Of a stretch of DNA of 64,000 nucleotides, positions 1 through 64,000 are shown piece by piece. This DNA is from Onthophagus taurus (Eukaryota > Arthropoda > Insecta > Coleoptera > Scarabaeidae). A program made the translations under genes and the position numbers. Positions within the stretch are counted from its first letter, which is position 1. Each line of letters starts with the position of its first letter. The notes beneath the pieces are model-generated. The model did not search any database. It saw only the letters and a program-made list of their open reading frames with translations, and was not told the DNA's origin. The DNA lies in NCBI RefSeq assembly GCF_036711975.1, contig NW_027248941.1:2728001-2792000 (forward strand), written 5' to 3'.

Positions 1-23
1 TCATCCGAACTATCAGAAGACAT
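1..23 (-). CDS. Possible first codons of a gene running off the left edge
   Basis: On the minus strand an ATG at 23-21 opens a frame reading M-S-S-D-S-S-D-E before the window ends. A Ser/Asp-rich start divergent from the malate dehydrogenase gene is plausible, but eight codons prove nothing. The family cannot be named. Confidence 0.25.
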
Positions 24-320
24 TCCTTTCGTTATTATTAATCGATATTTACCTTGTGTTCAATTCAACATCCTTTTTTTATTAATAAACATTATTTTTG
101 TTATTATTTATTAAGTAATTATCCTAAAATAATTATTTCCAAACTTATTAATTAATGGATCATTTTGGTCAATAGATGGCGCTAAAACCGCCGATAAAGT
201 AGGGAAAAATTTTAATTGACACTCTAGTGTCACTCAAATAAATGATTATTAGTTGAACCGTGTCACATTAAAGTCGTTTTCTCAATTTCCGGTCGGATTT
301 AAGCAAAATTTTCGTTAAAA
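24..320. promoter_or_regulatory. Upstream region of malate dehydrogenase
   Basis: AT-rich non-coding DNA. It carries AGATGGCGCT at 174-183, followed 18 bases from its start by CGATAAAGTAG at 192-202, an arrangement repeated with the same spacing in both acid phosphatase genes. A short dyad, GACACTnnAGTGTC, lies just downstream of it. No TATA box was recognised. Confidence 0.4.
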
Positions 321-1836
321 ATGTACTCGAGGGCTTTAAGACCGTGCTTAATTACGTTCCAAGTTCACGGGAGACACTTCTCGTCAACGAAACAGGTTCG
401 TTTTATCAAAAAAATAACGCAAAAATGTAATTATTTATTACATTTTTAAATAAACATTCCGTTTTTTTCCTTCCATTGAGTTCCCCTCGTGATAACAATC
501 CTTTTTTATCCTCGGTGACCGAGTCGGGGTCACCAGCGTTAGGTAATTAATGTTATTTTCGGATATCGGACTAAAAATAGAGGACTGGCGCCTTCGGAAA
601 ATAACTTTAAATTTAGATGTTTTCTAAAAAGCGAGAGAGAAAATTTCGTTGAATAAATTGAGTTACTCAAGGTTGGTTATCTAAATTTTTTTAAATTAAT
701 TTGAAATCTAAGCTTATTTAATTATTTTATCTAAAGCGATTTTCTTATCTATTTCGAAACAATACCTTTTTAAATCACGATTTTTTTCCGATAATCTTAT
801 CAAACATAACCTCACTTTAATATGAAATTGACGTATTTGAAATGTCACTTTTGACACATAACCTAATTTTTTTTAAATTAAATTGTTTTAGAATAATCGT
901 CGTGTCACCGTAATTGGGGCGGCTGGAGGAATCGGACAACCGCTTTCTTTGCTTTTAAAGCAAAGCGATGCAATTACCAATTTGAATCTTTATGACATTG
1001 TAAAGCACACCCCCGGAGTTGCTTGTGACATATCCCACATGAATTTTCCCGCAAAAGTTACTGGATTTACCGGCCCCGATCAACTAAAAGACGCGCTCCG
1101 CGATGCGGAAGTCGTTATAATCCCAGCCGGGGTCCCTCGTAAACCTGGAATGACGCGAGATGATCTTTTCAACACCAACGCTTCCGTTGTTCGGGACGTC
1201 GCTTTAGCAGCGGCTGAAGTTTGCCCGAAAGCTTTAGTTGGGATAATTACAAATCCGGTTAATTCCTGCGTTCCAATTTATTGTGAGGTTATGAAAAAGG
1301 CGGGAAAATTAGATCCGAATAGGATTTTCGGGATTTCGACGTTGGATTTGGTGAGAGCGAGCGCTTTTATTGGGCAAGCGAAAGGTTTGAACCCAAAAAC
1401 TGTTAATTGCCCAGTCGTTGGGGGCCACTCCGGGGTTACGATCGTCCCATTAATTTCCCAGTGCCAACCAGCTGTGAGTTTTCCCCAGCCAGAATTAGAA
1501 AAATTAACGAAAAGAATTCAAGAAGCCGGAACGGAGGTGGTTCAAGCTAAAGCCGGGGCTGGTTCGGCGACTCTCTCCATGGCTTTCGCCGGCGCAAGAT
1601 TTGCATTTGCTTTAATTAGGGCGTTAAACGGGGAGTCGAACGTAATCGAGTGTGCTTATGTAATGTCCGATGTCCAAGGAACGAAATATTTCGCCTCGCC
1701 CCTTTTAATTGGAAGGAACGGCATCGAAAAGAACTTGGGTTTGGGGAAATTATCCGATTACGAGCAACAACTGGTTAAAGCCGCTATCCCCGAATTAAAA
1801 GCAAACGTTGCAACTGGTGAAAAATTTGTTAAATAA
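321..1836 (+). CDS. Mdh2: Malate dehydrogenase, mitochondrial
   Basis: Interconverts malate and oxaloacetate with NAD in the mitochondrial matrix (TCA cycle and malate-aspartate shuttle). Two exons, 321-395 and 892-1836, encode 339 residues, the usual length for this enzyme. Exon 1 encodes a 25-residue Arg/Ser-rich presequence with no acidic residue, typical of matrix import. Exon 2 opens with the Rossmann motif GAAGGIGQP. Then come the substrate-binding arginine loop [10 protein letters not shown], the ITNPVNS segment and the catalytic-histidine motif [10 protein letters not shown]. The 496-bp intron separates the presequence from the mature enzyme. The stop lies 133 bp from the convergent Integrator subunit gene, so the two 3' UTRs probably touch. 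The family and completeness are clear. Confidence 0.97.
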
Positions 1837-1969
1837 ATATATAAAATTAAAAAAATAAAATAAAATTGTATAAAAAAAAGGAAAAATTAAATACGCACAC
1901 TTTTTTAGGTCTAATTTATTCATTTTTCTTTCTTCATCTACTTTTCTTCAAAAATACAAACCTAACTAA

Positions 1970-4900
1970 TCAACTGTAAACGTTCGTTTTTAACACGGCC
2001 CTCTCCAAAATCATCGCGAAAGTCTTTTGGGTTAATTCGCACAATTTTTGGCTCTCCTCAGTGACGATTTCGTCACTTTTCCCCATATGATTATCAAATT
2101 GCGAACAAAGCGAAGCCTGCGACTTTGAAACTCGCCCCAATTGAAGCAAAAGTTGAGTTACGTCCTCAACTAACGGTGGGAAGGCTTCGCTTATGCGCAC
2201 TAAAGCAGGAAGAATCGGGGTGAAGAGTTTAATCCTTTGATTACTTGAGATACCTAAAAAAATAATCATTTAAATTATTTATATTAAAAAAAAAAATAAA
2301 ATCTTACTTCCAAGTAATGCATAGAGTAAATTTAAAGCCGTAACGCATAAATTCATGCTTTTTGGGAGCGAATATTGAAGGGATAAGTACGAAAGGAGTT
2401 GAATCGCAAAAATTTGTTTGTTTAGGCTCGGTTGTTGCATCAATTCAAGGAGGAAATCTAAGCAGATATGCATCGAGGGGACCCCTTTCACCGTCACCTC
2501 TAATAATTGACTCGGATAACCCTAAAAAATATTTCATTAAAAAACGAAGTGTCAAAAATTTGAGGTTAACTAACCTGGAAATGAACCAATTTCGCCAAAG
2601 TCGGGTCCGCGATAAAAACTTGGTGTAAATAACTACAAACTAACGATCTCACTTCACGCAAAGCGAGTTGTTTTTCGGGTTTTAAACGATCCTTTTCCGT
2701 TTCTAAACATGTTTCGAGCAACATTTGTACCGAAGCGCTATCCTAAAAAAAAACATAACCTAAAAATTTGTTTACTAAATTAATTCATCTACCACTTAAT
2801 AGATGGCGCTTAATTTTATTGACAATTAATATTTCAAATTAAAAATCTAACCTGCGCTGCAATTAAAGCCCTACACATTTCCTCACGTTCCGAATCATTA
2901 ATAACTTGTCCCGCGATATCAATTTTTGGGTTAGCTTGTAAATGTTGACACAATTGGCTCCGAGACGAAGCCAAAGAAGCCCTTAAAACCCTCAAAACGA
3001 TCGAATAAATCGGCGCGGAACGAAAAACGCGTTCATCGCACCTCATAATTTGTAGTGGATCCTCCGCGACGTCAATTCGCGTTAATCCGGTGAAATTCCC
3101 CACTAAATTTTTTACGGTTAACACCCATAATCGGCGTGGAAGGACCGAGTTTAATTTGAACCAAACGTCTTTGTATAAATCTTGTAGGAATCGGGGAATA
3201 TTTTCTGGTAACATCGACGTGGCGTGTTGGGTGAAGACTTCGGCGAAAAACCAAATGTCGATTGATTCCATTTTTAGGAGGGTTTGTAAGATGGTTGAGA
3301 GTCGATTCGGGTTGGTTTGGATTAAATTGAATGCCTCAATTAAAGCGAACTCGGAGAGATGGGGTTGTTTTTTAATAAAACTTTTTTTTGAAATGTCGTC
3401 CAACCAATCTTCGACCAAAGTTAAATGCGGAAAATGAGTCGTTAATAACTTTAATAACGGCCCAAATAGCGTTGAGTACGACCACTGATCCTTTTGGGCG
3501 TGATACAATAAGAACTTGATCGGTAGTTCGCTTAAAAATTCTGGGGAATAAGTTTTAATTTTCCTCCCAGAAACTGCCAAATTTTGGGCGTTATTTAACC
3601 GGTAATCTTCGTACAACAATAAATAATAAAGTAATAATAATTGTGGGGTTAAGCTGATTTCGGTGACAACTAAATCGTGATTATTTTCGAGGTTATCATA
3701 ATCCATAAAGATTTTTTTTTCCCTGCTGCGGAAATATTCCCCAAAAACGCTCGATTCAAATACTTTTCTTATTTCATTCTCCGTTAACGGTTTATTTGTG
3801 CTTCCCGATGATGATGTTAAGACACTTGAGACATAAACTTCCACCAACATGGGTAAAACCGGGTGCAAAGGGTTCGTTGAGACACAAATTTGCTTGTAAA
3901 TCCACCCTTTTATGTTTACGTTGTGCTTAGCGAAAGCCCGACTCTTTAATAATTGGTGAATGCAATGTATCGGCAAAAACCCAGACATATTCGCGTTCAA
4001 ATTAAAAGTAACCGGCACTTTAACCGCGTGCGCCGTCACAACTTGCTCCGTAAAAATCTCCTGGGTAAAAACTTGCTTCATTTTATTCATGTTATTGTGC
4101 CGAATCGGGATTTTCATCCCCAAAGTTGAGCAAACCAGGTCGCAAATCGCGCTGAGTTGGTTACTGTGGAAGTGGATCGCCATCAAAAGGAGCATTTCCC
4201 CAAAAGAGGCCGATACCCCACTTGCAGATTCGAAATAAGCCTCCTCTTTCACTAACCATTGCACCTAAAACGAAATTAATTAATAAATCATCAATTTAAA
4301 AACAATTAAGTACCCATTCGATGCTTTTTCGTTCTAACTCCGGCAAAGAAATCAACGAGGGGCACGCAATTAACATACAAAGCCCGATTGAGACAAATCG
4401 CACCCCCGCCGGAGTCGGATTTGGGTGAGATATTAATAATTGGACGATTAAATTCACCTCTTCATCTTGAAATCTTAAAAAAAATGAATTAATTATTTAA
4501 CCTCAAAATTTATGAAGTGTCAATTTAAAATTGACATTTTACACTAGCGCCATCTGTTAGACGACGTAAATAAAAATTAATTATTAAAAATAATTAATTA
4601 CATTAAATGAATAAAACTTAATTAATAATATTACTTAGATTTAATTCACCTCTTCATATTGAAATTTTAAAAATAAAAAAAAATTAATTAATTAACCTCA
4701 ACATTTACAAAGTATCAATTTAAAATTGACATTTCACATTAACGCCATCTTTTGGAAGACGTAAATAAAAATTAATTATTGATAATAATTAATTAAATTA
4801 ATTGAATAAAACTTAATTAATGATATTAATTAGATGGAAAAGAACTAACTTAATTCCTGCAATTCCTCTCAAAGCGCAATAAAGCCTCAATAAAGCGGAA

Positions 4901-6034
4901 GCTTGGACCACCAATGAATTGGGAAGTTGCCCATTATGCGATGAATTAATAATGCTTTGTAATCGCTTCAATAATTCATCCCTTAATTGTTGTAAAGCAG
5001 TGCTGGATAACTCCCCTTTGCGTTTTTGCCCGGTTCGTATAAACATCGCCAACCAATTCCGAATTCCTTGATCATTTCCAAGCAAAACCCCCGAAATAAA
5101 CGCAACCATGTCACTATCACCATCATTACTATTACTATCCAAGGACAAAGAGATGGCCAACGCAGGTAATCGGTTAAACTCGACGCATTTACTCCTAACG
5201 GCTAAAGCTTGACTCGGATTCATTTTACATAACATTTGTAAAGCTGTCGTTCGTATGGTGCAAGCTTGGCAATCTTCTTGTTTATCGGCTTTTTGAATTA
5301 AATTCGTTGTAACTAAAAATTAAAAAATTAATAAATTTAGTATATTAATTGAAATTAAAAAAATAACCCTCTCGAAAAGAATCAGGAAAATTCGCCACAA
5401 TCCTACAAATAATCGATGGTCCATTATTAACATGCAACATTGTTTCAGTCATTTGAACCAAATTTAATAAAGTGGGGAGCTCCGCCAACGCCAAGCAAAT
5501 AATATCAGCGACTTCCTCCACGTAAATCTCCGTATCGAAAAGCTCCGATGATTTCACATAAAACTCCTCGTTAACGTGACCCCCTTCACTGTGACTCTCC
5601 AATATTTGCGATTGCACAAACAAAACTTCGCTTAAAGCGAATCGTAATCTCCTTGTCATATCAGATCTTTCATACTCCAAGGCAAGCCCGTTTGGGAGAC
5701 TCCCAATTAACACCGAATCTGCTAAATTCGACCCAATTTTTTGCCTCAATTGTTGTTCTTTTCGTACATCCGCCTCTAATGTGTGAAAATCCAACGAAAG
5801 TAGCGCAACGAGCGAATTCACCACGTCGATTCCCGATACGATCGTTAAAATATCCATTTTTTCGTCGGAACATTTCTTTGATATATCTAAAGGGCAAATC
5901 AAACTCATCCGGACTAAACAAGGCAAAATTGGGCGTAATTCCGCCTCGGAACATCTTGATAAAGCTTTGATGTTTAAGTTTTGGATGTAATTAAAAACTC
6001 GGGGTGAAACGTCCTTTTTAAACGGCATTATCAC
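1970..6034 (-). CDS. IntS2: Integrator complex subunit 2
   Basis: Scaffold subunit of the nuclear Integrator complex, which cleaves snRNA and paused Pol II transcripts. Seven exons (6034-5368, 5312-4850, 4473-4314, 4264-2852, 2742-2575, 2521-2308, 2253-1970) join in frame to 1122 residues, close to known INTS2 lengths. Diagnostic segments include ELRPILPCLVRMSL near the N-terminus, CKMNPSQALAVRSK, EEAYFESASGVSASFGEMLL, TQEIFTEQVVTAHAVKVPVT, FLPIHCIHQLLKSRAF and GVPSMHICLDF. An alternative start two codons in (6028) fits equally well. No enzymatic motif is expected; the protein is alpha-helical throughout. Intron 2 holds a tandem duplication that copied the start of exon 3 without a working acceptor. 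The family call is near certain; exon ends are by eye. Confidence 0.96.
4452..4838. repeat. 192-bp tandem duplication spanning exon 3 start and intron 2 of IntS2
   Basis: The block from about 4452 to 4643 is repeated from about 4644 to 4838. Both copies contain ATTCACCTCTTCAT, CAATTTAAAATTGACAT, the CGCCATCT word and GACGTAAATAAAAATTAATT in the same order. The left copy holds the real 5' end of exon 3 (acceptor at 4475-4474). In the right copy the corresponding AG has changed and is no longer an acceptor. The period is close to nucleosome spacing, like other tandem duplications here. Confidence 0.85.
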
Positions 6035-6832
6035 ATCCTTTTTAATTAAAATTGATCGAAATTAATTTTTTAACCTAAAAATTAAAACAACATAACCTCA
6101 GTTTTAAAAAATCATAAAATTAAGGGTTTTGATGTAATTGGGGGGTTATTTACTTACGTGATTGTGCAATGGGGGGCTATTTTTGCTTGGAAATGGGTAA
6201 AAGTTGAATTAAATTGGAATTATTTGTAAGAAGTAGTTTTTGTGGTTAAAATTGAAAACAATAAAGCGCCATCTTGACGGTTAAGAATTAAAATTGATTG
6301 TTGATTTAAATTAGTTTATGTAAGATTGTTTAAAAATTTTAATTTTGATTAAATTAATCTATTTTATATTATTAATTATAAATAAAATGAATGTTAAATT
6401 AAATCATTAAAAAATTAATTGCAAAAAAGAATTAGAATTACCTCCATCTAGTGGCTAATTTCTTAATTAATCTAAAAAAATGTTTATTATTTATTAAAAT
6501 TAATTCGGTAATCATTTATTTGATTTGATAACACTAAATATTATTAATTTATTTATTTTGATTTAATTCAAATTAAAAATTGGAATCAGCATTCTATTTA
6601 ATAAATAAAAAAAAATTAATTAGCACCATCTACCGATTAATTCCTTAATTTCATAAAATTACATTTAACATAACCTTGAATTATTTTAATAAAAATCTAA
6701 ACATGAGGCTCAAATCTAAACAATAGTACAATTTGGTGTGATTTAGCTCGATAAGATATCAAAAATAGACTATGTGTTCCAGAAAATCGTTTTAAAAGTA
6801 TCAAATTTAATAATTTTAGTTATAACCTCAAA
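6035..6832. other. Intergenic region between IntS2 and the chondroitin gene
   Basis: About 800 bp of AT-rich DNA between two divergent starts. It holds an exact GCGCCATCT at 6266-6274 and two degenerate relatives (CTCCATCTAGTGG near 6441 and GCACCATCTACC near 6622), plus repeated CATAACCT words. No reading frame or RNA gene was seen. Confidence 0.5.
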
Positions 6833-9251
6833 ATGTTGAAGTACTCATTAAGAATAATCCACAATAATTGCTTTTTATTGCTGGGAATCTGCGTGGGATT
6901 ATTAATACCTCTAAATTTCGAATATTGCGCTTACGAAGAGGATAACGCCGAAGTTTTTGGCTCGGTCGAAGCTGTATTAAAAGTACAAAACATAACGAGA
7001 AGACAAGTTGAGACCAAATTGGTTCGCCCGAGGTATTACTCAACGGAATTAGGAATAAAAGATAAATTATTCGTTGGGGTTATATCATCGGAGGATCGAA
7101 TACTAACCCAAGCGGTCCATGTCAACAAAACGATCGAACATATCGTGGATAAAACGAAATTTTTTATTACGGCGACTCAAAACTTCAAAAATAAATTTTA
7201 TTTATCAGGGATCGTTGGGTTTACCGACACTCGAAGGGTTTTTCGCCCTTTTCAAATAATAAAATACATCGGGGATAGCTTCGATGATTACGATTATTAC
7301 TTTTTAATGAACGATTATAATTATTTAGACGCGAGGCGCTTAAAAGAGATTGTGAATAAAATTTCAGTGAGTAATAATGTTTATTTGGGGGGGAAAACGG
7401 TCGGGAGTTTTTGTAGTTTAGAGTCGGGGATATTGTTTAGTAATTCGGTGGTGAAAGCGATGATTGAAAACTTGGATTGGTGCATTAAAAACGTGATTTC
7501 GGCGGATGATTCGGAGAATTTGGGGAGATGCGTTTATTACAGCACTAAATTAACGTGCCAAATTTCGATTCAAGATCAAAAAATTCAAAGTTTTAAGTTA
7601 AATCATTTCGATTTAAACGAAAAGTTGTTTGAGATTAAAAGTGAGGTTATGAATTCGGTTACGGTTTATCCGATTTTAAATAAAAACGATTTTTACACTT
7701 TACACGCGTTCTTTTCGAAGAATCACTTAAAAGGAGTTAAATCTGAGATGGATTTGTTAACGGTTAAAGTGGATTCGTGGCCTTCGGGGAGACGAAATGG
7801 AACGAAGCCGTTGACTCGGTTCGATTTGCCAAATACGATTTATTTTAATAGGACCCACAATTTTTTCCCGGATCATTTTAATAACATCCAAAAATTTACT
7901 ACATCGGAATCGGAGGATATCGAAAAAATTTTGGAGGTTATCACAAAAAAGGCTCCTAGCCTAAAATTTCTTCGATTAATAAACGGATACAAAAAGTTCC
8001 AATTAAGCAGAGGGGTCGATTACAGCTTCGACTTAAAATTCCTCGACTTAAAAACGAATAAGGAAGTTATTAAACGGTACGAAGTTTGCAAACCGTTGGG
8101 GAACGTTGAGTTTTTAACCAAACCTTACACCACGGAAAACACGAAAATTTTTATTTTAGTTCCTGTGCATGAAAACGAATTAAACGAAGCTTATTTATTC
8201 CTAAATAATTTCGTTCCCAACGTTATGGATAAAAGGGATAAGATCGTATTGATGTTTGTGTTATTATACGGTTATGATTCATCGAATCGGGGCGAAACCG
8301 ACGTTTTTAAGAAAGTTAAGGAGTTAGCTGTTGAGATTTCGAGGAGATATCACAGCGAGGACACCAAAGCCGCTTGGATTTCGATCCGTTTACCCAATAA
8401 TGAGGTCAAAATTGGTTCGGCTCCATCGTTGAAGTTTGGAATTGTCGATTTATCTTTGCGAAAGATTGGGTTGGATGGGTTAATTTTGTATTTAGATGTT
8501 TATGCGCAAGTTAACGTTGAGTTTTTGAATAGGGTAAGGACAAAATTGCAGTTTTAATTCCGTAATTGTGAAATAATCAAAACATAACCTAAAAATTCAA
8601 AAGTTTATTTTATTTTTAGGTTAGGATAAAATTGTAGTCAAAGCATAACCTAAAAATTCTTTATTTATTAATTAATTAATAAATTTTGATTTAATCGAGT
8701 CAAATTTAATTTAATAATGTCCTTTTTGATAATTCAAAACTAATTTTAATTAAAATAGTATTAAAATTTTTTATTTTTAGGTTAGGATGAACACCATTGA
8801 TAATTTCCAAACGTTTTCTGCGATTCCTTTTCGCCAATACAACCCGTTAATCACAAAAATCGATCGGGTTGAGGTTCATAAGAACGTGGGGCAGTTCGAT
8901 AAAGAGGAGTTTGATTATGTTTCGTTTTACGGGAGGGATTATGTTAAAGGTTTGTTACACATAACCTAAATGATATAAAAATAATTTTTTTAAATTATAG
9001 CTCGTAAATTGCACGAATTAAAGTTACCGATCGTTCGAGTTGATGAGGATTTAATAAATATAATCGACGAGGATCATAAACGTGTTGGGAACATCTACGA
9101 GATGTTTTTGGAGTTCTCGGAAGATCAAATTCATAATATGCGGGCGACTGATGCTGCGTTATTCGTGAGATACCACGAAAAAAAGGATCGGAATAACTTG
9201 TTTTTGGGGAATAAAGCGCAATTAGCTAAAGTTATTTTAGATAAGTTATAA
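6833..9251 (+). CDS. Chondroitin sulfate synthase 2-like (chondroitin polymerizing factor)
   Basis: Golgi type II membrane protein of the CHGN/chondroitin N-acetylgalactosaminyltransferase family. Exons 6833-8533, 8781-8949 and 9001-9251 encode 706 residues. A short cytoplasmic tail precedes one hydrophobic anchor (about residues 12-30), followed by two glycosyltransferase-like domains. Family landmarks include a VGVISS-type segment, EFLNRVRMNT and the C-terminal DAALFVRYHEKKDRNNLF. Neither domain keeps the expected acidic metal-binding motif: the first reads NDYNY where CHSY enzymes have DDDVY, and the second reads LYLDVYAQ where they have DVD. This fits the CHPF class, a partner that helps CHSY1 polymerise chondroitin, rather than a stand-alone enzyme. 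The last exon and 3' flank are partly copied at 10008-10165. CHPF rather than CHSY1 is inferred from the motif loss. Confidence 0.85.
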
Positions 9252-9289
9252 TATTTATTTACAAATACGATTATACCAATTTCCGAGAA

Positions 9290-9358
9290 ATAAACCTATT
9301 TAATTAAACCTTGTATAACGCTATTTATTAAAAAGTTGATGGAGAAGACCCAAATTAT
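9290..9358 (-). pseudogene. Leftover 3' end of a second fatty acyl-CoA reductase copy
   Basis: Sequence from about 9290 to 9358 matches the last codons and stop region of the downstream reductase (10102-10170), including AACGCTATTTATTAAAAAG and GTTGATGGAGAAGACCCAAA. The rest of the reductase is absent here: the sequence passes straight into a copy of the reductase promoter region. It is best read as one copy of a tandem duplication whose gene body was deleted. Confidence 0.75.
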
Positions 9359-10007
9359 GTAAGAAATTAATAATTCTTTAAAAAGTTATTGACGTTTCAA
9401 TTTAGAGGTTATGTTATTGTTGTGGTTGTCAAATTTCGGGTTATGTTGTAATCGATTTCGATTGATTAACGTTTTATTGCATAAATTAATTTATACTTTA
9501 ATTTTGGTGCCTTATAAAAGATAAGTGAAGTTGTTGGATTAAAAATTTTTAATTATAAATTACGTTTTAAAATTAAAAATTTTCCCGCCAACGCGAATTT
9601 CAAATCTGCCAACTTTAAATAAATGAAATGTTAGCTTTCGTTAATTTGAGGTTATGTTGTTGTAATTCCAAAAAGTTTGGGTTGTGTTTAAGTGGAATAT
9701 AATTATTTAAGACACCTACCTTTAATTAAATTATTACACGATTTTTAATGTTAGGTGGTTGATGTTATGTTGTTTTTCTACAATTTAAACGCAATTATTA
9801 AAATGTTTGAGCCAAAATGGCAGATTTAAGTTTTACCAACCTAAATTCTTTCTTTTTAACATTCATTGACAGCTTTTAATTTAACAACAAATTATAACAC
9901 CTTTTATTCTAATTTTACAGGATTTGGAGAATAAAGATATCTCTAATAGTCCATAAGTCGCATAAAGAAGTACTTTTGTAGATAAAATAAGCAACATTTA
10001 CTTACAG
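9359..10007. repeat. Copy A of the reductase upstream region
   Basis: This block is collinear with 12021-12480, the region just upstream of the intact reductase. Shared stretches include AAAAAGTTnTTGACGTTT, CTTATAAAAGATAAGT, GCGAATTTCAAATCTGCCAA, TTTAACAACAAATT and ATTCTAATTTTACAGGATTT. About 190 bp near 9650-9840 has no counterpart in the right copy. It sits beside the reductase 3' remnant, so it looks like a promoter whose gene is gone. Confidence 0.85.
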
Positions 10008-10101
10008 GAACAATTCGTTTTTGGGAAATAAAGCGCAATTAGCTAAAGTTATTTTAGATAAGTTATGATATTTATTTACAAATACGATTATACCAATAAA
10101 T
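10008..10101 (+). pseudogene. Duplicated 3' tail of the chondroitin gene
   Basis: A copy of the last 40 or so coding bases and 3' flank of the chondroitin gene (original around 9205-9300). It shares TTTTTGGGnAATAAAGCGCA, TTAGCTAAAGTTATTTTAGA and the following TATTTATTTACAAATACG. It has no coding context of its own and runs directly into the end of the reductase gene. Confidence 0.85.
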
Positions 10102-11909
10102 CTAATTAATTAAACCTTTTTTAACGCTATTTATTAAAAAGTTTGATAAAAAGTTGATGGAGAAGACCCAAAACGTCATTTTCATTAAAACATGCAACAA
10201 TTTTAGGATAGTTTGGCGTTGTCGAGCTTGGGGGATCGTTTCAATGGGGTCTTTAAGCAAATATAACCGTATCCCCAAAATGTACGTTTTTAAATAATCG
10301 ATCCAATTTAGATTTGCGATGTTGAACGAGAAAACTTTTTGATCCTCCTCGGATAATTTCCCCCAAAGCTTGTTAACGTTGTTGTTGGTAAATTTTAAAT
10401 CGGAAATGGCAAAATAAGTCACGACATCGGAAAATTTGTGCACTTTGTTGTAAAGTTTGCAGAAACTAAAAAGAATCGTTTTAAAATAATTAATTAAATT
10501 GTTGTTAAGTAATCACCTCGGCTTTTTCCCTAAAAATAGTCCCAAAAAATCCAAAGAAACTCCCGGGATGTAATGATACAACACCTTCATTAGATTATAA
10601 ACGCTCCGATTACTCGTCAACATAAATTTGATGCACCACAAAGCGTTCGAAAGGGGGTAAATCTCCCCGTACATCTTATTTATCGTATAATACTCCTCCC
10701 AAGTTATGGGGTTATCAACGACCGACACATAGTTGTAAATGGGGATGTTTAAATGTGTTTTAGCCGAGTTAATTTGGTTCGTATCCCAAGCGGAGGCGAT
10801 TAAGGCGGAAACGCAAAGATCGGCTGGGACTATATTGGCCGAATTTTCTTGCACGCATTGCATAACGCGCAAAACACCACTCGCCGCACCAGTACAAGCC
10901 CCCGTTGGGCCGTATAAGTTATCGACCCAACCTTTAAGCGGCTCCTTATAAGTTGATGTAACTAAAATTAATTAATAATAAAACCAATTAACCATATTTT
11001 GATTACAAACCAATTGCAGGGCGAAAAATCCCCACGGAAATCCCATTTCCTTGATCGCGAATCAGCGATTCAGCCAAAGCTTTTGTAAATGTGTAAGTAT
11101 TGGGCCACTTTCCCAAAATTCTAAACGAATTAAATTCAAATTAATTAATTCAACTTTTATTAATATTAAATTCATTACTTTTCCGTGCATAATTGTACTT
11201 GTTCGTCGTCGATTTTCTCCAAAAGTAACTCAACGTCTTTGTAGTTAATGACATCGTAAAAAGTTTCGTCGATTTTCGATAGATGACAGTTTGAATAAGC
11301 CGTTGATACATAAATGAAAGACTAAAACGTTTAAAAGATTAAAATTATTTTTTTAAACGATTTATTCAGTACCTTTAAATTTTCGGCTTGTTTTGATAAA
11401 TTTAGGACCGATTCGGTTCCTTTTACGTTAATCGAATAGGCTAGGCGTAATTTTTCGTCGAAATTAACCGTAGCGGCTACGTGAAATACGATGTTGATGT
11501 TGTTAATTAGCATGTTTCGGTCATTCAAGGATAAACCAAGTCCGGCTAAGGTGCAATCGCCTTGTACGGGTATTATCTTATTTTTAAACTTTGATTTGAC
11601 ACTTTTTAATCGGTCAAAAACCTTGAATAAAATGTTTTTTGATTAAATAATTCTTTTTAATCCCTTTTAATCACTTACGACGTCATTGAAATATCTATCC
11701 AGTCTTTCCTGAGTGGTTTTTCCCCTTTTTTCGCGTATTAACATGTAAATTGTTGACACTTCCGTGCATCTTAATAGTTTTTCAATGAGTAATTTTCCCA
11801 AAAATCCAGTTCCTCCCGTTAAAAAAACATTTGTGTTATCGTAAAATCGCTGTAATTCGGATTTATTGTTGTAAAAGTTATCGGTTCTCCAATTTTCGTT
11901 TAAATCCAT
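10102..11909 (-). CDS. Fatty acyl-CoA reductase
   Basis: NADPH-dependent reduction of long-chain acyl-CoA to fatty alcohol, used in insects for wax, cuticular lipid or pheromone precursors; normally at the ER or peroxisome membrane. Six exons (11909-11679, 11621-11373, 11321-11179, 11120-11011, 10961-10517, 10465-10102) encode 513 residues, the usual FAR size. The N-terminus carries the cofactor-binding TGGTGFLGKLL motif (about residues 31-41). The FHVAATVNF and VSTAYSNC segments follow, then the catalytic YTFTK (YxxxK), GIFRPAI, and a C-terminal FAR_C domain with a hydrophobic helix near the end. Closest in style to the insect 'waterproof'-like FARs. The substrate chain length cannot be read from sequence. 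Its promoter and 3' end have duplicate copies to the left. Confidence 0.95.
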
Positions 11910-12020
11910 AACTCCAAGTTTGTTTTGATCGGATTTTTACTGAAATCGCTTTTATTACAAATTGTAATAACATTTTTTTAATTAACAATAACGCCCACAC
12001 TTTAAATACAGAGCGTTTTA

Positions 12021-12480
12021 TTTAAGAAATTAATTCATTAAAAAGTTGTTGACGTTTAAATTTAATTTGAGGTTATGTTATTATTGTGGTTTTGAAATTT
12101 TAGGTTATGTTATAAACGATTTCGATTAATTAATGTTTTATTGCATTAATTGATTCACTCTTTAATTTTGGCGGCTTATAAAAGATAAGTAAAGATTTTA
12201 AATTAAAAATTTTTAATTTATTTCGCACTTTAAGCGAATTTCAAATCTGCCAACCTTAAATAAATAAAATTAACATTCAAAATTTGAGGTTATGTTATTT
12301 TTCAATTTCACCAACCAAAATAAATTTGACATTTATTGACAGCTCTTAATTTAACAACAAATTGTAGCACATTTTATTCTAATTTTACAGGATTTAGAGA
12401 AGAAAAATGCCGAATATTCCATAAATCGCATAAAACGTACTTTTCAGTGGAAATTGATAATCTAAAATTGTTCGTTTTTG
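12021..12480. repeat. Copy A' of the reductase upstream region
   Basis: The right-hand partner of 9359-10007, beginning about 110 bp upstream of the reductase start codon, so it probably includes that gene's promoter. A conserved CTTATAAAAGATAAGT may contain a TATA-like element, but it lies about 270 bp from the start codon and its role is unproven. Confidence 0.8.
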
Positions 12481-12719
12481 CAGGACGAAAGAAAAAGAAG
12501 ATATAAAAAGAGACCTTGAACAAAATAGATAAACAAGCAACATTTACACAAATATTTTAATAAATTATGTTATGATGAAATAGCAAGGATGTTGAATGAA
12601 TTATCATTGTTGATTCTTTAAGCTGCGAAAATAACAGAAAATTATAATAACGAATAAAATAAGGAAAAGAAGGAAATAATAAAGGGTTATTATACGATGT
12701 ATTGTTGTTTTGAAGAATA
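12481..12719. other. Non-coding spacer
   Basis: AT-rich sequence between the duplicated promoter block and the minisatellite. No coding or structural signal was recognised. Confidence 0.4.
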
Positions 12720-13545
12720 CAGGCTATTACTATTATTGTCTAATCTTTTCCAAGCATTATCTAGGCTTCCATTAGCTATATTTAGTCTTCTATAAGTTGT
12801 GAGTAGTTGCTGCAAGTTTATCTAATCTGCTATTAACAATATCTAGTCTTTTTTTTTGGAGATTTTGTCTTCTGCCAGTAGTATCTAGTCTTCTACAAGC
12901 TGTGCATACTTTTTGCAAGCAATATTTAGCTTTCTGTCTGTAGGATTAGTGTTTTGCCAGTCATATTTTGCCTTCTTCCAGTATTATTGAGATGCCTTTT
13001 CGCAAAATTACTGTGTTTCCAGTTTTTTAATAACAATATCTAGTCCTCTCTTTTCACTATTTCTCTTCTGTCAGTATTATTTAGTCTTCTTTCTGCAGAA
13101 ATAGTGTTTTGCTAGCAGAATCTAGTCTTCTATTAATAATATCTAGTCTTTACCTTGCAGTAATAGCCTTCTGTCAATAATTTCTAGTCTTCTGTCTGCA
13201 AGATTAATGTTCTACCAGTAGTATCTAGTCTTCTACTTACAGTTTCTGTCTTCTGACAATATAACTAGTCTTCTAGAAGCTGTAAATACCATCTACAGGC
13301 AATATTTAGCTTCCTGTCAACAGGATTAGTGTTTTGCCAGCAATATTTTGGCTTCTTCCAGTGCTATTTAGACGTCTATTCGCCGAATTATTGTTTTGCA
13401 ACAGTATCTAGTCTTCTATTAACAATATCTAATATTCTCTTTACAATATTTGTCTTCTACCAGTATTATTTACTGTTCTTTTTGTAGAATTAGCGTTCTG
13501 CCAACAGTATCTAGTCTTCTCCTTGCAGTTTTTGTCTTCCCAAAT
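12720..13545. repeat. Degenerate minisatellite built on TCTAGTCTTCT
   Basis: About 825 bp made of diverged units of roughly 28-35 bp. Recurrent words are TATCTAGTCTTCT, CTGCCAGTAGTATCTAG, GATTAGTGTTTTGCCAG and CAATATTTAGCTTnCTGTC. A longer pattern is also visible: the block starting near 12885 (TTCTACAAGCTGTG) recurs near 13270 (TTCTAGAAGCTGTA) with the same series of words behind it, giving a higher-order period of about 380 bp. A shorter relative lies at 38540-38720 in a dishevelled intron. No reading frame runs through it. Confidence 0.85.
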
Positions 13546-14521
13546 ACTTCTCACTCGACCGATTCATGACAACTCACATCATATTTGAAAATAAGATAAA
13601 CAAGTTTGACCTTCTGAAGGTTATTGAGGTTATGAAACAACAAGATTTATAAATATAGCTCTAAGAAGCGTATTTGGAATCGAACGGTTCCCACTGAACA
13701 ATACGATATGACCTAAATTAGTATTTTTCAGTTCGAAATAAATAAACAAATTGAAATTATTATTTTTCGTACAAGTTTTGTGATAGTTTTTTTAAACGCA
13801 ACCCACTTGCGCCAGAAAGAGCGAACCGTTAAACAGTTGTTAAGCGTAAAAGTTACGTGACTATTTTATTAAAACGCACTTTTATAACTGTACTCGAATT
13901 AAATAAAAAAAAAACTTTAAAAATAGATAAATAAAAAAATTTTACTTTCTTAATTCTTCTTTTTTTTTTGTTAAATCCTAATTCATTTCACTTTCTTTTG
14001 AGAGAGGAGTGAAAACGAAACAAAAAAAAGAGAAAAGAACCAAATCAAACAAAAAGAAGAAATTCGAGGTTTGTTTGAAAACGTTTTGTAACAAAAAAAA
14101 ATTACACAATTCTATTTTCTTTTCGAATCGATTTTTTGCTTACCCAATATCAATTTGATTTTGTTATCGAAATCGGCAAATTTCTTTATATACAACACCT
14201 AATAATCTCATTAATTAAATAAAAGTGTGTCATTTAAATCTTTTGAAATAATTTAGATTCAAATTTAAACGGCAACAACAAACGCAATAACAATAAATTA
14301 AATATTTACCCTTTTAACGTTTAATTTAATTGAATTAACTTTTTTTTTAACACTAAATTTGTTTCTTTGATTCTCCACGAACTGAACGAAAAGGAATGGT
14401 TAGGTTCTTTAAAATGTTCAGGTAGAAATCGTTTCAAAAAATGGGAGGGGAAAAGTAAACGAAATAAGAAAAAATGTGCTGCTTAGAATAGGTTAAGGCT
14501 AACAAATTTATTTCGTCGTTT
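13546..14521. other. Non-coding region downstream of ELP5
   Basis: AT-rich DNA with purine-rich runs near 13990-14100. It contains several AATAAA/TTTATT words that could serve ELP5 on the minus strand. No gene was seen. Confidence 0.4.
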
Positions 14522-15770
14522 TTAAATATCTAAGTCATCATCAGGATCTTCTTCATCCCAATCATCATTCTCATCTAAATGATAAACAATTTGCACGCCT
14601 CCTTCTTCTTTTTGGGGGTTATAACTAAATAAATTAATCTTATTTACACCTCATAATCATAATATAACAATTAATACTAACGTTGGATGAAAAGGTAAAA
14701 CTAATTTATCCTTTTCCTTCCGTTCATGTTCCTCGAGGCTAATTTTAAAGGTAGTCAATTGATCGGGGATAACCTCCTCCCCGATCGATCCCTCCATTAA
14801 CCTTTTAACATCAATTTTATCGATGGGTTTCGTTTTAACACCATCCCGATCGATCCAAAACTCCTCCAACGATTTAATCACCTTCCCCGACGACTTTTTA
14901 TATTTATACAAAACGCGGAAATTATTTCCCCTCAAAAATTTCGGCTCAAGCGATATTACAAACGTCGATAAATGCTCTAAATAACGCACCACATTGCGTT
15001 CTTCGAGAATATCTCGATGTAGCACCGCAATTATTTGTATTTCAACTAAAAAATTAAAATTAATCAATTAAACGTCATTTAACTGTCAAATGAATGTCAT
15101 TTTAATAAACGTCACTTTTGACGTTTTAAAAAATTTATCAATTCGCACCTAATAAATCAATATTGATTCTTTTTATTATCATAGGTGCCAATTCCTTTTT
15201 TATTAACGAAAAATTCCAAATGGCATAATAAAATTCGCTAGAATTATAATAAAAAAGTTTACATCCGCGAAAAGTAAATGTACATTTTAATATTTACACA
15301 TAACCTTGACGTTTAACTCATAAATAAAATATAATACGTACTCCCTTTATTTTGTATCAACTCGTTAATCCACTTGTACGTTTGGTGGAACCCATATTCG
15401 TTTATAACGTGCACTAAGGAGTCAATAATAACGACCGAGACCCTCGATAACTCCGATATCACCTCGTCTAACCGATTTTTACCATCCTTTTTTAGCCAGC
15501 CTTTAATGTCGGAGCAAAAATCGTGGACTTTCACGTCCGGGCGCACTTTTTGCCCCAATCTGCCTTCGAAAACGAAATAATGAACGTGTTTGAAGTGCTT
15601 AACCCGATGGTTTATGATCGAGGTTAGGAAATCCGTCGACCTAACCTCAATCGTATCTACAAACGTAATTAATTTAAATAATTTTAATTATAACAATCAA
15701 ATTAAGATTTACCTTCGATTAAAATGAATTTTGAGTAAGGTGGTTTAAATAATAAATCCGGGAGAAGCAT
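14522..15770 (-). CDS. Elp5: Elongator complex protein 5
   Basis: Subunit of the Elp4-5-6 ring of Elongator, a RecA-like ATPase-fold assembly needed for wobble-uridine tRNA modification. Four exons (15770-15713, 15656-15342, 15045-14682, 14624-14522) encode 279 residues. The strongest marker is the C-terminal tail DEEDPDDDLDI, the signature end of animal ELP5. Upstream, FILIEDTIEVRST, VVIIDSLVHVI and EIQIIAVLHRDILEE match the RecA-like core layout. The KERK-rich LPF segment before the tail also fits. The family evolves fast, so the tail carries most of the weight. It diverges from VPS41 across about 295 bp. Confidence 0.92.
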
Positions 15771-16064
15771 TTTCTTGATGAATGATGTTTACGATTTTGG
15801 GGGAATTTCGTTTTATTTTATTTCTTTTAACATTCAATTTTAAAATAATTTATGAATGAATTTAACTTATTAATTTAACGTTAGATTATTATTAATAATT
15901 AATAAATTAAATAAAATTAATTAAAATCTGTTAAGAAAAAAATAAAATAAAAAAATTAAGTTGGTAGCAATGATTGTCACTTAATACACCAAAAATAATT
16001 TTATCTTTTGTATTAATTTAACAACAAAATAATGTTTAAATAACCGTAATTATTGTTATAAAGG
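15771..16064. promoter_or_regulatory. Bidirectional promoter region between ELP5 and VPS41
   Basis: 294 bp between two divergent start codons, almost entirely A and T. An AAGTTGGTAG word occurs at about 15959. No TATA box with a matching initiator was recognised. Confidence 0.45.
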
Positions 16065-19000
16065 ATGTCCGAGCCAAGTACAAACGTAATCGAATCAAAT
16101 TTAATTCATTAATCCACTTCGAATAAAAAAAAATATATAAATGTAATTTATAGGTTATGTTTTGTTTTTAGGACTCCCAAAGTACTGATTTAGCGAGTCC
16201 CGATGAAGAAGACGACGAACCAAAACTAAAATATTTAAGATTATCGAACGATTTGCATAAAATTTTAGAAAGCGATGCTGTTAAATGTATTTCCGTTCAC
16301 CCAAAGGTACAAAAATTTACCAATTAATTAATTAATTTATTTTTGGTTAGTTTATTTGTGTAGGAACCGATTGGGGGGCAATCCACGTGTTGGACCACCA
16401 AGGGAATGGGGTTAAAGATAAAAAGTTGCAACCCCACACCGTCGGAGTTAACCAAATCTCGATCGATTCTCGAGGTGAATTCATCGCTTCATGTTCCGAT
16501 GATGGAAAAGTTTCAATTCACGGTTTATACACGAAAGAGGATGTCGTCATTAATTTAGGGAGATTAATTAAAACCGTCGGGTTGGATCCGTTTTATTATA
16601 AAGGGGGGGTGAATAAACGATTTATAACCGGTAAATTTAAAAAAATAATTAATTTGAGAATTAATTTTTTAATTTTAGGTGATGAGAAATTAACTTTACA
16701 CGAAAAGACTTTATTTGGACGCTCAAAATCCACGGTATTATCGTTTAGCGAGGGATTAGTATCAAGTTTGGCGTGGAGTGATAATTTTATCGCTTGGAGT
16801 AGTGATATCGGAGTTCGAGTTTATGATATGAGCGCTCGGTGCTCTTTGGGGCTAATTAAATGGGAGGATCGCCCCGGAATTTCCCCCTCTAATTTTAAAT
16901 GTAACTTAATTTGGTCGGACGGTCATACTTTGTTGATTGGATGGGTTGATATGGTTCGGATTTGCGTTATTCGGAGGAGGAGTGTTAACGAATTGGGGAA
17001 TAAAGAGTTGTCTGAGTTTTTAGTTGACCCAAGTAAGTTGATATTGATTTTAAAATATAAAAATTAATTTAATTTTTTAGTTTCAGCTTTTCGAACTGAT
17101 TTTTTTATAAGTGGAATCGCCCCGTTGAGTCACCAATTAGTTTTGTTGGGGTTTCCCAAAGAAACTGATAAAGAAGGGAGATCGTTACACCCCGAATTAC
17201 ATATAGCTCGTTATAAAGAGAATGATTACGCTGAGATTTACGCCGATAGCTTATCATTGAGGGGGTACCAACATTACAAAGTTAATAATTACCATTTAGA
17301 TGTTTTAATTGAAGAAAATCGTTTTTTTATTGTTGCCCCAAAAGATGTTGTGGTTGCTAGTTTATTCGATGTTGATGATCGAATACAATGGTTAATCGAA
17401 CAAAGGTAATTCAAAATTATTTTTTGTACCTTGTTCTCCTGATCTTTATGCCTGATGACGTCGGATAAATCTTTTCCTTTTCCATGCACTTCCTCTGGTT
17501 CCTGACTAATTACTTTATGTCTGCTAGAGTCTTTCCTCTCTTCTTCCCAACTTCTGCTATTCTTTCCTTCCACTATTGTGTTATCTTCCATTCTAATTAT
17601 GTGGGCCTGCCCAACCCACATAATTAGAACCAACCCATCCTAATTATGTGGTTGCATTCTCTCTATTTTGCTTGATCTACTCCCAGTGTTATTTCCTCAT
17701 TCCTTATCCTATCCCACTTCGCCTTCCCCACTATTTTCTGTAATAATTTCATTTCCATTGCTGTGATCTTTTCTACTTGTTTATCTTGGAGTGCCTATGA
17801 TTAGGTTTATATCGGTGTACATCTTAGTATAGAGATAAGTCACGTTAAATCATCTTAATTTATTGTCCTCTACATGTCCCTGCTCTGTGTCAGTTCTTAT
17901 GTGAATCACCTGTATAAAGTATTTTTAATGTAGATTAGAAATATGTCAAAATTGAGGTTGTCATTTTAAACCTGAAGTTAGTTATCATATAATAGACAAA
18001 TGGACACCTTCATGGTGTAATTCTTTATTAAAAAAAAACCTTTAAAATGAGTCCAAAAACATGATGCATTTATCTTAAAAAACAACAAAGTTATAATAAA
18101 AAATATTAAAATTTCAATTACCAACATAATTTTTAAATATTATTACCAACCTTAATTTTTTTCTATTGAATTTTTGTTTTTGTGATAAATTTTGAGACAT
18201 TTTATAAGAATTAAGAATATGTCAAAATGACATTGACATTTTTAAGCTCATTTTAAAGATTTTTCACGACAACTACAAATATGTCAAAATTAATGATTTT
18301 TTTTGGTAAATATTGAAATGTACTTAATAAGAATCAAAAATGCTTTTATTTGATACCAAACACGATATGTTTGGGTTAAAAAATAAAAAAGTTTGGTTAA
18401 AAACTGTCAAATGTCAAAATTAAATATAACGATTTTTTGATAAATATGGAATCAAACATGCTTTCATTTGATACGAAACTTGATATGTTTATGTGTAAAA
18501 TAAAACAGTTAGGTATAATCTGTCAAATGTCAAATAATCGCAATTTTTTTAGGCAAAAAAATTAAGATATCTCGATAACGGTTGATGATAAAAGGGTCGA
18601 GTTTGAGTTCATTTTAAAGGATTTTTAATTTTCTATCCGTTTATTTAAAAAAAAAACATGTTTATAGCTAAAAAAATTTTCTGAATTGATCCTTATTAAG
18701 ACATCTTTCTATACTTAGTTTTTTGAATTTTTTTGAATATTAATTAATTAATTTATTTTTTAGTAAATACAAAGAAGCACTCGATGTGGTTTTGCAATCA
18801 AAAAAGGGTGAGATGAAAAAGTACACGAAAGAAAGCGTGGGAATCGCTTATTTAGACTTTTTGATACAAAAATATAAATTCGATGAAGCCGGAGAGTTGT
18901 GTTTTCGGATTTTTGGTGATAATAAAAAGTTGTGGGAGGAGGAGATTTTTAAATTCGCCCAATCGCATCATTTGAGATCGATTAGTAGGTTTATTCCGGT

Positions 19001-20569
19001 CTCGAAAGAGAACCGATTGAGCCCTCAAATCTATGAGATGGTTTTATACGAGTATCTAGTCTTAGATTCTAAAGTAAATCGATTAATTAATTATTAATTT
19101 TAATTAATAACTTGTTTGTAGGGATTTTTAAATTTAATTAAGTCTTGGGATCACACGCTTTATAATATACACGCGGTCATCAGTGCTTTATTAGGACATA
19201 TTGTAATAACAGATCAAGATAAAGTCGTTTATTACGAAGCTTTGGCTATTTTGTATTCTTATGATAAACAATACGATAAATGTTTAGCTACGTATCTCAA
19301 GTAAGCATTAATAAAGGATAATTACGACGATTAAATTTAATTTTTTAGGTTAAAGCACAAAGATGTATTCAGATTTATCCGGGAACGTAAACTTTACTAT
19401 ATCATTTCCGATTTAGTCGTCGATTTGATGAATTTAGACCATGAGGAGACAATAAATTTATTATTGGAGAAGGAGCAGGGGGTGGACCCTGAGATAATTG
19501 TTGAAAAATTAAAAGACCACGAACTACATTTATACAGGGTACTTAATTAACCCAACAATTCATTTTTATTAATTCGAATCTTTTTAGTATTTAGATTCGT
19601 ACACGAAAAAGAACCCAACGGGGCAATTCCACGGATTATTAGTACGATTGTACGCGATATACGACCGGGATAAATTATTACCGTTTTTACAACGCTCCGA
19701 TAGCTACCCAATACAAAACGCGCTCAATATTTGTAGAAATGCTAAGTTTTACCCCGAAATGGTGCATTTATTAGGTTGGAGTTTGTTTTAATTAAATAAA
19801 AAATTAATTGATGTGGTTTTAGATCGGATCGGAGACACCAAAGAAGCTTTAGGATTAATTATGAACGAGTTAAAAGATATGCAAAAAGCAATTTTGTTCT
19901 GCCAAGAACATAATGATTCGGATTTATGGAACGATTTAATCGAATACACGATTAAAAAACCAGGTAATTTAAACATAACCTAAAAATTTAAATAAATGAA
20001 AGGCAATGCTACCAACTTAAATTTAAATTTGACAGTTTTAATCTAAAAATAATTTTTTAGAATGCATCACATTTTTGCTCAGAAATATTGGGAATTACGT
20101 CGATCCGACGATTTTAATCAATAAAATTGAGAAGGATGCGAAAATCCCCGATGTTAAAAATTCGTTGGTGAAAATGCTTTGTGATTATAGCTTGCAGGTA
20201 AATAAATCGTTTTAAATTAATCTTTAATTACGTTAATTTGATTAATAAAATAGCTAGCGATTAAAGAAGGATGTAAAAAGATTTTATCATCGGATTATTT
20301 TGAGTTGCACAATAAATTGGTGATTCGTCAACAAAAAGGGATTAATATTTGTGATGAGATGGTCTGCTCGGGATGTCGAAAACAAATTATTTCTAAAGGT
20401 ACCTAATTTTTGGTTAATTACGTTTATATTAATCAATTTTGTTTTAGATTGTAACCGTTCCAACGATATAATTTTGTATTATTGTAGCCACTCCTTCCAT
20501 AAAACGTGTTTACCTCAAGATCAAGATGTGACGAGTTGCGCCGTTTGCCACCCAATTAAAAGAAAATAA
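16065..20569 (+). CDS. Vps41: VPS41, HOPS complex subunit
   Basis: HOPS tethering subunit for fusion of late endosomes, autophagosomes and regulated-secretory vesicles with lysosomes. Thirteen exons join in frame to 841 residues: 16065-16085, 16172-16306, 16351-16630, 16679-17032, 17081-17405, 18764-19073, 19122-19300, 19349-19538, 19588-19774, 19823-19963, 20061-20197, 20254-20398 and 20448-20569. An acidic N-terminal tail with [12 protein letters not shown] leads into a WD-like beta-propeller. A clathrin-heavy-chain-type helical repeat follows, and a C-terminal RING-H2 zinc finger (CSGC ... CSHSFHKTC ... CAVC). The first exon encodes only seven residues. Intron 5 (17406-18763) is much longer than the others because it holds a LINE fragment and an AT-rich repeat. 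Confidence 0.96.
17409..17835 (-). mobile_element. Truncated 3' end of a LINE (non-LTR retrotransposon)
   Basis: On the minus strand, broken frames read [20 protein letters not shown] and, further on, [14 protein letters not shown]. These correspond to the tail of LINE reverse transcriptases, where xxEMKFLRRxxG...DRIRNE is followed by WxGHVxRM. Only the extreme C-terminal part remains, with stop codons and a frame change. A CTAATTATGTGG word occurs three times between 17590 and 17655, once inverted, apparently from small local duplications. Typical dead 5'-truncated copy. Confidence 0.7.
17930..18700. repeat. Unclassified AT-rich interspersed repeat in VPS41 intron 5
   Basis: Two modules are recognisable elsewhere in the window. 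The left part (17930-18190) is the reverse complement of 37735-38060. The right part (18350-18650) matches 38100-38260 and 35632-35770 in direct orientation, sharing GATAACGGTT, GGTCGAGTTTG and TTCATTTTAAAGGATTTTTA. The opposite orientation of the halves suggests a foldback-type or rearranged element. No coding frame was found, so it is non-autonomous or not a transposon. Confidence 0.65.
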
Positions 20570-20907
20570 CGTTTTTTTTAACTCTCCTAATTTTATAAAA
20601 TTAATTTATATCACACAATTTATATTAATAAGTGTTAATAAAAATAATCTTTTTAGAAATTGAATATAACCTAAAAATTAAATTTTTTGTAAACATAAAA
20701 AATCAAAAAGTTCCTAAATTGAATTCCAATTATTTGCTTGTTTAATTTCGATTTTTTTGATTTAAAACGATTAATTATTTATTTATTAATTATTTAATGA
20801 AAACAATAAAAAATTAATAAATAAATAAAAAGTAATACTACCAACTTAAATTTTGTGATTATTTTTTGACAGTTCTAACTTAAAAATTTTGGATATTTAG
20901 CAAAAAG
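20570..20907. other. Convergent 3' intergenic region
   Basis: Lies between the VPS41 stop and the CATIP-like stop. AT-rich, with ACCAACTTAAATTTT near 20840 and a TTGACAG word. It must hold both 3' UTRs. No gene. Confidence 0.5.
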
Positions 20908-22458
20908 TTAATAAAAATAATCATTTTTAGGCATATGCGTCGGAGAGAAACTCATAAAATGATTCATAGTAAAATCGAGGATATCCTCGGGTTTTAATAG
21001 CAATATAGCGTTGATATAATCCATGATGATTCCCTTAAATTCGGGGTGATCCCCCATATACGATTTAATCCTCATTTCAGCGCGCACCTTTTCGTCTAAA
21101 TAATTCGAAAATAATTGCATATCACCCTCCCAGTTATGCTTTAACAAGATTTGCTCATTCCCACAGGGTTTTTGGTTGGACACTTTCGCCATTGGATTCA
21201 CCTGAAGGAAATACGGAGTTCCCTCCCATTCTTGCCGTATTAATTGGCCTTGCAATGTGAGGGTTGTGTAACATTTGTGTTCGATTCCACATTCTTCGAT
21301 TATCGTACGTTCTATTTTGCAGATGTCAAGTTTTACATCGTTGATTAATTCGCTTTCGGGGCCGGTGCAGTCATAAATATTTCTGCACATGTCTCCGTTT
21401 ATGTACATGGCGGATAATTCGAACACCCCGATGTAACGGATTATGGCTAAATAACGGTGTAGGAGGAAATTGGTGCCTTCGGCTATGTATTTTGAGGCTT
21501 TTCCAAAGCTGTAGAATTTCCTATCATCTAAATTTTCCAATGTTGATTTATGTTTCACGTAGTAATAATTTTTTACCATCCCAACGTATAAATCTTTCTC
21601 GTTTACTTTTAATTTTGGTTGTTTTGAGCTTGAATCACTTGAAACACTTTTCTTAGAATTAGTATCACTCTTTTTAGAACTGTCATTCTTTTTAGAATTA
21701 GATCCACTTCTCATTAAGCTAACTTCCCCCCCATCTTTATTAAGGACACAAAATTCCCTCCGTAACTCTTCGATTGTGTGCATCTCGCGGTCAACCCAAC
21801 TCGTAATGCAACTTCCCGCGTTTGAGCCGTTATAATCAAACTGAGATTGAACGTGGATTAAAAACTTGGTTTTCCCCCGATCGTTTTGCACCCCCAAACC
21901 ATCCTCCATCCCAATACAATTGTCATTTAAATCATCACATCCATCAATATCCCCAGAAATGGGCTCATTAATCCCCACGATTTCTTTGTGCTCTTTATTA
22001 AAAATTCTTTGTAAACGAATTTCGATGTTTTCGCAGGCTTTTCTGTCCGAAGGTTGTTTCCCCAGCGCTTTTTGTATGTCTAAGCACATCCCCCCAACAG
22101 GGATCTCCGCACCTTTCTCGTCCAAACAAGAAACCATCAAGTTTTCGCGAAACGTTAAAGCCTCGTACATCTCATCGTCGATTTCAAAATCATCAATAAC
22201 CGCTTTAAAATCGAGTAATTCTCTTTGATTGTGACAAGCGGCTCTGGCTTCGTAATTTTCTTTGATGCATTCCCTCTCCTCGAATCGCCTCAAGATCTCT
22301 TCAAGAATCTCTTTGATTCGCTCCTCGGTGAAATTGGTTAAAGACACCGAAGAGCCCTCTTCGCCACCTCCATGGTCGCCTTGATATTGTAAGTATCTCA
22401 AAATGTCTTCGCTTATTGCCAAAGGGACTTTGTCGTCACCGAGAAGATTAAGATCCAT
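20908..22458 (-). CDS. CATIP-like ciliogenesis protein (tentative)
   Basis: A single-exon frame of 516 residues, unusual beside its intron-rich neighbours. The N-terminal third is acidic and coil-prone; the middle holds a low-complexity Ser/Lys stretch (about residues 250-285). The C-terminal half has a series SFGKASKYIAEGTNFLLHRY ... AMYINGDMCRNIYDCTG ... KIERTIIEE ... WEGDMQLFSNYLDEK. It ends with a short helical segment, IIMDYINAILLLKPEDILDF, that resembles an RIIa-type docking helix. From memory this order fits ciliogenesis-associated TTC17-interacting protein (CATIP), which would place it in actin and cilium biology, but similarity is weak and no motif is decisive. It diverges from the dehydrogenase across about 205 bp. 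Confidence 0.5.
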   Translation of the reverse strand: MDLNLLGDDKVPLAISEDILRYLQYQGDHGGGEEGSSVSLTNFTEERIKEILEEILRRFEERECIKENYEARAACHNQRELLDFKAVIDDFEIDDEMYEALTFRENLMVSCLDEKGAEIPVGGMCLDIQKALGKQPSDRKACENIEIRLQRIFNKEHKEIVGINEPISGDIDGCDDLNDNCIGMEDGLGVQNDRGKTKFLIHVQSQFDYNGSNAGSCITSWVDREMHTIEELRREFCVLNKDGGEVSLMRSGSNSKKNDSSKKSDTNSKKSVSSDSSSKQPKLKVNEKDLYVGMVKNYYYVKHKSTLENLDDRKFYSFGKASKYIAEGTNFLLHRYLAIIRYIGVFELSAMYINGDMCRNIYDCTGPESELINDVKLDICKIERTIIEECGIEHKCYTTLTLQGQLIRQEWEGTPYFLQVNPMAKVSNQKPCGNEQILLKHNWEGDMQLFSNYLDEKVRAEMRIKSYMGDHPEFKGIIMDYINAILLLKPEDILDFTMNHFMSFSPTHMPKNDYFY

Positions 22459-22663
22459 TTTTTAAATGTTAAAAAGTAATTTCGAATTTTTGACGTTTCT
22501 CAATGTCAAAAAAAATAAATAAGCGACTTCGTGATAAAATTAAAATTAAATTGAATTAACGAGTTTTTAATGTGAAAGGTCATCTTCAGGGTCAATTAAA
22601 ACATTGATATTGAATAAAATTGTTTTGGTACTGGCAAAGTTGTTTTCTTCTAAGTCTAATAAG

Positions 22664-24200
22664 ATGAAGGCGATTCGATTTGATCCCGTTAAAAAAAGGG
22701 TTGAACTAGTCGAGTTGGAGATTCCGAAAATTAAGGGGGATGATCAGGTTTTGATTAAGGTCGCTTATGCGGGAATTTGTGGAACTGATTTGCATATAAT
22801 TCAAGTAAGTAATGTTTTAAATTAATTCTAATCTGAAATAAATAAAGCAATTTATCGAAAAAAAACTTAATTTAACAGGCGGCCGTCTTGATTTCTAAGA
22901 TATTAAAGTAAAAATGTCAAATTTGCAAAATTCGTATTGAAATTGTTCGAAATGACACCCAACATGACTAATTTATAATAAAAACTAAATTTGTGTTTGA
23001 CAGGCGGCCATTTTGATTTATAAAAATTAGGTTAACTAATTGAGATAAATAAAATCATTTTTCATTTTAAATCGAACAAAAACGATTTTATCGTTGTAAT
23101 AAAAAATGATAACCTCATTTTATTTTTAATTTATAACAATTTAATATTATTAGGGTGAATTTCCATGTAAATCAGCACCAATCGTATTAGGCCATGAATT
23201 TTCTGGAATCGTAATCGAGGTTGGTACCAAAGTAACCAACGTAAAACCTGGCGATCAAGTTGTCATCGATCCAAATAGTGGCTGTCAAACTTGTCATAAC
23301 TGTCACATTGGGGACCCCCATTTTTGCGAAGTAGGCGGGCTTCAAAATACGATTGGAATTTATCGAGATGGCGGTTGGGCCGAGTTTTGTTTGGTCCCCG
23401 ATAAACAAGTTTTCGTAGTTCCGAGTAATACCAACTTAAAAATCGGTTAAAAATGAATTTTTCAAAAAAAAAATTGTTTTATTAAAAATATTTTTTTATC
23501 AGCTGCTTTAAGCGAACCGATTTCGTGCTTAGTGCACGGATTAGATAAGATTTCACCTTTACCGATTGGAAAAGAGATTTTAATAACCGGAGCTGGGATA
23601 ATCGGGAATTTATGGTTGGTAGCGTTGCATTTAATGGGACACCGAAAAGTCACCGTTTCCGAACCCAACTTGCACCGATTAAAACAACTAAATAAATTAG
23701 AAACGGGATATTTAGCGATTACCCCGAGCGAGTTGGAGAAATCCCAAAAAAAATACGACATCATCATCGATTGTAGTGGTTATGGCCCAGCGATTGAGAA
23801 AAATTTGACCATTTTAAATAATGGCGGGAAGTTGTGTATTTTTGGAGTGGCGCCACCTAACATCAAAATCAAGTAATTAATTTTTAAATGATTCAAATTA
23901 AAAAAAAAAAACTTAATTTATTTTCAGTGTATCACCATACGAAATTTTTTCGAAAGAATTAACGATAATCGGGGTCAAAATTAACCCGTTCACGTTCCCG
24001 AAAGCTTTAGGGATGCTAGAAGCTTTAAACGAAAGGTAATTATTGCGATTAAAATTATTTTCATAACGTCACTTTTTTTTAGATACTTAAATTACGAAAA
24101 TTTGGGGATTGCAACGTTTAAATTGGAGGAATTCGAACGGGCTTTGGAAGCTTTGAAAAGCGGGGTTATTTCTAAAGCAACTTTTAAATTTGATTTGTAA
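22664..24200 (+). CDS. Zinc-dependent alcohol/polyol dehydrogenase (MDR family)
   Basis: Medium-chain dehydrogenase that oxidises an alcohol or sugar alcohol with NAD(P). Five exons (22664-22804, 23154-23445, 23503-23872, 23928-24035, 24083-24200) encode 342 residues. Catalytic-zinc ligands are visible in GICGTDLH and GHEFSG. The structural-zinc lobe has four cysteines in CQTCHNCHIGDPHFC. The cofactor fold carries GAGIIG, with an acidic residue (VSEPN) at the end of the second strand, which suggests NAD. It resembles the sorbitol, threonine or altritol dehydrogenase group; the substrate cannot be decided. The start is set at MKAIRFDP because upstream codons in frame do not look family-like. 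Intron 1 contains a short repeated CAGGCGGCC word. Confidence 0.9.
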
Positions 24201-24344
24201 AAAATTTAATAAAAACTAATAAATAACCTAAATTGTAGTTTTAGTTTCAACCTTCAATGATAGATGGCGACGTGAAACGTCAAAACTTAATAAATAAAGA
24301 GTGAAGTGTCAAAAAATTAATCTTAAAAATACTTAAAAGTTAAA

Positions 24345-24897
24345 ATGGCTTTAAAGTATATAGGACTCGATAAAGTATTTAAAGTTTTTTCGATTATGAA
24401 GCAAAATGGGGGACTTAGAGCTTCGCTTTATAAATTGTACAGGTAAATTGAGATTATATAACACAACATAACCTCAATCTTTTTTTCTTTATTATTATTT
24501 TATTTAATTTGATTTAAGGATGGATGATTTGAAACAAGGAACTTTAGTGGGGGAGGATAAATACGGGAATAAATACTTCGAGAACAATTATTTTTTCTAT
24601 GGGAGAAATCGTTGGATTGAATATGCTCCGAAATATGGTTTTACGATTAATTTGGTTATAATTTTTTGTGGTAATTAATTAATTTTAGGTACTGATTACG
24701 ATGCAAGTCAAGTCCCTGCTGAATGGTATGGTTGGTTGCATTATAAAACGGATTTACCCCCGTGTCATGATAAATCGAGACCGAAATATCCATGGATGGC
24801 AGATCATCGAGAGAATTACACGGGAACTCCGCAACAATATTATCCCTATAGTACAACCCCCCCTAAAATTGAGCCTTGGATCCCCAAGAAGAAATGA
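24345..24897 (+). CDS. NDUFA12: NADH dehydrogenase [ubiquinone] 1 alpha subcomplex subunit 12
   Basis: Accessory subunit (B17.2) of mitochondrial respiratory complex I. Three exons (24345-24442, 24519-24637, 24689-24897) encode 141 residues, the normal size. Key stretches are [43 protein letters not shown] and [20 protein letters not shown]. The stop is only 26 bp from the convergent channel gene's stop, so their 3' UTRs must overlap. An AGATGGCG word lies about 80 bp upstream of the start. Confidence 0.97.
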
Positions 24898-24923
24898 GTT
24901 TAAAAAACATTATTGTAAATTTA

Positions 24924-27900
24924 TTAAATAATTGCATCTTCGTCTAATAACCCCACTTGTTTGCCTTTATTTAAAATTTGCTCCCGAGAAGCTGGAAACC
25001 ATTTTAAAAGGTGGCTCCATTTGCTTTTATTTAAAATTAAGACTTCAGTGTCGGCTTTGGATCGATAAGAAAATCTATGTGGGATGCATTGTAACCCTTG
25101 GGCTTCCCCAAAACTAGTCCCGGCGGTTAAAGTCCCAATGTAATATTCGACTTTCCCATAAATATCTAATTGAATAATCTCCCCCGAGTTAATAAAATAC
25201 ATGCAACAATCAGCGTCGCCCTTTTCAACAATGCAATCACCGGTTGAAAAGACAAATCGGTCCAAATAAACCACCAATTGGCGCAAAAAATCGACGTGAG
25301 TTCGGTTAAACAAGACGTGATTGTTTAAGTGGCGCCCATAAAGGATTTGGAGGACGTTTTCTTTTAAACAAGGGGGTGATTCTGTAATTAGAACCGGCAA
25401 CCAACTCCCTCGCTCTCGGTTCCATAACCTCAAACAATACCTCTTTACTTTCGCATAAAGAAATTGAGACAACTCCAATTTCTACAAAACAGTCAAATTG
25501 GTTCAATAAAAATTGAAACGAAAAAGAAACTAACCTGCAAATAAGTCCCAAGGCTTTGGAACTTCACCTCATAATTAATAAAGTTGTGCTTATTAACCAA
25601 AAGGTGGCTAACGTAGTTTGAGACAAGGTTCATCACCAAAACTTGGGTCCCAATCATCATAAATACGGTCATCGTAACTTCCGGAATCTCCAAAGGCATG
25701 ATCCCTTTCAAGCTTGTACTTGTATAAATGTTCACCACATACATATAAGCCATAATCGTAGATTCTAAAGTTTGGTTGGATGAGATGAACGTTATTTCGG
25801 ATCCTACTTTGTATCGGTACCAACATCGAGTATTCGGACACGCAATAATTAACCTAAAAATTAATTCAAATTAAATTCAAAAAAATTAAATTAAATAATT
25901 CGTCACCAAAGACACAAAAAAAGATGGAGTTGAAACATAACACTATAAAATATATACGTCCATTTCAAATGATCCTTCATTAACAACCTCTCCTCACACT
26001 GATAATAATAAAGCACTAAATGCAAAAATCGGAAGGTTCGATTCAAACAAGCCAAATTGTAAACTGCGTTATTCGAGGTATAACACCTCGTGAATAACTC
26101 AAACGGTAACAAGATAAAAAAGTCGAACCAAAATCCGCTTTTTAAATACCTCCGTCTTATAGCGTAGGGGTCACTAATAACCATCCCGCTTTCGGGGTCG
26201 ACGTAAATCAAATGGAACTTAACGCTCATCTTAATGAAGTGAATAACATCCGTTAAATAAACAACATATGTGATGTATTGAGGTTGAATTTCGTTTAAAT
26301 GCACGAAAGTTAACGTTAAAATCATAATCGAAGATAACGGATAAATATGGACGTTAATTAAGTAATTAAAAAATAAATAAACGTTGTTGTTCTCGAAGAT
26401 TAAAATTTTTTTGTAAAAATCGTGCAATTTTGTACTAAATTCGTCGATCTGATGGAATTGCGAGTCGGATAATTCTTGCATATACTCCATGTTAACCATG
26501 GTCGAGCGTTGAAATCGCTCTAAAATTTTATCAAAAGCCTCAATCGTTTTGTAAAATAATTTCCCATCAATCGTTAAAACCATAGAGTGAATGTTTGCAA
26601 CTGCATCAATCGTTTGTCTTGTAACCCCCGTTTTCGATAAACAACCAAAAACTCCTCCCGTTCTTAAGCTGCACATTAACGTACCCGCCGTGTAAATATC
26701 AACTTTTCCATCTTGAACGAAAAATAATTTCGAGTTCACATCGTTGCAACGAATTATTTTGGAGTCTTTCGTAAAGAATTCTTGGCGAAGTCGGTAAGAA
26801 ACGGCTTGAAATAAACTAAAATAAAAAAAATTAAATTGTTAGGTTATGAAAAAGTAACTTTCATTTGTTTTAATTTCTAACCTAAAATGTCCCCCAGAAA
26901 AAATTTGAACCCTTTTTAAGCAATTCTGATAAATCGCGCGCGCCAAATCTTGCTCTAATTGCGGGTGGAAATTCTTGATTACTTCGTGAATGTTCAATCC
27001 ATGCGTTTTCTTCCAAATATTTTCGTAATGAAGCACAATTAATTGTTTATCTTCGTCGCTGATGAGAGCGTCTTTTAAAAATGTCATGTAGTTCTTCATA
27101 CGGTCGCGGTAAATTGTTAATTCAACATTGCCGCCAACCTAAAAATTTTTTAAAATTATTTTAGTTATTAAGCAAATTTGATTAAATTAATTTGTTTATT
27201 TAATGCAAATTTATATCAAATTGCATTAAATTTATATCAAATTAATTTTATTAAAATTTTATAACTTAATAATTAAAATTTTTCGAAAAAGGGTACGTTC
27301 TGGTATTTTAACCTCAAAATTAAAGTTAAACTTACAACTTACCCCTCGGCTTGTTAACGACACAAAAAATAACCACCTCAAAGCAGTTAATGGTACCAAC
27401 ATAACCACGGTTAAAATAGCATGTCTTTCATTTTCCAAAATAGCCCCCGTACTGCTTCCTGTTACACTAATCGTAACCGTATACATATAATAAACATACT
27501 GATACAACCCCTTCGTAAAATCGTGGCCTTTCTCAACGTTACAAACTAACCGATAACCCTCATGTTCGCACATCACCAACATCGTTAAACTACACACTAA
27601 CGATATACAAATAATAACTAATAAACCATATCGAAACATATTAATTGCGTTCCTTTTCTTTCCTTGGAGCCGATTATCCAAAAAGCTCAATCCTTTGAAT
27701 GGCCGATAAAGTTGGCAACATCTTGTAGCTGTCAAAACTAAAATTTGTATCCATAAAATATATTGTTGTCCGAATAATCGGTCTAAACCGGTGGCGTGGA
27801 CGTGAAAGCACCCCATTGAATCCATCATAAAGGCGGTTTTTAAATAATTCTTAGCCGTGTATAAAGGATGAGTCACTAAAATCCCTTTTTCGTTGTAATA

Positions 27901-30900
27901 TTGGCAATGTAACCGAATATAAAGGTCGATTAATGCGACTAAATCGAAAATTAAATAAACTGATGTCACCAAAGTTTCGTTGTAATAAACGTTTAAAACG
28001 CTGTATCTAATGTTTATCGAAAGGATATAGATTATTAAGAGAGTGCATCGGAATACTTCCCACGTTATGTACGGCCAATTCGTTGGGTTAATCGTTCGTT
28101 TTAAAACGAAAAATCTTATGAAAGACCACATCCCCAAATTGGCGAAAGCTTGTTTAAACACAAATTTAGTCAACTCAATATCGTCGCTATCGTGGATTTT
28201 GTATTCAAAAATGTTTCCTTTTCCTTTTGATTTGATCTTGGAAATCATCGGGGGTAACCTCGCCCCGGTTCGCTTCATAATCGTTCCATAAATTCGCCGA
28301 TGCTCTTCTAGGGCGTGCTTGAAAAAAGAAAAATCAGTTTGAGACGTTTGCATAGCGCTGATAACTATGTGGGTCTTAATTAATAATAATTCCACCACCG
28401 TTAAACATTCAACCTTAACGAAAGAGAATGTGTCATGGAGAGTTTCTAAAAATGGGAATGTATCTCCGATTTGTAGGATGCTTGTAGCCCCACGTTCCGA
28501 ATCTCCAGGGAGAAACGATCGTAATCGGCAAAATCCTCTCATTATGACATAAAAAATGTCTGATTTAACATCGACGTCCATTAAAGTGGCCCCCGGGGGG
28601 ATTATTTTAATTTGGGCGTGCGCGCAAATATATCTTAACGTGTCCTTTTTGGTGTTGTGAAATAAAGGAACTTGTTTTAAGCAATCAGCAATGCGGTGTC
28701 GGACGATTTCGTTGCGCAACTCAACCGGGGCGTCTTTAAAAATGCTATTTTCCCCCACAATTTGGCACCCTCTCACTGAGTGATTAAAATATAAAAAGCG
28801 AACTAAGCGCTTTGTGATCCCAGGGTCTAATCGTTGCCGGGTTAATTCATTTTTCATAGCCCACCATTGAATCGTATCCATTTGTTTGCTTTTATACTTT
28901 AAAACCGAAGTCCCAGTTTGCTCGGATATCCCGACGCAATAAACTAAGTGTCCGGTTATTGTTAATAAAAGGCATAAAGTCGCCTCCATTACGGTTGAAG
29001 ACTCCGTTGAGCTAGCTCCGTAACCCACGTAATAATTCACGATCAAAAGTAAGTAAGCCCAAAAATCCTCATCGCTCGCTAAGTCATTATTGACTTTTGC
29101 AACGAAATATATCAAAGCGGTGAACCAATAAATAGTCACCAAATAAAAAATGAACCATTTAACTCCTCGGATAACGATCGTGTTAAATTTAATGTTGTAT
29201 TGAAGAGACCTAAAATAAAATTAAATTAAAAAAATTAAATCAAAAAAAATGTTCGTACTTCAACATCGTAAAAATTTTATAGATCTTTAATAATCGATTT
29301 AATTTGCATAACCCCAAATTGATTTTGATGTCCATCCCCCAAGCGATATAATCAATCGGGAAAATCGCCACGCAATCGATAATAAAGTAGATATTCTTTA
29401 ATTGTTGTATAATTAACTCCTTATAATTCGCAATTAAACGGTTTTTGTATCGAACCGCCGTCGAAGCTTGCAAGTAAAGATCAAATAAATAAATCACGTC
29501 CATCAATAAACAAATCGAAAGCTCGTTGAATTTCATCGAATCCTCAAAACACGCCACTTTTGGAATTATAACCGCGTGAACCATAATGGCAAAAATTACG
29601 ACGTAATCCAAACATTTTCGAAACTCCGTGTCCGGTTCCATGATAAACGGGCATTTCGACGATAAACAAATCGATTCCACTCTTAATTCGAGGTCGTGGC
29701 TCAACACCAATAAATTTAGATTCGCCGTAACGCATTTTGAGAATTCATCGATGTCGTCCGATGATTGAGAGGGGAGCGATTCCGGCTTTTTTGAGTACGC
29801 CCAAATTTCATACCAACGCCTCTTTACGTTTCGAATTGAGTTATCGGTGTAATCGATGTTTCGGTGCGTTTTTTTCGTTTGTATTCCTTTTATGGCAACT
29901 AAAAGTCGTTCTTTGAATGATTCTTGGATGCTTTTTGTTACTAATGGGTAATTTAGTAATACCTAAAAAAAATTATTAATATTTTCTCGAAATATTATTA
30001 AATAAATTCAAAAAATTAATTCAAAATTTCAAACAATCTATTAGGTTATGTTTATTCAGCACTGCCAACATAAATTTGTTTTAAGTTGGTAGTAAATTAA
30101 AAAATATTTAAATAAAAAAAGTACGTACTTTATAAAGATCAGTTAAATATAAAACTTGTATTTCGCAATAAGTAACAGCCCGTAAATTTGATACACTTTG
30201 ACAAGGAACCAAACAAGCGATTTCCCCCAAAACCGTCCCCGAAGAAAACGAAATCAACGGCGAATCATCATCTTCTTTGGATAAAGCTTGAATAACACCG
30301 GAAACGACATAAATCAATTTCGCTTTTAATTCCCCGACGCGAAATAAAAACTCAGCCGGCAACAAAAATTCGCTTTTCATCACCAAACTAACCGATCGCT
30401 TAAACGACATATCCGTTTGATTAAATAGATGCGTGTGCCTTAACGCCTCCCAATAAATATCGACGGTTACCTCTTTTTGTAAAGACGGGGGCAACATTTT
30501 GAATAAACCGGGCATATCTCGCATACCATGTCGTTGTTTGTAAAAAGTCGTGTAATATTCGAAAGTTTTGTTTTTTAAATCGACATCGGCTTCCCATTCG
30601 TCCAAGAGAGACATTATTTTGGTTACGTGGAACGCGTATCCGAAATAATTGCGATCGATTCGCATAAAAATCACCACCAAACGGCCCATAAATAACACAA
30701 AACCGATTATGAACCCAAATAGCATCGCTGAAGTAAATGTTAATAGTTCGAAAACGTTTTCTAGTTTTAAAAATGCTTAAAAATAAAAAAATTAGTACAA
30801 TTTATAATACAATAATGACATTAAAGTGAATTAAATGTCAAAGTTGACACTTAATTGTCAAAATTGACATTTAAATGTCAAAAAATGATTTTACCTGAAA

Positions 30901-31591
30901 AATTGTTAATAACAACTTCTGTCATCATAAAAAAGGATGTTCCCCACCAACGTAACGATGAGTTGGAATTAAATTCGGATTCATCTAAATGTTTTGTCCA
31001 ATTCGTTTTATGCATTTGCCCAAGTTTGAATATGATGGCTGCGAAAATCTGACCTACGATGATGAGTTTCGCGAGCCGTTGCAAACAAAGTATGGTCATT
31101 TGGTTCAATCCGACTTCGTTCATCCGTTTGGTCTCGTACAGGAAGATGCGATATGTTCTCACGACACATTTCCACTTGTAAAAGTTTTTATCGAGAGAAG
31201 TTGACGTTTGATAATTTGTTAATAATAAAAAGTATTGGATTTCATACAAAGGATGTAAGGTGAGGAAATCGATTAGGATTATTCCTAAATTTCTTGGGGG
31301 GTAACTCCTTTTCCTTCGCGTTTTTACCATGTTTCTATGCATTATGGCTAAGGCGTTATCAACGAGATACATAATCTCGCAAAAATAATAAATTAAATTA
31401 ATCGTGAAGTTGTCATGTACCCCAAAATACAAATCGTAAATTGATAGGAGTGAATTCACGATTATTGATATCATCAAACACAATTCCCATCCGCCTTGGA
31501 ATGGCAAAAAGGCTATGTGTCTCCAATCGGAAGATTCTTGATTATAAGCCGCATCTTCTTCATGTATAGAAACAACAGTTATTCTTTTCAT
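24924..31591 (-). CDS. Four-repeat CNGK-type cyclic-nucleotide-binding-domain channel
   Basis: Eight exons (31591-30895, 30760-30129, 29962-29259, 29209-27343, 27138-26882, 26815-25907, 25853-25535, 25481-24924) join in frame to 1980 residues. The protein repeats a six-TM plus C-linker/CNBD module four times, like CNGK/TetraKCNG channels of sea urchin and fish sperm. Repeat 1 spans about 1-450, repeat 2 about 530-985, repeat 3 about 1030-1500 and repeat 4 about 1500-1980. Pore regions differ: repeat 1 FFMMTEVVINNFS, repeat 2 NYYVGYGASS (GYG at 29025-29017), repeat 3 YTVTISVTGSSTG, repeat 4 VNIYTSTSLKG. CNBD phosphate-cassette remnants are LGEIACL in repeat 1 and FGEAQGL followed by RSKA in repeat 4; repeats 2 and 3 are degenerate. 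S4-like helices have basic residues (for example NRLLKIYKIF). Plasma membrane location is expected; ion selectivity and ligand are unknown. Confidence 0.88.
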
Positions 31592-31746
31592 TCTCTCCGA
31601 ACTCAGAAATTATCAATTTGATGGATTATTTTTGTTATTTTCATTTTCATGGCAACAACAAAGATATATTTATATTTCTTCAAATTTTTATTCATGAAAA
31701 GACCTTAAATAACACAAAAATTAAAATAAATCATTATTTTAATAGC

Positions 31747-32523
31747 TCAATCCATCCTCGTCTTCAATTCCTTCATGGTAACCTTATCCTTCTCGCTAAA
31801 ACATAATTATAACCTCAAAATTACTTCATTAATATTAAAAAATCCCAACTTACATAATATAAACAGTTGCACCCCAACCAGAAATTGCATCTCTATCAAA
31901 CGCGTTCATAATCGCTTGGGAAATAGTTTCAAATAACTCATCGGGTCCTAAATTAGGTTCGTAAAGAGTTTCACACATCCCATATAATTGAGCGGAAGCT
32001 GTTCCTCCAACAACGAAATCTTCCGGTTCATTCGGACACCCGATTAAATCCATATTACATACATAAGGTTCCATTGTTTTAACATCCAACCCAGCTATAA
32101 TTGGTTCAACGAAAAATGGTCCAAAACGTTTCTCGTACAACATGTTCGAAACCATCGCACTAAAAACTTTCGGGCTAATTTGCCTATTTTCTTTTAGTTC
32201 GTATAAATTTTTGCGAAATCGAAGTTTTTCCATAACAGTTTGAGTATCGGTCGCTAATCCAGGTAATCCAACATATAGGTGAGTACCCATGGGAAATACT
32301 TTTTGGAAATCCAACGACACCGTTTGAGCTTGAATACCGAAGCGTTTATCGGTGGCGATTGCCACGCATTTATCCCCTTTCATCGCTACCATAGCACCCC
32401 CGTTATACGCGAGAATCGACTACAAAAAGAAATTTAAGGTTCAATTTTTAGCATTGTCATAAAACATAACCTCACTTTTTTTATGGTTTTTAATAAATTT
32501 TAATTAATTATTTAACTTACCAT
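31747..32523 (-). CDS. PSMB3: Proteasome subunit beta type-3
   Basis: Non-catalytic beta-3 subunit of the 20S core particle. Exons 32523-32521, 32419-31854 and 31795-31747 encode 205 residues, identical in length to the human protein. Exon 1 encodes the initiator methionine alone. Core stretches are [53 protein letters not shown] and CETLYEPN. The C-terminus [17 protein letters not shown] identifies beta-3 and required finding the short last exon. No catalytic N-terminal threonine is expected. Confidence 0.97.
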
Positions 32524-35253
32524 TTTATGGTATTTATATAACCCTTAATTAGTTTTCAAGCGAGTTTAAGGGAGGTTTTAATTGATATATTGAGATAAAT
32601 CCGGGCTTTTTGTTGCAAAATTTGTTTGTAATCGCCGATGACAGATAAAGTTGTGTCAAATCAAGCCGGTAATATAAGAATCTTTAATGTTTATAACTGA
32701 TTAATAAATATTAACTAAAAAATAATTTTTTCGTAATAAATTTGATTTAGAACGCAAATAATAAATAATATTTATTTATTTTTAATTATTTTAATTTTAA
32801 AAGCACCCTCTATCTTAGGTTGTGCTTAATACAAGGCGATTTTCAAATGTTTTTTGTTAGCCATTTTTACGTTTGGTTGAGTCTCCACAAATATCTCTAA
32901 AATTGGATAGAAAAATAGTTAAAAGTGCGGATTAATTCTTTTTATTGTGATTATTGCTTGTTTATCTTGGTGTTTCGTGTTGGATTTTGTGGTAAGTAGA
33001 AAAAATTAAAGGCGTAGTTCTTAAAAGTTTTGTCAAGGTACTTTTTGCGAATACAAGTTATTTTATATAAAAAATAATTAATATTTGTTTAAAAAGGGCT
33101 AAGAATAAGCAAATTTGAAAGGAATTAATTTTTATTTGGATAAGTAATAAGACTTTAATTACTTTATTAAGAGATGGCACTAATTTATGTTGTTCTTTAT
33201 AGGCGATTTTCAAATGTTTTTTGTTAGCCATATTGGAGTTTGATGAACTGCGGATTTACTAATTCGGAAAATTACTTAGAAATGGTAAATAAACGCTTGA
33301 AAATGTGGGTGTAAGTATTAAAATTTGTTCTTATTTGGTTTTTAGTTATTAAGATTGATGTTATGATCTTGTAGAGTTTGAATCCTTCAGTAAGCTTAAT
33401 ATTTTGGGGCCAATTTCATTATGGGGTACATTTAAAACGATTAAAACAACGAATATTATTTTTAATTCATATATAATATCCATTTCGTTATAATATATGT
33501 TGTACATATATCCATAGTGTTTCGTATATTAAATTACACATAAATTGCGGTTTATTACTTCTTTTTTAAGGGTTTCTTTTTCAAATTCTCTCCCTGTATT
33601 ATTCCGTAATAATTAAAAAAAAATGTCGTGGATATTGTTACTTTTTGTTGCTTCACTTTCTCATTTACAGTAATTAAATATTGTTACCCTGTTTTTCTTT
33701 TTAATCTTTCTACTACACATTTTCTTACTTCATTTTCACTCTTCCTCGATTTTTTTTAAAAAAGAATTTTTTTTATGATACATAATATACGTGTTACATT
33801 TAAGAACGATAAGTACATTTAAAAAATTTTAAAATAAATAAACTAGAAAAAGAATGTTAAAATAAAATATTCATCATCAGTCTATATAAAATAATTAATA
33901 AAATTATTATGTTTTGGTTAATTATTCGTATTTACACCGAATTTATTTTTTTTTAATTTAAAATTAATAGCTGAAAAATTATTGTATCAAAAAACGAGCT
34001 GTACATTTTGAGTTTTTACCAATTTTCTCGGGTATATGTATAAAAAGGAAAAGCTTACATATCAAAAATTATTATTAACTAGATCTAATTGATTTTTTTT
34101 TCGTTTTTCTTCCTAATTAATTTTTTTTTCGTTCAGTATACATTGTTGATTAAAAATAGAGATTAGTTCCAGTTTAGGTTTCGCTGTATGAGTATCCAAC
34201 TATTCCTTGGTCTGCAATACAAAAAAGAATTAATTCCCCGCTTTATTTATAGTTAAAAACTAAGTTTTTAGGTCATAATTGTGCTTAAGCTATGCAAAAA
34301 AGTGCTTTTTACACAAAAAAATGTCAGATTAAGAATAAATAAAACGAAAATTACTTACCGTTCCATTTCAGAGTGTGTAAAGGTGAATGAAATGTATATT
34401 GCACGTAATATAGCGTTTTTATAGGTAACTTAATACTGAAACTAAAAAGAACGCAAATTGAAATTAGTTTTTTCCGCTTCCTTTTGGTAAAAACTTAAAT
34501 AAAAAATTAAAATCAAAAAATACTCGTAAAAAATATTTATTTCATGCTTCATGCACTGCCTTTCTTTTTAAAAACGAAAAAATACAATAAGTAATCATTA
34601 ATTAATTAAAAAATATACAATCTACAAAGTCATTAAACTAAAACTTACAAAAAAAAATGAAATATTTTTAATGGAAAAGTAATTATTTCTTGTAATACGA
34701 TAAATACAGGGAATTATTATTTGTTTAATGCTAAAAATATCTACTATCTATTTTCGTTTTAAATATTTAGTATATTTACATTAAAAAAATGATTTATTAT
34801 TATTTTTTAGAGAAATTGGATAATAATAAAAGCAGATTAGAAGAAGAAGAAAGAAGAGAAGTGCTAATATATAAGTTTTAGGAACTGGTCAACGTAAGAG
34901 TGAGGTCTCTTTTTTCTTGTGTGTTTGTTCGCTATAAAAAAGAAGAAAGAAAAATTTATCAATCAAGAAAACATAATTGATTCTTTAAAATGGTAAGATG
35001 AATTTTAAATGATTTTTGTTACGCACAGGGTGACTCTTAAAAAATCACAGATAACTCAAACACAACAAAAAATACAAAAAAAATCAACCCTGTTAATAAA
35101 TTAATATAAAACAAATTATGGCACAAAACAAACGAAAAAAAAGATACCCAAATAAAAATAGTTAAGAAAATAAAGAAGGAAAATGAAAAGATTAATAAAG
35201 ATCTAGATAGAAGCCAAACACGCAAACAACATCAAAAGACTATTTCAAATAAA
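32524..35253. other. 2.7-kb non-coding region, probably mostly dishevelled 3' UTR and intergenic DNA
   Basis: Lies upstream of PSMB3 and downstream of dishevelled, both on the minus strand. It contains a direct repeat of about 45 bp (32836-32880 and 33201-33245) around GGCGATTTTCAAATGTTTTT, followed by GTTAGCCAT. Long T-rich and A-rich runs occur from 33700 to 35230. No reading frame with coding character was found; a minus-strand frame at 35037-35225 is low-complexity Phe/Ser/Ile. Confidence 0.45.
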
Positions 35254-38200
35254 CTACATGACATCGACAAACATCTCGCAGGGATTCCCCATAGCTATTT
35301 TAAATGATTGTCTACTACCGGCTATGTCTTTCTGTTGATTCGCCACCTGGGTCCCGCTGCTTTGATCCGAACCATTCGACGAACCGTTTCCGTTTCCGGA
35401 AGCGACCGGAAGAGCCGATCTAGGTCCCAATGAGGTTATGTCGCTATCCGAGGCGCTGCTGTGAGCCGCGGCGGGATCTTTTAAATGATCGGAACCGTTC
35501 GAAGAACCACCTAATAATAATAATTAAAAAAAAAAAACAAAGAAATAATAAAATTGTTATGTACGGGTGTTTGATTTTAGTTATCACAATAAATATAGAT
35601 ATATAAATATAAATATAAAAAGGTTAGGTTATAAACTGTCAAATGTCAAATAATCGCCATTTTTTTTTGCTAAAAATTAAGATATCTGGATAACGGTTGT
35701 AGACAAATAGGTCGAGTTTGCGTTCATTTTAAAGGATTTTTAATTTTCTATCTATTTATGTTAAAGAAATAACACCAAATGCTAAAACCCGACAGCTAAA
35801 ATCAAACACACCGTATATTAATCAAAAAAAAATCTCACCACTCCCACTTAAAACAGACTCCTCCCTATTATACCCATACACTGTATTTTCGCTAGCCGTA
35901 TAAAACGGCATCGGCATATACTCCAAAGGATTATAAGTGCCACTATACGGCATATAATTGGGAACGTTCGGTAGAGGTCCAACGGAATCGGTGTCGCCTT
36001 GTATCTTAAGATTAGACATGGCTGAGCATAAATCGCCGAAAATGTAATAACATTGTTCGGAGAACGTGATCTTGTTGACTGTGTGTCGAATGAAGCCAGC
36101 TTTTAATAAATGCGATGCGTACTTCCGGGCTTCGCGTCTATCTTGGAAACCGTTTACGTGAGTCAAGATCCAATCGATCATATCGGTGCCGATGAAAGCG
36201 TTCGGGATCGTTATTTTTAACCACATTCGGTCGCGAATTTCTAATCCGCTGTCGGCTCGTTGCATTGCTTGGACGATCGTTGCCATTGGAGAGTTTATCG
36301 TTAGGGGTTCTTCTAAATCTGGAACATAATCGTACATCTTTACGTATCTGCCAATCAATTTTTAACTCCACCCTGTATTTGTTTATTTTATTAAAAACAA
36401 AAATGCGATGCAAAATAAGATAAAAAAACTCGAAGACGAACTAAATAATTATGTAACGATTAAATTTAAATAAAAATAGCAGTTTTAAGCACGTACCACA
36501 GTCTAACATGCACTCACGTTCGTTCGCGGGGATCGTGCTCGTTATTGAGGCGCTTGAAACGGTCGAACTGCTTGGGGGGCGCGCCACCGGGTCCCCTCTC
36601 ACCGCCGCTGTATGAGCAACCCATGCACCTTAAAAAAAACTAATAGAAAAAAAAGTTTTATTACAAAATAGATTTACCTGGATCTATCGGACGAACTGGT
36701 TCAGTACGAGGAATAGTAAAGTAACCTTTTGGGTTTGGATCCCAACATTTAGCAACAACCAACTTAATCGGCCTAAGAAAAATGTTTTAACTAAAACAAT
36801 TACTATTTTTTTTATTAAAATTAATACCCTGGTTTTTGGACGACCTCCCTAAGAACCCTTACGGCTTCATCATTAGACATATTCTCAAAATTGACATCAT
36901 TAACCTGCAAAATCATATCACCCGGTTCGATCCGTCCGTCGATAGCCACAGCTCCTCTTTAAAAATTAATTTTTAATTTAATTACACATCAATTATTAAT
37001 CGAAATATTTACCCTTTCATAATTGATCCGACGTAAATCCCCCCATCACCGCCCTTATTACTTTGCCCCACAATCGAAATTCCCAAAAAATTAACTGTAT
37101 CCATATTCAAAGTTACCGTGATTATATTCAACGACATCGTACTGTCTGTTATGCTCGAATACGAACTTGTACGAGACATTGCTTGCATGCGTTGCTTCCG
37201 TCGCCTTTGGGGCCTCTTTCTATTCCCAACGTGTAATCGACTTACGCTCGAACATTCCGAGAGGGCCGTGTGTCTCCCGGTTGTTTCCGAAACAAAACTT
37301 GTTGTTTCTAAATCTGAGCTTACTATCGATTCGGTTTCGTATAATCTAAATTTGATTCAAATTAATTATTTTTTAAGAAAAATTCAAGAATCATCATGTG
37401 GCTTAAAAATCGATCATCAAATGACCCAAAAAACACGTTAAAAGTTTCGATGCGACGTCACAAGCAATGTTAACCATGCATTGTCCTATTAAACCGGTCA
37501 ACACCTAACCTACAAATTATTTTTTATAGCCACGCACAAAATCAATCTAATAACCTTAAAAGTAAAGTTATTTTCACTAAACTAGGTGAGATTACAAAGT
37601 ATATTTCTTTCTATGCACCACGACTGACCACCTGTCGTTAGATAGACTGTGTATCAATACACTCTGTGTTAAAACTAGAACTAACACTAGACCTAGAACT
37701 AAAAACATGGTTAACGTTTTTTATTCTATCTTTTTTGTTTTTCGAGATAAATGCATCATGTTTGGACACATTTTAAAGGTTTTTTAATAAAGAATACATG
37801 AAGTTGTCCATTTGTCTATTAGAAATATACTATAATTAACTTCAGGTTTAAACTGTCAACCTCAATTTTGACATATTTGTAATCTTCATTAAAAATCCTT
37901 TAAAATAAATACAAACACGACATATTTATCTTCAATATTAATGAAGTTATGGTCAACTTCCGGTTAGAAGTGACAACGTCAATTTTGAGAAATTCTCAAA
38001 TGTCAAAATTTATCACAAAATCAAAAATACAATAAAAAAAATCAAAAATTAAGGTTGGTATTAATATTTACCAAACTTATAATAATAAGAAACTGGATAT
38101 GTTTTGGTTAAGAAATAAAAAAAAGTTAGGTTATAAGCTGTCAAATAATCGCTATTTTTTTTAATAAAAATTAAGTTATCTTGATAACAATTAGAAATAC

Positions 38201-39458
38201 ATAAGTCGAGTTTGGGTTCATTTTAAAGCATTTTTAATTTTCTTCCCATTTATGTTAAAAAGGAACACCTTTATAATGAAAAAATTTGTTTTCTTTATAA
38301 AATCGCTATTTTTAATTTTGACATTTGGCAGTTATAACCTAACTTTTTTATGTTTTAACCCAAATATATCATGTTTGGTATCAAATGAAAGCAATTTTGA
38401 CGGGTTTTACAATGATTGTTAGTAGAAATAAAATTAAAACTAGAAACTTGGATGTTTTGCCGCACGGCATAACCCACAACAGAGTTGTATAATATGATAC
38501 AGGAGAATACATGTAAAGTTTAAATAATAATTATTTTGACAACCGTATCTAGTCTTTTCCAAGTAAGTTATGGTCTTCTTTTTCAGCATCTAGCATTTTA
38601 GAAGCACTAGGTAACTTTTTGAACTAATATTTCCTCTTTTCAAGCAGTTTTTAGTCTTTTACTAGCAGTATTTAATCTTCTGATAGCAATAATTAATCTT
38701 TCGCTAACAGTATCTAGCATTCAGGAACCAACAAGTTAAAGTTTTTAGGTTATCTTTAGTTTATAGATGGTAAACAACGACGTTTTACACTCTTCCACAC
38801 TTTTTCTTTATTTGTAACGGCTTACTTGGGTGATTTCCCCTCGATTAAAAAAAATTGTCGATTTTTAAGCCACATGATGATTCTTGAACTATAGTTTAAA
38901 AAAATTTTACCTTGGGAGATGTCCGTTTATCCTCGATGAGTATTTATGATGCCTACGAGCTTGTCTTGAGCTTATAATGCTTTCTGTGTCGGTACAAACT
39001 GATTCAGGGGCTTGAGGAACATGCCGTTGTTCCGATTGTATGGTAACACTATCCGTGCATTGAGATCCACCGTCCGATTGGTTTGAACCGTCAGCGGAAA
39101 CGAGCTTAAATCATTCATTTTAGCGATTTAAATAGAATTAATGTATTATTACTCACCCAACTAACAACTCTTCCGTTAAAACATGGCAAATGAGCCCCAT
39201 CTTCAATAATCTCCTCTTTAACCACTCTAAATCAACAAAGTAAAGTTTTAATAAATCATTTTAATGATTGAAAATTAATATTTTAGATGATTCGTACCCA
39301 AAATCATCATCCATCGATTTAAAAAAGAACTTGTAGTTGGGTCTGTTGAGGACATTTTTAAAATCAGCAAGGGTGACCTTTTCCGGCGCAATCGGTATCT
39401 TCACGAGATAGGGCGTCTCCTCATCATCGATGTGATAAATCACTTTGGTTTCGTCCAT
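35254..39458 (-). CDS. dsh: Dishevelled
   Basis: Cytoplasmic hub of canonical and planar-polarity Wnt signalling. Nine exons: 39458-39298, 39226-39157, 39104-38911, 37345-37013, 36956-36828, 36772-36678, 36628-36493, 36347-35839 and 35510-35254, about 627 residues. An N-terminal DIX domain begins [21 protein letters not shown] basic/Ser stretch follows, then a PDZ domain ([44 protein letters not shown]). Next comes a DEP domain ([35 protein letters not shown]), and the conserved tail [17 protein letters not shown]. Exon 7 has two candidate donors: the stronger GTACGT is out of frame with the DEP exon, while a weaker GTGCTT four bases on keeps frame. The long intron 3 (37346-38910) carries repeats. 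Confidence 0.96.
35625..35795. repeat. Fragment of the AT-rich interspersed repeat in a dishevelled intron
   Basis: Matches the right module of the VPS41-intron element (about 18520-18650) and 38130-38260, including AACTGTCAAATGTCAAATAA, GATAACGGTT and TTTTAAAGGATTTTTAATTT. About 170 bp, with no coding content. Confidence 0.75.
37660..38445. repeat. AT-rich interspersed repeat in dishevelled intron 3
   Basis: Begins with AAAACTAGAACTAACACTAG and ends near AATTAAAACTAGAAAC at about 38430. Internal modules match the VPS41-intron copy (left half inverted there) and the GalNAc-transferase-intron copy at 46717-47083. The CTAGAACTAACACTAG edge is shared with that copy, where it occurs at both ends in opposite orientation. 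Non-coding; class uncertain. Confidence 0.7.
38540..38720. repeat. Second, shorter TCTAGTCTT minisatellite
   Basis: Degenerate units with GTATCTAGTCTTTTCC, CAGCATCTAGCATTTTAGAA, TTTTTAGTCTTTTACTAGCA and CAGTATCTAGCATT. They match the 12720-13545 array in core and spacing, so this is a dispersed repeat family and not a one-locus array. Confidence 0.7.
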
Positions 39459-39713
39459 CGTATTCGGTGAGCGGCGATGGTGGAGGGCCCCCTTTTACGA
39501 TAAACTCCCCGAAACCAGGTTTTCTTTTTGACAGATACACACACTGACGGAACTTATAACAACATGGCTGTCGTTTACGCCAACTTCACGTCAGTTCCCT
39601 TGCACACCCACTTCAATTCACTTTGTAATACCAACTTAAATTCATTAAAACAATAAATTTTAATTTTTTAGGTTAGATTAAAACAACAATTTAGTTAATT
39701 AATTTCTTTATTA

Positions 39714-42116
39714 TCATTTTTTTTCAACACCATACCCAGTTATTTCATGCAAATTACTACTTTTAAACGCAACAATAATATCGCCTTTTATAAGATGTTT
39801 ATAAGATTTCTTTGCCGTTGTTTCAGCTCGACTCATCCATGAAGGATTTTGGCCAAACGTAACATTACTAAAACTTAATCTAACCCCTTCGGAAACTGCG
39901 ATATGTTCCTTAACCGAATCGTTACAACCAACAAAAACTTCTTGGTAATTACTTTTATACTCGTTTATATCATTATCTAATTTCGCCTCAAAATTTTCAA
40001 CCCGTTGAGACAACTCGTTAACTTTATCATCTAATCCTTTAGGTTGAAAACATGGATTATCGATGCCACCTTTTTCGTCGGTTTCAAAGAAACTTAATTT
40101 ATCAATCGCTCTGATATCAAATCCATTATTTACAAAACCGTTATTAATTGAATCTTTGTTTTTTAATTCCTCTTTAATACTTTCCTCAACGACCAAAGTA
40201 TTTATATCAAACAACTCGTTTCTTTCTCGCATATAATTATTCGGAATAATATGCTCCTCATTCGATTTACTAAATCGAACCGATTTGCGTAGCCGAGAAA
40301 TCGATCGTTCCGATTTTAAAATCGGCGTTGTAACCACATTTAAAGTCAAATCTGAGTCCTCCAACACATTTAACGTTGGATTATCAATCCCATTTTGTAC
40401 ACTTTTATTTTTTACGGTTGGTAATAAATCTTCGAAGGAAGGATTGACAATTCCTTTTTCAGATTTAGATTTTTTCGATGATTTTTCGTTCTTTAATGAA
40501 TCATTCTTTGATAAATCGTCATTTTCATATTCAATAATGACTTTAGTTCGTTTCCTTAATTCCAAATCTATTTGTTGGGGATTAAAGTTTGGATCAAAAC
40601 TCGGATTTATTATTCCCAATGTTGACACATCGGCTTGAGGATTATTTTTCGACTTTTTTGATTTTTTCTTTTTAACAGGCGGTTCTAAAACATCATCATT
40701 ATCTTCGTTCGGTAATTTTCTTTTATTCGATGAATTTAAATCAGAATTAACTTTAATTTCGTTATCTTTCAATTTTTTCTTTTTCTTTTTTGAGGTTATA
40801 TTTATGTCATTAACTATTTCTTCTTTTTCATTAACTATTTCATCTTTTTCATTAAAAACAGTTTCATTTTCTCTTTCAACTAAATCTTTAATATCTTTTT
40901 CTTTCCTCTTTTTCTTTTTTTTTGAGGTTAGGTTAGGTTCCTCTTTGATTTCAACAATCTCTGCAACATCTTCATTATTAAACTTTAAATTTTCATTTTC
41001 TTTTTTATTTTTTTTACATTTCTTTTTCTTTTTAACAAACATTTCATCCCCATCCAAATCTTTTTCACCAATTACCTCTTCACATTTAATATCTTGTTCC
41101 TTTACACAATCACTCATTCCGTTTTCATCCAATTTTAATTTTTTCTTCCTTTTTTTAACCTCACTTTCTTCATGGCAATTATTTTTTAATTCTTCATTCA
41201 TCGTAGACGAAGAAAAATCATTTTCCGAGTATGAAATAAAAGTTTCAGATAATCTATTTTTCTTTTTCTTCTTTTTTTCCAACTTTATCTCATCTTTGGA
41301 CAAAATAGTTTCATTATTTTCATCAATTTTAACTTTCTTCTCAACCGAAAATTCATCAATTTCCTCCAAACTCCTCTTTTTTCCTTCATTCAACTTAACT
41401 TGATCATTATTAAATCCAAATCCGAAGCATTTCTCACTCTCTGTATCAGAACCTTCCTTAGTTAACACCCCATTATTTCCGATTTTAACCCCAACATCAC
41501 CAAATTTCCCAAATTGGGGCAATTTTCTTTTAAAATAATCCGTAATGGACCCTTTATTAATCAAATTTCCTTCTTTTTCATTTACATCGTCTTTAATTTC
41601 AATTTTTTCTTTATTTTTAACCTCCTTTTTTAAATTTTTTCTTCCAAAAATGTTTGCTAAATCTTTTTCCGAGTATCGACTCAAATCTTTCCCTTTCGTA
41701 AATTTGTGGTAATTAATCCGTGTTTTCACATTTTCGGCTTTTTCGTGTAACGAGCTCACTTTAACCTCATCATTTTTTGAATTATCGTTTGAATCCCCGT
41801 TTAATGTATTTAATAGTTGTGTAAAATGATCTTCGTGCTCCGTCCATTGCTCCGTCTCTTTATAACCCATTCCTTTTTGATCGTTCTTATAATTTAATTT
41901 CACGTTTTCTGTTAAACCATCCTCGTTCGCGCCTAATCCTTTTCCGTGCTTCCATCCCATTCTTTCCATCAATTTTTGCCCGAATTTTGATGAATCTAAA
42001 AGAAAAATTTAATTCTTTGAGTAGCAAAGTTAGGTTATGTCACCTTCGGACCACTGTTTTCCCCTCGGATTTAAACTCCATCGCTGTTTTTGCTTTCTTT
42101 CGGCTAACATAGACAT
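39714..42116 (-). CDS. Pinx1: PINX1-like G-patch protein
   Basis: Nucleolar G-patch protein; family members bind telomerase and activate a DEAH helicase in ribosome biogenesis. Exons 42116-42044 and 41995-39714 encode 784 residues, more than twice human PINX1 (328). The family signature fills the first 150 residues: MSMLAERKQKQRWSLNPRGK, SSKFGQKLMERMGWKHGKGL (the G-patch), TEHEDHFTQLLNTLNGD and HKFTKGKDLSRYSEKDL. ITDYFKRKLPQFGKF follows. The remainder is a long Lys/Glu/Asn-rich disordered region with many KKKKK runs and recurring GI(V/D)NPSF-type repeats (IINPSFDPNF, IVNPSFEDLL, IDNPTLN, IDNPCFQ). The start is set at MSML because the short first exon completes the family N-terminus. Confidence 0.92.
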
Positions 42117-42372
42117 TTTATTCTTTATTAAACAACAAATCTTCGTTGTTTTAATTATATTTTAATTAAATTCCCCTGAAAATAACGGTTTTTTAAATGA
42201 CATACAACCCGCATGGTTTTGACGTTTGACTTTGACAGAGCTAACTTCACCCCAATATATTAAAGCAAAATTGGTTGCATAATTTCAATACAAAAAAATT
42301 TTATTTAATTATTTATTGATATTTCTAATGGAAGACATTTCATTTAATTCTAAATCTACTTTAAATACAATT

Positions 42373-42972
42373 TTAATTAATAATACCATATGGGATATAT
42401 TCCCTCGGATACAAATCCCCATTTTTGTGTTCGGGGGAATGCCCATGAAGCAACTCCGTCATAAAGCTAATATAAGTAATCGCCAATCTCAACGTTTCAA
42501 TTCTACTCAATCTCTTTTCGTACGCAAAAGTGGGAACTTTCCTCCTCAACTTATCGAAAGCTTCATTTAAATTAAACATTCGGCGCCTCTCGCGGATGTT
42601 AGCAGCCCTTCTTTGGGCCATCGTGGCGACTCGGCGCCTCGTTTTCTTTTGAGATGACCCGGAATTCCCCGATTGACTTCTTAAACGATTCGAAGCAACT
42701 AATGGCCCACACTGTTGCCTTTGCCACACCAAATCCGAGTTGAAAGCGGCCGTTAAAATATCAGGATACGATCCTAAAGTGTGATTTTGACCGCTTAAGC
42801 AATGATGGGTGTCCCATAATGGACCATACGGGGTTATTTCATTAGAATAATTCGGATAATCCGTTCCCTAATAATTATAACAAAATAATTTAATTAAAAT
42901 ATTCGATTTTTTTAAATTTTTTAAACTTACATTAGCTTCCCATGGACTCTCACCAGCAAATGACATTCTCAT
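42373..42972 (-). CDS. Fer3: Fer3-type bHLH transcription factor
   Basis: Nuclear class A bHLH factor of the Ptf1/Ferd3l (48-related-3) subfamily, expected to bind E-boxes as a heterodimer with Daughterless. Exons 42972-42931 and 42867-42373 encode 178 residues (two residues fewer from the second ATG at 42966). The bHLH reads [20 protein letters not shown], with [20 protein letters not shown] in loop and helix 2, matching Fer3 closely. The flanking regions are short and unconserved. About 540 bp upstream lies a near-perfect X-box-like palindrome. Confidence 0.95.
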
Positions 42973-44339
42973 TTGTTAATAAAGCACTAAAAGTGTCTTT
43001 TTGTTTTAATTCTTTTGATTTTGAGATATTAACTCGGCGAATTTTCGTTGAAATCTAATCTGATTTTGCGATTTCGGATGTTAGAAATGATATTTGGGGT
43101 GGTTGTTGAGCTGGGGGTGGGTTTGGACGAATTTTTTGATTGGATCTTTGCTTTATGAGGGGGCTGGTTTGATACCGAGTGTATCCAATGAAACTTTAAA
43201 GGGCTGACACCACCCCCGCGGACGATTTTCAACTTTGGGGAAGGTTTGTTTAAGAAACAACCGAAATTATTGACTTTTCTGCTAAATTTAATGTTCATAA
43301 CTAAAATAAAAAAATTTGTTTTTGAATATTTCGTTTATATCACTTAATTTTGATTTTCTTTCTTATTTATAGCATGGATATTCCTCATCTACATAGATTC
43401 AAACCCCAAATAAGGATATATTACCCTTTCTTTCGGTAATTATTGTTTTAATACTTTTTCTTATTAGTTAGGTACATTTAATGAATAAAAAGTTTAAGTT
43501 GCCGAATTGGCGTTGCTAGGCAACGTCAACGATCTCATTGATTACATTGAAAAAAAGTCTCAAATTTTGCGAGTTTTTTAATAATTTTTTATTTATTATT
43601 TAATTTAGTCCTAATTAAACGAATAATATTGATTTAGATTTAAAGTAAAACTTGTGTGTTTAACTACAAATTTGCGAGAACTAGTTATAACTTTAATTTC
43701 TGTTTATTTTAGGAAATCTAAGTTCATTCAGAAATCTAAAATCGATTTTAAGGTGAGTTCAATTTAATTTTTTGATATAATATTACAACAAAAGCATTGT
43801 TTTATTATAATCTTTGTTTTATTTAAATTTAACGTAAACATTTTATAAAAAAAGATATAAATCAACCCCTAATTTACTGAATCTAAATAACCATGACCCA
43901 GTGACATCTGCTTATTATTAAATTGCGCCCCAAAAGCACCGACAAGAAAAATATTAATACACAATACAAAGAGAATGGGGTGGATCACCCCCTCTTTAGA
44001 TTAAGCCAGTTTTAAGGGTACAAGTGTACGAAAACATAACTCGAGGGTGACACCACGATTAAAAAGGGATTATGATTTTGATTTCTCCGATTTAATCAAC
44101 CGCAATAAATCTCTTTGCGTTCTTATTCATTTAAATTAATTCTTAATCTGAATTTTTAATGATTAATACAAACAATGATTAAATAAAGCACCTAGGTAAT
44201 TATTTAATATTAAATTTAACTTCTTAGTAGTTAGAATTTCAGATATTTGGAAACTAATATCATCGTCCCCTCGAGTAATTTCGAATGACGTATTAGCTGA
44301 CAAGCGGAAATAATCTCTGCAACGTCAAAAAGGCCCCCC
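42973..44339. other. Upstream region of Fer3
   Basis: Non-coding. The first 330 bp are less AT-rich and hold a chance minus-strand frame. At 43512-43524 there is GTTGCTAGGCAAC. Several GTCAAAAATGACA-type words follow. No further gene was seen on either strand. Confidence 0.45.
43512..43524. promoter_or_regulatory. X-box-like palindrome GTTGCTAGGCAAC
   Basis: A 6-1-6 inverted repeat (GTTGCT, A, GGCAAC, one mismatch) that matches the RFX X-box consensus of two half-sites around a short spacer. X-boxes usually lie close to promoters of ciliary genes; the nearest recognised gene is Fer3. Which gene it serves is unknown. Confidence 0.45.
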
Positions 44340-44345
44340 CAACGA

Positions 44346-44905
44346 ATAATAATTGCGTAACCAAGTTATTTTTCGCTTCGATTATGCTTTATTGTCGATT
44401 TAATACGGTTAATTTATGTGTAATTTGCAATTTTATTTCAAAAATTTCTTTATAAATTGACGTTTTAAAAAGTGAGGTTAAACGTCAAAAATGACAGTTT
44501 CAATTTTTAGGTTGTAAATGATTTTTTTGTGATAATTAAAGAAAACCAGGTTATTCGCTTCGTATTGTGGTTTGTTGCTAATTTAATATGAATTTTTTGT
44601 AATTTGAAATTTTATTAAAAGAAGAATTTTATTTTAAAAAGTAGTTAGAATGTCAATTTTAAAACGTAAGGTTAAATGTCAAAAATGACGTTTGCAGGTT
44701 TTTGTTGGGAGATACAAATAATAATAGCGTAACCAAGTTATTATTCGCTTCGAATTGTGGATTGTTGTTAATTTAATACGAATAATTTTAGTGTCATTTG
44801 AAATTTTATTAAAAAAGGTTGATATTTTAAAAAGTGGGGTTAAAATGTCAAAAATGACATTTGTAATTTTTAGGTTATAAATCATTTTTTCTTGATTAAT
44901 TTCCA
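44346..44905. repeat. Three tandem units of about 180-190 bp
   Basis: The anchor TTCGCTTCG occurs at about 44372, 44554 and 44744. Units 1 and 3 also share GCGTAACCAAGTTATT in front. Every unit then has an ATTTAATA-nnn stretch, TTTAAAAAGT and a GTCAAAAATGAC word, with a TTTTTAGGTT tail clear in units 1 and 3. A detached partial fourth copy lies at 45222-45300. Non-coding, in the Fer3 to GalNAc-transferase intergenic region. Confidence 0.85.
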
Positions 44906-45693
44906 TTTGGATGAATATTCCAATCTGGATGAATATGAAATATCAGAACTAGTATGAACAAATTGTGCTTAAGTGTGCTTAGGTGATTTAAGGCCGTTTT
45001 CGAAAATATCGGCCGACCTTTTCAACGTCCAAATCTTTATATTCGAGAAGCATCTCAAGCATTACCAACCCAAATAAAAATAAAACTAGGTTTTATTAAG
45101 TTACACGAGGTGTTTGTGTTAATTGGGCGGCCTACGTTATTTATTACATTTTCGAATCTCAAAACTGAGTTAAAAACGAGTTAGCACAAAAAATTGTGCT
45201 TAAGTGTTGCAAAAAAATATTTTTTATAAATTGACGTTTTAAAAAGTGAGGTTAAACGTCAAAAATGACATTTTCAATTTTTAGGTTATAATTTTTTTTG
45301 ATAAAAGGAATTAAAAGGATTAAAAATAAATAAAAAGCTTTTAATACAAAGTAAAAAATATATATTATTATTTTTTATGGTCTTTTATGATAACAAATAT
45401 AACAAGGTACATAACAAGGTGAGAATTCTTTCTTTAGATCCTATTTTTTTAATTTCTATTTACGTTTTTGTTCTATTTCATTAAATTTAACACCCTTTTT
45501 ATTTAGAATATTAATTTATCTCCTAAGTTTTTAGTATATTTTTGGTCGATTTATTACGTAGAAGTTCTTACGACAAAGAATCGTTAAAAATTGCAGTCTT
45601 ATATAAAATTATGTAAGTATTTAAATGAGTATCATTGAAAAAGAGAGGTTTTTTTCTAAATCCAACACCTAAAAGTTAATTAAATATTTTGAT
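44906..45693. other. Non-coding spacer with a partial tandem unit
   Basis: Contains the partial repeat unit at 45222-45300 (TTGACGTTTTAAAAAGTGAG and GTCAAAAATGACA) and presumably the 3' UTR of the GalNAc-transferase. Nothing else recognised. Confidence 0.45.
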
Positions 45694-48503
45694 CTAAAAA
45701 GCAGTTAAATTTAAATGAGTAAACGTCCACTCTTGATATCCCTTCTTTTTACAAAAATCTAATTTTAATCCTCCCGAATTTTTAACCCCCTCGCTGCTCA
45801 AACACTTTCGGAATGATGGATTATAAAGCGTTCGATTCTCGGGGAAATATTTCCAAAATTGTTCCCGTTTATGGCTGTGGCATTCGGTTAATTGGACGTT
45901 AAAATTCGAGAACGCCTCGGCACAATGATTCTCTTTTCTTAATTCACCTTTAAAGCTCAACGAAAAGTATTGGGTCATCGCTAAAAAATCATGACACATA
46001 TACACCCCTAATGGGCCCACTTTATCATCTCCTAATTGTAAGTCGTCCAAACACATTTCATTTTTCGTTTTAACTTGTCCGTGGGCATAAACGTTCTCAT
46101 CAGGGACGAATTTTTCTGGGTAAACATTTTCTAAATACCACTTAAACGATTTGCACCTTAATTTTTGGCGTAATTGTTTCCGATGGGCTAAATCCCCAAT
46201 CATTGGGTTATCTTCTAAGGTTGGTTGATACATAAAAAATAATCTCTTGTAATCGTCCATCCAAACGTGGGCTAAACGCGCCGTGTTAATACCGTGAGTG
46301 TCTTTGTTATCAGGGAAACTATATGGGTGAAAATCTCGGAAGATATGACCCACTCGCGAACAAGGCACGGTTTCTAATCGGCCTCCACATTGCCAAATTC
46401 GAAACGACATCTCCAAATTTTCCCCACCCCAACCATCCATTTGTTCATCGTAAGAACCAATTTCCCAAAAGTATTTCCGATCAATTGCGAAGAGCCCTCC
46501 AGCCATTGTAGGAGATTTCACGGGGGTTAAAGTTAATTTATCCGAATCTTTTTGCATATCAATCCACGTAAAATGACCCGACCAAGTAAACCCACCAAGT
46601 TGATACGAATCACCTAAAAAATTAATTAAAAATGATTAAATTATAGTATATGTGTATAGTATATAAATTAAAGTATAGTATAGTATGGCTAAACCCGAAT
46701 GATCTAGTGATAGTGCTAGTGTAAAACTAGAACTAACAGTAGAACTAGAAAGTTTCGGGTTTAGCCGTGCGTCTTCAGACTCATATATTCTTTATTTTCA
46801 CAAAAACAAAAATGTAATAAAAAAAAATCAAAAATTAAGGTTGGTATTAATATTTAAAAATTAAATTACTATCTTCATTGTTGCTAACTTCGGGTTTAAC
46901 GTTTATTATTCTAAGTTTTTGTGATAAGTGCGTCAAGTTTGGACTCATTTTAAAGGTTATTTTATAAAGATTACGAATATAATAATAAAATTAAAGTTAA
47001 CATTAACATTTGAAAGTTCTTTTAGGTGTTTTCTAGGTCTAGTGTTAGTTCTAGTTTTAGTGCAATAAAAATAGTGATATCCTATGCGTGACAGCGCTAC
47101 CTACCACTGTCACTGGAACTAACATTAGACCTAGAACACAGAACATTGTTGTGTGCCTACAACATGAAACATTCAGACATTTGCAGTTTATGTGGGGCAA
47201 AGTAAGTAGGTACGCCCTGGTTTTTATTATGTTTAAACAAATAAGTAATTAAATCCGTAACTACAGTTTACTTAATATCCTTTCTGGTTTTAAAACTCCC
47301 GCCAAAAATGGCTTTGAAAAATTATACTGTGTAAACATGACTTTTCATTTTACTTCTCCGAATTAAAAAATAGAGTATAGTATTTTTTCTAAAGTATTTG
47401 AAAATATACTATTGTCCACGATTAAATAGCGGTGAATAATCTTTATTCACGGGTAATCACCTTGACAGACTAATAATAATTATTTGAAATACTTAATTTT
47501 CGTTAAAAAAAAATATGACGTTTCATAAAATTGACATTTAATTTTGACAAATTGTTGTGAAGTTGGTTACAGTTGGTAACATTGAATTTGTGTCACATTG
47601 ACATTAAAACTTTATTCAAAAATTTTTTTAAATTTATATTAAATTTGTTAAAATAAATTTAGTAGCCGTCATTATAAGCTCGTATAATAATATCCCATAT
47701 TATTATTATTATTAAAACTCACCGTTAGTTGAATAAGCCAAATTATTCGCTTCGATTACATCAATAATCGGAACTAAAACCGCAGTTCTCTCCTCCTCAA
47801 TCCTCGCAATTAACGGCTCAATCCATTCTTTGGTAGCTTCACAATGAGCGTCTAAAAATATTAAAACATCCCCCGAAGCGGCTCTAGCCCCGTGGAGCCG
47901 AGCTCGTATCAACCCCATCCGATGTTTCAAATGAAACAATTTAATATCATGTCCTTTCAACCTCGTATCTAAATAATACTGCAACAACCCATTCAATTTA
48001 TCATCCGTACTTGCATCATTAACCAAGATAATCTCCCTCAATAAATTCGCCGGAGATTGTAAAATAACACTCCAAATAGTCCTCAAAACCGCACTTAATA
48101 ATTCGTTATAAAAAATTATAATAACCGAAGCTTTAAGAGTCGTTTTGTATTTAAATTCACGACACTTCCGATGTCGGGGATCTTTTAAAGTCCGATTTAA
48201 AGGGACCCGATCGCTTAGAACGGTGTTTAAAGCAACTTTCTTTAGAGCCGCTTCCCCGTTTACTCGATCAACTCCGTTTAAATTGGCCGCTTCGCCGTTT
48301 TCACCCAGTAAAGGCATTATTCCTTTTTCGTATTCTTGTAATTCCAATTCGAATCGTTTCAGTTCTTCCGGAATGAGGTCAATTTCGTTTCCGATGTGAC
48401 CCGATAAACGTTTCATATAAAAAATTAATAAAAACACACAAGCTGCGATAAAAAATGTTTTAAAATAAATACGTTTTAATCGAATACAACCAAAAGTATT
48501 CAT
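45694..48503 (-). CDS. Polypeptide N-acetylgalactosaminyltransferase
   Basis: Golgi type II enzyme that starts mucin-type O-glycosylation by adding GalNAc to Ser/Thr. Exons 48503-47723 and 46613-45694 encode 566 residues. A cytoplasmic tail and one anchor (about residues 15-30) precede a stem. The GT-A catalytic domain contains SVIIIFYNELLSAVLRTIWS, LVNDASTDD, the metal-binding DAHCE, GGLFAIDRKYF and WGGENLEMSFRIWQCGG. A C-terminal ricin-type lectin domain begins near MCLDDLQL and ends with QEWTF. All catalytic motifs are intact. Which pgant/GALNT subgroup it belongs to was not resolved. The intron holds repeats. Confidence 0.95.
46640..46690. repeat. TA/GTATA-rich microsatellite
   Basis: A run of TATAGTATATGTGTATAGTA-like sequence at the left edge of the interspersed element in the GalNAc-transferase intron. 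Confidence 0.55.
46717..47083. mobile_element. Short element with inverted CTAGAACTAACACTAG ends
   Basis: The left end reads AAAACTAGAACTAACAGTAG; the right end, near 47045-47075, reads CTAGTGTTAGTTCTAGTTTT, its near-perfect inverse. Inside lie AAAAATTAAGGTTGGTATTA and GTTTGGACTCATTTTAAAGG, both also present in the dishevelled-intron copy. About 370 bp, no coding capacity, so it resembles a MITE. Target-site duplications could not be fixed by eye. Confidence 0.6.
47238..47393. mobile_element. Partial copy of the TATACTC-ended MITE
   Basis: Collinear with 55080-55217, sharing ACAGTTTACTTA, TCTGGTTTTAAAA, TCCCGCCAAAAA and ACTGTGTAAAC, and ending in CTCCGAATTAAAAAATAGAG. The left terminal inverted repeat is absent here. 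Confidence 0.65.
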
Positions 48504-49111
48504 TTTTTGTTGATTTTAATTCCAATAGGATACTTTGGTTTATCAAAACATATTTTTTAAGTTTTTGGATTGATTTGATGCTTATTTTTTAAGATGGTTT
48601 TGAGTTAAATTGAGCATTTATGGAGTTTTGACACGTATTCGAAGAAATTTCTTATTTTAAACCGTGATTTTACGGTAAAGTGAAACTTTACGGTGATTTT
48701 TTTAGGTTAGGTCACCATCTGTCAAAATGTAATAAATGTCAAAAATTATTTATTAAAAATTATTAATTAATTTTGATTCAGAATTAATTTTGATATAAAT
48801 AAAAACGAGATTTCGTTTTACAATTTTAAATTATTAATGTTATTTAATTAATACAACACTTAATATTAACTCGTTAACAGATGTCAGCACTTTATAAGTA
48901 GCTAACTTCATTCAGTTGACATTAAAAACTATCGAACTGTCACATTTGAATACGACGTCCTAGAGGTTAAGGTTAACCGCAGAACCCGGAAAAAACTATC
49001 CATATGTTGAGTAATTTGAATTTGTTTGGGCTATTTAATCGGATTTTAAACGCTTAGAAAATGTCGTAGTCGGGTCTCGACGCTTGAATCGATCGGATTT
49101 ATGTTAAAATG
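48504..49111. promoter_or_regulatory. Divergent promoter region of the GalNAc-transferase and acid phosphatase 1
   Basis: About 600 bp. Most of it (about 48525-48910) recurs downstream of acid phosphatase 2 at 53223-53570, and its last part recurs between the phosphatases at about 51490-51600. Shared words include GAGTTTTGACACGTATTCGA, AACGAGATTTCGTTTTA and ATAAGTAGCTAACTTCA. Confidence 0.6.
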
Positions 49112-51086
49112 ATGAAGAAAATCGACGTTTTAATTCAAGTTTTGGTCATTATCTTAGTGGGGGGTGAAGTTATTTGTGAAAATGAATTGGTTTCGGTCGT
49201 GATTGTAAGTATTTTTATGTATTCCCATAAAAAGGCTTCATTCTTTTTATGAATTAAATCTTATTTGTTTAATTAACGAAATAAATAATTATTTTTAAAA
49301 GATTTTTAGACATGGTGCAAGAACGATTATACAACCATATCCAACCGATCCATATAAAAATGAATCTTTATGGCCCGTAGGTTTCGGGCAATTAACTAAC
49401 GTGAGTTTGTTTTTATAAAAGAATTTATTTCTATAGAAAAACTTTTTACGCAATCACTTTTATGTTTCCGCAAAAAGTACTACGTTATCAGTTGGAAAAG
49501 TGAGCTTCGTTGCAAACAATCTTTATCTACGTAGTTAATTTTAGATAAAGTTATCAATAATATTTACAATCCGGGTGTCATTTTTGCTAATTAACCATGA
49601 AATTGAGTTTTTAATTACATTTTAATTAGTTGTTTGTTTTCTTTTTATCACTTTTATACACATATTTAAGCACTAATTAGTGTTTATTATTAAATGTTTA
49701 TCATTGAGCTCCTTCCAGTGTATTTTAATCGTAAAATCAACAAGAGATTTCATCAATGTTAATCTTTGGATTATTTCTTCAAACAATAAAAAAACGTTGC
49801 CTTGTACTTTGAAATAATCGAAATTGCAAACTCAACAATAACAATTTAAACAATAACTTTAAATAAATTATTCGCATTCTATAATTAGTACTTTAGATGG
49901 CGCTATTTTAGTCGATAAAGTAGTTTACTTAGTGATTATCCGCCATTTTGTGTTTGTTTTGATGTAAAGTGAGGTTAATTTTATTGATTTTTTTTAGGAA
50001 GGAAAAATGCAACATTTCAAACTCGGACAATATTTTCGCGAACGTTACGGCGATTTCCTCCCAAAGAAATACACCGAAAAGCAAGTTTACGTCCGATCCA
50101 CCGATGTTGATCGTACTTTAATGTCAGCGGCCGCTAATTTGGCTGGTTTGTTCCCTCCGGAAGGGGCTCAAGTTTGGGACAAAGATATCCCGTGGCAACC
50201 AATTCCGATTCATACCGAACCTGAACTTGAAGACGCATTTTTAGCCTCGAAAAAACCTTGCGCTAAATACGACATTTTGTATAATAATATGATTAACTCT
50301 GAAGAAATGAAAAAATTAAATTTTGAGAATAAGGATTTATATGAGTATTTAAATAAACATTCGGGTGAAAATATTAAGGATTTTGATGCGATGGGATATT
50401 TATACAATAATTTATTTATTGAGAATTATATGAATTTTACATTACCCGAATGGACAAAAGAAGTTTTTCCTGATAAAATGAAACCATTATCCGATTTTAG
50501 TTTTGCTCTACCATGCTATAAAAGGGAATTAGCCCGATTTAAAACAGGACCATTTTTTTATGATTTATTAAAATATTTTAGCAAGGTTAAGCATAGAGAA
50601 AATGTTACCGATGATTACATCAAATTAAAAATATTTTCCGGGCACGATACAACCTTAGCTAATTTATTAGAATCATTAGGAATATTTGAATATCATTCGC
50701 CACCATTTAGAAGCACCCTCATTTTCGAATTGTACCAAAATAAATCTTCCGATTCAGATTTAAATCACTTTGTTAAAATTTTTTACAAAAATACAACTTC
50801 CGAACCTAACAAAATGGTTCTAAAAGGATGTGATTTCGATTGTGATTTTGAAATTTTCCAAAAATTATTGGAGCCTTTATCGATGTCTTTGTACGAATGG
50901 GACCGGGAATGCAAAGTTAGTTTATTTTCAACAGTTACCGAAAATAGAGAAAATTTAGTGATCGCTACCAGTTTATTAATAATCGTGATTTGTTTTATTG
51001 CTGTTTTAATCAAATTTATTTATATTAAAAATAAGAAGGATCGGACGGTTTATTTGAGGTTACCGGATGATGAAGAACAAGTTTAA
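49112..51086 (+). CDS. Membrane-anchored histidine acid phosphatase 1
   Basis: Branch-2 histidine acid phosphatase (prostatic/lysosomal type) hydrolysing phosphomonoesters outside the cell or in lysosomes. Exons 49112-49204, 49302-49400 and 49998-51086 encode 426 residues. A hydrophobic signal peptide fills the first 20 or so residues. The catalytic nucleophile motif RHGAR sits across the exon 2 start. YVRSTDVDRTLMSA follows, and the general-acid HD in FSGHDTTLANLLESLG. Six or more cysteines lie in the C-terminal half. A single TM helix near the C-terminus (LVIATSLLIIVICFIAVLI) is followed by a short basic tail, as in lysosomal ACP2. The neighbouring copy shares intron positions and most of the sequence, so this is a recent tandem duplicate. 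An ATG one codon earlier (49109) is possible. Confidence 0.94.
49895..49923 (+). promoter_or_regulatory. Bipartite motif AGATGGCGCTA ... CGATAAAGTAG
   Basis: In intron 2 of acid phosphatase 1. AGATGGCGCTA at 49895 and CGATAAAGTAG at 49913 are 18 bases apart start to start, the same spacing as upstream of malate dehydrogenase (174 and 192). Confidence 0.4.
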
Positions 51087-51717
51087 AATTAAACTTGGAA
51101 ATTGATGAGAATGTTTGTTAGAAATGTAAAGTTAGAAAATGTTTTAATTAATTGATAAATGAGTTATTAAGTTACAAATAGAGAAAGGTTATGTGATATT
51201 TTTAATTTTTAAATATATCTTGTACTTATTTGTATTAGAATATATATAAATATATATAAAGAAACACTTCTTTAACTTTATTCTTTCTTCATATGGGTTA
51301 AAATAATAAAGTTTGAATGAATAATTTTTGACACTTAATTTTTTTTTTTAGATTCAACACTGCGACATCTTTATAGAGGTTCCCGATGCCATTGCAGACT
51401 TGAAGGAGATTACATAAAGTGCCAAGTAAGTCTTTATTCAAATCAATTAAAAAAAGTTCAATTAATTAAATTATAACAAAAATTTGCATAACTCATTAAT
51501 AGATGTCAGCACATTAATAGGCTAACTTCACTCCATTGACAGCTAAAATTATGAACTGTCAGATTTAAAAATAACGTCATACAGATTGAGGTTAAGCAAA
51601 AAATCGCATCAAATTATCAAAAAGATTAGCTTCAATCACCTTTAAAGCGTATAAATAATATCAATTTTATAGCGATCGAACCTCGATAGTTGAATCAATC
51701 ACATTTTTGTTAAAATA
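51087..51717. other. Spacer between the two acid phosphatases
   Basis: Holds the 3' UTR of phosphatase 1, an exon-like segment at 51352-51425, and from about 51490 a copy of the phosphatase promoter (GATGTCAGCAC, GCTAACTTCACTC). Otherwise AT-rich. Confidence 0.55.
51352..51425 (+). other. Orphan exon-like segment
   Basis: A 74-base block follows a long T tract and TTTAG and is followed at once by GTAAGT. It is less AT-rich than its flanks. One frame is open throughout and reads STLRHLYRGSRCHCRLEGD before YIKCQ. The CxC ... C pattern loosely recalls a leucine-rich-repeat N-terminal cap, but this is weak. No partner exon was found nearby. It could be an alternative 3' exon of phosphatase 1, an exon of a long gene passing through, or a relic. 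Confidence 0.35.
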
Positions 51718-53169
51718 ATGACGAAAATCGATTTTTTTTTACTTTTAATCATATCCTTTGTTAGTGGGCAAGTTGTTAATAAAAATGAATTGGTTTCAGT
51801 CGTGGTTGTAAGTATTAATTAATTCATATTAATATTTAAAAAAAATGAATTAATTATTTAAAAGATTTTTAGACATGGTGCAAGAACAATTTTAAAACCA
51901 TATCCGACAGATCCGTATAAAAATGAATCGTTATGGCCTGTAGGATTTGGGCAATTAACTAATGTGAGTTTTTTATAATAAATAATAAAACAGCAACAAT
52001 AACAACTTAAATAAATTTCTAAATAGATGGCGCTATCTTAGTCGATAAAGTAGTTTACTTATCCGCCATTTTATTTTTATGTTTTGATAAAGTGAGGTTA
52101 ATTTTTTTTTTAGGAAGGTAAAATGCAACATTACAAACTCGGCCAATATTTTCGTAAACGTTACAGTGATTTTCTCCCAAAAAAATACTCCGAGAAACAA
52201 ATTTACGTGCGATCCACCGATGTTGATCGTGCTTTAATGTCGGCGGCGTCTCATTTAGCGGGTCTGTTCCCTCCGGAAGGAGATCAAGTTTGGGATAAAG
52301 ATATCCCGTGGCAACCAATTCCGATTCATACCGAGCCGAAACTTGAAGATGCTCTTTTAGCTTCGAAAAAGCCTTGTGTTAAATATGATGTTTTATTTAA
52401 TGATTTGATGAACTCGGAGGAGATGCAAAAATTGAACAGGGATAATAAGGAGTTGTACGATTATTTAAGTAGATATACGGGTGAAAATATTGAGAATTTG
52501 CACCAAATGCATTCTTTGTATACTAATTTATTTATTGAGGATTTAATGAATTTTACGTTACCTGAATGGACGAAACAAGTTTTTCCCAACAAAATGAAAC
52601 CGCTTTATGATTTTACTTTTGCACTCCCTTGTTATAAGAGGGAATTAGCCCGATTTAAAACAGGACCTTTTTTTTACGATTTATTAAATCATTTTAGTGA
52701 GGTTATAAATGGGAGGAACAAAATCAAGTTGAAAATTTTTTCAGCGCATGATACAACGCTAGCCAATTTATTAGAATCATTAGGAATCTTTGAGTATCAT
52801 TCACCACCATTTGGGAGCTCCCTAATTTTTGAATTGTACCAAAACATATCTCCCGATTTAAATTTAAACCATCATGTAAAAATTTATTATAAAAACACAA
52901 CTTCCGAACCTAACAAAATGGTGTTAAAAGGATGTGATTTTGAGTGCGATTTAGAAATTTTCCAAAAAATATTGCAACCTTTATCTGTGTCTTTGCAGCA
53001 ATGGCAACGGGAGTGTGAAATAAAATTTTTGACAGTTACTGAAAGTGGTAAAAAAGTTGTAGTTATCGCGAGTTTATTAATTTTTGTGATTATTTTAGTT
53101 GCGGTTTTAACTAAATTAATTTGTGGTAGGTGTAGAAGAAATCGGGCGGATTATTTAAGGTTTATTTAA
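51718..53169 (+). CDS. Membrane-anchored histidine acid phosphatase 2
   Basis: Tandem paralogue of the preceding gene with the same three-exon layout (51718-51807, 51865-51963, 52114-53169), 414 residues. Signal peptide, RHGAR nucleophile motif, YVRSTDVDRALMSAASHLAG, and the acid motif SAHDTTLANLLESLG are all present. A C-terminal TM helix is followed by CGRCRRN and a short tail. Long stretches are nearly identical to copy 1 (for example LPCYKRELARFKTGPFFYDL), while the stem near residue 190 is shorter. Intron 2 also keeps the AGATGGCGCTA/CGATAAAGTAG pair (52025 and 52043), so introns as well as exons were duplicated. Confidence 0.94.
52025..52053 (+). promoter_or_regulatory. Second phosphatase copy of the bipartite motif
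   Basis: AGATGGCGCTA at 52025 and CGATAAAGTAG at 52043, again 18 bases apart. As a duplicate of 49895-49923 it is not independent evidence; the independent occurrence is at 174-202. Confidence 0.4.
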
Positions 53170-53222
53170 GTAAAAATAATGTTGACAGATTGCATAACCT
53201 CAAAAAAAAATTATCTAAAACT

Positions 53223-53570
53223 CTGATACTTTGGTTTTATAAGTTTTTGGGTTGATCTGATGTTTATTTTATAAGATGGTTTTCAGTTAGATTGAGCTTT
53301 TATGGAGTTTTGACACGTATTCGAAGAAATTTCTTGTTTTAAACCATGATAAGTAAAACTTAGGTTAGGTCACTAACTGTCAAAATGTAATAAATGTCAA
53401 ATTAACATCGAAATTATTAAAAATAATTAATTTTGATGTACATATATAAAAACGAGATTTCGTTTTAGAATTATTTTAAATAATTCTATTTAATTAATAT
53501 ATTACTTAATATTAACTCATAAAGGGATGTTAGCAGTTTATAAGTAGCTAACTTCACTCAGTTGATGGTT
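53223..53570. repeat. Orphan third copy of the phosphatase upstream region
   Basis: Collinear with 48525-48910, upstream of phosphatase 1. Shared runs are GATACTTTGGTTT, GGAGTTTTGACACGTATTCG, AAAACGAGATTTCGTTTTA and TTTATAAGTAGCTAACTTCA. No phosphatase follows it; after 53590 the sequence leads into the NRAMP gene on the other strand. It marks the edge of a tandem duplication. Confidence 0.85.
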
Positions 53571-53665
53571 TAACATGACTCAGTTTTGCATAACCTCAAA
53601 AAAAATTTATCTAAAACTCTTTATTATCGTTTTAAAATTGGTATCACAAAAGATATTTGATAATC

Positions 53666-56606
53666 TTAAAATTTATTGCTGTACAAATCCGTGGTTGATG
53701 TAAAATCGGTTGGAATTTCCATTCGTGCACTAAAAAAAAAGAAAAATTTGTTTATGATTTGAAACAAATTCTTTGTTAAAACTCACTTTGTTCAAAATAA
53801 ATTAAAATAAATACCCAAATTACGTTAATAAAAGTGCTTCGATAACTACGTGATCTCTTCCAAGCTAAAATAATTATTTTTTACATATAAAAGTGAGGTT
53901 AGTCACATTTTTTTTTGTTATTATTCTTACTTTGAATATCCGTGCGGTGAGATAATACTTTGGGTATCCTCTTGCACCATAACGAATCGTTTCACGGAAT
54001 TATATCGCAATAAACGCTCAGCCCCCATAGAAACAGCCATATGAATCATTAAATAAACACAAAACAACAAATAAAGGATTCCGAACGATATTATTAAAAC
54101 CAACAAGGCCCAATTTAATGGCAAGTTCCCCACGGTGTTTATCACCGTGTATGTATTCACTCCAATTACAACAACACTCAATAATGTAGCCACCAGTTTA
54201 TTTACCCTAAAAGAATTAATATTTTAATGTAATTAAAAAAAATTTGGTTTAATTTACCATCCATTAACAAATTCCCCCATAATTTCACTATTACTTGTAA
54301 AAGCGATCGTCGGAATCGTTGCGAACGGTAATTGGAGGCTCATAACAGCATTTAAAATATCGTTCATGTTCGTCAAATCTTCAATTCTTGTATAAAAAGC
54401 CAATAAAAAGGTTGGAACGATTGCGATGGTTCGCGTTAATAAAACGCGACGCCACCTCGCCCATTGCAAATTTAAAAATCCTTCCATCGCGAATTGCCCG
54501 GCGTAAGTCCCGGTCATCGTTGAACTTTGCCCGGCCGCTAAAATTCCAACTGCCCAAATGTACATAGCTGCTAACCCAAAAGTACAACCGAGAAATATTC
54601 CTCCTTTATATAAATCAGCGTCGACATAATCGTCGTTATTCTATAAAGAAATTATTAATAATAATAAAGAAAATAAAGTGAGGTTATGTTTACCGGAAAA
54701 ACCGAACCATTTATTGAAGGGTAATGACTACATTTTTCAATCTAAAACATAAAAAATATTAATTAGATCAATTAGATACTTTATACTCAATTTTTTAATT
54801 CGGAGGAGTGTTTTCAAATTGAAGCGCCAAAAAGAAGGGTTGCTATTGGATAGTCAATTGATTGAAATTTAAATGTCACTATGACATAAATTGATATAAC
54901 AAACTTCACATTAATGTTGCCAACTGTCACCAAGGTTACAACACTTTGACACGAAAATAAAATAGATAAGGCAGATAAAATCGGATCATTAATAAAACCA
55001 ACTACATTGATATTAAAAAGATTAACGAATTAAGATTCCTTACTTACTACAGATTAAAAGTATATTATATTATTTTTAAATAAATAAGTATATTCGTAAT
55101 TACAGTTTACTTAAAATCCTCTCTGGTTTTAAAATTCCCGCCAAAAAATAACTTGAAAAATTACACTGTGTAAACGTGACTTTCATTTTACTCCTCCGAA
55201 TTAAAAAATAGAGTATAAAAACCGTTGAATTTGGTGGTAAATATAAAATAATAAAAAGATTAAAATGCTTTTGAGGTTATGTCACCTGTCAAATTTTTTT
55301 GACACAAAGTTGTACTTACAATTTCATTATTTTTAACTTTAAATAATCCGTGGGCGAAAACAGCAACGACAAAAACGTTTATAACGAAACTAACGAAGAG
55401 AGCGATGCAGGCTTCGACGAAAAAATACATATTGGCTTCTTTCACTTTGTTGCGATCTTTCCGATCGATTTCGCGAGATTTCACTAAAGCTGAGTGTAAA
55501 TATAGGTTGTGTGGCATGATTACAGCACCTAATTGTTTATAAATTAATTAATTATTAATTAAAAAGAAATGAAATTGTTGTACCGATAATCCCAACAGCA
55601 GGAACTAAAGCGTTAGCATCGCAATTAGTGCAAATTGGTAAAAACATCCCTTCTAATAATTCTAATTGGTCCGGTTTTGAAATGATGTATTCGTACCCGA
55701 AGGTGATTGCCATAACGCCGATTAATAACCCAAAAAATAATTCTAATTTCCTTAGTCCATATTTATCAAGGAAGAGGAATGTAAATGTATCGGCTATTGT
55801 TATTAAAACTCCTACCCATAACGGAACCCTAATTTAAAAAAAAATTATTTTTAATACTACGATTTAATCCAACTTACGCCTTATTTGATAATAAATAAAT
55901 AGCAATAGCGGTCCCTATAACTTCTTGCATATCCGATCCAATAATAGCCACCTCCACCATGATCCACAACAATAATCGAGGTAACTTCCGATACTGCCTA
56001 TGACACATTTCAGCCAAATTCAATCCCGAAACGACCCCTAAACGCGCCGCTAATCTTTGCATAAGCAGCCCCAAAACGGTGGCGCTTAATAAGATCCATA
56101 ATAAGCTATACTTAGCTTTTGTTCCACTTTGAAGGTCACTTTCAATGTTTCCCGGGTCTAAATAAGCGATGCTCATTAAAAATCCAGGTCCGGTGAAAGC
56201 CCATAATTTTTTAAAACTAAAATATTGCTACAACAAAAAATAATTAATTAATTACAAACAATTTTGTTTATTATTAAGTTTATACTGATTCCGAGTGAGG
56301 TATTCGAATTCTTTCATCCGCAAAATAACTTTGGTTAGGTTGATTTCTTCGTAAAACCGCATCCTCACTAAGATTCTGTGTATTTTCATCGTTTTCTTGA
56401 TCGAACGAGGGATTCGTAACTCCGGACATCTAAAATACGAAATAAAAACCATTTTTAATTTTTAGGTTATCTTTTCGACGTTAACGAAAAACGTCAAAGT
56501 CACAATTTTAGGTTAAAATCGTTTCGTAAAATAATTTTACCTCTTTCAGGTCGATTTGTTCACTGGAATTTTCGAAATTTTCTATGACTTTGTTTTTTAG
56601 ATTCAT
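53666..56606 (-). CDS. Mvl: NRAMP divalent metal transporter (malvolio)
   Basis: Proton-coupled Mn/Fe importer of endosomes and plasma membrane (SLC11 family). Exons: 56606-56541, 56429-56286, 56227-55878, 55828-55584, 55528-55320, 54741-54694, 54640-54258 and 54206-53931, plus 53729-53666. TM1 carries the metal-binding DPGN in [19 protein letters not shown]6 carries [15 protein letters not shown], both hallmarks. FTGPGFLMS and the transport-signature [19 protein letters not shown] are also intact. The N-terminus is hydrophilic. Two C-termini keep frame: read-through of exon 8 ends at 53927 with HGYSK (574 residues), while splicing from GTAAGAAT at 53930 adds a 21-codon exon (594 residues). 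Intron 5 contains a MITE. Confidence 0.94.
54780..55217. mobile_element. MITE with 28-bp terminal inverted repeats in an Mvl intron
   Basis: The left end begins TATACTCAATTTTTTAATTC with GGAGGAGT after it; the right end is the inverse, ACTCCTCCGAATTAAAAAAT then AGAGTATA. About 438 bp, non-coding. The TATA at each border fits a TA target site as in Tc1/mariner-type MITEs, but other classes are possible. A partial relative lies at 47238-47393. Confidence 0.75.
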
Positions 56607-59480
56607 TTTTGCAAGATAAAATTGTAACTTAATATCGCATAAAAACACCCAGCAAAACTTAATTAAAATTATAACAAAAAAAATAACCTACCAACTCCAT
56701 CTATGACAAGTCACACAAAAATTTATTTTTTTTTTGACACTTCTGACTAAAGAAATGTTTGAGGTTAGAATTTGTTAAAATGTTTAAACTTTTTTCGTTT
56801 TAAGATGTTTTTCTCGGCGTAAAAACGATCGAATCGTGACTTTAACGAGTTTTTAATAGGTTTATTTTTGTAAAAATTACGTAACAATAAGAACAATAGT
56901 AATAATAAAGGTGCAAAAAAGTCCCGTGATAAAATTACTTTTTTATTTACCTTTTTTTCGTAAAAATTTCTCACATTTTTAACTCACTATTAAATTAGAC
57001 ACAACACATTCGATTTTGCACCAAATATGATTCTAAAGTCCTGTTTTAGAATGAAAATATGTTTTTATTAATAATATTTAAAACGATTGCGTTAATCCGA
57101 TTGCGATAATAAATTGCGGAAATTTAAACCACTTTTTTATTAAGATAAGATAAGAAATTAACAGATTCCATATGTAATATTAATAAAAACGGAACTATTT
57201 CAAGGAAAACAAGTTAACCTTTGCTTATTAATGATTTATATTTTTGTTATGAGGTAGACTGAAAATCCCCGTCGATTTTATTAAAATACATACATTTTTC
57301 CACGTAATTTGTTAACGCTTTAAAATAATTCTGCGAATTTCATTCTAAACGTGACTATGAGAAATTGGAGAAATTATTGGATTTCGTAACGGATATAACC
57401 TCAAAAATTGACGTAAAAATAAGACAGGTGCGATTAAAACGATTTCTAGATTAAAAATTGGGGATTTCATCGATAGATGGCGCCTATTAATTTATAATTA
57501 ATTATATAAAAGTTATTGCGAATTAAAAAGATCGAATCGAAATTAATTGGATTTAATAAATTAATCTTGTATTAATAATTTAGTTATTAAATAAAATAAG
57601 ATTAAATTAAAAAAATATGAGGTTGGCAAGGTTGGTAGCCCTTCCTTTCATATTAATATTTTGACAGTGACAATTTCTGATTTAAAGTTTTAAGTAATCT
57701 CTTATAATTTATAATGGTAGTGATTATTAAGTGTTTTATTGTGTTCATTAATCAACGAAGAGTTCCGTTTTGATTACTTCTTGGTGAGTAATTAGTTTTA
57801 TTAATTTAAAATTCCTTTCTTGTAAATACTTGTTAAAAAAATTAACATTCTTTCCTGAGATGATTGACATTTGTAAATAAAACTAAACTTACCTAACATT
57901 CCTTTCACGGTATAGTTGACATTACAAAGAAATTTAACCTTACTCAACATTCTTTCCCGAAATGATAGACATTTCTAAAGAGAACTAGCCGTATATACGT
58001 AAGAAATTAAATTTAAAGTAATTAAGTTGGTAGCCTTGCCTTTCATATCGAAATTTTGACAAAGTCAAAATAAGAAAATCTTAATCCATCTTTTTAATAA
58101 TTGTTTTTAAATTTTTTTAGGGTTTAACCGTTTGTGGTATGAGAAATAAAACTAAAACTAGAAATTTTTGGGAGATTGTGTCACGAGATTTGTTTCGATT
58201 GCTCATTAGATTTATTAATTTGAATATTTTTAGATCTAAGTAATGTTTTTAATAAACTTAATTAATTTCATTTAAATTATTAATTAAGTAATTTAAAATT
58301 TATTTTCAAATTTAGTTGGGATTAAATAAAAAAAATTAAGTTGGTAGTCCTTCATGTCATGTCAAAATTTTGACAGAATCGATTTCTTTTTGGCATTTTG
58401 AGGTTAGTTTATTTTAAATACTTCTTTTTACATAGATATTATTTATTTAATAATCCAATACAACAAATAACATATACAAATATATACGCATTTTAAACTA
58501 TGCTTATTTTAGAATCTATATAATTTTTTTTGGTATTATTTAAATATTTTTTTAATAAAACATATTACGAGTAATCATAACAAAAAAATCACATCAAAAC
58601 TCACTTAACATTATTTCTCTTTATTTAAATTACACATAAAATTGTTTGCAACTATTTATTTATTTCCTCTCTTTAATTCTTCATTACTTCATTAATTTTT
58701 GTTTCATTGAGCTAATCACGTTTTTTCGTGTGTTGTGAGTGTTGTTGGTGAATTTATTTTTTTTTGTTGGTGTATGCAACGTGGATTGTCGGATTTAATT
58801 AAAATTAATTTTTGTTTCAGATTAAAATTGAAACATCAACAGACAACATCTAAAAGTGGATTTTTAAGTAGTTTTTTGTTTATTTTAAGAATTTTACAGA
58901 GGGGGATTTAAGTTTTAAAACATTTATTTCAATTTTTAAGAGTTAAAAACATTTATTTATTTTTTTGTTAAGATTTTTTTTATTTATTGCTTCTTATTTC
59001 GACCTTTTTTCTTTAACGAATCGTTTTTAACATTTAATTTAATTAATTCAATGATAAGTAGGCGAAAATGTGTAAAAAGTCAATTCACTCAAATCAGTCT
59101 TGTTAATGTATTCATTATTTTTCATTTCTTTTTAAAAAATTACTAATTAGAAGGGTTTTTGTGTGTATAATAGCGTAGAAAGTTTTTTTCTTTTCAAATC
59201 GTCTTTTTAAATATGTTTCACCCTGTATTTCTTTTTAGATAATTGCGTTTTATTTAAATCGACCTTGTTTTACATTCCCAATCAATTTAAACCTCAAAAT
59301 TAACGTTTTAACCTCAAAATTTTTTTAATTGTCAAATTTGACGTTTTAACCTCAAAGTTTTTTTGACGTTTAAATGTCAAACGTAAAAATGACGTTTAAA
59401 TTGAAATCGAAGTTTTAAACTAAAAAAATATTGTCTTCTTCTTTGTATAATCAAAGAATTTACGTAAATTGTGTTTCTTT
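56607..59480. other. 2.9-kb intergenic region between Mvl and the arrestin gene
   Basis: AT-rich. It has an exact AGATGGCGCC at 57475-57484. Three AAGTTGGTAG-like blocks, each followed within about 30 bp by ATTTTGACA, lie at about 57628, 58024 and 58341. Exon-like splice words occur (TGGTGAGTAA near 57782, TTTCAGATTA near 58817) but no coding frame links them. T-rich tracts fill 58380-59260. Confidence 0.45.
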
Positions 59481-61909
59481 TTACTTTTTAGGTCCTTCTT
59501 CTGATCGGGTGTCGACCGTGACGTAAACTGGGCGATATAAAACGACCGATTCCCGTAAGTTATGATCATTTCCGTCGTAGACTTGGCCCAAAAGGAATTC
59601 GGGGCCTATGTATTGGCCCCCTTCGACATGCGAGGCTGCATGTTCTAAAAGCGAAAGGTTAGATTAATTTAATTTTTTGGTTTAATTTTGATTTACCGTA
59701 TTTAATAATTGGTGGTGTTGTTGAGTTTGGTATTCGGAAAGGCACAGTCGCTATCGTAATCGGAAAACTTAATTGAACAATGTCCGCGTCTTTTTGAGTG
59801 TCTAAACTGACGGTTAACACGTAGTAGATTTGGGCTAGGCGGCAAATTCCCACTAAAGTGGTCGGCATTGGGGGAATTACGAGACTATTTGAGCTATCCC
59901 ATTTCGTGCGGGAGTTGGGTTTCACTTGGCTCCCCCTAAAACTCATAAAAATTAGAACAAACTTAATTTACATCATTTGTAAGCTCACCTGTATTCGAAA
60001 ACGAGATGTTTGATATCTTTACTAACTCCCAAAACTCCTCTATCAATAAAGAATTCGCAACATTGTTCTAATCGTACTCGTAGAGCCACCTCTTCGTCGC
60101 TTCGGTTATCTATTGTCGCCTTTAATTTTAAACTTTCCTTGCAAACGTAAGCTGAGCGTTCGAGGACGCATCGTAAACTCACCGTGCTCTTTTTGCAACA
60201 CCAACAACACGTGCTTTTATCATCCTCAAAAACCACGGGTTTCTTTATCAAATTAAAAAGAAATTAAATCAAATTGGACCCAACCCTAACTTATTTACCA
60301 AATATTGCTCGTCCATGCAATCGATGTGGGGGCCAATTATCGTGAAGTACTTCATTCCTTGCGGGGGACTCGCATAAGGAATATCGACAGTTACTTTTAT
60401 GTAATAACGAATACAACATGGTTTGCTCTCGAATGAGCACGGCAAATTCGATTCGGGAAGTTTAAACCTAATGGAAAATAATTATTTATTAAAACGATCA
60501 TTGTTTAACACCTTTCTTACTGGAAATTAAATCTGTGATATCCTCGTGGAAGTATGGGGATTGTATTTTCCGAATTTTGCTCGCCCCAAATTACCTGGCG
60601 CTCATCCACGAAATATTGATCTTCCTTCACCGTTCTTCGATCGCCAGATAGTAAAATTCTCCATTCGACGTGAACTTTTCCTCTTAAAATTACTCTAATT
60701 GCTATAAAATTAAATATTTGATAATATGATTTGGTGGCGCCATCTCTGATTATATTTCAACATTAATTTTGATAATTGACAGTTGTGATAAAATTTTTTC
60801 ATCATTCCTGACTATGTTAGTACTGTTTTGGCTCACTCCATGCAATTATTAGGTAAGTTTCTTTTAAAACACTTTGGCAAAAGTTTCTAGTCTCCCCGAA
60901 TATTTTAACTTAATTATCTTTTTAATGAAATTCATTTTATAATAACTTAATTTATTAAAATTTCGTGCTATTAATTCAAATAAAGTGGCGCCCTCTCTGA
61001 ATACATTCTGACGTTAATTTGCATTGTTGAAAGTTGACGTTTATTATTTAATACTTAATTAATTAAACAGCACTTTGTTGTAATTAAAACCAATTATAAC
61101 TCGATTATTGGCCACCCCGAGGTAAGTTTTGAACCTTTTTTGCTCGCTCAAAGTGATCATTTCGATCAAATTTCGAGTCCTCCCAATCCAAATTTTTAAA
61201 GTTATGTTTTAATTTTAAATTAAAAATAATAAAATTTGTTCATTTTAATCAAAATTTATTTAAAAATAACTTATTTTATTACAAGAAATATGTTAAATTT
61301 AAAATTTAACTCTATTAATGGAAATAAGGTGGCGCCATCTCTTCATTAATTTCAGTATTAATTCTTATTTTTGACAGTGACGTTTATGAAATTAGATTGT
61401 GATAAAATTATGTTTTTTTGAAGGAAAATGATCCCGGATTATGTTTGTAACTCCATATGATATGTGAGTTATGATAACAACCAGAGAAATCAGGAGAAAG
61501 TACAAGAAATCAACAACCAAAAGGAAATATAAAATTTATGCGCAATTTATATGTTATTATAGATAATAATTAGGCATAATAACTGAGTTAATAGAGAATA
61601 ATTGAGTCATTTAAGTAAGTAATGCTCCAGCTTAATGGTTAAATCAAATTATTTCAAAATTTTTAAATTTTGACAGATGACAAGAATGACGTTTAAGTTG
61701 ACATTTCGAACTTGAAAATTGGAAAATTTAATTTTTTTTAAGGTAAGTTCTTTTTTTGATTAAATTAAAATAATATTAATTTAAACAATTAACTTACTTT
61801 TTAATTTGAAATTTTCAATTGTGTCCAAAATAACGGCTCCGCTTACTTGTTCCCCCGCGTAATAATACTCTTTATCCAAGCGGATATCAAATTCCCTTAT
61901 ATAGTCCAT
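59481..61909 (-). CDS. Arrestin domain-containing protein
   Basis: Alpha-arrestin (ARRDC/TXNIP family), an adaptor linking membrane cargo to ubiquitin ligases. Six exons (61909-61798, 60701-60521, 60467-60299, 60242-59989, 59935-59697, 59644-59481) encode 372 residues. The arrestin N domain starts MDYIREFDIRLDKEYYYAGE and continues through VSGAVILDTIENFK, IRVILRGKVHVEWR and LPCSFESKPCCIRYYIKVTV. The C domain includes LKLKATIDNRSDEEVALRVR and VQLSFPITIATVPF. A cysteine-rich CCWCCKK insert joins the two. No PPxY motif was seen in the tail, so NEDD4-type recruitment is not obvious. Intron 1 is long and contains tandem repeats. Confidence 0.92.
60730..61400. repeat. Three diverged tandem units headed by GGTGGCGCCATCTCT
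   Basis: Unit starts lie at about 60733, 60986 and 61330 (GTGGCGCCATCTCT, GTGGCGCCCTCTCT, GTGGCGCCATCTCT). Each is followed by an interrupted TTAATTT and a TTGACAGT-like or GTTGACGTTT stretch. The first two also share a GGTAAGTTT word further on. Spacing is 253 and 344 bp, so units differ by indels. All are in intron 1 of the arrestin gene. Confidence 0.75.
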
Positions 61910-62535
61910 TTTATCGGCTTGTTATTGTTGTTGATCATCCAACTGTTCTCTGAACGCACAATCAATTCAAATCATTTTTTTAAATCGAAAAAAAAATCTC
62001 TTTGTTATGGGTACAATTAAAGAGAAAATTGGTTTTATCTTTCCCAATCAAAAAAAAACTCACTTTATTCACATTTTCAATTTAATTTATTATTTTTCCA
62101 CCGTTTTTTATTTAAACACAACTTCTGTTGAATTTTTTTTAAGCATTAGCACTTTGTTTTGGGTAAATTTAAGGTTGTGTAAGTTTCAAAAGTAGTTTTT
62201 GAATGAAACTAGATCTTTTTGCGTTTCTCGTTAAACACTGAGAGATATATCAGTCAGCTGATTCCCTCTCGAATAGAGAAATATCGAGAAGGGCGCGAGA
62301 TCAATAGTTGGAGGCATGCTCCATTTGTGGATCGAAGTCCGAATAAGCACCGATTGGAGGATATCCAGCGGCTACGCCCCACAACGATTATATTCTATTT
62401 TCCTTTAGGGATTCATTAATGATTACAAGCTCTTATTGCGAAAAAAAGGTTGTTTTTAATTCCATTTTTTATCAATAAAAAGAAACTTTTTTTATAAAAT
62501 CCATTGAAAATAACTGAAGCGTTATAAAATTAAAA
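61910..62535. other. Divergent region between the arrestin and odorant-binding genes
   Basis: Mostly AT-rich. A segment at about 62219-62400 is distinctly richer in G and C than its surroundings (GGGCGCGAGATC, CCAGCGGCTACGCC). It is open in one frame without a recognisable protein, and its origin is unknown. Confidence 0.45.
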
Positions 62536-62565
62536 ATTAACCTTGATCTTATTGTATCATTTTAG

Positions 62566-62602
62566 TATAAAAATCATGATAAATTCAAATTTAAATCAGT
62601 TA
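62566..62602 (+). promoter_or_regulatory. TATA plus initiator core promoter of the odorant-binding gene
   Basis: TATAAAAA at 62566-62573 is followed by TCAGTT at 62597-62602, an arthropod initiator. The predicted start A (62599) is about 33 bases from the TATA start, the textbook distance, and 37 bases upstream of the ATG. Confidence 0.75.
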
Positions 62603-62635
62603 GAACTTAATATACCCCAAAAAACATCACCAAAA

Positions 62636-63067
62636 TGTTTAAAGTAGTTCTTTTAATATCGCTTTTGTTCTACATAAAATCATCACAGGTAAAAAATAAT
62701 TAATTTAAGCTTTTCCGAGAGTACATCAATACATTCGTAGGCTATGATCCCATCTCTCATGCAATTCAAAACTATTTGTATGGAAGAAACCGGAATAACA
62801 GAAGATGAAATTCCACGTCCACCTTCCGGTTCACCACCTTCAGGTCCCCCACCTGACAGACCAGAACCATCTCAAAAATTAAAATGTTTCTTAGCGTGTT
62901 TACTCGAAAAAGGTGGCCTAATAAATTCGTCTGGCGATCTCCAAGTAGATAAAATCCCCATTCCAGGGGTTGATTTCACCTCGTGCAAAAACATAGAGGA
63001 ATCAGATAAATGCAACAAAGCTTTTTTGATGGAAAAGTGTGTACGGAAATTATTACCGAGGCCTTAA
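62636..63067 (+). CDS. Odorant-binding protein with a proline-rich insert
   Basis: Small secreted ligand carrier of the PBP/GOBP family. Exons 62636-62689 and 62741-63067 encode 126 residues. Exon 1 encodes a signal peptide (MFKVVLLISLLFYIKSS). Six cysteines follow the classic OBP pattern: C1 in FKTICMEE, C2-x3-C3 in KCFLAC, C4 in FTSCKN, and C5-x8-C6 in KCNKAFLMEKC. Between C1 and C2 lies a proline-rich stretch (RPPSGSPPSGPPPDRPEP) in place of ordinary helix. The six cysteines suggest a foldable protein. Ligand and tissue are unknown; many OBPs act outside olfaction. Confidence 0.88.
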
Positions 63068-63629
63068 CCACGTCCGAATCACTTCATTGCGTTTTTAACT
63101 TAATCGCTTTTTAATTTTAATTAACATTTATTAGTTAATTTCGGTGGATTTTATGAAATAAAAGGGAATTAATACATATTTTTGATCAAAATAACCTAAC
63201 ATTTTCCAACATCCTAAAAACAAAGAAAATGCGTTATTTACATTAAAAATTTAATAATCTTACTATATTTTATTGAAATAACATCATTTTAATGATTTTT
63301 TGGGTTTATTTTAATAATTTAAACAAATTTTCTTCGTATAACCTCAAAATTAACTCAATTTACTCCATCTATATGTCGCCACACGAAATTAATCTGTGAA
63401 CTAAATGTGTTATTTGCGATAAAAAGTTAATAATTTGTTATATTTAATTGAAATAACCACTTTTTTATGAATTTTTGGATTTATTTCAATTTAAATAAAT
63501 TTTCTTCAAAAAAATTAAAATTAACTAAAACAACTCGCTCCATCTATACGTCACCTCACGAATTAATCATATAAACAAATTGTCATAAACGTCAAAAAAC
63601 CCGAAAAAAATTTCTTTTTCCTTAAAAAA
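63068..63629. other. Region between the odorant-binding gene and VPS53
   Basis: Holds the odorant-binding gene 3' UTR and a tandem duplication (63229-63580) directly in front of VPS53. No further gene. Confidence 0.5.
63229..63580. repeat. Tandem duplication of about 175 bp upstream of VPS53
   Basis: Unit 1 starts at ATGCGTTATTT (63229) and unit 2 at ATGTGTTATTT (63404). Both contain TTGAAATAAC, a TTTTTGGnTTTATTT run, AAATTTTCTTC, CTCCATCTATA and GTCnCCnCACGAA in order. The CTCCATCTATA word is related to the dispersed CCATCT motif. Confidence 0.85.
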
Positions 63630-64000
63630 ATGGAAAATTACGAGGAAGATTTCCTCGAAGACGACGATTTCATCATAAATTTTCCACCTGAGGTTCAGAA
63701 AGCGATCGAGCAGGTACTAATTAGTTACAATCGAAGAAAACTTAATCCTAACCTCACTTTTTTTAATCAACCTAAATAATTTTAGGTTTTACCCAGTAAA
63801 GATCCTTTGGATCAACCCGATTTTAACACAATCGATTACATAAACTCGTTATTCCCCACGGAACAATCGTTGTCGAATATTGATGAGGTTGTTATTAAAA
63901 TGGAAAATAAAATCCAAACCATCGATAATGAAATAAGTACAGTTGTGCGGGGTCAAACAACCGCAAGTTCAGATGGAAGGCAAGCATTGGATGAGGCCCA
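63630..64000 (+). CDS. Vps53: VPS53, GARP/EARP complex subunit (5' part)
   Basis: Subunit of the GARP and EARP tethers for endosome-to-Golgi and endosomal recycling traffic. Exon 1 is 63630-63713; exon 2 starts at 63786 and runs off the window. The N-terminus [14 protein letters not shown] is acidic, followed by [39 protein letters not shown] and [19 protein letters not shown], which match VPS53 at its conserved start. Only about 100 residues are visible. Confidence 0.94.

Follow-up and report, generated by a model that had tools for sequence, protein, structure and literature searches.

What kind of channel can be built from four concatenated CNBD repeats when only one of the four retains the GYG of a K+ filter? 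This question is raised by a gene in a stretch of 64,000 nucleotides of the Onthophagus taurus genome (hereafter the window), which shares its layout with the CNGK (tetraKCNG) channels, where sea urchin ApCNGK and zebrafish DrCNGK likewise carry four S1-S6/CNBD repeats in one polypeptide. In the parts of the CNGK literature covered here, the pore carries GYG or GFG (PMC4749565), and CNGK is presented as a symmetric four-repeat K+ channel with no obvious specialisation of its four domains (PMC6259924). We consider it rather probable that the window gene belongs to a lineage-specific radiation of CNGK-like pseudotetramers that gave up K+ selectivity.

One gene encoding four channel repeats

The gene is located on the minus strand (31591-24924), and the splice model consists of eight exons which together give 5958 nt and 1985 amino acids with no internal stops, interrupted by seven introns of 49-204 bases, all GT-AG and with matching phases. 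The first-pass annotation had also joined eight exons without a frame break, and its count of 1980 codons was essentially right, the exact length being 1985. At the window's 31.6% GC, and taking bases as independent, approximately 153 stops are expected in 1985 codons (log10 P of an open frame about -69), confirming that the frame has been kept open, as had been pointed out in that annotation.

The spliced codons encode four S1-S6/C-linker/CNBD repeats (R1 to R4), and all coordinates given below are on the minus strand. Exon 1 (30895..31591) contains the start codon, S1-S5 of R1 and the first half of the R1 pore loop, the end of which is found in exon 2 (30129..30775) together with S6, the C-linker and the CNBD, while exon 3 (29259..29962) runs from the end of the R1 CNBD via the R1-R2 linker and junction to S1-S4 of R2. 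Exon 4 (27343..29209), for which there is a structure model in addition to the splice model, encodes S5-pore-S6, C-linker and CNBD of R2 and S1-S6 of R3, and is followed by exon 5 (26882..27138) with the R3 C-linker, exon 6 (25907..26815) with the R3 CNBD and S1-S5 of R4, exon 7 (25535..25853) with the R4 pore loop and S6, and exon 8 (24924..25481) with the R4 C-linker, CNBD and stop codon. As all repeat junctions are intra-exonic (R1-R2 in exon 3, R2-R3 in exon 4 and R3-R4 in exon 6), and in six paralogues a single frame runs unbroken through all four repeats, it is near certain that the four repeats are one polypeptide; separate transcripts for the individual repeats are unlikely, since every junction is within an exon. 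HCN, CNG and KCNH channels have one repeat per polypeptide and assemble from four identical or related subunits. The window gene does not have their single 6TM-CNBD unit per gene, and instead has the four 6TM-CNBD repeats on a single polypeptide that are characteristic of CNGK. The neighbouring genes include a proteasome gene, which was uninformative as to taxonomy, and an exon of NDUFA12 matching PDB entries 8b9z, 8ba0 and 8esw, structures of Drosophila complex I, at approximately 103 bits versus 58 bits for the next entries, as fits an insect. Telomere patterns were not informative: five copies of TCAGG gave no hit, and five copies of TTAGG gave three overlapping hits, all in one place.

A Pfam search found PF00027 in each quarter of the protein, with E-values of 9.6e-7, 0.013, 2.2e-4 and 5.9e-9 for R1 to R4, of which the R2 and R3 matches are below the curated cut-off. 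The same search gave no match to Ion_trans even at E<=1, and thus the membrane part is very divergent. In a phmmer search of the PDB (best 60 of 116 distinct sequences, E<=0.01) the protein matched HCN4, CNGA2, EAG1, SthK and plant K channels, with no CNGK among the matches listed. The AlphaFold model of exon 4 (R2-R3), built on 12 paralogous segments, is of moderate confidence (mean pLDDT 65.4, pTM 0.39), and shows S5 (model residues 2-40) and a pore helix (48-61) with the GYG directly after it, then S6, C-linker and beta-roll, and further on helices fitting S1-S6 and the pore helix of R3, with pLDDT below 50 at model residues 64-71 (R2 filter) and 552-592 (R3 pore). The first PDB matches of this model were HCN4, olfactory CNGA2/A4/B1, SthK and a prokaryotic CNG channel (E 2e-10 to 6e-10), albeit in loose superposition, as the TM-scores by query were 0.30-0.36 for these matches and 0.25-0.36 over the top 50. 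The order of helices and strands is the same in another model, built for R4 of paralogue F (mean pLDDT 66.1, pTM 0.38). Sequence matches and models thus agree on the arrangement typical of the CNBD superfamily, with S5-pore helix-S6 followed by a C-linker and a CNBD beta-roll. The best PDB matches by both sequence and model are HCN, CNG and KCNH channels, which have the C-linker/CNBD and 6TM fold in common with the window protein. Together with the paralogues described below, the PF00027 matches in each quarter and the exon 4 model bear out the earlier description of four six-TM/CNBD modules in one gene with a CNGK-like architecture.

A family of four-repeat genes in Onthophagus taurus

We expanded the search to the whole genome assembly (290.8 Mb, 33 contigs), where the PF00027 profile gave 96 matches and the window protein gave 36 matches, eight of which are its own exons. 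From the profile search or from the exons read, at least 17 genes span four repeats, labelled A (the window gene) to Q, and two further genes were read in part, R (R3-R4) and S (R1-R2), the remaining repeats of which are presumed. The 19 genes are spread over nine contigs, and the stretches read exclude the R4 CNBD of Q, the membrane part of R3 in E and the R2 pore of P. A single frame of 1903-2044 codons runs without interruption through the four repeats in D, G, H, J, K and N, and in M a 1686-codon frame covers most of the protein. In C, E and F a new frame starts at the position of intron 4 of the window gene, with the first residues of exon 5 (GGN..) found near the start of these frames, whereas B reads through this position. 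Gene Q is in many pieces and probably has many introns. Retroposition would be a natural explanation for the absence of introns; a search of the open-licence PMC literature for Coleoptera retrogenes and beetle channel expansions gave nothing relevant.

A maximum-likelihood tree was constructed from the C-linker/CNBD segments of 71 repeats together with six sequences that served as references or are HCN-like, a set without CNGK or EAG/KCNH. A first tree had contained 66 repeats and neither Q_R2 nor Q_R4, both of which were too short; for the second, hand-joined pieces supplied Q_R2, and Q_R4 again stayed out. The segments form four clades according to their position in the protein, R1 (18 segments), R2 (18), R3 (18) and R4 (17), with UFBoot values of 95, 97, 100 and 100, respectively. 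Within each positional clade the same subclades are found (UFBoot 89-100), i.e. I (A, B, C, E and F), II (D, G, I, J, L and O) and III (H, K, M, N, P and R, where read), while Q and S pair up in another clade in R1 and R2 (no other repeat had both in the tree), and the position of Q among the subclades varies between repeats. As the repeats sort by position, the tree indicates that it was the whole four-repeat gene that was duplicated, and that the four-repeat form predates the radiation.

The relationship of the repeats to each other is less clear-cut. The best tree does not unite the four repeats: SthK, HCN4 and CNGA3 are placed between R1 and the rest, and SKOR groups with R2 and R4. A tree constrained to keep all repeats together and apart from the six references is 7.5 log units worse and is not rejected (p-AU 0.063). 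Repeats falling in different channel families, the outcome named in the first-pass annotation as contrary to its reading, was thus not seen, as the repeats group by position and monophyly is not rejected, even though the best tree does not show it. With fast tree searches, the CNBD data fit best to a pairing of R1 with R3 and R2 with R4, albeit not significantly (p-AU 0.703, versus 0.394 and 0.277 for the other pairings), whereas the S1-S4 data favour 1-4/2-3 (p-AU 0.905) with 1-3/2-4 second (p-AU 0.136). CNGK repeats are reported to pair 1-3 and 2-4 in the portion of PMC7576140 covered. CNBD and S1-S4 favour different pairings, and the topology speaks neither clearly for nor clearly against CNGK ancestry; the arguments for it are the architecture and the relic motifs described below, and from these we infer descent from CNGK.

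Pore loops, voltage sensors and CNBDs

The GYG of the window gene is located in R2 (VGYGASS, residues 745-747, 29017..29025), after the pore helix and before S6 in a low-confidence stretch of the model, within a pore loop placed by loop alignment and model at residues 733-760 (28978..29061). The other three loops lack GxG: R1 has EVVINNFSAF, and the loop alignment gives SVTGSSTG for R3 (residues 1254-1275, 27433..27498; SVTGSSTGAI when read further) and TSTSLKGIMP for R4 (residues 1726-1748, 25691..25759). Confinement of the GYG to R2, at exactly 29025-29017, had been noted from the sequence before, as had the resulting loss of the usual symmetry of a K+ filter, with one GYG among four loops.

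The scarcity of such filters extends to the family. A GxG at the filter position was found in 8/70 loops read in the 19 genes, with a maximum of one per gene, a count for which the alignment is loose in the most divergent genes. The 70 loops consist of 60 in the joined alignment and ten others (R2 of K, R1, R2 and R4 of Q, R4 of C, R4 of E, R3 and R4 of R, and R1 and R2 of S); left out were R2 of P, R3 of E, R1 and R2 of R, and R3 and R4 of S. Motifs away from the filter position were not counted, i.e. GTG in R2 and GWG in R3 of D, and GSG in R1 of S, which is two residues late. In R1 there is GYG in M and Q and GFG in J, L and O; in R2 there is GYG in the window gene and GVG in E, the latter uncertain since an intron may begin within it; and in R3 there is GMG in P, the placing of which at the filter is our judgement. 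None of the genes has the GYG or GFG in all repeats that characterises CNGK, the window gene having one in four. Among the R4 loops, F has TSTGFNDMSP, B TSTGIRDQTP, E SSTGLRLVCP, C TKNGLKDSIP, Q SSTGFRNRVP and A TSTSLKGIMP; these preserve the register of TVGYGDxxP without its second glycine, and look like decayed TVGYGD filters. The filter relics suggest an ancestor of K+ type whose filters decayed one repeat at a time, and the loss of GYG is, on the loops read, a feature of the family and not peculiar to the window gene. Because nearly all pore loops are without the K+-selecting motif of CNGK, the four-repeat insect channels probably have a different job from that of the CNGK sperm channel. 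HCN channels keep GYG yet are weakly selective, and CNG channels lack GYG yet conduct, and therefore the letters of the filter do not settle conduction.

We compared the conservation of four segments for each repeat in the three subclades, and S5-P-S6 had the lowest mean identity in 12/12 comparisons, with the highest mean identity for the CNBD in eight and for S1-S4 in four (R2 in all three subclades and R3 in III). Low pore identity was rejected as too strong a proof of a dead pore: a control with HCN4, CNGA3 and SKOR goes the same way (pore 23-25% versus CNBD 28-39%), so pore divergence alone is weak evidence. In the closest paralogues J and O, pore identity is 31% versus 62% for the CNBD. 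At the codon level, identity over the whole protein was highest at position 2, followed by positions 1 and 3, in all eight of the paralogue pairs chosen, and in the J-O pore position 2 still exceeded position 3 (63% versus 39%); this pattern, read without a neutral control, is as purifying selection would give, but membrane composition alone favours position 2. The S4 helix of R2 has three to four K/R at every third residue in all 16 genes read, as in the three controls, while there are 1-4 positive residues in R1 (16 genes), 1-4 in R3 (15 genes) and 2-3 in R4 (17 genes); the window gene has two, four, two and two for R1 to R4.

With regard to the CNBDs, the positions of the phosphate-binding Arg and the Glu were taken from HCN2 and CNGA1. 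The R1 CNBD (30135..30365) keeps Gly-Glu with Ser at the phosphate Arg position, the R2 CNBD (28363..28620) has no recognisable phosphate-binding cassette, the R3 CNBD (26554..26790) has Cys for Glu and Gln at the Arg position with an Arg kept one residue earlier, and the R4 CNBD (25017..25274) keeps Gly-Glu with His at the Arg position. The first-pass annotation was right that the CNBDs of R2 and R3 lack a clear phosphate cassette, but the canonical Arg is missing from all four (Ser in R1, Gln in R3 and His in R4). Across the family it is kept in 2/50 aligned R1, R3 and R4 CNBDs (0/17 in R1, 2/17 in R3, namely D and G only, and 0/16 in R4), and R2 has no cassette. The His in R4 is present in 13/16 genes, and the R3 Arg one residue before the phosphate position in 17/17, although it was rejected as the phosphate Arg for being one residue too early. 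ApCNGK is gated by one cGMP at CNBD3 and DrCNGK by pH, according to the part of PMC4749565 covered, and hence asymmetry among CNBDs is already known; the ligand-binding Arg and Glu of CNGK CNBD3 are replaced by Gln and Cys in R3 of the window gene. The insect genes therefore differ from CNGK in having at most one GxG each among the loops read, in having lost the phosphate Arg in 48/50 R1, R3 and R4 CNBDs, and in numbering at least 17 paralogues in one genome. The earlier interpretation of this locus is thus partly supported, having missed these paralogues and the family-wide loss of GYG.

Possible activities of the four-repeat proteins

In the mechanism we propose, the window gene would give one 24-transmembrane polypeptide folding as a pseudotetrameric CNBD channel, and the family of at least 17 four-repeat genes would derive by whole-gene duplication from a K+-type channel of four repeats resembling CNGK. 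The K+ filter would have been taken apart in one repeat after another, until no gene had more than one GxG in the loops read (in the window gene the GYG of R2), and the S4 helices and four CNBDs may still form a gating ring round the central pore. Such a pore would be unable to build the fourfold TVGYG cage, and therefore the protein would not be K+-selective. We infer that the voltage-sensor and CNBD-ring machinery has been kept and the fourfold cage lost, with the consequences for selectivity and gating that this would have: the protein would be either an asymmetric cation pore of poor selectivity, or a sensor or regulator that does not conduct and is driven by voltage and CNBD ligand, and a poorly selective pore and no pore are given about equal weight.

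A conducting channel would be a cation channel without K+ selectivity, with different side chains from each repeat in an asymmetric filter and the CNBD ring as gate, which we put forward tentatively. It agrees with the survival of S5, pore helix and S6 in the predicted structure of R2-R3, with the charges in the R2 S4 equal to those of the controls, and with the excess of codon position 2 over position 3 even in the pore, but the filter residues of R3 and R4 differ even between J and O, and the pore of this pair has only half the identity of its CNBD. Nav, Cav and NALCN channels, which belong to a different superfamily branch and have no CNBD, have different side chains per repeat at the constriction. 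They are asymmetric four-repeat pores in one chain, as proposed here (PMC6259924, as far as covered). Somewhat more doubtful is a pseudo-channel with a dead pore, acting as a voltage and/or ligand sensor, as a scaffold, or as a conductor through its voltage-sensing domain like HCNL1, a CNBD channel relative of zebrafish sperm which conducts protons through its voltage sensor (the portion covered of PMC11700363) and which has a single repeat, unlike the insect proteins. The scarcity of filter GxG motifs and the ranking of the segments, with S5-P-S6 always least and the CNBD mostly best conserved, are as expected for such a protein, whereas the GFG kept in R1 of the three related genes J, L and O suggests that some filters are still constrained, many genes have short runs of S4 charges in R1 and R3, and S1-S4 rather than the CNBD is most conserved in a third of the comparisons.

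If insects had joined single-repeat CNBD channels on their own, with no relation to CNGK, it would explain why the repeats are not monophyletic in the best tree, with SKOR among them, and no insect or arthropod CNGK is named in the sections covered of the CNGK literature; we consider it improbable, as monophyly was not rejected and the K+-type relics and the R2-R4 pairing in the tree fit CNGK with its 1-3 and 2-4 pairs (PMC7576140, in part). The high divergence and the several pieces of some paralogues might also be taken as signs of a decaying pseudogene or an artefact of the gene model, but this is hardly credible and was rejected on the splice model, the open frame of the window gene and the codon-position pattern expected of purifying selection, to which seven further frames of 1686-2044 codons can be added.

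We therefore return to a radiation of CNGK-like pseudotetramers that gave up K+ selectivity. An elaborated version, which we offer as conjecture, is that in an insect lineage a K+-selective pseudotetrameric sperm channel of ancient origin expanded into nearly twenty genes, in part by way of intronless copies, with the pore rebuilt or abandoned, to give asymmetric or pore-dead voltage- and ligand-sensing regulators and not K+ channels; a role of the insect proteins in sperm may be supposed by analogy with CNGK. An insect CNGK or a comparable expansion was not found in the open-licence PMC literature searched. According to the part of PMC7576140 covered, CNBD channels depart from TVGY/FG rarely and in isolated cases, the metazoan CNG clade being the sole exception, and the family would contradict both this and the symmetric, unspecialised CNGK of PMC6259924 (likewise in part). 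If the proposal is correct, animal CNBD channels would have lost the TVGY/FG filter across a whole clade twice, here and in CNG (TIGE). The paralogues with zero or one K+-type loop also form a natural series, in which the effect of a single GYG in a four-repeat pore is directly testable.

The phosphate-binding position of the repeat 4 CNBD

Among the four-repeat family members whose repeat 4 CNBD was aligned, the phosphate-binding Arg position is occupied by His in most genes (13/16, in contexts such as xHxYSY and GHEYTY), and a conserved His here could be relevant to pH sensing. In the channel gene of the window, the codon at this position of the repeat 4 CNBD is located at 25077-25079. In gene Q, one of its four-repeat paralogues, an intron splits the first Gly codon of the repeat 1 VGYG filter (at L035:757-845).

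Single-repeat HCN-like loci in the genome

Single-repeat HCN-like proteins are encoded by L007 (C10:6335893 region), which matches HCN4 with an E-value of 5e-50, and by L037 (C7:36087901-36090100), and reading of both pore loops found no GYG, the K+-type filter motif. The genome search also identified several further frames with CNBD matches, each of ~500-600 codons, which together with L007 and L037 may represent a parallel expansion of HCN-like genes lacking a K+ filter.

Other frames in the window

The minus-strand frame at 20908-22458 encodes 516 aa, carries the ciliogenesis-associated domain CATIP_N and lies ~2.5 kb from the four-repeat channel gene. Two histidine phosphatase (branch 2) frames on the plus strand (49998-51083 and 52114-53166) are neighbours, and probably arose by local duplication.
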